This document shows, in pieces, positions 1-32,853 of a stretch of 32,853 nt of DNA; positions within the stretch are counted from its first letter, which is position 1; the number at the start of each line of letters is the position of its first letter. This DNA is from Gammaproteobacteria bacterium (GTDB lineage Bacteria > Pseudomonadota > Gammaproteobacteria > Pseudomonadales > Azotimanducaceae). Under the pieces are notes generated by a model. The model did not search any database and had not been told where the DNA came from. It was given only the letters and a program-made list of their open reading frames with translations. Where the stretch lies: positions 1-32,853 of the forward strand of contig VXPO01000117.1 in the NCBI GenBank assembly GCA_009839505.1. The letters are read 5' to 3'. The position numbers and the translations under genes are program-made.

Positions 1-63
1 CCCACCACCTTCACAATCCCGCTTATTTTGGGGGGCGTGGCAATTTGTTTATATGAGACACAC
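1..63. other. Unreliable contig edge
   Basis: These bases contain homopolymer runs and AT-rich stretches unlike the neighbouring GC-rich coding DNA. They follow the point where the YejA-like frame loses family resemblance and meets a stop. I see no gene here. The simplest reading is a low-quality read end or cloning junction; a true intergenic tail is less likely. Confidence 0.55.
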
Positions 64-1758
64 TTACACTTGCCGTCCACGTCGCCGGTCGAGCGCTCGA
101 CCGGCGGTGTTCATGTCATCCTCCGTGGTGGCCGCCACCACAGCCTCCACCAGGTGGTCGACCACCGGATTCGCGATGCCCGCGTAGTTCGTCATGTTCG
201 GCCGATCGGCGTAGCGGGAGGTGAATTGACCACGAATCCGCGCCGGGCGCGGAATCCTGAAGGTATACAGTTTCCGCATGGTCGCGTCGTAGTCGTAGCT
301 ACGCAGGCGGTTGACCATCAGGTTGTTCTCCATGCGCCGCAGCACCGCACGGATGCCGAGGCGCTCGAGGTTGTCCACGAACGGCGTCAGCATGCGTTCG
401 TGGGCCCCCGAGGAGACGGCCAGCTCGAAGGTGAACGGTTCGCCGGTTTCCTCGTGGACACGGACGAAGTCCTTGACGACCCAGCCGGCTTCGACGAGAA
501 GTGCGTCGGCGGCCTTGAGGGTCTCGCGATTGCGACCGAACGGCTCGTTCTTGGGCAGGTCGACGGGATGCGTGAACACCCTCTCGGGAACCTGGTCGCG
601 GAACGGTTCGAGAAGCTCAAGTTCGGCTTCGCTCGGCAGCCCCTTCGCCTGCATGCCTGATCGCATGAAGTAGCTGTTGTTGCGGTCCATGCCGTAGTGC
701 CAGAAGACGCGGTTCGCCCACTCGAAGTTGTAGGCCAGCGTCATCGCCTCGCGAACGCGAATGTCCTTGAACACCTCCCGCCGGGTGTTGAATACGAGGG
801 AGTAGTGCATGCCGTAGGACGTCCCCATCGTGTAGGTCTCCGTAAGGAAGAGACCCTCGCGATGGGCGTCGAAGTCGTAGGCGGTCGCCCAGGTACTCTC
901 GTTCTGATCCCGGTAGTAGTCGAAAACGCCCGCGCGGAGCGCTTGGAGCATGACGTTCTCGTCGAAAAAGTAGAGGACCTCGATGCGGTCGAAGTTGTAG
1001 TGGCCCACCGAGACGTTGAGGTCACGGCCCCAATAGTCCGGGACCCTTTCGAAGACGATCTTGTGGCCCGCCTCCACTTGCGCGATCCGATACGGGCCGT
1101 TGGCCAAGGGCGGCTCTAGGGTGGTCTCGTCGAACGGCCGCTTCTCCCAGTGGTGTTTGGGGAGCGGCGTGAATCCCGCGGTCGCGATGATCAGTTGCGG
1201 CGTCTTCTCCGCTTCCTCGCCGATGACGAACTTGAAGGAACGCGGCCCCACCCGGTGGAGCGCGACGATGTCCCGGTACACGCTTCGCCAGCTTATGGAG
1301 GCTTCGGTCTTGATCTTGTCGAACGTCCAGACGACATCGTCCACGGTCACCGGCTCGCCATCGTGCCAGTAGGCATCGTCGCGAAGCGTGTACGTGACCC
1401 AGCTGTAGTCGTCGGCCACCTCCACGCTTTCCACGAGCAGACCGTAGTAGGACGCCAGTTCGTCTTCCGACGCGAGCATCAGTGGCTCGTAGATCGCGGA
1501 GCCGATCCGGGGATCCATGTAGGCCGAGAGAATGCCCTTGTCGACGTAGGGGTTTAAGTTGTTGAAGGTCGACACCAGCGCCAGTCTGGCCGTGCCTCCC
1601 TTGGGCGCGTCTGGATTGGCGTAGTCGAAATGGACCATTTCCTTTGGGTATTTCAGGTTGCCGAAGTACGCGAACCCGTGGCTCGGCTCACCCGCCGCCA
1701 CGAAGGACGAAACGCCGACGAGAAACCCGGCCAGGTAGCCGCGGGAGCTCCGCGTCAT
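64..1758 (-). CDS. YejA-like extracellular solute-binding protein, C-terminus lost at contig edge
   Basis: This is the periplasmic binding component of a peptide/oligopeptide ABC importer (SBP family 5, closest in feel to YejA). The chosen ATG at 1758 gives a signal peptide (MTRSSRGYLAGFLVG, then a small-residue cleavage region). The mature start, HGFAYFGNLKYP followed by DAPKGG, and the later NNLNPYVDKG segment are typical of the YejA group. A GTG at 1833 would add 25 residues that run through two perfect hairpins, so I consider it less likely, although no convincing Shine-Dalgarno precedes 1758 either. After residues RALDR the family normally continues for several dozen residues. Here the frame gives only RRGRQV and a stop at 64, inside doubtful sequence, so the end is probably artefactual. 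No permease genes are visible; they may lie beyond the edge. It follows the esterase gene on the same strand. Confidence 0.85.
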   Translation of the reverse strand: MTRSSRGYLAGFLVGVSSFVAAGEPSHGFAYFGNLKYPKEMVHFDYANPDAPKGGTARLALVSTFNNLNPYVDKGILSAYMDPRIGSAIYEPLMLASEDELASYYGLLVESVEVADDYSWVTYTLRDDAYWHDGEPVTVDDVVWTFDKIKTEASISWRSVYRDIVALHRVGPRSFKFVIGEEAEKTPQLIIATAGFTPLPKHHWEKRPFDETTLEPPLANGPYRIAQVEAGHKIVFERVPDYWGRDLNVSVGHYNFDRIEVLYFFDENVMLQALRAGVFDYYRDQNESTWATAYDFDAHREGLFLTETYTMGTSYGMHYSLVFNTRREVFKDIRVREAMTLAYNFEWANRVFWHYGMDRNNSYFMRSGMQAKGLPSEAELELLEPFRDQVPERVFTHPVDLPKNEPFGRNRETLKAADALLVEAGWVVKDFVRVHEETGEPFTFELAVSSGAHERMLTPFVDNLERLGIRAVLRRMENNLMVNRLRSYDYDATMRKLYTFRIPRPARIRGQFTSRYADRPNMTNYAGIANPVVDHLVEAVVAATTEDDMNTAGRALDRRRGRQV

Positions 1759-1770
1759 CGGAACAACCAG

Positions 1771-1816
1771 CGCGCCGCGTTGCGGCGCGTTCGAGTTTTC
1801 GCTGCGCGAAAACTCG
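1771..1816. repeat. Two tandem perfect hairpins
   Basis: The first hairpin has 8-bp arms CGCGCCGC / GCGGCGCG (1771-1778 and 1782-1789) with a 3-nt loop. After two bases comes a second with 10-bp arms CGAGTTTTCG / CGAAAACTCG (1792-1801 and 1807-1816) and a 5-nt loop. They lie between the esterase stop and the likely start of the YejA-like gene. There is no T-tract, so a classical terminator is not supported. They may act as an mRNA processing or stability element, or as a REP-like repeat. The pair has the same geometry (two hairpins, 2-nt spacer) as the pair at 14210-14269. Confidence 0.7.
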
Positions 1817-1840
1817 GGATGATCGCTAGCCACTCTCGTG

Positions 1841-2773
1841 TCACCGGAATAGCCACTTTAGGGTGTTAGCGAAGAGGGCACCGCCGTGGCGGAGGTTGTG
1901 GCCGCCGGTTCCGAACTCGAACCGGTAGTCGTATCCGGCGAATTCCAAGGCAGCCGCCATTTCCTGGTTGGCGAGCGGCCAGCTGCCGAAGAGGATGTTG
2001 GCGTCGTTCTCGCCGCTTTGCAGAAACACCCGAAGCGGCTTGCGCGGCGTGCTGCGGACGAGGTACGGGAAGTTGTGGCCGCCGCGAATCGCCGTGAACG
2101 AGCCGCAGTGGCTGATCACGAGGCCGAACAGGTCCGGACGATGCCAGGCGGCGTTGAAGGCGCAGATGCCCCCGCTCGAGATGCCGCAGACGGCACGCCG
2201 GGAAGGATCCGGATCGAATGGCCGCGCGACGGTTTCCTCGGCGAGCGGAAGCACGTCCTCGGCGAGGAAGCGCACGTAGTCCTCCTTCAGCGAATCGTAT
2301 TCGATGCTGCGGTTGTCCCGGCGGGCACGCTCGTTTGCGGGACCGTCGACTCGGGTGCCGGGCATGACGAAGACGGCGACCAGCGGATCAAGTTCACCGG
2401 CGGCGATCAGGTTGTCGAGCACCCGCGTGGCCCGTACCGGACCGTTGCGATCCAGGTAGTACGCACCGTCGTTGAAGACTAGGAGTCCGGGCGACGCCTC
2501 GAGCTGGCCGAGCCCCGCCGGCGCGTATACCCAGATGTTCCGGCGCGTGCCCGGGAACACGGAACTCGCGTCGTAGCCCCGAATGCTGTGCATCTGACCC
2601 TCGGCAACGCCTTCCCGCTTCATGGCCTCGGGACAGGGGTGGTAGTGGGCATCTCCCTGCACCGCGAGGGCTTTCGCGATCTCGGCATTGGCGCGGTTGT
2701 TGACGATGCCGTCCGGGTTCACCTCGTTGAAGTTCAGGTGCAGACCGTGGCGTTGATAGGTCTCGATGTCCAT
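1841..2773 (-). CDS. Putative esterase (enterochelin esterase / esterase D-like alpha/beta hydrolase)
   Basis: This 310-residue alpha/beta hydrolase resembles the PF00756 esterase group. It shows the nucleophile elbow GISSGG with the probable catalytic Ser, the preceding strand RRAVC, and a C-terminal GGHNLRHGG segment that should carry the catalytic His. The N-terminal third (HFNEVNPDG-like region, YDASSVFPGTRRNIWVYAP) fits the immunoglobulin-like or lid part of such esterases. The start is ATG 2773, preceded on the minus strand by GGGAGG three bases upstream. The frame stays open far upstream opposite the CoA transferase, but that is a high-GC shadow. No signal peptide is visible, so a cytoplasmic location is expected. 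It is divergent from the CoA transferase gene (66-bp gap) and lies 82 bases upstream of the binding protein gene. The substrate is unknown. Confidence 0.85.
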   Translation of the reverse strand: MDIETYQRHGLHLNFNEVNPDGIVNNRANAEIAKALAVQGDAHYHPCPEAMKREGVAEGQMHSIRGYDASSVFPGTRRNIWVYAPAGLGQLEASPGLLVFNDGAYYLDRNGPVRATRVLDNLIAAGELDPLVAVFVMPGTRVDGPANERARRDNRSIEYDSLKEDYVRFLAEDVLPLAEETVARPFDPDPSRRAVCGISSGGICAFNAAWHRPDLFGLVISHCGSFTAIRGGHNFPYLVRSTPRKPLRVFLQSGENDANILFGSWPLANQEMAAALEFAGYDYRFEFGTGGHNLRHGGALFANTLKWLFR

Positions 2774-2839
2774 GGTCCTCCCGTTCCGTGCCGCAGGTGG
2801 TGCATTATTGTCGCCTTTGCTCACCCGTAGCGAGGCTCC

Positions 2840-5263
2840 ATGGTCGCACCATTCGATGGTCTGCGCGTCGCCGATCTCTCCACCCGCCTGTCGGGCGCCT
2901 TCGCCGCGCGCCTGTTCGGCGACTTCGGTGCCGAGGTCGTGCTGGTCGAACCTCCGAAAGGCCATCCACTGCGCGCCGAGCCGCCGTTTCTCGACGACGA
3001 GCCGGGCCAGGACCGAAGTGTCGTCCATGCCTATTTCAACTGGAACAAACACTCGGCCATCGCGGCGTCGCAGACCGAACTGACCCGTGCCGTGCAGGGC
3101 GCAGACGTGGTCGTGACGACCGCGGTGGAGCCCGGGCCGGACCTCGCCCCGGTATTGGCCGCCCTGCCCCCGCAGACCGTACATCTCTCGGTGACGCCCC
3201 ATGGTCTGGACGATCCATTGACCGGGGTTCCCGGCAACAATCTCACGACCAGCGCGCGGGTCGGATGGTCCTACCTGAACCGCTACGCCGACGAGGCGCC
3301 GCTGCAGTTGCCGCGGGACTCGGTGGGAGTCGTCGGCGGCGTCACGGGATTCATCGCCGCCGCTGCCGCCCTTCGGCGTCGTGGCACCACGGACGAAGCG
3401 GAGCGGGTGGACGTGAGCGAACTGGAGGCGTTCGCCCTCACCGTTCACCCGTGGGGTGTCGCCTCCGTCTATCACGGTGCCGATGGCTCCAGGCGGCCGG
3501 GCGGACGCCCCCGCGGGCATCCAGGGCCGCTTTGGGATCTCGCCGACGGTCGCATGAACCTCGGTCTCGCGGACTTCCACAACTGGCAGGAAGCGATGAA
3601 CGCCTGCAACCTGCCGGAGATCGGTGCCCGGGAGGATCTCATTCCGGACATCGGGCGGCACTCCCGGGATCTGCGCGACGCGGTCTGGGGACTCGCCGAA
3701 ACGCTTCCCAAGCTCAACCGCTGGGACGTGTTCCACGCGCTCGCCAAGTTGCGCTGCGTCATCGGCGTCGTGCAGGACGTCGAGGACATGCCCGCGAACG
3801 AACAGTTCAAGGCCCGCAGCTTCTTCGTGACGACCAAGATCGACGGCCGCCAGGTTCGTGCAGGTGGCGCGCCGGCGAAGCTGTCCCCTTCGCCTTGGAG
3901 AGTTCACCGCCCGGCGCCGCGACTCGGCGGATGGGAACCGAGCGCAGCCGCACCACCGCCGGACGCCGGACCGACCGAGACATCGGCAGCCGACCTCCAT
4001 GCCGGACCGCTCGCCGGCATCCGCGTGCTGAGCTTCGGCCAGGCCTGGTCGGGCACCTTCGGTACCGAACTTTTCGCCCTGCTCGGCGCGGACGTCGTGC
4101 AGATCGCTTCCACGAAGCACCCGGACTCGTTCCGCCGGATCAGCAACCGCGTGCCTGCCGGGGTCGTTGACGAGTCGCGCCGCCAACATGTCGCCAACAC
4201 CCAAGGGCAGTACAACTCGGTCAACCTGCACAAGCGAGAAGTGAATCTCGACCTGACCCACGAGCGGGGCCGGGAGATTCTCTGGCGCCTGTTGCCTCGG
4301 TTCGACATCGTCGCCGACAACTTCCGACCCACGGTGCTGCCGTCCTGGGGGATCACCCTTGAGAAACTCCACGAGATACGACCCGGCATGATCTGGGCGT
4401 CCATATCCGGCTACGGCGAGGACGGTCCCTATCGCGACTACCCGGCCAACGGCAACACCACCGAACCCATGGCCGGGCTCGCCTCGCTGAACGGCTACGA
4501 GGGCGACAGCGGCATGAACACCGCCGGCTTGATCCCCGACCCGATCAGCGGCTACTTCCTGTGCGCCACCGTGATGGCCGCCCTGGCACACCGCGACCTC
4601 ACCGGCGAAGCCCAGCGGGTTGACCTGTCCATGATGGAGTCGGTCGCCTCGTCCATCGGCGACGCCGTGCTCGAATACGACGCCACCGGCCGCAAACCGG
4701 GTCCGCGCGGCAACCACCATCCGCGCATCGCACCGCACAACACCTACCCTGCCGTAGACGGCGAATACCTGGCCCTCGCCGCGGAGACCGAAGCGGCCTG
4801 GGATGCCCTCAAGACGTTCGTCGGCGATGCCCGACTCCACGAAGACCGGTTCGCGACGAACCGCTCGCGCAAGGCGAACGAGGCGGAACTGGACGCGGTC
4901 CTGGAGACCTGGTGCCAGCGGCAGAACGCTGAAGAAGCGGCGGAAAAGCTTGGCCGCGCCGGGATTTGCGCGGCCCGTGTCGTACCGCTCGCGGAGGTCT
5001 ACGCCCGGCCCGATCCGCATTTCGCCGCTGCGGGGTTCATTGCCGGGGTGGAACATCCCGAAGCGGGCCGCAACTGGATGCCGGGGAGACCCTGGCGGTT
5101 CTCGGCCGCGCCTTGTGAACCCATCCGGCCGGCGCCGTGCGTGGGCGAGCACAGCCGCGAGGTCTTTGCCCAAGAGCTCGGCATGACCGACGCCGAATAC
5201 GGCGAGCTCTTGGCGGCGGGCGTCACCGGCACGCTCGACGAAATGGACTCTCTCCGGAGTTGA
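2840..5263 (+). CDS. Two-domain class III CoA transferase (CaiB/BaiF fusion)
   Basis: This 807-residue protein has two consecutive CaiB/BaiF (family III CoA transferase) domains. Domain 1 is about residues 5-350 (LRVADLSTRLSGAFAARLFGDFGAEVVLVE). Domain 2 is about 388-800 (LAGIRVLSFGQAWSGTFGTE, then VNLDLTHERGREIL and ISGYGEDGPY). Single-domain members have about 400 residues, so this is a genuine tandem fusion. In domain 2 the conserved catalytic Asp position reads PDPISG (Asp567). My by-eye alignment puts GVVGG at that position in domain 1, so domain 1 is probably non-catalytic. The architecture recalls the DMSP-metabolising enzyme DddD, but nothing else here points to DMSP (no BCCT transporter, no DddB/C). 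The role should be acyl-CoA transfer in the cytoplasm. Nineteen bases separate it from the secreted HExxH protein gene. Substrate unassigned. Confidence 0.88.
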   Translation: MVAPFDGLRVADLSTRLSGAFAARLFGDFGAEVVLVEPPKGHPLRAEPPFLDDEPGQDRSVVHAYFNWNKHSAIAASQTELTRAVQGADVVVTTAVEPGPDLAPVLAALPPQTVHLSVTPHGLDDPLTGVPGNNLTTSARVGWSYLNRYADEAPLQLPRDSVGVVGGVTGFIAAAAALRRRGTTDEAERVDVSELEAFALTVHPWGVASVYHGADGSRRPGGRPRGHPGPLWDLADGRMNLGLADFHNWQEAMNACNLPEIGAREDLIPDIGRHSRDLRDAVWGLAETLPKLNRWDVFHALAKLRCVIGVVQDVEDMPANEQFKARSFFVTTKIDGRQVRAGGAPAKLSPSPWRVHRPAPRLGGWEPSAAAPPPDAGPTETSAADLHAGPLAGIRVLSFGQAWSGTFGTELFALLGADVVQIASTKHPDSFRRISNRVPAGVVDESRRQHVANTQGQYNSVNLHKREVNLDLTHERGREILWRLLPRFDIVADNFRPTVLPSWGITLEKLHEIRPGMIWASISGYGEDGPYRDYPANGNTTEPMAGLASLNGYEGDSGMNTAGLIPDPISGYFLCATVMAALAHRDLTGEAQRVDLSMMESVASSIGDAVLEYDATGRKPGPRGNHHPRIAPHNTYPAVDGEYLALAAETEAAWDALKTFVGDARLHEDRFATNRSRKANEAELDAVLETWCQRQNAEEAAEKLGRAGICAARVVPLAEVYARPDPHFAAAGFIAGVEHPEAGRNWMPGRPWRFSAAPCEPIRPAPCVGEHSREVFAQELGMTDAEYGELLAAGVTGTLDEMDSLRS

Positions 5264-5282
5264 CGGGCTGGAGCGGCCCCGA

Positions 5283-7574
5283 ATGCCTTCGCCGGAGTCG
5301 CATCTCGGCCGTGCCATCGACGCGGGCAGCGCGTGGTTTGCTTGGTTGGCAGTCGCAGCAGCGTCCGCCACTACGTCCGCGGTCGCGGCGGAGCCCGAAG
5401 ACGCCTGGCAGCGCGTCGTCGAGCAGACCATGGCGGAAACCTGTGCGATCCGCGGCCTACCGCTCAAGAGACCCGTGGACGTGCGTCCGATGTCGAGATT
5501 CCAGGGCGGCTACACCGAGGGCATCGGCAGCACCGTGTGGGAAGCGGAGTATGCCGATGCGTGGCGGGATGGGTGGTGCGCCTTGGGGGTCTACTGCGCA
5601 CCGCGGGGCAAGACCGGCACCGGCCGCGGCGGCACGGCCTCCAACCGACCAGGACTGTACGACGTCGTGGAAAACGCCCTGTACATCGACACCGCGGCCG
5701 ACGCGCGCAGCACCGTCGCCCACGAGTTCGTCCATGCCCTGCAGCACCAGAACTTCCCGGACATGAACGCGCTCCATCTCTGGTACAACCGCGACCTGTC
5801 CGCCGCAGGGAACACCGTGATCGAAGGCGGCGCCCATATCGTCGGATGGTCGTTCAGCGGACAGGAACGGGTGCGGCTGTGCCTCATGGCGCCGGAACCG
5901 GGAGAGTCGAGACGACCCCGCTGGTGGGATTGGGAACCCAACGCCTTTCGGGCCCACGAGGTCTTTCCCCACGCGTTCGGACCGGAAATCGCCCTGGCGA
6001 ACCTGCTCGACGGGGGCACGGACGGACTCGATAGGATGCTCGCTGATCCGCCGCTATCGACACTCGCCGTGCTGAAACCCGCTGCCGCCGGACCCGTCGA
6101 CTTCATCCACCTTCCCGTCGACGTTCTTGCCGCCGCCCTCCCCGAGTCGAATTGCGAGATTGGCCTCAGAAACACCGCGGGAGCGGTGGGTATCTGGGGA
6201 CTGCTGCGCCAGCACGGCGACGCGGTCGCGGCGGGCGACGAGATTCCCGACTTCCTGACCCACTGGTCGGGTGATCGATTCGTGCACTATCGATGTCCGG
6301 GCGAGCACGACGACGAACTCGCTTGGCTCACGCGCTGGCGCACGACCGAGGCGGCCTTGGCGTTCGCCGCACACTTGAGAGGAGTCGTCCCGTCGATGGT
6401 CGAGTACGGCGGCGTTCTCGGGGCCGAACCCGTCGTCGTCGTCCGCAACCGTGCCGTGGTCGTGCTTACGCCCGGGTTTGACGGGCTGCTGGACGCCGTG
6501 GCCGAAGCCGAGACCCGCACCTTCTCCCGCTACCGCGAATGGATCGCAAGCGGATGCTTCCCCCAAGGTGTCTGCTACGACCCGCTGGACAAGACGCAGG
6601 CCACGTCGAGCGGCGAAATGCCCGAGATGTGTACGCAGAGCGCTCCCGCTCCATCGAGTTTCGTCGACTGGGTGGCGCGAGTCCGGCAGGTGCGGAATGT
6701 TCCCGTCCCCCGGATCGCGGACACTCCCCAACTGTCCGAGGACGCCGGACGGTTGGCCGTTTTCTGTACCCGCAACGCGGCGCGCAACACCGACCTCAAG
6801 ACCGCCTGCCGCGCCGCGTACGGCGGCGTCAGCTACCTGCTTCGCCTCGACGCCGAGCCCGATTGGCGTCGGCTCACCCGCTGCGTCGACTTAACGGACC
6901 TCCGCCCCTGGCTTGAAGACGCCTACTTCGCGGATTCGCAACGCGCTTTCGCATCCCCAACCGTCGTTCCGGCCACGTACGGCCCGGTACTAGCCGTCCG
7001 AGCCTTCGAACGCGATGGCGCGTCCGGATTGAGCGAGCTGCTCGCCGCTCCGCCCATGTCTTCCTTGCAGGTACTTCGACCGGATCTCGCGGCGCCCGTT
7101 GAACTCATCGGCCTACCGCACGCTACCCTTGCCGCCCATGGTTGCCGGGTGGACGCATCCGAGTCACAGGGCATCCTCGGCATCTGGAACCTGTCGATGG
7201 ACTACGACCTTGCGCCGGAAGACGACGCCATGCCTGCGTACCTGCTCGATTGGCGTGGTGACCGCCAAGCGTTCGTCCGCTGCGACAGCGACGATCGACC
7301 GTCGAGCGGCTGGGTCTGGATCAGCCGCTGGCAGAGCCCCGACGCGGCTCGGAGTTTCGCCAGAACCTACCGAGCCCTGGCACCGGCGGCGTTCGAGGAG
7401 ACGGGGCTCGATGCTGCCGCCGATGTGCAGGTCGACGAGGAGACCGTGTGGATCGTGCCTTCGGAGCTCGCCGAACTCACGCCCCTTCTGCAGGACGAAA
7501 CCGAGATCCGGTCGTACGCCGACTTTCGGGACTGGGTTGCCGGCGGCTGCTTCCCCCAGTCCTCATGCAACTGA
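5283..7574 (+). CDS. Secreted HExxH protein with an internally duplicated module
   Basis: This 763-residue exported protein starts with a signal peptide (hydrophobic WFAWLAVAAASATTSAVAA, cleavage near residue 36). HEFVH at residues 147-151, embedded in AHEFVHALQHQ, is a zinc-metallopeptidase motif. Glu181 in EGGAH, 30 residues on, is a plausible third zinc ligand (gluzincin style). The rest is a duplication: residues about 226-431 and 557-762 align throughout. They share AFGPEIALANLL / TYGPVLAVRAFE, LAVLKP / LQVLRP, a GIW motif, GDR plus one Cys, SRW / TRW, and end in (S/G)GCFPQ followed by Cys. The region preceding copy 2 looks like a worn version of the peptidase domain without HExxH. Paired Cys suggest disulphides and a periplasmic or extracellular site. 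I do not recognise the full architecture as a named family. Confidence 0.8.
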   Translation: MPSPESHLGRAIDAGSAWFAWLAVAAASATTSAVAAEPEDAWQRVVEQTMAETCAIRGLPLKRPVDVRPMSRFQGGYTEGIGSTVWEAEYADAWRDGWCALGVYCAPRGKTGTGRGGTASNRPGLYDVVENALYIDTAADARSTVAHEFVHALQHQNFPDMNALHLWYNRDLSAAGNTVIEGGAHIVGWSFSGQERVRLCLMAPEPGESRRPRWWDWEPNAFRAHEVFPHAFGPEIALANLLDGGTDGLDRMLADPPLSTLAVLKPAAAGPVDFIHLPVDVLAAALPESNCEIGLRNTAGAVGIWGLLRQHGDAVAAGDEIPDFLTHWSGDRFVHYRCPGEHDDELAWLTRWRTTEAALAFAAHLRGVVPSMVEYGGVLGAEPVVVVRNRAVVVLTPGFDGLLDAVAEAETRTFSRYREWIASGCFPQGVCYDPLDKTQATSSGEMPEMCTQSAPAPSSFVDWVARVRQVRNVPVPRIADTPQLSEDAGRLAVFCTRNAARNTDLKTACRAAYGGVSYLLRLDAEPDWRRLTRCVDLTDLRPWLEDAYFADSQRAFASPTVVPATYGPVLAVRAFERDGASGLSELLAAPPMSSLQVLRPDLAAPVELIGLPHATLAAHGCRVDASESQGILGIWNLSMDYDLAPEDDAMPAYLLDWRGDRQAFVRCDSDDRPSSGWVWISRWQSPDAARSFARTYRALAPAAFEETGLDAAADVQVDEETVWIVPSELAELTPLLQDETEIRSYADFRDWVAGGCFPQSSCN

Positions 7575-7583
7575 CGGTCGCCC

Positions 7584-9170
7584 ATGGCCGCTGACCGGGA
7601 CACGGACGTCATCGTCCTCGGCGCAGGCCACAACGGACTGGTGTGCGCGTGCTATCTCGCCAAGGCGGGCTTGAGCGTGCGCGTATTGGAACGGCGGTCC
7701 ATCGTCGGCGGCGCCGCGGTCACTGAGGAGTTCCATCCGGGCTATCGCAACTCCACCGCCAGTTATACGGTCGGCCTGCTGTCGCCCGACGTGATCCGCG
7801 ACCTCAACCTCAAGGCCCACGGTTGCCGGTTCGTGCCGCGCCCGGTGGCCAACTTCCTGCCACTCTCGGGCACGGAGTCGCTGACCGTCTTCAACGGCGA
7901 TGCCGAGACCGCGCGCGAGTTCGCCCGCTTCTCCGCTGCCGACGCGCAGGCGTTGCCGGGATTCCGGGCCATGGTTCGAGAGATTGGCGACGTGGTGCGA
8001 CGACAGATGGACCGCACGCCGCCAAACGTCGGTGGTGGCGTTGCGGACCTCATGAACGCCGGTCTCGCCGCACTGGACGCCAAGGCACTCTCCATGGTCC
8101 GGCGTCGCGACCTCGGGGATCTGTTTCTGAAATCCGTCGGCGACCTGCTCGGCGCCGTCTTCGAAAACGAGCACGTCAAGGCGGCCTTGGCCTTCGACGC
8201 GGTGGTCGGCAACTTCGCCTCGCCCTACGCCTCCGGTACCGCCTACGGACTACTGCATCACGCCTTCGGCGAACTCGACGGCGTGCGCGGCGCGTGGGGA
8301 CACGCCATCGGCGGCATGGGGGCCATCACCCAGGCGATGCTGAAGGAAGCCCACGCCCTAGGCGTGCTCGTCGACACCGAAGCCGAGGTCACCGAAGTGC
8401 TCGTGGAGCAGGGCCGAGCGGTGGGTGTCGCGCTCGCCGACGGCACGACGCACCGGGGACGCGCCGTCGCCGCCAACGTCGCTCCCAAGCTCCTCTACCT
8501 CGATCTCGTCGAGGACACCCACCTCGAAGACGAGTTCCTGCAGCGCGTGCGCGCCATCCGCACCGAGTCCGCGACGCTCAGGATCAACGTCGCCCTCTCC
8601 GAACTGCCCGACTTCACCTGCCGGCCCGGCACCGACGCGCAGAACCACCATCGTTCGGGAATCGTCATCGGGCCGACACTGCGCTACCTGGAGGAGGCCT
8701 ACCTCGATGCACGCCAGGGTGATTGGTCGACGTCGCCGGTCATCGAAATGCTCATCCCTTCAACGGTGGACGACTCCCTGGCCCCGGCCGGCCACCACGT
8801 CGCAAGCCTCTTCTGCCAGCACTTCCCCCGGGACCGGGATTGGGACACCCACCGTGATGCCGCCGCCGACACCGTGTTCGCCGCCATCGATCGGTTCGCG
8901 CCGAACTTCTCCGACGCCGTCATCGCCCGAGATGTGCTGACGCCCGCCGATCTTGAGAGTCGCTTCGGACTTCCGGGCGGCGACATCTTCCACGGCGCCA
9001 TGACCCTGGATCAGCTCTGGACCAACCGGCCCGTGATGGGCCACGCCGCGTACCGGGGACCGATCAAGGGGCTCTACCACTGTGGCGCGGGCGCCCACCC
9101 CGGCGGCGGCGTCACCGGCATGCCGGGTCGCAACGCGGCGCGCGAGATCATCCGCGATGTCGGTCGCTGA
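7584..9170 (+). CDS. FAD-dependent oxidoreductase, phytoene desaturase / PYROXD2-like
   Basis: This 528-residue flavoprotein belongs to the CrtI/phytoene-desaturase superfamily, nearest the PYROXD2-type group. It opens with a dinucleotide-binding fold, GAGHNG (Gly13, Gly15, Gly18), followed by the acidic end of strand 2 (VLERR) and GGAAVTEE. The C-terminal FAD-closing segment GLYHCGAGAHPGGGVTGMPG is strongly conserved in the family. The length is full. No carotenoid genes (crtB, crtE, crtY) are nearby, so carotenoid desaturation is unlikely; oxidation or isomerisation of another hydrophobic substrate is more plausible. It begins 9 bases after the HExxH gene, probably in one transcript with it and the CoA transferase, and is followed by a promoter for the next gene. 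Confidence 0.88.
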   Translation: MAADRDTDVIVLGAGHNGLVCACYLAKAGLSVRVLERRSIVGGAAVTEEFHPGYRNSTASYTVGLLSPDVIRDLNLKAHGCRFVPRPVANFLPLSGTESLTVFNGDAETAREFARFSAADAQALPGFRAMVREIGDVVRRQMDRTPPNVGGGVADLMNAGLAALDAKALSMVRRRDLGDLFLKSVGDLLGAVFENEHVKAALAFDAVVGNFASPYASGTAYGLLHHAFGELDGVRGAWGHAIGGMGAITQAMLKEAHALGVLVDTEAEVTEVLVEQGRAVGVALADGTTHRGRAVAANVAPKLLYLDLVEDTHLEDEFLQRVRAIRTESATLRINVALSELPDFTCRPGTDAQNHHRSGIVIGPTLRYLEEAYLDARQGDWSTSPVIEMLIPSTVDDSLAPAGHHVASLFCQHFPRDRDWDTHRDAAADTVFAAIDRFAPNFSDAVIARDVLTPADLESRFGLPGGDIFHGAMTLDQLWTNRPVMGHAAYRGPIKGLYHCGAGAHPGGGVTGMPGRNAAREIIRDVGR

Positions 9171-9177
9171 CGCCGAA

Positions 9178-9223
9178 TTGCCGAGGACGCGACGCGTTGT
9201 ATATGGTGTTGTCTGACGACAAC
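9178..9223 (+). promoter_or_regulatory. Promoter with overlapping operator-like palindrome
   Basis: TTGCCG (9178-9183) and TATATG (9200-9205) are separated by 16 bases, a reasonable sigma-70 pair. GTTGTC-TGAC-GACAAC (9208-9223) follows directly, a perfect 6-bp inverted repeat just downstream of the -10 box. It covers the expected transcription start, the classic place for a repressor. The TTGTC/GACAA half-sites resemble those of GntR-type regulators, but no such regulator is in the window. Confidence 0.5.
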
Positions 9224-9236
9224 GGGGGACACCAAG

Positions 9237-10103
9237 GTGAGCGAATTCCTGCAAAGGCGTGAGATCGGCAACACGGGCTTGATGTCGAGCCGGTTGGGCA
9301 TCGGCTCCACGTTCAACGCGCCGACGCACGTGATCGAAGACGCATTCCATCGCGGCATCAACTACCTCTATTGGGGCACGGTCCGCCAGCCGACTTTCGC
9401 CCAGGCGATGGTCAACCTGGCGAAGGAGCACCGCGACGACATGATCCTGACGATCCAGTCCTATTCTCCGGACGCGAGTACCATCGAGGGCGAAGTCGAA
9501 GAGGCGTTGAAGGCCTCCGGCGTCGACCGTTTCGACTTCCTGCTGCTGGGGAATCGGGCGACCGTACCGACGCTGGCGTTCGTCGAAGTCTTCGAGAAGC
9601 TGCGCGACCGCGGCATCGTGCGGTTCATGTCCTTGAGCAGCCACAACCGGCCGATGCTGCCCGAGTTGCTCGACCTCTACGCGCGGGGCGAGAGCCCGTA
9701 CCAACTGCTGATGCTGCGCTACAACGGCGTGCACCGCGGCGCCGAGAAGGATGTCTTCCCATTCGTCCCGGAGTCCGGACCGAAGCCCTCGATCATGACC
9801 TACACGGCGACGCGCTGGGGGCACCTGCTGGATCCCGAGAAGATGCCGGACGGTGAACAGCCGGTCAGCGCTCGCGACTGCTACCGCTACTCGATGTCGC
9901 ACCCGGCCGTGGACATGGTGCTGTGCGGGCCCGCCAACGCCGAGCAGATGGATCAAGCCATCGCGGCGATGGAACGCGGACCGTTGGAGCCCGACGAGCG
10001 CGCACGGATCGAACGGATCGGCGCGCACCTGTACGGCCAATACGCCCCGGCGTACCCGGACCAGGGGGATGCCCAGGACGTGGCGGCGGGACGGGCCCTG
10101 TAG
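9237..10103 (+). CDS. Aldo/keto-reductase-fold protein lacking the canonical catalytic tetrad
   Basis: This 288-residue protein has the AKR opening (REIGNTGLMSSRLGIG) and barrel landmarks (ALKASGVDRFDFLLL, then KLRDRGIVRFMSLSSHNRP), so fold membership is clear. By eye, the four catalytic positions are replaced. The usual GINxxDTA segment reads GINYLYWGT (Asp to Tyr45). The catalytic Tyr position holds Arg50, the Lys position in ILTIQSY holds Gln74, and the His after FDFLLL is Gly105. A subgroup of AKR-like proteins with a NYxYWG segment seems to share this, so it is probably a family trait and not decay. Start GTG 9237, with GGGGGA upstream. It has its own promoter/operator. It may bind ligand or catalyse something other than carbonyl reduction. 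Confidence 0.82.
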   Translation: MSEFLQRREIGNTGLMSSRLGIGSTFNAPTHVIEDAFHRGINYLYWGTVRQPTFAQAMVNLAKEHRDDMILTIQSYSPDASTIEGEVEEALKASGVDRFDFLLLGNRATVPTLAFVEVFEKLRDRGIVRFMSLSSHNRPMLPELLDLYARGESPYQLLMLRYNGVHRGAEKDVFPFVPESGPKPSIMTYTATRWGHLLDPEKMPDGEQPVSARDCYRYSMSHPAVDMVLCGPANAEQMDQAIAAMERGPLEPDERARIERIGAHLYGQYAPAYPDQGDAQDVAAGRAL

Positions 10104-10117
10104 CGGCGACCGGGGCG

Positions 10118-11077
10118 CTACGGGGGTACGTAGTTCTCGATCGGGCCGCTCCACCAGTTGCACACCCGACCGTCGAGATAGTGGGTCGGGATTGCCGCCT
10201 TGAACCGCGCGGCGCGGGCTTCGCGGTCGGTGTCCTTGCCGTAGATCGCCTGCATCCGCACCTCGATGGTCGAACGCATGGGCGCATCCTCCGCCGTGTT
10301 GGGATCCGCGACGGCGGTGTGGAACACGGTGCGTAGGTTGAGGATCTCCTGGCGCGTGTCGTACTGGCGGAACAGCAGGACCTCGTCGGGGGTCATGTCG
10401 GGAAAGTAGTACCAGCGCTGGTGCGAGCCGTGGATCAGCCGCTGGTCCACGACCTTGGTGTACTGCTTGATGTTGCCGGTGTTCTGGCCGTCGCCGAAGA
10501 CGATGTCGTCGGGTCTAACCGAACGCATGTCGCACACCGCGAGCGGCATCATCCGCACGGTCTCGGGGATGGCGCTGCGCCATATATTGATGCTCTCGAA
10601 GTGCCGGGCGTCCGGCACGATCCGGTGGAAACGGTCTTCCGCCGCCGGCGACATGTCCGCGTGGATGCCCTGGGCGTAGGCGCCGCCGCTGCCGTTGGGC
10701 GTGGGCTTGACCCCACGGGGACCTTTCATGCCGCCGAAGCCGTTGCGGTACTCGTGGCCCCCGCCTCTGACTTCGTCGCAGCCCGTGACCCTCTTCAGGA
10801 GTTCCCGGCATTCGGCGTAGAACTCGCCCAGCACCACCTCAGTGTTCAACAGGTCGAGTTCCGTCGGCGCGAAGACGAGTTGAAAACCGTGGCTCGCGAG
10901 CGTGGGGGCCGGATCGAGCAGCCGGGCGTTGTGCACGACGATGTCCTCGCGGATCCCAAGGGTCTTCAGGTCATCGGGGTGCTTGGCCGAATAGTGGTTG
11001 GGAACGCGGAAGCCCCGATGTCGGCTGTGGGCGAAGTTGGCCGCGGTCTCGATCGACACGGGCTCGGAACCGGGCAT
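10118..11077 (-). CDS. CmcJ/NvfI (AsaB-like) family putative Fe(II)/2-oxoglutarate oxygenase
   Basis: This 319-residue protein belongs to the CmcJ/AsaB/NvfI family, whose members act in cephamycin and fungal natural-product pathways as hydroxylase- or desaturase-type oxygenases. Family landmarks are NIWRSAIPETVRMMPLAVCDMRSV and RWYYFPDMTPDEVLLFRQYD. His139-x-Asp141 in GIHADMSP, His253 in VFHTAV and Arg274 in EVRM form a plausible metal and co-substrate set. The ATG at 11077 is preceded on the minus strand by GGAGG; an upstream in-frame extension exists but has no ribosome site and would cross the inverted repeat at 11122-11146. It is divergent from the TauD/TfdA-like gene, with which it shares a 111-bp control region. 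The substrate is unknown; catabolic use is as likely as biosynthesis. Confidence 0.83.
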   Translation of the reverse strand: MPGSEPVSIETAANFAHSRHRGFRVPNHYSAKHPDDLKTLGIREDIVVHNARLLDPAPTLASHGFQLVFAPTELDLLNTEVVLGEFYAECRELLKRVTGCDEVRGGGHEYRNGFGGMKGPRGVKPTPNGSGGAYAQGIHADMSPAAEDRFHRIVPDARHFESINIWRSAIPETVRMMPLAVCDMRSVRPDDIVFGDGQNTGNIKQYTKVVDQRLIHGSHQRWYYFPDMTPDEVLLFRQYDTRQEILNLRTVFHTAVADPNTAEDAPMRSTIEVRMQAIYGKDTDREARAARFKAAIPTHYLDGRVCNWWSGPIENYVPP

Positions 11078-11121
11078 GTTCGTGACCTCCGCTGACCTTG
11101 AGGGCACCAATGCGATCCACA

Positions 11122-11146
11122 AGTATAGACCGCCGCCGTCTATACT
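11122..11146. promoter_or_regulatory. Perfect 25-bp inverted repeat between divergent oxygenase genes
   Basis: AGTATAGAC (11122-11130) and GTCTATACT (11138-11146) are perfect inverted copies with a 7-bp spacer, near the middle of the 111-bp gap between two divergent starts. Each arm contains TATACT reading outward, a good -10 hexamer for each direction. The element could thus be both operator and back-to-back promoter cores. No convincing -35 boxes accompany them, which would fit activator dependence. Confidence 0.6.
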
Positions 11147-11188
11147 GACGGGTCGACGACCGGCGAAGCGCAACGCAGGAGGCTTACA

Positions 11189-12298
11189 GTGGCCGAGCCC
11201 CAGGACCCGCAACTCGCGACCAATCCGACGTACCTGCAGCGCGCCGAACGCGCCAAGGCGGACAAGCCTCCCTCACGTTCGACACCGTTGGGTGCGGTTG
11301 CCCAAGTCCGCTCGCCCGCCAGCAGCCGACGGCAGATGATGGAGGGGATCTTGGCCCAGGATCGCGATCTCGTCCCAGGGACGTTCGGCACGGTCTACTA
11401 CAAGCCGGTCACGGTCTGCGGCATCGACTTGAAGCTCGAACCCGTGCAGCCGTCGATCGGCACCGTCGTACACGGCATCGATCTGGCCCGTGACCTCGAC
11501 GATCCCGAGATGGTGACGTTCCTGCGCGAGTTGTGGCTGGAGCGACGGGTCATCATGTTCCGCAACCAGGCGCATCTGACGCGCGATGGAATGGTTAAGT
11601 TCGCGGAACACTTCGGCGAAATCGGCGCCCCGTTCGGCGAGCGCGAACACATGCCGAACTCGCCCCACGACCTGAACCAGCAGGTCAAGGTGGAAGGCAT
11701 CCCGAACATGCTCGTACTGCCGTCCGACGAGACCGTGCCCAACGCCGCCACCGGCTGGCACGCCGACGCCACCTGGCAGCCGCGACCGCCCATGGGATCG
11801 ATCCTGATGTGCCGCGAAGCACCCCCCGTCGGCGGCGACACCTGCTTCTGCGACTGCCACGGCATGTGGGAAGGACTGCCGCTGGACATCAAGGAGCGCG
11901 TTGAACACCTGAGGGCCGTCCACATCGGCAGCGTGGGTCACCAGATGGACGGGGTCACCCCGGTGGCGGTTCATCCCGTCGCCAGAACGCATCCGGAGAC
12001 CGGACGGACCACGCTCTATGTCCAACAGGGCTTCGTGCGCCGATTCTCGGAGGAACACGGCGTACCGGAAGACGAGGAGAAAGCGATACTGCGGCAGATG
12101 AAGCTGCAGGAGGGGCGCCCCGAGTACACCTGCCGGTTCCGCTGGCAACCCGGGTCCGTCGCCATGTGGGACAACCGCTGCGTGCTGCACACCGCGAGCG
12201 CCGACTTCTGGCCACACCGGCGGCTGATGGAGCGTCTGACGATCCTCGACTTCGACGAGTCGCGCCGGACGCCCTACTACGCCCCGCAGGAGCACTGA
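11189..12298 (+). CDS. TauD/TfdA-family Fe(II)/2-oxoglutarate dioxygenase
   Basis: This 369-residue dioxygenase has the complete facial triad: His191-x-Asp193 in GWHADATW and His334 in DNRCVLHTA. Arg345 or Arg349 (HRRLMERLTI) is the likely 2-oxoglutarate anchor. VVHGIDLARDLDDPE and LERRVIMFRNQ are typical early family motifs. TauD itself has about 280 residues; the extra length is mostly a charged N-terminal extension of about 65 residues that I do not recognise. The start is GTG 11189, six bases after AGGAGG (11177-11182). It is divergent from the CmcJ-like oxygenase and followed 33 bases later by the VOC gene. The family commonly attacks taurine, aryloxyalkanoates, sulfates and related substrates; nothing here identifies which. 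Confidence 0.93.
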   Translation: MAEPQDPQLATNPTYLQRAERAKADKPPSRSTPLGAVAQVRSPASSRRQMMEGILAQDRDLVPGTFGTVYYKPVTVCGIDLKLEPVQPSIGTVVHGIDLARDLDDPEMVTFLRELWLERRVIMFRNQAHLTRDGMVKFAEHFGEIGAPFGEREHMPNSPHDLNQQVKVEGIPNMLVLPSDETVPNAATGWHADATWQPRPPMGSILMCREAPPVGGDTCFCDCHGMWEGLPLDIKERVEHLRAVHIGSVGHQMDGVTPVAVHPVARTHPETGRTTLYVQQGFVRRFSEEHGVPEDEEKAILRQMKLQEGRPEYTCRFRWQPGSVAMWDNRCVLHTASADFWPHRRLMERLTILDFDESRRTPYYAPQEH

Positions 12299-12331
12299 CG
12301 CCAAGCGTCCCACGCCACGCCAGAGCGACCC

Positions 12332-12772
12332 GTGGAGGCCGTCCTCGACCAGTTGAACCTCGTCGTCCGCGACATGGCGCGCTCGATCGACTTCTACCGG
12401 GCGATCGGACTGGAGATTCCAGAAGACACCGTATGGCGGACGGAAACCGGCCCCCACCATGTCGAAATCAAGATGCCCAACGGCTTCGAGTTGGCGCTGG
12501 ACAGTGAAGCCCTGGCGAGGGTCTACAACGCGGGCTGGCGCGCGTTCAAGGGCGAGGGCGATCGGGCCGTGCTGAGCTTCCGTGTCGCCGATGCCGACGA
12601 AGTCGACGCGGTCTACCAGCGCGTGGTTGCGCTTGGGTACGCCACCTCCCAACCGCCCTACTACACGTTCTGGGGCTCACGGTACGCCATCGTCGTCGAT
12701 CCGGACGGCAACCATGTGGGGCTGATGAGCCCGCCCGATCCCACGCAACGGGGCAGCCCGCCGGAGATCTAG
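12332..12772 (+). CDS. VOC-family (glyoxalase/dioxygenase-fold) protein
   Basis: This 146-residue single VOC domain has two paired beta-alpha-beta-beta-beta modules, QLNLVVRDMARSIDFYRAIGLE and VLSFRVADADEVDAVYQRVVALGY, ending in AIVVDPDGNHVGLM. The length suits a one-domain VOC protein, which usually dimerises. The Glu or Asn of the final strand (DPDGNHV) fits a metal-site or structural role, but the first metal His is uncertain (QLNLVV has Asn in its usual place), so enzymatic activity is not assured. Start GTG 12332; no strong Shine-Dalgarno. It probably shares a transcript with the dioxygenase upstream. It converges with the hydrolase gene. Confidence 0.88.
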   Translation: MEAVLDQLNLVVRDMARSIDFYRAIGLEIPEDTVWRTETGPHHVEIKMPNGFELALDSEALARVYNAGWRAFKGEGDRAVLSFRVADADEVDAVYQRVVALGYATSQPPYYTFWGSRYAIVVDPDGNHVGLMSPPDPTQRGSPPEI

Positions 12773-12879
12773 CGGAGCCTCATCCCCCAGTCGTTCCACG
12801 GTTTAGCCGTGCTCGCCGTATGACCGGCTGCAAATCTCGCCCCGTTTCAACGCGGCCCAGAGGCTGATGGCCCCGAGTC

Positions 12880-13611
12880 TTACTTGCTGTCCTGCAAGTG
12901 CCGCTTGAGAAAGTCGAAGGCGAAGTCGATTTCCTCCCCCGGCACCTGGGGATGAAGCCCCGGATTCGCGTGCAGTCGCTTGTCGGTGCTGGCCAGGGCG
13001 TCGAAGAGTTCAAGACAGCCGCCGCGGGGAAAGAGTTCGTCCTCCAACTGCATCAGGAACAGCGCCGGACAGCGGATCTCGCCGGCGTCCCGGAGCACCC
13101 GTTCCGCGAACGGCCGGCCCGCGCGTGTCGTCCCTAGGAGACCGAGGACCGCCGCCTTGGTTTCCGAGAGCCTGGCGAGGGTCGGAATGCCGAAGATCGA
13201 ACCCATGGACAATCCGAAGTAGCCCAAGTTGCCGACGTCCGCCTGCTCGCGCAACGCCGCGAGCGCGTGAAGCCAGTCGTCCACCATGTCGTCGATGAAC
13301 GTCTCCCGGCGCATCTCGTCGCCGAGCGCCTCCCGGCCGCCTGGACCCACCTGCCGCAGTCCGTGCACGGGGCCGTCGATCGACAGCGCATGGCACCCTA
13401 AGCGCACGAATCGCGCCGCCAACTGGCAGATCGGCACCTGGTAGCGGTCTCCCGATGCGCCGTGACCGAACAGGATCAGCGGTGCCGAAGTCTGCCCGTC
13501 TTCGCCGGACCACAGCGCACCCGTAACCGGTCGTCCACTACCGGCGCGAGCAAGACGGAACTCGCGCACCGACCGGCCGGCCGGGTCGTTCGCTGGCCAC
13601 CACTCGTCCAT
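12880..13611 (-). CDS. Alpha/beta hydrolase (dienelactone-hydrolase-like)
   Basis: This 243-residue hydrolase shows an oxyanion-region motif, LILFGHGASGDR, and the nucleophile elbow GLSMGS (Ser135). A late acid lies in LMQLEDELFPRGG, and a C-terminal His in NPGLHPQVPGEE completes a Ser-Asp-His triad. The core resembles dienelactone hydrolase and acetyl-xylan-esterase-like enzymes. There is no signal peptide, so it is cytoplasmic. It is transcribed toward the VOC gene and is divergent from the DUF1761 gene. The substrate is probably a small ester or lactone; this is inference from the fold only. Confidence 0.85.
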   Translation of the reverse strand: MDEWWPANDPAGRSVREFRLARAGSGRPVTGALWSGEDGQTSAPLILFGHGASGDRYQVPICQLAARFVRLGCHALSIDGPVHGLRQVGPGGREALGDEMRRETFIDDMVDDWLHALAALREQADVGNLGYFGLSMGSIFGIPTLARLSETKAAVLGLLGTTRAGRPFAERVLRDAGEIRCPALFLMQLEDELFPRGGCLELFDALASTDKRLHANPGLHPQVPGEEIDFAFDFLKRHLQDSK

Positions 13612-13719
13612 CCACGCCTCCTCCGTGTCCGGGAACTCCGCAATATACGCGTCGACGGTCCGGGGCTCACAATCGTGATCTGCGATACTTCGATGTCACC
13701 GATGCAATGGGACTCGAAC

Positions 13720-14130
13720 ATGCTCGATTTCGCTGGTCTGAACTGGTTGGCGATCCTGGTCGCCACACTCGCCGCTTTCGCGCTCGGCTACGTCTGGTAC
13801 GGACCCGTGTTCGGCAAGGCATGGCTCGACGCCCTCGGCAAGACCGAGGAGGACATCCAACCCTCGCCCACGCCGTTCGTCGTGAGCTTCGTCGCCGCAC
13901 TCGCCACCTGCATCGTGGTGGCCGCGTTGCTGAAGGGCCTCGGCATGGCCGGCGTCGGCGACGGTGCCGTGCTGGGTCTCGTGACCGGCGTCGCGTTTAT
14001 CGCCGCTTCCATGGCGTCCGACACGGCGTTCTGTGGTTGGGGATGGAAACTGTGGGCCATCCAGTCCGGCTACCGAGTGGCCTACTCGGTCATCATGGGC
14101 GCGATTCTCGGCGCGTGGCCGCCCGGCTAG
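13720..14130 (+). CDS. DUF1761 family integral membrane protein
   Basis: This protein of about 136 residues has four predicted membrane helices (LNWLAILVATLAAFALGYVW, FVVSFVAALATCIVVAALL, AVLGLVTGVAFIAASMA, and the VAYSVIMGAILGAW tail). The hallmark YVWYGPVFGKAWL after helix 1 is characteristic of DUF1761. I chose ATG 13720 because MLDFAGLNW matches the usual N-terminus and GGGA lies just upstream. ATG 13693 or 13702 would add up to nine polar residues. The function of the family is unknown. It is divergent from the hydrolase and is followed by the hairpin-bearing gap. Confidence 0.82.
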   Translation: MLDFAGLNWLAILVATLAAFALGYVWYGPVFGKAWLDALGKTEEDIQPSPTPFVVSFVAALATCIVVAALLKGLGMAGVGDGAVLGLVTGVAFIAASMASDTAFCGWGWKLWAIQSGYRVAYSVIMGAILGAWPPG

Positions 14131-14507
14131 AGCCTGGGCTAGTAGGCAATTCGCGGTCGGGATTCCGCCCCGGCCGTCAGGGTGCGGAGGACGAGTTCAA
14201 GAGACGTGCGCAAAACAAAACCGCGCTTTTGTTTTGCTCCTGATCAAGCCCATGGACGGGCTTGATCAGAGGTTCTTAGAGGCATGCCGACACCGACGCC
14301 AACTCCTTGTGCCATCTTGAGAAGTTGACACTGCCTGCCGGTGTCCGCATACCGACAGCAGTGGTGCAGTGGTGCCAAGCTCTGCGTGGCAGTCGCTACC
14401 CCACTAGCGCGAGCATGACGCGAGAAAGCACCAAGCACACCTACACATAAGTTGACTTGATGATTGGATTATCTCGTAGTAGCAATCGAGGGGACGGATT
14501 TGGGGCG
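14131..14507. other. Gene-free gap with lower GC
   Basis: This 377-base gap lies between the converging DUF1761 and LysR genes. I found no coding frame worth calling. Apart from the tandem hairpins at 14210-14269 it holds a short direct repeat (CAGTGGTGCAGTGGTGC near 14360). From about 14270 on the base composition is visibly less GC-rich than the rest of the window, which may mark an old insertion or rearrangement point. Confidence 0.6.
14210..14269. repeat. Two tandem perfect hairpins (11-bp and 12-bp stems)
   Basis: Hairpin 1 has arms GCAAAACAAAA (14210-14220) and TTTTGTTTTGC (14227-14237) with a 6-nt GC loop. After two bases, hairpin 2 has arms CTGATCAAGCCC (14240-14251) and GGGCTTGATCAG (14258-14269) with a 6-nt loop. 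Both stems are perfect. Between converging genes they could end transcription from both sides. The first, with A-rich and T-rich arms, may do so bidirectionally, though neither is a textbook GC stem plus U-tract. Confidence 0.75.
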
Positions 14508-15401
14508 CTACGGGGCAAGGGTTCGCACGAAGTCGACGATGGGCTCGGCCAAGGATTGACTCCGACGAGTGAACACTCCGCAAGGGTTGCCGCGCGGGAC
14601 GTCATCCAGTTGTCGGGAACGCATGCGATCCTTCTCGGTGATGCAGCAACTGGGGATCACGGAAATGCCTTGGCCGGCCCGCACGAAGGACTTCAATAGG
14701 GTCCAACCACTGGACTCCACGGCGACTCTCGCAGCAACCGTCAACCGGTCGCCGACCATCTCCTCGAATCGATGTCCGTATGTCCCGATGGCGGGCATGA
14801 TGGCTGGATAGACGCTCGCCTGATCCAACTGAACCGACCGTTGCCTAGTGAGGGGATGGTGCTCTGCCATCACGAGCATCAGATCGTAGGAGAACACGTC
14901 GCGGTAGTTGAAGTCCGCATTCGCCACTCCCGGTCCAACCACGACGTCGACTCCACCGCTGGCAAGTCTCGACAGGCCTTGCCGCAGCGGGCAGTTCGTC
15001 ACGCGGACGCGGACGTGCGGGTGGTGATCGAGGAACCCCTTTACGAGAAGCGGTAGCGTGACCGACGCCACCGGTGTCACCGCGACTTCGATGTCCATGG
15101 ACGCGGGTCTGTCGCGCTGCTCGGTGAACACTTCGTACAACGAGTCCAGCTCTTCCACGAGCGGCTCGGCAAGTCGACGGAACGACCTGCCGGCATCGGT
15201 GAGCGTCAAGACCGGTCCACGACGCTCGAACAGATCGGAGTCGAGTTCATGTTCGAGACTCCGCACCTGCAGAGCCACGGCGCGCTGGCTGAGGTCGAGA
15301 GATTCGGCCGCCCGGGTCATGCTTTCGAAGCGTGCGGCCGCGCAAAAGACGCGGAGCTGCCTCAGGCGGTCGCGTTTGTTCCTGCGCGGACGGTCGACCA
15401 T
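14508..15401 (-). CDS. LysR-family transcriptional regulator (downstream copy)
   Basis: This 297-residue LysR-type regulator has an N-terminal winged helix-turn-helix (RLRQLRVFCAAARFESMTRAAESLDLSQRAVALQVRSLE), followed by DLFERRGPVLTLTDAGRSF and the effector-binding domain from about residue 90. Its start lies three bases after the stop of a second LysR gene, and the two proteins are clearly paralogues. One promoter probably serves both. Its effector domain carries the usual VVVGPGV and FVRAGQGISVIPS segments. Target genes are unknown; the nearest non-regulatory genes converge on it (DUF1761) or lie beyond its partner (lipid A acyltransferase). Confidence 0.93.
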   Translation of the reverse strand: MVDRPRRNKRDRLRQLRVFCAAARFESMTRAAESLDLSQRAVALQVRSLEHELDSDLFERRGPVLTLTDAGRSFRRLAEPLVEELDSLYEVFTEQRDRPASMDIEVAVTPVASVTLPLLVKGFLDHHPHVRVRVTNCPLRQGLSRLASGGVDVVVGPGVANADFNYRDVFSYDLMLVMAEHHPLTRQRSVQLDQASVYPAIMPAIGTYGHRFEEMVGDRLTVAARVAVESSGWTLLKSFVRAGQGISVIPSCCITEKDRMRSRQLDDVPRGNPCGVFTRRSQSLAEPIVDFVRTLAP

Positions 15402-15404
15402 GGT

Positions 15405-16340
15405 TCAGTGTTCCGCCGACGCGAGCTCGTCCACGACGTCGATGAACAGCTCGGCGGGCAGGGACGGTGGCGCACCGCGGCGAAGCAACATGCCGTAGAC
15501 GAGGGGAGACGCGTAATCCGCAATGGGAATCGTGCTGACATCGTCGGATTCCGCGACGCAGACCTCGGGCACGATCGCGATTCCGACCCCATCTTCCACG
15601 TACGACTTGATCTCGCTCCAGCCATCCACTTCGACGATACGGTTCGGCAGTTGACCGTACTGCTCGCTGCTGTGGCAGACCGAGTTCGACAGTCGGGGCG
15701 TAACCACGGGATGTTCTGCCGCTTGTGCTATGGACACGGATGTCTCGGCCGCCAGCGGATGAAACCGTGGCGCGATCAAAACCATCCTGGAAGTGAACAC
15801 CGGCCGGAACTCGAGATCGAGCTGTGGCAGGTCCGCCGCGGAGAAGGCAATGTCCGCTTCGAAGTCCCGAAGCCGGCGGACCCTCTCTCCGTCACTAACA
15901 ATCGCCACGTCCACCTCGGTTGCCGGGAAGCGCTCTTGAAACCGGTGCAGGTAGCCCGGCAAGACGCTCTCGGCCGTCGTCGGACCAACGGCGATGCGCA
16001 GCGCACTGCCCGCTAAACCCCGATGCTGTTCGCCGAACGCATCCGCCAGACGGTCCACACCGGCCACTAGCGGCATGGCCAACCCGTAGAGGCGTTGCCC
16101 TGCGGATGACAAGGTGAGGCGGGGCCCGTAGCGCTGGAAGAGCGCGGTACCCAGTTCCGCCTCCAGATGGCGCACGAGCTGCGAGACGGCCGGCTGACTC
16201 AAGGCCAGGATCTTGCTCGCCCCGGTCACCGACCCGACACGCGCGACTAGGCAGAACGCGCGGAGTTGCTTCAGCCGGTTTCCCTTCCTAGTGATCGAAC
16301 ACACTTGCAATGACGTCTCTGTGGTCGCCGGTGTGCGCAC
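15405..16340 (-). CDS. LysR-family transcriptional regulator (upstream copy)
   Basis: This is a LysR-type regulator of up to 311 residues, with the DNA-binding region RLKQLRAFCLVARVGSVTGASKILALSQPAVSQLVRHLE and LFQRYGPRLTLSSAGQRL. The effector domain includes EVDVAIVSDGERV and SYVEDGVGIAIVPEVC. The start is uncertain. GTG 16340 gives the longest form, but a perfect TATAAT on the minus strand at 16353-16348 would place transcription start at about 16341. That would make 16340 leaderless, so TTG 16310 or GTG 16304 may be the real start; the paralogue, which has 11 residues before the helix-turn-helix, also favours a shorter N-terminus. It forms a two-gene unit with the other LysR gene. Confidence 0.92.
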   Translation of the reverse strand: MRTPATTETSLQVCSITRKGNRLKQLRAFCLVARVGSVTGASKILALSQPAVSQLVRHLEAELGTALFQRYGPRLTLSSAGQRLYGLAMPLVAGVDRLADAFGEQHRGLAGSALRIAVGPTTAESVLPGYLHRFQERFPATEVDVAIVSDGERVRRLRDFEADIAFSAADLPQLDLEFRPVFTSRMVLIAPRFHPLAAETSVSIAQAAEHPVVTPRLSNSVCHSSEQYGQLPNRIVEVDGWSEIKSYVEDGVGIAIVPEVCVAESDDVSTIPIADYASPLVYGMLLRRGAPPSLPAELFIDVVDELASAEH

Positions 16341-16347
16341 TCGTTCG

Positions 16348-16353
16348 ATTATA
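16348..16353 (-). promoter_or_regulatory. Likely -10 box of the LysR pair
   Basis: Read on the minus strand these bases are TATAAT, a perfect sigma-70 -10 hexamer, in the 200-base gap between the divergent LysR and acyltransferase genes. I do not see a matching -35 box, which suggests autoregulation or activator help. Nothing equally clear is visible for the plus-strand acyltransferase gene. Confidence 0.4.
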
Positions 16354-16540
16354 GACAGCCACCGCTGCTGCCCCGCCTACCGGACCCTGGCCGGGGCGTC
16401 GTCTACCACGCCGACTACGTTGCTGCGATACTCGACCGATTGCGGCAACACCAGTCAGGGACAAGCACATGTCCGAGTTCGCTTGGCTCAGACGGCGGGC
16501 GATCCCGGTCCGCGTCCGGTCACGCCGATAGCCGCGTAAC

Positions 16541-17425
16541 GTGGCTCGGTCGCACACCGAACTAGGCGTTCGCGCCGGCATCGCCGCGGCACGGATCGTC
16601 GCCAAGACGCTCTCGCCCTTGGACATCCGGTCGTTGCGCCGCCTGGGGATCGCGCTGGGCGATCTTGCGCTACGCGCCGACGGCCGATCGGCGCGGGTCA
16701 CGCGGACCAACATCGACCTCGTCTATGCCGAAAGCGAAGCGGCTTGGCGCCAGGAGTTGGTCCGCGACAGCCTGCGCCACACGGCGATGACCCTCGCCGA
16801 GGCCGTTGCCATGTGGACCTGGCCCGTTCCCCGCGTGGCGGACCTCCTGCAGGGCGTCGAAGGCGATCTTCGACTTCGCCCGGGCACTCTCGTCATCGCA
16901 CCGCACCTCGGCAACTGGGAGTACCTCGGCTACTACCTCAACACGGTCGCGCCCCTCACCGCCCTGTACCAGCGTCCTGCATCCGACGCGGTGGACCGGG
17001 CGCTCACCGCGGCGCGCGGCCGCTTCGGAACCCGTTCGGCGGCTGACTCCGTCGCGGGGTTGCGGCGCATCGTCAAGGCGTTGCGGACGGGCGGACTGGT
17101 CATTGTCCTGCCCGACCAGGTCCCGAACGGGTACGCCGGGGTGAGCGCACCGTTCTTCGGACAGCCGGCAATCACCATGTCACTGGTCTCCCGACTGCTG
17201 CAGCGCGTCGACGCCGATGTCGTCATCGCCGCGATCATGCGGGTGGATGGCGGTTTCAAGCTCCACATCGATGCAGTCGACGACGCGTTGCGGGATCCCG
17301 ACCCGGCCGTCAGCATCCGCACCATGAACGCCGCCATCGAATCCCTCGTCGCCCGCGATCCGGCGCAGTACCAGTGGGAGTACAAGCGTTTCAGGTCACG
17401 GGAGCGGCCCGGCCTATACGACTGA
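16541..17425 (+). CDS. Lysophospholipid / lipid A acyltransferase (LpxL/HtrB family)
   Basis: This 294-residue member of the LpxL/HtrB lauroyl/myristoyl acyltransferase family adds a secondary acyl chain to a lipid A precursor, at the inner face of the inner membrane. The HX4E catalytic motif is APHLGNWE (His122, Glu127). Other family marks are TRTNIDLVYAES, LYQRP, LRTGGLVIVLPDQ and the C-terminal QYQWEYKRFR. The usual single N-terminal membrane helix is weak here; residues 6-25 are only moderately hydrophobic. Start GTG 16541. It is divergent from the LysR pair and converges with the ABC exporter operon. It supports a Gram-negative host. Confidence 0.93.
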   Translation: MARSHTELGVRAGIAAARIVAKTLSPLDIRSLRRLGIALGDLALRADGRSARVTRTNIDLVYAESEAAWRQELVRDSLRHTAMTLAEAVAMWTWPVPRVADLLQGVEGDLRLRPGTLVIAPHLGNWEYLGYYLNTVAPLTALYQRPASDAVDRALTAARGRFGTRSAADSVAGLRRIVKALRTGGLVIVLPDQVPNGYAGVSAPFFGQPAITMSLVSRLLQRVDADVVIAAIMRVDGGFKLHIDAVDDALRDPDPAVSIRTMNAAIESLVARDPAQYQWEYKRFRSRERPGLYD

Positions 17426-17473
17426 GCGATTCTGCAATCTGCATGGGGTCGACCAAGCGCCCCGGCGGGCGTG

Positions 17474-17505
17474 TTGTGGTCGCAGGGCGGCCACAAGGGT
17501 CGCCC
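17474..17505. repeat. Intergenic palindromic repeat, copy 1
   Basis: Two mutually exclusive stems overlap here. TTGTGGTCGC (17474-17483) pairs with GCGGCCACAA (17487-17496) at 9 of 10 positions. GGGCGGCC (17485-17492) pairs with GGTCGCCC (17498-17505, one wobble). The element lies between converging genes, and its minus-strand continuation TAGGGGCGACCC starts with the stop codon of the ABC exporter gene. It shares its core with 29677-29699 and 32722-32740. As I recall, repeats of the general form GGGGCGACCCTTGTGGTCGCC occur in many unrelated genomes. Confidence 0.65.
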
Positions 17506-19554
17506 CTAAGGGGAGCCTGTCTGTAGCTCCACGTAGCGCCGGTAGGGGCCGTCGGGGTTGGCCATCAGGGTGTCGTGGTCGCCGACGTCCCTGATCTCTC
17601 CGTCTTCGATGAAGACGATGCGGCCAGCTTGGCGGATGGTCGACAGGCGGTGGGCGATGACGATGACCAGGCGGTCTTCGGAGGCCGTGTGCAACGCCCT
17701 CACGAGAGCGTTTTCGGTGCGCGGGTCCAGGGCGGCGGTGGGCTCGTCCAGGATGAGGATCTTCGAGTCGCGCACCAGTCCGCGGGCGATGGACAGGCGT
17801 TGCTGCTGGCCGACCGACAGGGTGTCCCCGGAACGGCCGAGGACGGTGTCGATGCCTTCCGGCAGACTCTCCACGAACTCGGTGCAGCCTGCGGCGCCGA
17901 GGGCTGCGAGAACCTCGTCGTCGGTCGCATCGGGCTTCGCAAAGCGGATGTTGTCACGCACGGATTCGGCGAGGAGTTGATGCTCCTGGAAAACGTAGGT
18001 GACTTCCCGGCGCAGTGAGTCGAGGGCGTAGTCGCCTACGTCGACGCCGTCGATCAACACCCGGCCACGGGTGGCCCGCAGGAACGCCGGGATCATGTAT
18101 GCGAGGCTGGTCTTGCCGGCGCCGGTGGGGCCGACGAACGCCACGAGCTCACCCGCGGCGAGTTCGAGGTTGATGTTCGTTAGCGCCTTGCGACCGTCGG
18201 GGTAGGCGAAGTCGACGTCCTCGAAGCTGACGCCCCGACCGATGGCGGCCAGCTCCCGGTCGCCGTCGGTGTCGTCCTCGGTCCTGTAGTCGATGAAGAA
18301 GAAAACCCGTCGCAGCGAGGCGACCGCGCCCTGCAGTTTCACCCAGAGTCCGCCGAAGTCGCCCGCGGCACCCCGAACCGACTCGTAGAGCCCTAGCAGC
18401 GCGAAGAAGTCGCCGGCTGTCAACTGGCCGGTGATGGCGAAACCCGAGGTGATGTAGCCAGTGATCAGGCCGATGGCCTCGCCGAAGATGCTTATGAAGA
18501 AAATGAGCGCGACGCCAATGACCATGGCCAGGCGTTCGCGCCAGAACTGATGTGCGCTGCGCTCGGCGAACTTGCGCGTCTCCTGGCGCATGCCGCCGAG
18601 ACTCTGCACCGCGCCGATGTTGTTCATGGTCTCTTCCATGGCGTTGGTGGTCGCCGCACCGGCGGCGCGGTTGTTGTGGTTGGCGCGGCGGATGACACGG
18701 GTCATCGGCAAGGTGGAGAGCAGCACTACCGGGAACATCACCCAGGCGAGCCAGATCAACTCCGGGGCGACGTTGGCGTAGGTCTCGAGCTGATACATAG
18801 TGATCAGGTAGCCGAGGAACACGAAGAACGGCTCGAAGGTCGACTGGTAGACGATCTCCGGCACCTCGGAGGAGTCGTAGATGACCCGGTATATCTGATC
18901 GCCCACCCGTTGGTCGTCCACGGAAGTCATCGGTACCCGGGTCAGGCGGTTGAACAGGCGTGTCCTCAAGGCGTTGGCCACACGCTGGTTCATCCGCACG
19001 TTGACCCACCATTCGGCGAGACCCCAGATGGAACCCGCACGGCTGCCGCCGCTCGAGATGGCGTTCTCGGCGTGGGAAGCCGCGTCCCTTCCGCCGTGCA
19101 CGCCGGCACCGGTGCCGCCGGCGCGCGTGCCGATCACCAGCAGACCGATGAAGAACATGATGCTGACCATCAGCATGATCTCCATGGGCTCCCGTCCCTC
19201 CAGGAACCGCAGGATCGGCTTCATGTGCGGTGGAAAGAGCGCTTGGTCGGCATCGAGTTCCCGCGCGAGGATCACGTGGTCCATGATGATCTTGCCGAAC
19301 CAGCCGAGGAACAGTCCCGGAATCCAGATCGCGGTCGACATGAGGAACTTGGTGGCGAACAGTCCCTTCGCATGGCCGAGGAGCTTGACGGCCCGCCAGA
19401 CGATCTTCACCGCGTCGACGTTGCTGATCTCCGGACCCGTGTCGATGTGGTCGTCGAACCGCTCGCCGCGCTTGTAGCCCGACAGCAGTCGGCGGCGCTG
19501 GGTCGTGACGACAGAGTGATCGGGCCCGGGACGGGTCGGCTCGCTCATGCTCAC
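17506..19554 (-). CDS. ABC exporter half-transporter (fused permease/ATPase), second of pair
   Basis: This 682-residue ABC exporter subunit has an N-terminal membrane domain (about residues 60-400) and a C-terminal ATPase. The nucleotide-binding domain is intact: Walker A GPTGAGKT (475-482), signature LSVGQQQ (from 579), Walker B ILILDEP with Glu604, and H-loop His635. A Gly/Ala-rich loop (about 145-175) follows the second helix. Start GTG 19554 overlaps the stop of the preceding ABC gene as GTGA and sits seven bases after GGAGG; ATG 19548 is an alternative. The pair probably forms a heterodimer. The substrate is unknown: lipid, glycolipid or drug export is typical. Its stop codon lies at the edge of the palindromic repeat. 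Confidence 0.93.
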   Translation of the reverse strand: MSMSEPTRPGPDHSVVTTQRRRLLSGYKRGERFDDHIDTGPEISNVDAVKIVWRAVKLLGHAKGLFATKFLMSTAIWIPGLFLGWFGKIIMDHVILARELDADQALFPPHMKPILRFLEGREPMEIMLMVSIMFFIGLLVIGTRAGGTGAGVHGGRDAASHAENAISSGGSRAGSIWGLAEWWVNVRMNQRVANALRTRLFNRLTRVPMTSVDDQRVGDQIYRVIYDSSEVPEIVYQSTFEPFFVFLGYLITMYQLETYANVAPELIWLAWVMFPVVLLSTLPMTRVIRRANHNNRAAGAATTNAMEETMNNIGAVQSLGGMRQETRKFAERSAHQFWRERLAMVIGVALIFFISIFGEAIGLITGYITSGFAITGQLTAGDFFALLGLYESVRGAAGDFGGLWVKLQGAVASLRRVFFFIDYRTEDDTDGDRELAAIGRGVSFEDVDFAYPDGRKALTNINLELAAGELVAFVGPTGAGKTSLAYMIPAFLRATRGRVLIDGVDVGDYALDSLRREVTYVFQEHQLLAESVRDNIRFAKPDATDDEVLAALGAAGCTEFVESLPEGIDTVLGRSGDTLSVGQQQRLSIARGLVRDSKILILDEPTAALDPRTENALVRALHTASEDRLVIVIAHRLSTIRQAGRIVFIEDGEIRDVGDHDTLMANPDGPYRRYVELQTGSP

Positions 19555-22142
19555 GCCCCTGCCTCCGCGCCGAGGGTCTCTGCAAGCACGAAGTCGCGGT
19601 AGCGCCCTTGGGCAATTCGTATCAGCTCGTCGTGGGTGCCCGTCTCGACAATCTGGCCGTCCTCAAGGAAGGCGATCTGGTCCGCGCTCCTGATCGTTGA
19701 CAGACGGTGGGTGATCAGGAAGACGACCTTGTCCCTACCCCACTCGGCCAGGTTCGCCATGACCCGCTGTTCGTTGACGGCGTCGAGAGAGGCGGTGGGT
19801 TCGTCGAGAATGAGAATGGGCCGGTTGCGGATGACCGCCCGCGCGATCGTCAGTCGCTGCCTCTGTCCCGCCGACAGCTTGCCGCCGCGGTCGCCGAGTT
19901 CGCTGTCGTAGCCTTCGGCCATCGCCTGGATGAACTCGTCCGCGCAGGCGACCCTCGCGGCCGCCTCGATGTCGGCGCGTGAGGCTCCGGGTACGGCGTA
20001 GCCGATGTTGTCGGCGATCTTGCCCGTGAACAGGATGTTCTTCTGCAGGGCGATGGCGCTGTTGGCGCGGATGTCGTCGACGCGCAGATCCTTGAGGTCC
20101 ACGCCATTGATGGCCACGCGCCCTGCTTGCGGGTCGTAGAGCCTCAGCAGCATCGACATGAGCGTCGACTTGCCCGAGCCGGTCTCGCCCACGATGGCGG
20201 TGACGGTGCCGGCACGCGCCGAGAGGTTCGCTCCCCTGATCACCGGCTTGTCCGGCTTGTAGGCGAAATGCACGTCCTGCCAGGCCACCTCGCGGACCGG
20301 TGCCGGGTAGTCCTCGGGATTCTCGCTCTCGACGACATCGGGTTTCAGGTCGATGAAGTAGAACGCCCGCTCGAGGCCGATGAACAGATCCTGGAGCATG
20401 CTCCACCAGCGGACGATGCCGTAGCTCGTGCCGACGACCTCTCCCACCCGCCCGTTGGCCGCGTTGTAGGCGCCGAGGTTCCAGATCCTGAAGCCGAGCC
20501 AAGCCACGAACAGCCAACCCAAGTAGGTGGGTCTCTCCGGCTCGCCCACCGTCCAGCTCACCATCAGGTACTCAAGCCCGATGACCGCAGCGCCGCCCAT
20601 CAGCATGACCAGCATGCTCAACAGCACCATCTCCAAGCGGTAGTAGATGGCCGCATCCAGCGCCCGGTGCGAGTCCCGGTCGAAGCGGTTGAGGACGATT
20701 TCCTCCGCCCGATTCGCCTTGACGATCTTCATCGCGCCGAAGGTCTCCTGGAGGCGCGACGTAAGGTTGCTGTTGGCGACGCGGTTGGCTACCGACCGTC
20801 GTCTCAAGCGCGGCGTGAAGGCGATGGTGAGGAGCACCATCGGCACGGTGACGAGCACGATCGCACCCGCGAGCAGCGGGTCGAAGGCGACCACGAACGC
20901 TGCGGCGATGGACAGCCCCCAGAGCGTCCTGATCGGATCGACGATGGCCTCGTTCACGGCCGAATTGATCTGGTTGCTGTCCTGGTTGACGCGGTAGATG
21001 GCATCGCCCACTCGCGAGTCGCTGTGGAACTGCAGAGACACCTGCTCGATCTTCTCGATCATGCTGACGCGCAGGTAGTGGATGATGTTCTGCCACGTCC
21101 ACGACGAGTAGTAGGGAATGACACCGATGTAGACGACGATGCCGAACAGGGCGCCGAAGGCGAACCAGCCCAGCGAACGATTGCGCACGGCACGCCGCTG
21201 GTCCTGGTTGAGTTCATAGACCCTCGGGGCGATGTCGCCGTTGTCTTCGGCTAGGGCCAAGGCGATCCCGGTCAGCGTATCCCGATTCATGGCGCCCGAG
21301 ACCGTCAGCATCGCCTCGCCGAACAGTTCCGACGTGTCTGACGTGGGCACCGGCTCGGCGGGTTGCCGCCAGGCATCCACCGAGATCGCCTGTTGGTACA
21401 CGGTGGCGCCGGCACCCGCCTCGCCCGTGGCCGTGATCGCCTGGTCTACCAACGCCCCGAGCGCGGCAGCATCGAGCACATCGATGGTCTGTACCATTGC
21501 CGTGGCGTAGGCGATGCGTTCGCGGTCGACCCAGAACCAACGCGGTGGATCCTCCTGGATCTCCCAGTCGATCTCGGGCTCGACCAGGTACGGCGCCAGG
21601 GCTTCCTCGACACGATCCATCAACGCATCGCGCCCGGTTGCGTCCACGGCCTGGTGCCCGTGCAGGCGAATCGCCGCGGTGCGTTCGTAGAAACCCTCGA
21701 GGGCTGCGGCGTATTCGTCGAGAAGCTCTTGGTGCTCTACGGCCTCAAGGTCCGCTGGGCCGACCAGATCAAGGGCGAAGTTCTGCTCTGAGGGCGCCGG
21801 CTCGAGCCTCTCGTCCGCCCTGGCGACTTCGACGTCGTGCTTCAGGTAGGAGTCGTCGAGAAACAGCACGACCGACTGCAACGGCTGCAGCCGCTCGCCG
21901 TTAAGAATCTTGTTGAACCAAAGGTCGCCCGTGATGGCACCGGTGAAGGTGCCGATGGCCATCATGACGAAGGGCCAGACGAGCACCAGGAAGATGACAT
22001 GCACCAGCATCGGCCGCATGAACGGCCAAGTGCGCAGGAACAGCCAAGCAAAGCGGCGGAGCGAGATCTCGGGCGGCCGGGTCTCGTCCGCGAGTTCCCG
22101 GGCCGCCCACTCGGCGGTCCCGGTCTTGTCGCCTTTCTTCAA
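19551..22142 (-). CDS. ABC exporter half-transporter with large ectodomain, first of pair
   Basis: This 863-residue fused permease/ATPase has Walker A GETGSGKST (652-660), signature LSAGQ (756-760), Walker B ILILD with Glu781, and H-loop His812. Helix 1 (about 44-66) and helix 2 (about 324-344) are separated by about 250 mostly hydrophilic residues (about 75-320), where ordinary exporters have a short loop, so a substantial periplasmic domain is predicted. No ATG exists near the natural N-terminus. TTG 22142 overlaps the TGA of the PhoX-like gene (TTGA) and gives a family-like start, so I chose it. The frame remains open further upstream only as a shadow. Its partner follows with a GTGA overlap. 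Confidence 0.9.
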   Translation of the reverse strand: MKKGDKTGTAEWAARELADETRPPEISLRRFAWLFLRTWPFMRPMLVHVIFLVLVWPFVMMAIGTFTGAITGDLWFNKILNGERLQPLQSVVLFLDDSYLKHDVEVARADERLEPAPSEQNFALDLVGPADLEAVEHQELLDEYAAALEGFYERTAAIRLHGHQAVDATGRDALMDRVEEALAPYLVEPEIDWEIQEDPPRWFWVDRERIAYATAMVQTIDVLDAAALGALVDQAITATGEAGAGATVYQQAISVDAWRQPAEPVPTSDTSELFGEAMLTVSGAMNRDTLTGIALALAEDNGDIAPRVYELNQDQRRAVRNRSLGWFAFGALFGIVVYIGVIPYYSSWTWQNIIHYLRVSMIEKIEQVSLQFHSDSRVGDAIYRVNQDSNQINSAVNEAIVDPIRTLWGLSIAAAFVVAFDPLLAGAIVLVTVPMVLLTIAFTPRLRRRSVANRVANSNLTSRLQETFGAMKIVKANRAEEIVLNRFDRDSHRALDAAIYYRLEMVLLSMLVMLMGGAAVIGLEYLMVSWTVGEPERPTYLGWLFVAWLGFRIWNLGAYNAANGRVGEVVGTSYGIVRWWSMLQDLFIGLERAFYFIDLKPDVVESENPEDYPAPVREVAWQDVHFAYKPDKPVIRGANLSARAGTVTAIVGETGSGKSTLMSMLLRLYDPQAGRVAINGVDLKDLRVDDIRANSAIALQKNILFTGKIADNIGYAVPGASRADIEAAARVACADEFIQAMAEGYDSELGDRGGKLSAGQRQRLTIARAVIRNRPILILDEPTASLDAVNEQRVMANLAEWGRDKVVFLITHRLSTIRSADQIAFLEDGQIVETGTHDELIRIAQGRYRDFVLAETLGAEAGA

Positions 22143-23446
22143 GAGGATCGCTTCACGAAGTCGTCCCAAGGACCGGTAATCGCGAACGTGATCCCCGGGA
22201 TTTGGATGTTTGCGAACACCCAGTCGCCGGCCTGGCAGACCCCGCACCACTCGGCATCGCGGAAGTCGCCCTGAAAACTGTTCCTGCCATCGAGCACGAC
22301 GTTGTTCTCGGCGACCACGCCCAAGGAACCGGAAGGTGTCAGCATGGCGAGACGCGTCGGCTTGCCGCCGTCTTCGCAGAGCAGGAGGGCGCCGTTGTCC
22401 AGCTTCGTGACGTTGTCCGGCTCGTTGAGCACGTCCGCTCCCGGCGACTCGTGGAGCAGCCGCAAACGTGACGATTGTGGGTCGAGCTCCCAGATCTGGC
22501 CGGAGCGTGCCGAACCGCCCGTGGTGGAGACGAAATAAAGCCGTGCGCCATCCCACCAGCAGCCTTCCAGGCGCTTGAACTCCATGCCGCCCCGGTCGTG
22601 GCCCTGGTCGAATACGGACGTTCCCTCCCCGCCTTCCGGATCGTCGATGTCGACCCAAGCGACGTCCCGTTCGAGCCCAACGGGCCATCGGCTGGTGGAC
22701 TTGGGTCGGCCTTCGACGGCGAGCATCTGCAATCGGCCCGGATGCCGGAGCGACTCCGGACCGCGCTTCCCGGCGCCGGGAACGAACCGATACAGACCCG
22801 CTTCCGATTCATCCTCCGTGAGGTAGACGATTCCCGTAGCCGTATCGACGGCGGCGGCTTCATGCTCGAAACGGCCAAGACCGGTCAACGGTCGGGGGTC
22901 GCCCATGCCGAGCGCCGGAACCTCGAACACGAACCCGTGCGGACGGTCTATGACACCGGGCAGCCAACCGGTCGTGGTCTCTTCGCAACTGAGCCAGCTT
23001 CCCCACGGCGTGGGGCCTCCGGCGCAGTTCTTGTACGTGCCGGCCAACGTCGCCCGGGCGCCGAGCCACTCCCCACTGCCGAGGTCGAAGTTCAATGTCG
23101 TGGTGCCCCCGCCGCAGTGCCGGTCGTACACCGCCGCCGCTCCGTTGAGAGGCGCCCGGGTGATCTCGTGGTTGCGCACCAACACCGCCGTCCCGTCGTC
23201 CTGCACGAAAGCCCCCATGCCGTCGTGCAGACCGGGCACGCCGTTGCCGTCATCCATTCGATCGCGTCGCCAGCTGTACGAGACGTAGCTGAAGTCCGGG
23301 GGCAGCTTGAGCAACGGCAGTCCCGTGGCCCGGTCAGCGACCGGCACGAGATCGCGGGCCACCGTGCGAGCCCGAGGCCGCCAGGCGAACGCCGCCAAAG
23401 CACTGGCTGTAGCCGTAAATGCGATGAGTTCGCGTCGCGTCGGCAT
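22139..23446 (-). CDS. PhoX/DUF839-family secreted phosphatase-like protein
   Basis: This 435-residue beta-propeller protein belongs to the PhoX (DUF839) family of calcium/iron alkaline phosphatases. Marks are FVQDDGTAVLVRNHE, NCAGGPTPWGSWLSCEET, YLTEDESEAGLYRFVP and EPDNVTKLDNGALLLCEDG. From ATG 23446 the N-terminus is MPTRRELIAFTATASALAAFAW, a twin-arginine-like signal, as expected for Tat-exported PhoX. The frame extends 96 bases upstream without a ribosome site. Its stop overlaps the TTG start of the first ABC gene, so it heads a three-gene coupled operon. It is divergent from the glycan operon. Phosphatase activity is likely but unproven: many DUF839 proteins are uncharacterised. Confidence 0.9.
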   Translation of the reverse strand: MPTRRELIAFTATASALAAFAWRPRARTVARDLVPVADRATGLPLLKLPPDFSYVSYSWRRDRMDDGNGVPGLHDGMGAFVQDDGTAVLVRNHEITRAPLNGAAAVYDRHCGGGTTTLNFDLGSGEWLGARATLAGTYKNCAGGPTPWGSWLSCEETTTGWLPGVIDRPHGFVFEVPALGMGDPRPLTGLGRFEHEAAAVDTATGIVYLTEDESEAGLYRFVPGAGKRGPESLRHPGRLQMLAVEGRPKSTSRWPVGLERDVAWVDIDDPEGGEGTSVFDQGHDRGGMEFKRLEGCWWDGARLYFVSTTGGSARSGQIWELDPQSSRLRLLHESPGADVLNEPDNVTKLDNGALLLCEDGGKPTRLAMLTPSGSLGVVAENNVVLDGRNSFQGDFRDAEWCGVCQAGDWVFANIQIPGITFAITGPWDDFVKRSS

Positions 23447-23541
23447 GATGGCGCGCCATGTTAGCAAGGACAGCCGGGGCGCACTGCGTCGTGCACGAAA
23501 CAAGCTAGACTCGCCGCGTAGCGGGACCGAGCGGAGACACA

Positions 23542-24645
23542 TTGAAGGTCGTTCAGGTGCTGCCGGCCTTGGAGAGCGGCGGCGTCGAACAGGGAACGCT
23601 GGAAGTCGCCGAAGCTCTGGTGGCCGCCGGGCACGAGTCCGTCGTCGTCTCGGCGGGCGGTCGCCTCGTGCAACGGCTCGAACGGGACGGCAGCCGCCAT
23701 GTCACTTGGGACATCGGTCGCAAACATCCGGCGACGCTCTTCGGTGTGCGGCGGTTCAGGCGCTGGCTCGGCGACGAGAGGCCGGCGATCCTGCACGTCC
23801 GATCGCGTATGCCCGCCTGGGTCTGCTGGCTGGCGTGGCGGGCCATGCCCGGGAACGCGCGGCCGCGTTTCGTCACCACGGTGCACGGCCTCTATTCGCC
23901 CGGCCGCTACAGCGCGATCATGACCCGCGGTGAACGGGTCATCGTGGTATCCGACACCGCCCGCGACTACGTCGAATCGAATTATCTCCACACCGATACG
24001 GCCCGCGTGGTACGAATCCATCGGGGCGTGGATCGGCGGCGATTCCAGCGCGACTTTCACGCGAGCGCGGAGTGGCTCGCGGGGTGGCGGCGCCACTTTC
24101 CCGAATGTGATGGCAAGGCCCTCGCGGTGCTGCCTGGCCGGCTGACGCGGCTCAAGGGGCACGGCGACCTGATCGACGCCATGGAACTGTTGCGACACAG
24201 CCACCCGAACGCCTTGGGCGTGGTCGTCGGGGGCGTCGACCCAAGGCACCGACGCTACGCGGACGAACTGCGCCGGCGGGGCCGGACCATCGTGTTCACC
24301 GGCCACCGAACCGACCTGCGGGAGATCATGAGCATCGCGACGGCGGTGCTGTCGCTGTCGCGGAAACCCGAGTCGTTCGGACGCACGACGCTGGAGGCCC
24401 TGTCTCTCGGCACGCCGGTGGTCGGCTACGACCATGGCGGCGTGGGCGAGATTCTCGCGGGGGTCTATCCGGATGGGCGGGTGCCGGTCGGGGACACTGG
24501 CGCGGTTGCCGCCAAGCTCGCCGCGATCATCGACGATCCGGCTGCGGCCAGGGGTGCGGTGCGGGACCACGACTTCGACGTCGAGCGGATGTGCACCGAA
24601 ACGCTTGCGCTGTACGCAGAACTCGCAAGGCCGGACGCAAGATGA
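23542..24645 (+). CDS. Glycosyltransferase family 4 protein
   Basis: This 367-residue GT-B glycosyltransferase of the GT4 type opens with MKVVQVLPALESGGVEQGTLEVA, has the interdomain region LPGRLTRLKGHGDLIDAM and the donor-binding E-x7-E (Glu277 and Glu285 in PESFGRTTLE), then LGTPVVGYDHGGVGEIL. TTG 23542 is the start, six bases after GGAG. It has no signal peptide and is cytoplasmic or membrane-associated. It heads a six-gene operon, and its stop overlaps the start of the deacetylase gene (ATGA). It should transfer a sugar to a lipopolysaccharide core or another surface glycan; donor and acceptor are not deducible. Confidence 0.94.
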   Translation: MKVVQVLPALESGGVEQGTLEVAEALVAAGHESVVVSAGGRLVQRLERDGSRHVTWDIGRKHPATLFGVRRFRRWLGDERPAILHVRSRMPAWVCWLAWRAMPGNARPRFVTTVHGLYSPGRYSAIMTRGERVIVVSDTARDYVESNYLHTDTARVVRIHRGVDRRRFQRDFHASAEWLAGWRRHFPECDGKALAVLPGRLTRLKGHGDLIDAMELLRHSHPNALGVVVGGVDPRHRRYADELRRRGRTIVFTGHRTDLREIMSIATAVLSLSRKPESFGRTTLEALSLGTPVVGYDHGGVGEILAGVYPDGRVPVGDTGAVAAKLAAIIDDPAAARGAVRDHDFDVERMCTETLALYAELARPDAR

Positions 24646-25466
24646 CCAACACGCTCGTCGCTCTGGCCGGCCTCGCGCTTCTCGGTGCCGTCTTCTTTTC
24701 CCTGCGCTACGCGTGGTGGCGGACCGGGGTGGACTACCGGCATCCGCGCATCCTCATGTACCACATGGTCCGCGAACGCCTTCCCGGCGGACGCTTCAAC
24801 AAGCTGCGCGTGGCCCCGGGGGAGTTCGAGCGCCAACTGAAGTGGCTGCGGGACAATGGCTGGCGCTTCGCCTTCCTTTCCGAGCTGGACGGACGTCCCC
24901 TCGAACCCAAGACCGTCGTTTTGACCTTCGACGACGGCTACCGCGACAACTACACCGCGGCGCATCCACTGCTCAAGAAGTACGGTGCCAAGGCGACCCT
25001 GTTCCTGGTGGTCGACCGCTTCGACCGCGACTGGTCGACCACCAAGAAGGCTCATCACGACTCCGGCGAACTGATGCGCGAACCGAAGCTCAGCGATGCC
25101 GAGGTGCGCGAGATGCTCGACTCCGGCGCCTGGGAACTCGGCGCGCACACGCTCACCCACGCGCTGCTTCCCGGTCTCGACGACGAGGCCAAGCGGCACG
25201 AAGTCGTCGACGCCAGGACTGAGCTTGAGAGAACCTTCGACACCACCGTGTCGAGCTTCGCCTACCCGTTCGGAATCTTCGGCGACGACGATGTCGCCGT
25301 TGTCGCGTCCTCCGGCTACCGGCACGCCGTGACCACCGACGCGGGCATCAACACGGATCTCAACACCGCCGCGTTGAGGCTCGAACGGGTCAAGGTCAGT
25401 GGCAAGGAAGGCCGTCTCTGTTTCTCGATCCGCCTGCGCACCGGCCGGCGCGGCGTCTTCGACTGA
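24642..25466 (+). CDS. Membrane-anchored polysaccharide deacetylase (NodB homology)
   Basis: This 274-residue carbohydrate esterase family 4 (NodB) protein starts with a single membrane helix (TLVALAGLALLGAVFFSL). The motifs are complete. TFDDG carries Asp97 and Asp98 (catalytic base and metal ligand), His169-xxx-His173 in GAHTLTH completes the metal site, and YPFG matches motif 3. RILMYHMV and FNKLRVAPGEFERQLKWL are typical of the PgaB/IcaB side of the family. It should remove N- or O-acetyl groups from a glycan on the outer face of the inner membrane. The start overlaps the preceding stop (ATGA) and the stop overlaps the next start (TGATG). Sitting between two glycosyltransferases, it probably edits their product. 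Confidence 0.94.
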   Translation: MTNTLVALAGLALLGAVFFSLRYAWWRTGVDYRHPRILMYHMVRERLPGGRFNKLRVAPGEFERQLKWLRDNGWRFAFLSELDGRPLEPKTVVLTFDDGYRDNYTAAHPLLKKYGAKATLFLVVDRFDRDWSTTKKAHHDSGELMREPKLSDAEVREMLDSGAWELGAHTLTHALLPGLDDEAKRHEVVDARTELERTFDTTVSSFAYPFGIFGDDDVAVVASSGYRHAVTTDAGINTDLNTAALRLERVKVSGKEGRLCFSIRLRTGRRGVFD

Positions 25467-26506
25467 TGCGGATTTGCGAAGTCATGGCCGGCGACGAGGA
25501 GGGAGGGCTCGAGACCCACTTCGTCGACTTGGCGAACGGCCTCGTGGAAATCGGCGAGGAAGTCACCGTCATCGCCCACCAACGCTACGCGGACCGGTTC
25601 GTTCCGGCGGTGCGGTTCCGGCCGTTGGACCTGACCCGATCTCGCCGCGACCCGTTCTTGCGCCGCCGCCTGCGGCGCTTGATCGAGGCGTGCAAGGCGG
25701 ATGTCGTCCACGCCCATGCCGGCAAAGCCGCCGCCTTGGTGAACGCCGTCTCTCCCCGGGCACGAACGGTGGGAACCGTTCACGGCCGCAAGCGGGACTT
25801 GCGCGCGTACCGACCGTTCGATGCCGTTATCGGCGTCAGCCGGGGCGTGCTCGGCGGTCTCGAACATCCCGCGAAATCGGTTGTGTACAACGGCGTGAGC
25901 GCGCCGCCGAAGGCACTCGACCGCGACGAACTGCGAGCCGCGTACGGCATCCCGCCGGACGCCGCCATCTGCCTGGCGGTTGGTCGCCTGGTTGCCGTCA
26001 AGAGATACGATCGCCTGATCGAACTTTGGGACCATGGCCTCGGCCACCTGCTGATCGCCGGCGAGGGGCCGGAGCGCGATTCGCTCGAAGCCCTTGCCGG
26101 GGACAAGCCGGTGACCTTCACGGGGTTCCGCGCCGACGTGAGGGCCATGATGGGCGCCGTGGACCTGATGGTCTTCACCTCCGAACGGGAGGGTATGAGC
26201 TACGCGCTCGCCGAAGCATTGCGGGCCGGGTTGCCGGTGGTGTCCACGCCGGTTCCCGGGGCCGAGGATCTGCTCCCGCCAAGTCATCTGGCTGCGCCCG
26301 GCGAACTCAAGGCGGCCATCGCGAACGGCCTCGCGGATCCCATCGGCGCGCGGAAACGGATGGCCGACGTCTTCGACTGGGCCGATCGAACGTTGACGGT
26401 CGAACACATGGTGCTCGCCACGCGCGACGTCTATCGCGGCGAGACGATTCGCCCGGGGTCTCTTCCGAACCCGCCGCCAGACGATGCGGCGGCATCCCGA
26501 TGCTGA
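25466..26506 (+). CDS. Glycosyltransferase family 4 protein
   Basis: This 346-residue GT4-type glycosyltransferase has the N-terminal MRICEVMAGDEEGGLETHFVDLA, the acceptor-domain DVVHAHAGKAAAL, the linker AVGRLVAVKRYDRLI and the donor-binding EGMSYALAE (E-x7-E), followed by GLPVVSTPVPGAEDLL. It is only distantly similar to the first glycosyltransferase of the operon, so the two probably add different sugars. It begins within the deacetylase stop (TGATG), and its last seven bases overlap the start of the YrbL-like gene, so translation is probably coupled. The last 20 residues (Pro/Ala-rich) look unstructured. Confidence 0.93.
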   Translation: MRICEVMAGDEEGGLETHFVDLANGLVEIGEEVTVIAHQRYADRFVPAVRFRPLDLTRSRRDPFLRRRLRRLIEACKADVVHAHAGKAAALVNAVSPRARTVGTVHGRKRDLRAYRPFDAVIGVSRGVLGGLEHPAKSVVYNGVSAPPKALDRDELRAAYGIPPDAAICLAVGRLVAVKRYDRLIELWDHGLGHLLIAGEGPERDSLEALAGDKPVTFTGFRADVRAMMGAVDLMVFTSEREGMSYALAEALRAGLPVVSTPVPGAEDLLPPSHLAAPGELKAAIANGLADPIGARKRMADVFDWADRTLTVEHMVLATRDVYRGETIRPGSLPNPPPDDAAASRC

Positions 26507-27135
26507 AACTCGACGAACTCGATCCCTTTGCCGTCGGCGGAACCCGGCGCTGCTACGTGCATCCGGACGACGACACACGCTGCGTGAAGGTACTGCGCCC
26601 TGACCGCACGCCCCGCGCTCGTCGCGCGGCCGTTACCGGCTGGCGGCGGCTGAAGCGGCTGGCGAGCTTCGACGACCAGCGCAAGGAGTGCAAGGCATAC
26701 CGGCACCTCAAGCGCCGCGGTCAACTCGACTGGAGCCATGTTCCCAAGTTCCACGGCACGGTGGAAACCGATCAGGGCATCGGCATCGTTACCGCGCTGT
26801 ACCGCAACTGGGACGGTGCCTATCCGCACAACCTCGAGGAGCTACTGCCCTTGGGAATGACCCCGGTCCTCCGAGACGCCGTCGACGAGTTCAAGGACTG
26901 GCTGCGGCGCGAGCGGTTCCTCAGCCGCGACCTCCTGCCGCACAACATCATTGCCGTGGCAGACAACCCGCAGCGGTACCGGCTGGTCATCGTCGACGGC
27001 ATCGGCAACAGCGAGTTCATCCCCGTATCCCACTGGTTCGGCTGGTGCGCGCGCATGAAGATCGAGCGCAAGATTCGCAAGTTCGACCACCGCATCGCCA
27101 TCCTTCTGCCGAGGGAATCCGGTGAGACTGCTTAA
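26500..27135 (+). CDS. YrbL-like kinase-fold protein
   Basis: This 211-residue protein resembles the PhoP-regulated YrbL family, which belongs to the protein-kinase-like fold. The opening GGTRRCYVHPDDDTRCVKVLRP carries the probable ATP-binding Lys30. SRDLLPHNI matches a kinase catalytic loop (Asp144, Asn149), and IVDGIG supplies the metal-binding Asp166. So the core catalytic set seems intact although the protein is small. Start ATG 26500 overlaps the glycosyltransferase end by seven bases. Kinases of this fold in lipopolysaccharide operons (WaaP, KdkA) phosphorylate core heptose or Kdo; by context this one may phosphorylate a sugar of the product. That is inference. Confidence 0.85.
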   Translation: MLKLDELDPFAVGGTRRCYVHPDDDTRCVKVLRPDRTPRARRAAVTGWRRLKRLASFDDQRKECKAYRHLKRRGQLDWSHVPKFHGTVETDQGIGIVTALYRNWDGAYPHNLEELLPLGMTPVLRDAVDEFKDWLRRERFLSRDLLPHNIIAVADNPQRYRLVIVDGIGNSEFIPVSHWFGWCARMKIERKIRKFDHRIAILLPRESGETA

Positions 27136-27865
27136 GGGGTTGGAGTCGCGGGTCCGGGGACTGCGCCGGCGTGCATCACCGCTGTTCTGGGCGGGCGACG
27201 CCGTCCACTGCCCGGTCTGCCAACGGTCGTTCCGGGGTTTCCGACCGGCTGGAAAACGGCAAGTCCGGCGCGAAAACGCCATTTGCCCCTACTGCACGGC
27301 ACGGGAACGCGACCGCCTGGCGTATCTAGTGCTGTGCGGCCCCAACGCGCCGCCCGCCGGTTCGCCGATTCTCCACATCGCCCCCGAGGCTTGTCTGCAA
27401 CCCCGGCTGCGGGAACTGGCCGCCGGTGACTACGTTTCCGCCGACCTCGTGCGAACCGATGTGGACCAGCGCTTCGACGTCATGGCCATTCCGCACGCGG
27501 ACGCGAGCTTCTTCGGAATCTACTGCAGCCATGTACTGCAGGACGTCCCCGACGACATCCTCGCCATGGAGGAGCTCTTTCGCATCTTGAAGCCGGGCGG
27601 CTGGGCAATCCTCAACGTGCCGGTTACCGCCGAGAAGTCGGTGGATCATCCGGACAGGCCCGGCCGCCGGCGCCAGACCTTGGACAGTCGGCCCGCCGAG
27701 CACCTCCGAACCTACGGCCACGACTTCGAGCAACGCATGGCATCCGTGGGTTTCGAGATGCACGTGACTCGCTCAGGGGATATGGTGCCACCCGACGATC
27801 AGGCCCGGTTCGGCATCGCCGGACCCGCTGCAGGTGCCATCTTCATGGGGATGAAGCCGTCGTGA
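27122..27865 (+). CDS. Zinc-ribbon SAM-dependent methyltransferase
   Basis: This 247-residue protein has an N-terminal zinc ribbon (Cys30, Cys33, Cys55, Cys58 in CPVC and CPYC) and a class I methyltransferase-like domain: ILHIAPEACLQPRL in place of the usual Gly-rich loop, YVSADLV, FFGIYCSHVLQDVPDDILAMEELFRILKPGGWAILNVP. The SAM loop departs from GxGxG, though the post-motif EELFRILKPGG is textbook. Similar proteins are common in polysaccharide clusters. Start GTG 27122 overlaps the YrbL-like gene by 14 bases; its stop overlaps the next start (GTGA). Probable role: methylation of a glycan or precursor sugar in the cytoplasm. Confidence 0.88.
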   Translation: MRLLKGLESRVRGLRRRASPLFWAGDAVHCPVCQRSFRGFRPAGKRQVRRENAICPYCTARERDRLAYLVLCGPNAPPAGSPILHIAPEACLQPRLRELAAGDYVSADLVRTDVDQRFDVMAIPHADASFFGIYCSHVLQDVPDDILAMEELFRILKPGGWAILNVPVTAEKSVDHPDRPGRRRQTLDSRPAEHLRTYGHDFEQRMASVGFEMHVTRSGDMVPPDDQARFGIAGPAAGAIFMGMKPS

Positions 27866-28602
27866 GCAACCACCGCCGCCGGCGCAGGTGTAGCCCGCGA
27901 CTGCGGGCTAGACGCTCGTTCGCACGCTGTGCCGGGCTGCTCGGCCTACTCGCCGCCACTGCGACCCTGGCCGAGGACCTGCACTACGAAGCCCAGGTCG
28001 CCTGGTTGCAGGCAGGCGACGTCACCCTGTCGCATGAGCGCGACGGCGACGCCTACGAACTATCGGGGACGGTAGTCACCTCGCGCGTCGTGAACCGGTT
28101 CTTCAAGTGGCGTGGTCGATTCGCCTCCGTCGGACGCTTCGTCGACGGCTTTCCGCAGTCCCGGGCGTATCTGCTGTTCGCCGAGGACCGGGACGACCGG
28201 GAAATCCTGCTCGCGTTCGACGGCAAGACCACCGTCCATACGAGCGATGGCGACTTCGAAGAGCTGGTCGCTCCAAGAGGCTCGGACCTGATGTCGGTCA
28301 TGTTCCTCGCCGACCATTGCCTCACCGATACGATCGTCCACGACGGCGAGGACGCCTACCACCTGGTTCCCGTGAGGTCCCGCGAGCGCGAACTGCACCA
28401 AGCCGGAACCTACTACTCGGGCGACACGCTACGCTGCGACTACCGCTTCCGCTACGTGGACGGCAGCACACGGCGGGTAACCGTGTGGATGGCCGAGGTG
28501 AACGGCCGCCGGCTGCCGGTACGCATCCAGGTCCGGGTGCCGCTGCTGCCCGACGGTATTCTTCGACTGAGGGTTGATAAGGTAGCGGATTCGCCCGCCT
28601 AG
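27862..28602 (+). CDS. DUF3108 family exported protein
   Basis: This 246-residue protein has an Arg-rich N-terminus followed by a hydrophobic stretch (CAGLLGLLAATATLA) and a likely cleavage before EDLHYEAQ, so it is predicted to be periplasmic. The rest is a DUF3108-like beta-rich fold: LHYEAQVAWLQAGDVTL, then VNRFFKWRGRFASVGRFVDGFPQS, and SDLMSVMF where the family usually has DPLSAL. GTG 27862 overlaps the preceding stop (GTGA). The unusually long Arg-rich n-region is partly encoded by a perfect hairpin (27891-27910), so a downstream start is conceivable. DUF3108 function is unknown. It ends the six-gene glycan operon. Confidence 0.82.
   Translation: MSNHRRRRRCSPRLRARRSFARCAGLLGLLAATATLAEDLHYEAQVAWLQAGDVTLSHERDGDAYELSGTVVTSRVVNRFFKWRGRFASVGRFVDGFPQSRAYLLFAEDRDDREILLAFDGKTTVHTSDGDFEELVAPRGSDLMSVMFLADHCLTDTIVHDGEDAYHLVPVRSRERELHQAGTYYSGDTLRCDYRFRYVDGSTRRVTVWMAEVNGRRLPVRIQVRVPLLPDGILRLRVDKVADSPA
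27891..27910. repeat. Perfect hairpin inside a signal-peptide coding region
   Basis: TAGCCCGC (27891-27898) and GCGGGCTA (27903-27910) form a perfect 8-bp stem with a GACT loop, 30 bases after the GTG start of the DUF3108 gene. It could slow translation of the last operon gene or be a small mobile hairpin that lengthened the N-terminus. Confidence 0.5.
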
Positions 28603-28613
28603 GAAGGTAGACG

Positions 28614-29615
28614 TTGCCCCTCCGCCTCGCCGTTCTCGATCAGTCCCCCATCGCCCGCGGCGAGGTGGCCGCCGACGCGGTGGCCAACACCATCAAGCTC
28701 GCCAAGCGTTGCGACGAACTCGGCTACCACCGCTACTGGGTGGCGGAGCACCATGCCTCGGACAGCCTGGCCAGTTCGTCGCCGGAAGTGCTGATCACCC
28801 GGCTGGCCGCCGAAACGGAGCGCATCCGGGTCGGCTCGGGCGGCGTCATGCTGTCGCACTACTCGCCCTACAAGGTGGCCGAGAACTTCCGCATGCTCGA
28901 GGTCCTCTATCCCGGACGCATCGACCTCGGTGTCGGTCGCGCACCGGGTAGCGACGGTCTGACAGCGGCGGCGTTGGCCTACGGCAACCCGCTCGGCATC
29001 GAGTACTACCCGGCGAAGGTCAAGGACCTGGTGGCCTTCGTCTCCGGCCAGAGGCCGATCACCGAGGCGTTCCACGACTTGAAGGCCACGCCCAAGGCTC
29101 CGACCGCCCCGGAGGTCTGGATGCTTGGCTCGAGCTACGACTCGGCGGCCTACGCGGCACGTTTCGGCTTGGCGTATTCCCATGCGCATTTCATCGCGCC
29201 CCAGCTGGCCGTCGAAGCGATGCGCCAGTACCGCGAGCGCTTCGCTCCCGAACATCTCGCGAAGCCCTATTCCTCCATCGGTGTGTTCGCCATCGCCGTG
29301 GAGGACGCTGATCGGGCCGACGTCTTCCGCCGCATGCGCGAGATCCAACGCATCCGCCGCGACCGCGGTGAACGCGGACCCGCGCCCACTCTGGAGGAAG
29401 CCGCGGCCTGGCCCTTCACGGACGAGGAACTCGACGCCATGAAGAGCCGCCGCTCGCGGCAGATCATCGGCACACCCGACGAGGTCAAGGCCGGCATCGA
29501 GGATCTCGCAGTAAAGTCGGAGGCGGACGAGGTTGTGCTATTGACGATCACGCCGACGTTCGAGGACCGGCTCAAGTCGTACGAACTCATCGCCGAGGCG
29601 TTCGCTTCGCCCTAG
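28614..29615 (+). CDS. LLM-class flavin-dependent oxidoreductase (luciferase-like, MsnO8 type)
   Basis: This 333-residue single-chain member of the bacterial luciferase-like monooxygenase family shows LRLAVLDQSPIARG, YHRYWVAEHHA, RIRVGSGGVMLSHYSPYKVAENFRMLEVLYPGRIDLGVGRAPGSD and late IIGTPDEVKAGIEDLA. All are typical of the MsnO8/YhbW group that uses FMNH2. The length is full. TTG 28614 follows GGAAGG and starts only 11 bases after the DUF3108 stop, so it may be read through from the glycan operon, although its role looks unrelated. The substrate is unknown. Confidence 0.92.
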   Translation: MPLRLAVLDQSPIARGEVAADAVANTIKLAKRCDELGYHRYWVAEHHASDSLASSSPEVLITRLAAETERIRVGSGGVMLSHYSPYKVAENFRMLEVLYPGRIDLGVGRAPGSDGLTAAALAYGNPLGIEYYPAKVKDLVAFVSGQRPITEAFHDLKATPKAPTAPEVWMLGSSYDSAAYAARFGLAYSHAHFIAPQLAVEAMRQYRERFAPEHLAKPYSSIGVFAIAVEDADRADVFRRMREIQRIRRDRGERGPAPTLEEAAAWPFTDEELDAMKSRRSRQIIGTPDEVKAGIEDLAVKSEADEVVLLTITPTFEDRLKSYELIAEAFASP

Positions 29616-29676
29616 CGCGCCCGGCGCGCGCGCTGCCCTCCGAGGTCTCGGCGGATTCCCATCGTGTCGTAGTGGA

Positions 29677-29699
29677 CACGGGCGACCACAACGCGCCCG
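29677..29699. repeat. Intergenic palindromic repeat, copy 2
   Basis: CGGGCG (29679-29684) and CGCCCG (29694-29699) bracket ACCACAACG. The 15 bases CACGGGCGACCACAA (29677-29691) are identical to 32722-32736, and the core GCGACCACAA recurs inverted in copy 1 at 17474-17483. It lies in the 145-base gap before the PQQ dehydrogenase gene. Confidence 0.6.
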
Positions 29700-29726
29700 A
29701 GGCCGTCGCCCCACGGCCGGATAGGC

Positions 29727-29732
29727 CATAAT
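29727..29732 (+). promoter_or_regulatory. Possible -10 box of the PQQ dehydrogenase operon
   Basis: CATAAT lies about 29 bases before the preferred start at 29761, which would leave a short leader. No matching -35 is evident. It overlaps the alternative ATG at 29731 and so argues against that start. Confidence 0.3.
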
Positions 29733-29760
29733 GTGCCGCGAATCACTAGGGATCATGGTC

Positions 29761-31536
29761 ATGCGTAATTTGGTCGCCACGTCGTTCGTGGTTTGCGGCC
29801 TGGTGGGTTGCGAACAGGCTACCGTGCAAGTGGAGGAATCGACGTCGGCTCCGCCCGGCACGACAGCGGTGGAGGCTGCCCCCGCGCCGGACATCCACCA
29901 CTGGACGAACGACAAGGACATCGGTGGCGGCGGTGGGCCCGTCACGTCGGAGCATCTGCTGGCGTCGCCGTCGAACCCCGAGCAATGGCTCCTCTACGGG
30001 GGTGACTACGGCAACCACCGCCACTCGCCCATCGACGACATCACGCCGGAAAACGCATCCCGGCTCCAGGTGGCCTGGGCGTTCCCCACCGGCACTACCG
30101 AGCAGTTCGAGGTCTCGCCCACGGTCTACGACGGCATCATGTACGTCACCACGTCGTTCAATCGGATCTTCGCCCTCGATGCGGCCAACGGCGAAATCTA
30201 CTGGCGCTACGACCACCAGCAGCCAGACGATCTGCGCCTGTGCTGCGGCAACGTGAACCGAGGTGCGGCCATCGCCGGCGACCTGGTGCTCATGGCCACT
30301 CTCGACGCCAAGCTGATCGCCTTCGACCGCCTGACCGGGACGATTGCCTGGGAGAAGACCATCGCCGACTACACCGGCGGCTTCAGCGCCACCTCCATGC
30401 CTATGATCGTCAAGGACATGGCCATCATCGGCGTGGCGGGCGGCGAGTTCGGCGTGCGCGGTTTCTTCGATGCCTACGACGTCGCCACGGGCGAGCTGCG
30501 CTGGAGACACTACACGCTCCCGGCCGAGGGTGAGCCCGGCAGCGAGACCTGGGCCGGCGACTCCTACAAGACCGGCGGGTCGCCCGCCTGGACGAGCGGT
30601 GCCTACGATCCCGAGACGGACATCCTGTACTGGACCACCGGCAATCCCTCCCCCGACTGGAACGGCGATCTGCGGGCGGGCGACAACCTCTACTCCAACA
30701 GCCTGCTGGCGGTGGATCCCGATACCGGCGAACGCCTGTGGCACTTCCAGTTCACGCCCCACGACGTCTGGGACTACGACGGCAATACCCAGATCTTTCT
30801 CACCGACGTAAAGCGCGGCGAGGACACGGTCAAGGCCATCGTCCAGGCCAACCGCAACGGCTACTTCTACACCCTGGACCGGGCCACCGGCGCGTTCATG
30901 TCGGCGACGCAGTACGTGGAGCAACTCAACTGGGCGACCATCGACGACAACGGGCGCCCAATCGTCGACCCCCGTGCCAATCCCACCGAGGAACCGGACT
31001 TCCGGGTCTGCCCGGGCAACCTCGGGGGCATGAACGGCGCCTACAGCGGTGCCCTGAATCCCGATCTCGGCCTTGCCTACATCCCGGTCATCGAGTCGTG
31101 CCAGCAATTCCAGAAAGGCATCGTCGCGTTCGTAAGAGGCCAGCCCTTCATGGGCGGCGAGCCCATCGTCGTCGACGTGACCGCCGGCACCGACTACGGC
31201 CACCTGTCGGCGGTCGACATCAACACCGGCGAAGTCCGCTGGCGGTACAAGGATCCCGAACCGATGATGGCCGGCGCGCTTTCCACAGCCGGCGGGGTCG
31301 TCTTCACCGGCACCCGGGACGGCTTCGCCCTGGCGCTGGACGCCGCGACCGGAGACGAACTGTGGAAGTTCCGCATGGGGGGTGGCGTCCGCAGCCAGCC
31401 CGTGGCGTACCGCGCGGATGGCAAGACCTACGTCGCCATGGGCTCCGGCAACGACATCAACATCGCGAGCTTCGCCGCGGGATCCGTCGCCATCCCCGAA
31501 GGGGGCCATCTGTTCGTCTTCGTGTTGGCGGATTGA
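29761..31536 (+). CDS. PQQ-dependent alcohol dehydrogenase, lanthanide-type signature, lipoprotein
   Basis: This quinoprotein of about 591 residues (eight-bladed propeller, methanol/ethanol dehydrogenase family) oxidises a primary alcohol in the periplasm and passes electrons to a cytochrome c. The vicinal cysteine pair is Cys161-Cys162 (LCCGNVNRG). TGNPSPDWNGDLRAGDNLYSN and the propeller repeats (DAATGDELWKF) are typical. At the catalytic position the sequence reads HDVWDYDG: Asp338 should be the catalytic base, and Asp340 two residues on is the extra ligand that marks lanthanide enzymes (XoxF, PedH), while calcium enzymes have Ala or Ser there. From ATG 29761, MRNLVATSFVVCGLVGC is a lipoprotein signal, unusual for a family that is normally soluble. 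ATG 29731 is possible but would sit on the putative -10. It heads a three-gene operon. Confidence 0.92.
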   Translation: MRNLVATSFVVCGLVGCEQATVQVEESTSAPPGTTAVEAAPAPDIHHWTNDKDIGGGGGPVTSEHLLASPSNPEQWLLYGGDYGNHRHSPIDDITPENASRLQVAWAFPTGTTEQFEVSPTVYDGIMYVTTSFNRIFALDAANGEIYWRYDHQQPDDLRLCCGNVNRGAAIAGDLVLMATLDAKLIAFDRLTGTIAWEKTIADYTGGFSATSMPMIVKDMAIIGVAGGEFGVRGFFDAYDVATGELRWRHYTLPAEGEPGSETWAGDSYKTGGSPAWTSGAYDPETDILYWTTGNPSPDWNGDLRAGDNLYSNSLLAVDPDTGERLWHFQFTPHDVWDYDGNTQIFLTDVKRGEDTVKAIVQANRNGYFYTLDRATGAFMSATQYVEQLNWATIDDNGRPIVDPRANPTEEPDFRVCPGNLGGMNGAYSGALNPDLGLAYIPVIESCQQFQKGIVAFVRGQPFMGGEPIVVDVTAGTDYGHLSAVDINTGEVRWRYKDPEPMMAGALSTAGGVVFTGTRDGFALALDAATGDELWKFRMGGGVRSQPVAYRADGKTYVAMGSGNDINIASFAAGSVAIPEGGHLFVFVLAD

Positions 31537-31537
31537 G

Positions 31538-32347
31538 ATGCGCACGACCGCACCCGCGCTGGCCGCTACTGCGTTGGCCCTCGCCGCTTGCGGGCCACCG
31601 ACGGAGCAGGGTGCGGAGCAGGACGTTGCCAAGGACGAACTGCGGGTCTGCTTCGCCGAGAACGACCCGCCACGCTCCCGGCGCGGGGGTAGCGGGTTCG
31701 ATATCGACGTCGCCCGGGAACTCGCCGCGCAACTAGACCGGCGGTTGGTGGTCGTGTGGATTCCGGAAGAGGAGCAGACGGACATCGAGTCCACCGACGC
31801 CGACTACATGCCACTGCTTACCGGCCAGTGCCATCTGCAGCTTTCCGTCCCGGGCGCCGGCGCGATCGAGCGCTTTCGTGGCTGGCTGGTGTTGAGCGAG
31901 CCCTACTATGGCGCGGCGTTCGAGCTGATTCCCGCCGACGCATCCTTCCGCTTCGGCGAGCCCTATTCGGAAACCGTCGCCGTGCGCGCCAACACCGTGG
32001 CCCACGTGGCCCTGGATGCGACCGGTGTGTCCTGGTCCCAGCAGGCGGCCCACGAAGGCATCCTCCGGGCGGTAGCCGACGGCACCGCCGCCGTCGGACT
32101 CGTCTGGGGACCGCAGCTCGCACTGTTCGACGTCGAGCGAGCAGCCGACTTCGAGGTACCGCCCGTTCTTCGCTGGAACCTCCACGCGACACTGCGCAGG
32201 GACAATCCGTTACGCGCGGATGTCGACGGGATCCTCTCGAGCACCCCGTTTCGGGAACGCGTCGCCAATCTCCAGGCTCGCCACGGCATACCCGTGCGCG
32301 GGCCGTTCCCGACCGTGCACACGGCAGCACTGCTGCAGTCGCTCTGA
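31538..32347 (+). CDS. XoxJ/MxaJ-like quinoprotein-associated periplasmic binding protein
   Basis: This 269-residue protein has the fold of a family 3 solute-binding protein and resembles the MxaJ/XoxJ proteins that accompany PQQ dehydrogenases. It shows LRVCFAENDPPRSRRGGSGFDIDVARELAAQL, a central TGQCHLQLSVPGA, LSEPYYGAAFELI and VADGTAAVGLVWGP. MRTTAPALAATALALAAC is a lipoprotein signal with a LAAC lipobox, so like its neighbours it is predicted to be lipid-anchored. It starts one base after the dehydrogenase stop. The known relatives are thought to help activate or mature the dehydrogenase rather than import solutes. An amino-acid-type binding protein is the alternative, but there is no permease nearby. 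Confidence 0.85.
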   Translation: MRTTAPALAATALALAACGPPTEQGAEQDVAKDELRVCFAENDPPRSRRGGSGFDIDVARELAAQLDRRLVVVWIPEEEQTDIESTDADYMPLLTGQCHLQLSVPGAGAIERFRGWLVLSEPYYGAAFELIPADASFRFGEPYSETVAVRANTVAHVALDATGVSWSQQAAHEGILRAVADGTAAVGLVWGPQLALFDVERAADFEVPPVLRWNLHATLRRDNPLRADVDGILSSTPFRERVANLQARHGIPVRGPFPTVHTAALLQSL

Positions 32348-32349
32348 CC

Positions 32350-32688
32350 GTGCGAGTTTTCCTTCTCCTGGCCGCGCTGGCTGTTTCGGCTTGTGGTTCG
32401 AAGAGCCCCGCCGACACGTTCCGGGCCAGTCCTGACGATCTCTCCCGGGGAAAGGCAGTGTTCATCGGTACCTGCGCCGGCTATTGCCACGCGACCACGC
32501 CGAGCGGTCGAGACGCGCCTTTCCTGTTCGACGACCAGTGGCTGCACGGCGGCACCGACCAGGAAATCTTCGACTCGATCGCCCAAGGCATCCCCGGCAC
32601 CACCATGATCCCCTTCAAGGACAAACTGCCGGAGGGGGACGACGACATCTGGCGGATCGTCGCCTACCTCACCACGACGCCCGGGTAG
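32350..32688 (+). CDS. Small lipoprotein cytochrome c with CX3CH haem motif
   Basis: This 112-residue class I cytochrome c is the probable electron acceptor of the dehydrogenase (XoxG/MxaG position). The N-terminus MRVFLLLAALAVSAC is a lipoprotein signal (lipobox AVSAC, Cys15). The haem site reads TCAGYCHA, three residues between the cysteines instead of two. GKAVFIGTC before it and PGTTMIPF (probable axial Met) plus the C-terminal helix DDDIWRIVAYL after it are otherwise classic. Start GTG 32350, two bases after the preceding stop. The sequence around the motif still looks clean, so a miscall is not the obvious explanation, though the read end is within 200 bases. Confidence 0.88.
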   Translation: MRVFLLLAALAVSACGSKSPADTFRASPDDLSRGKAVFIGTCAGYCHATTPSGRDAPFLFDDQWLHGGTDQEIFDSIAQGIPGTTMIPFKDKLPEGDDDIWRIVAYLTTTPG

Positions 32689-32853
32689 GAGTGCGCTGGA
32701 CAGGGTGCCGGTGTTCACGGTCACGGGCGACCACAAGGGCGCGGGGGGCCCCCACCCCCCCCCCACGGCCCGCGGGCGCCCCCCCGTGGGGTGTTGGGGG
32801 GGTTATTCGGCGGCGGTGGAGTATTAAAAAAAACGGGGCCCCCCGACGGAGAT
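32689..32853. other. Unreliable contig edge with repeat copy 3
   Basis: After a few clean bases this stretch becomes long G and C runs, then an A run, typical of a degraded read end. No gene is supported. The inverted G/C runs around 32742-32810 should not be read as a terminator. Confidence 0.6.
32722..32740. repeat. Intergenic palindromic repeat, copy 3 (partial)
   Basis: CACGGGCGACCACAAGGGC shares its first 15 bases with 29677-29691 and the CCACAAGGG part with copy 1 (17491-17499). Its right arm is lost in the doubtful read end. It follows the cytochrome c stop by 33 bases, so copies 2 and 3 flank the PQQ operon in the same orientation. Confidence 0.55.

What the first reader, a model, noticed from the sequence alone, without database searches (positions are those of the whole stretch)
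29761..32688. A lanthanide-type alcohol oxidation module whose three proteins are all predicted lipoproteins
The dehydrogenase carries the Asp-Tyr-Asp signature of lanthanide-dependent quinoproteins and is followed by XoxJ-like and cytochrome c genes with 1- and 2-base gaps. All three N-termini end in a lipobox (LVGC, LAAC, VSAC). Known XoxF/PedH, XoxJ and XoxG proteins are, as far as I know, soluble periplasmic proteins. A fully membrane-tethered version would be a different physical design, perhaps for a symbiotic or low-diffusion niche.
Basis: partly seen in the sequence, partly recalled or inferred. Interest (0 to 1): 0.72.

Follow-up and report, generated by a model that had tools for sequence, protein, structure and literature searches.

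The report
Membrane-tethered lanthanide-type alcohol oxidation module
Three neighbouring genes of an uncultured bacterium encode an alcohol-oxidising enzyme of the rare-earth-metal kind, a helper and a cytochrome that all appear to carry a lipid membrane anchor; the anchors on enzyme and cytochrome are conserved in relatives, the one on the helper is a local addition, and the host seems unable to make the enzyme's own cofactor.

Summary
Three genes, 1 and 2 bases apart, each begin with a signal that meets a PROSITE-type lipobox rule. The dehydrogenase has the full lanthanide-type site, E229, N295, D338, D340. Among 47 loci of its clade, 19 dehydrogenases meet the rule (21 by eye); none of 24 with SPI-like signals does; background is 11 of 263 ORFs. 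The trait changes once on the tree when a distant paralogue is left out. The cytochrome is lipobox-type in the same group and slightly beyond. The helper's lipobox is clear only in the window, L028, L029 and L061 (L064 ambiguous), so 'all three' elaborates a conserved two-lipoprotein unit. The dehydrogenase lies outside the XoxF and PedH reference branches. The cytochrome is not a XoxG: all 35 family members found beside these dehydrogenases carry the unusual heme motif CX3CH. Genomes of the lipobox group show no PqqC or PqqE, so they probably scavenge PQQ; ten of 23 genomes with SPI-type enzymes lack PqqC too. New variant of a known kind; lipidation, membrane, metal and substrate are predicted.

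The parts
29761..31536 (+). PQQ-dependent alcohol dehydrogenase, lanthanide-type, predicted lipoprotein (591 aa)
   Evidence: TIGR03075 567 bits, cut-off 480; nearest solved structures 6zcv/6zcw; own clade
29761..29811 (+). signal peptide and lipobox LVG-C (Cys17) of the dehydrogenase
   Evidence: rule met; lipobox in 21 of 47 loci, 19 by rule and 2 by eye
29812..29898 (+). Pro/Ala/Glu/Thr-rich linker between lipid Cys and the folded part
   Evidence: Cys-to-core 56-79 residues in 21 lipobox rows, 23-51 in 14 of the 24 SPI rows (approximate cleavage sites)
30241..30246 (+). vicinal Cys161-Cys162
   Evidence: 45 of 46 clade loci, the other a gap
30445..30447 (+). metal ligand Glu229
   Evidence: Glu in 45 of 46 clade loci, Asp in one
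30643..30645 (+). metal ligand Asn295
   Evidence: 46 of 46 clade loci
30772..30780 (+). Asp338-Tyr339-Asp340: catalytic Asp and the lanthanide-diagnostic second Asp
   Evidence: second Asp in 46 of 46 clade loci and 34 of 34 outer loci
31538..32347 (+). XoxJ/MxaJ-like partner of solute-binding-protein fold, predicted lipoprotein (269 aa); lipobox LAAC at 31580-31591
   Evidence: TIGR03871 39.8 bits, below cut-off 212; profile A2 hits 5sv6, MxaJ 9ism and XoxJ 6onp first; Foldseek MxaJ 5sv6 rank 2, XoxJ 6onp rank 32; lipobox
32350..32688 (+). monoheme class I-type cytochrome c, predicted lipoprotein (GTG start, 112 aa); lipobox VSAC at 32383-32394
   Evidence: PF13442 35.2 bits, cut-off 27; model pLDDT 83.5, weak matches to cytochromes c; lipobox
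32473..32490 (+). heme attachment motif CAGYCH (CX3CH)
   Evidence: C42, Y45, C46, H47 invariant in 32 of 32 aligned members
32605..32607 (+). Met86, presumed distal heme ligand
   Evidence: invariant in 32 of 32; role inferred

Best explanation
A periplasmic alcohol oxidation module whose enzyme and electron acceptor are held to the same membrane by lipid anchors. The lipoprotein quinoprotein binds a lanthanide and PQQ and oxidises a small alcohol; the lipoprotein CX3CH monoheme cytochrome takes the electrons and passes them on towards a terminal oxidase; the XoxJ-like protein, here also a lipoprotein, helps load the apo-enzyme with PQQ and metal, the PQQ coming from outside because synthesis genes were not found in the host. 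Shown by sequence: gene order, lipobox motifs and their conservation, the metal and PQQ-pocket residues, CX3CH, no PqqC/PqqE match. Inferred: that lipidation happens; outer-membrane targeting (no Asp at +2); lanthanide use in vivo; loading role of J; electron route; substrate.
For: Dehydrogenase lipobox: rule met in 19 of 47 loci, 21 with L034 and L048 by eye; 0 of 24 SPI-type rows match; one change on the quick tree without the C146 paralogue, two with it. Background 11 of 263 called ORFs. Longer linker in lipobox rows. Position +2 Asp in 0 of 21 (for L033 the script cut at an inner Cys, its true +2 being Gln). Metal site and Cys pair conserved. J-family assignment by profile. Family cytochrome at the same locus in 35 of 47 loci, CX3CH in each. 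PqqC 0 of 16 genus genomes and 0 of 10 genomes behind further loci of this group (some may be the same genomes); PqqE 0 of 24 at E 1e-20. XoxJ and MxaJ are suggested to bind apo-enzyme and aid PQQ and metal insertion (PMC12997753, passages).
Against: No SignalP run or experiment. L040, inside the lipobox clade, shows no signal in frame; the strict rule fails for L034 and L048. J lipidation is patchy, so a need for three anchors is unlikely. Lipidation in the genome is not tied to the lanthanide motif: the C146 paralogue is also lipobox-type. PqqC is missing from 10 of 23 SPI-type genomes as well, so PQQ scavenging does not go with the anchor alone. No PqqU importer recognised. If both proteins sit on the outer membrane, a further carrier to the inner-membrane oxidase is needed and none was looked for. 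Metal use rests on a motif.
Confidence: 0.65

Rival explanations
1. Ordinary soluble periplasmic module: the lipobox-like motifs are by-products of Ala/Leu/Gly-rich signal peptides and cleavage is by signal peptidase I.
For: Ala/Leu-rich signals; J signals differ in type within the genus; the rule gives doubtful hits for the J of L061 and L064 and the cytochromes of L056 and L059.
Against: Dehydrogenase lipobox kept through a clade with divergent signals and absent by rule from 24 of 24 SPI-type rows; background 11 of 263; longer linker in lipobox rows.
Confidence: 0.14
2. Lipidation is a general habit of this lineage for exported enzymes and has no special tie to lanthanide chemistry.
For: The genome's C146 paralogue (Thr at the second Asp, a calcium-type motif) meets the rule with LGGC, and the quinohemoprotein on C35 has VLGC by eye. 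Dehydrogenase lipidation looks like one event in a gammaproteobacterial clade.
Against: Of ten PQQ-propeller frames examined in the genome only C146 meets the rule, and C29 and C10 look SPI-type; 11 of 263 neighbouring ORFs match.
Confidence: 0.35
3. The dehydrogenase runs without PQQ or on another quinone: an 'empty quinoprotein' in a PQQ non-maker.
For: No PqqC or PqqE match; second NCBIfam match is TIGR04528 'acido-empty-quinoprotein group A', 400.6 bits against a cut-off of 650; no PqqU recognised.
Against: Vicinal Cys and the four metal-site residues are conserved; many Gram-negative bacteria with PQQ enzymes do not make PQQ and take it up (PMC12124388, abstract and sections 10-11).
Confidence: 0.12

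Closest known systems
PedH / ExaF (lanthanide-dependent alcohol dehydrogenase) with PedF and PedG
   Same: Best solved-structure match is 6zcv/6zcw, quinoprotein ethanol dehydrogenase, E 8.9e-124 (that this is P. putida PedH is recalled); same metal ligands and Cys pair; partner cytochrome and solute-binding protein
   Different: PedH-like rows form a separate clade with an ExaA-like row (100/100); the PedH-like and PedF references look SPI-type and PedF is CX2CH
XoxF-XoxG-XoxJ (S. meliloti L108; plasmid enzyme of M. extorquens CM4, L109)
   Same: Lanthanide-type site; J-family partner; adjacent cytochrome (S. meliloti)
   Different: Dehydrogenase outside the XoxF branch; S. meliloti cytochrome is CX2CH; window J only 39.8 bits to TIGR03871. 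XoxG has been called membrane-bound (PMC10875860, passages)
S. fredii lanthanide-type dehydrogenase + J + cytochrome + cox genes (L114)
   Same: Gene order DH-J-cytochrome; its cytochrome also starts with a lipobox, LAAC, by eye
   Different: Dehydrogenase looks SPI-type and is distant in the tree; cytochrome CKGCH; cox genes follow
Marine lanthanide PQQ-DH families of Voutsinos et al. 2025 (PMC11996626)
   Same: D-x-D dehydrogenases in 20% of 1,888 marine MAGs, with large sets in some Pseudomonadales and Acidobacteria (abstract, sections 5 and 17)
   Different: Lipoprotein, signal peptide, cytochrome, XoxG and XoxJ do not occur in its main text; which of its 17 families holds this clade was not determined

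Membership tests
PQQ-dependent methanol/ethanol dehydrogenase (TIGR03075) | score above curated cut-off | tested here: met
   567.3 bits against 480.05
Lanthanide-dependent quinoprotein | second Asp (D-x-D) plus Glu and Asn ligands | tested here: met
   E229, N295, D338, D340 by alignment
Lanthanide-dependent quinoprotein | activity with La/Ce | not testable with these tools
   needs the enzyme
XoxF | groups with XoxF in the tree | tested here: not met
   two XoxF rows with MxaF, chosen as outgroup, on the other side of a 100/98 branch
PedH/ExaF | groups with PedH-like rows | tested here: not met
   PedH-like rows join an ExaA-like row, 100/100; the window joins 50 other rows, 100/99. Reference rows are few and were named from annotation and by me
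XoxJ/MxaJ | NCBIfam TIGR03871 or TIGR03870 above cut-off | tested here: not met
   39.8 and 32.6 bits against 212.15 and 258.1
XoxJ/MxaJ | nearest solved relatives are MxaJ/XoxJ; gene beside the dehydrogenase | tested here: met
   profile A2: 5sv6, 9ism, 6onp first; by fold, a GluR0 domain is rank 1, MxaJ rank 2, XoxJ rank 32
XoxG / cytochrome cL | TIGR03872 above cut-off | tested here: not met
   27.4 bits against 147.8
XoxG / cytochrome cL | CX2CH heme motif, as in the XoxG, PedF and MxaG references | tested here: not met
   CAGYCH
Bacterial lipoprotein | lipobox rule of the PROSITE type on all three | tested here: met
   the rule was written from recall
Bacterial lipoprotein | lipid on the Cys | not testable with these tools
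   needs labelling or mass spectrometry

The most novel reading that the evidence does not exclude
A distinct clade of lanthanide-type alcohol dehydrogenases whose natural electron acceptor is a dedicated cytochrome family with a conserved CX3CH heme, and which in PQQ-scavenging Gammaproteobacteria became an outer-membrane-tethered enzyme-cytochrome pair, loaded near the outer membrane with PQQ and lanthanide delivered from outside, with a tethered J loader in the most elaborate case.
Probability: 0.25. Interest if true: 0.75.

Novelty: new variant of a known kind. Interest (0 to 1): 0.5.

Why it matters
Lanthanide alcohol oxidation is usually pictured as soluble periplasmic enzymes meeting cytochromes. 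A conserved lipid-anchored enzyme-cytochrome pair in organisms that seem unable to make PQQ would mean that enzyme, acceptor and cofactor loading can be organised on a membrane, and gives a ready test of whether tethering serves cofactor scavenging. The CX3CH cytochrome family, kept in several phyla beside one dehydrogenase clade, is a marker for this clade and a natural case for asking why heme attachment would keep an extra residue.

Tried and rejected
XoxF or PedH membership of the dehydrogenase: rejected by trees. XoxG identity of the cytochrome: rejected. Need for all three anchors: rejected by the patchy J signal. Co-evolution of dehydrogenase and cytochrome lipidation: not testable, only 1 independent pair. 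PqqU as importer: inconclusive; nothing at E 1e-30 in 10 genomes, without a positive control, and only partial matches up to 41 bits in 5 genomes. Conserved flanking genes: gene calls of five loci show no constant neighbour by eye beyond the trio; Pfam was run on 7 flank proteins from four of them. Paper searches for lipidated XoxF or quinoproteins and for CX3CH or CXXXCH with cytochromes listed no paper that I recognised from title or abstract start as describing such a system; passages were opened in PMC11931723, PMC8788690 and PMC12737667 (nothing relevant) and in PMC10875860, PMC12997753, PMC11996626 and PMC5874918. The library is open-access papers only.

Rows dropped or set by hand: L073 (truncated) and own_C10b were left out of both trees, and L080-L107 were not used; own_C146, ADH_Pcar and L059 were also left out of the careful tree. 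Alignment A1 holds 32 of the 34 cytochromes (L035, whose frame runs on, and L047, which holds an X, left out); L055 has the motif but no start was chosen. Alignment A2 holds 18 J proteins of the 21 (L031, L065, L069 left out). For the change counts I set by eye: dehydrogenases L034 and L048 and cytochromes L034 and L041 as lipobox; cytochrome L056 as SPI although the rule matched; cytochrome L055, not judged by rule, as SPI; uncounted were dehydrogenase L040, cytochromes L059 and L073, and J of L031, L064, L065 and L069. The linker comparison used 14 of the 24 SPI rows.
Full report
What is there. On the + strand, 29761-32688 holds three genes with gaps of 1 and 2 bases: a 591-residue quinoprotein (TIGR03075, 567 bits, cut-off 480), a 269-residue protein with weak similarity to the MoxJ-type models (39.8 and 32.6 bits, far below cut-offs) and a 112-residue cytochrome c (PF13442, 35 bits, cut-off 27). 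The window is contig C24 of a 4.7 Mb draft genome; the nearest named relatives are MAGs titled Pseudomonadales or Gammaproteobacteria. That several come from sponges is my recall of isolate codes, not a result.

Lipoprotein signals. All three N-termini meet a PROSITE-type lipobox rule. Applied with equal freedom of start choice to 263 other called ORFs of these loci, the rule matches 11 (4.2%). In the window plus 46 loci of the dehydrogenase clade (L028-L073) the dehydrogenase meets the rule in 19 of 47; two more (L034, L048) have a clear lipobox but lack an early Lys or Arg; L040 shows no signal in frame; L073 is truncated; the remaining 24 look SPI-type by eye (the start of L055 is unclear) and none meets the rule. 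On the quick tree of 63 rows the trait changes once without the C146 paralogue and twice with it. In the careful tree (60 rows) 20 of the 21 lipobox rows, with L040, form a clade at 98/95; L041 stands just outside on an unresolved fork with the SPI-type L046 and L049, so a second gain or a loss is not excluded. Lipobox rows have a longer stretch between Cys and the folded part, 56-79 against 23-51 residues (21 rows against 14 of the 24 SPI rows; SPI cleavage sites are approximate and rows are related, so the p value of 8e-7 is not a fair test). None of the 21 has Asp at +2, so by the E. coli rule (recalled) the outer membrane is the default.

The cytochrome is lipobox-type in the same group and in L045, L046 and L049, where the dehydrogenase looks SPI-type; the Acidobacterial members and the other alphaproteobacterial members were scored SPI, although the rule matched L056 (2 changes). 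The J signal is lipobox-type in the window, L028, L029 and L061 and SPI-like in L030, L032, L033, L034, L036 and L038; L064 matches the rule but also fits SPI. So the conserved unit is dehydrogenase plus cytochrome, and the third anchor is local. J homologues were found in 21 of 81 loci (in L069 upstream of the dehydrogenase) and, with the window's J as query, in 14 of 58 genomes, all in the window's genus of 16.

Metal and cofactor site. Aligned to references, the window has E229, N295, D338, D340 and Cys161-Cys162. The second Asp is present in 46 of 46 clade loci and 34 of 34 outer loci; Glu is Asp in one clade locus, and the Cys pair is a gap in one. The second Asp is Ala in MxaF, Ser in an ExaA-like enzyme and Thr in the genome's C146 paralogue. 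Voutsinos et al. take D-x-D as indicator of lanthanide binding and D-x-A, D-x-T and D-x-S as calcium (PMC11996626, section 5). The closest solved structures are 6zcv and 6zcw, quinoprotein ethanol dehydrogenase. In the tree the window's group of 51 rows (100/99) is separate from the PedH/ExaA-like rows (100/100) and further from XoxF and MxaF; few reference rows were available.

The cytochrome. At the same locus a cytochrome with C[AGTMS][AG]YCH is found in 35 of 47 loci. The final list was made with that motif, but wider scans for CX2CH to CX4CH on the + strand within 4 kb downstream, and in 22 loci in every frame under 330 aa, showed no family-like CX2CH alternative directly beside the dehydrogenase; other cytochromes do occur nearby, such as the CX2CH multiheme frame upstream in L062 and a Cytochrom_C protein on the other strand in L048. 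Of the 12 loci without it, L028, L057 and L063 end within 650 bases after the dehydrogenase. In the 32 aligned members C42, Y45, C46, H47 and M86 are invariant. In L043, L044 and L047 it lies upstream of the dehydrogenase, and in the genome of L042 elsewhere, again with a lipobox by eye. In five genomes searched with the family profile, without use of the motif, the 4 strong hits are CX3CH and the other 13 matches lie in CX2CH cytochromes; one stray CX3CH-like frame lies beside one of these. The XoxG, PedF and MxaG references are CX2CH. The host has CcmE. Of 32 members 27 have an extra Cys pair, 5 (window, L029, L030, L031, L061) lack both and none has one: a coupled loss that fits a disulfide. 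The model (pLDDT 83.5) gives only weak PDB matches, best E 0.026 to cytochrome c6.

The J protein. A profile of 18 members finds MxaJ and XoxJ structures before amino-acid-binding proteins. The best model (pLDDT 81.4; the five range from 58.1 to 81.4) matches a GluR0 domain first, MxaJ second and XoxJ at rank 32. A 2026 paper on the ped cluster relates that XoxJ and MxaJ may bind partly folded apo-enzyme and aid insertion of PQQ and metal (PMC12997753, passages).

PQQ. PqqC has no match in 16 of 16 genus genomes, two of them single-contig; one of those two, G012, also gave no J and no strong cytochrome hit, and the dehydrogenase itself was not searched for genome by genome. PqqC has no match in 10 of 10 genomes behind further loci of this group (L032, L034, L037, L040-L044, L047, L048; some may be genus genomes again). 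Of the other 23 genomes of that call, with SPI-type dehydrogenases, 13 have PqqC and 10 do not. PqqE has no match at E 1e-20 in 24 of 24 genomes (16 of the genus and 8 behind loci of the group), and is above cut-off in 3 of 4 SPI-type ones; the window's genome has one 37-bit match against a cut-off of 381. The hosts should therefore depend on external PQQ, as many Gram-negative bacteria do (PMC12124388, abstract and sections 10-11). A PqqU importer was not recognised, which shows little because these transporters diverge.

Mechanism. Most likely the lipoprotein enzyme oxidises a small alcohol at its lanthanide-PQQ centre, hands electrons to the lipoprotein cytochrome held on the same membrane, and the J protein helps with loading. 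Tethering would raise the chance of encounter and keep scarce cofactor and metal with the cell; this is inference. Against a special link to lanthanides, the C146 paralogue with a calcium-type motif is also lipobox-type.

Verdict. Confirmed observation, partly supported interpretation: a new variant of a known kind, in which the conserved two-lipoprotein unit, the CX3CH partner and the missing PQQ synthesis tell more than the third anchor.

Noticed in passing
32473-32490: Heme motif CX3CH in the cytochrome, present in all 35 family members found beside these dehydrogenases, in several phyla.
   Followed up: yes
32350-32688 and relatives in alignment A1: An extra Cys pair (LFDC and C-terminal Cys) is present in 27 of 32 members and lost together in the window's group of five: a predicted disulfide lost as a unit.
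   Followed up: partly
G000:C146 (L119, 1-1704, minus strand): Second quinoprotein of the same genome with lipobox LGGC and Thr in place of the second Asp, calcium-type by motif.
   Followed up: partly
G000:C35 (L122): Quinohemoprotein-like gene with N-terminus ending VLGC and a CGACH heme motif; lipobox by eye, rule not met.
   Followed up: no
genome G000 and 15 genus relatives: No PqqC or PqqE match in a genus that encodes PQQ-type dehydrogenases; apparent PQQ scavengers whose importer was not recognised.
   Followed up: partly
L067: MAG titled Klebsiella pneumoniae carries a dehydrogenase grouping with uncultured Gammaproteobacteria; the label is probably wrong.
   Followed up: no
   Followed up: no
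L040 5350-7641: Dehydrogenase in the lipobox clade without a visible signal peptide in frame; the contig title gives coverage 3.2, so an assembly error is possible.
   Followed up: partly
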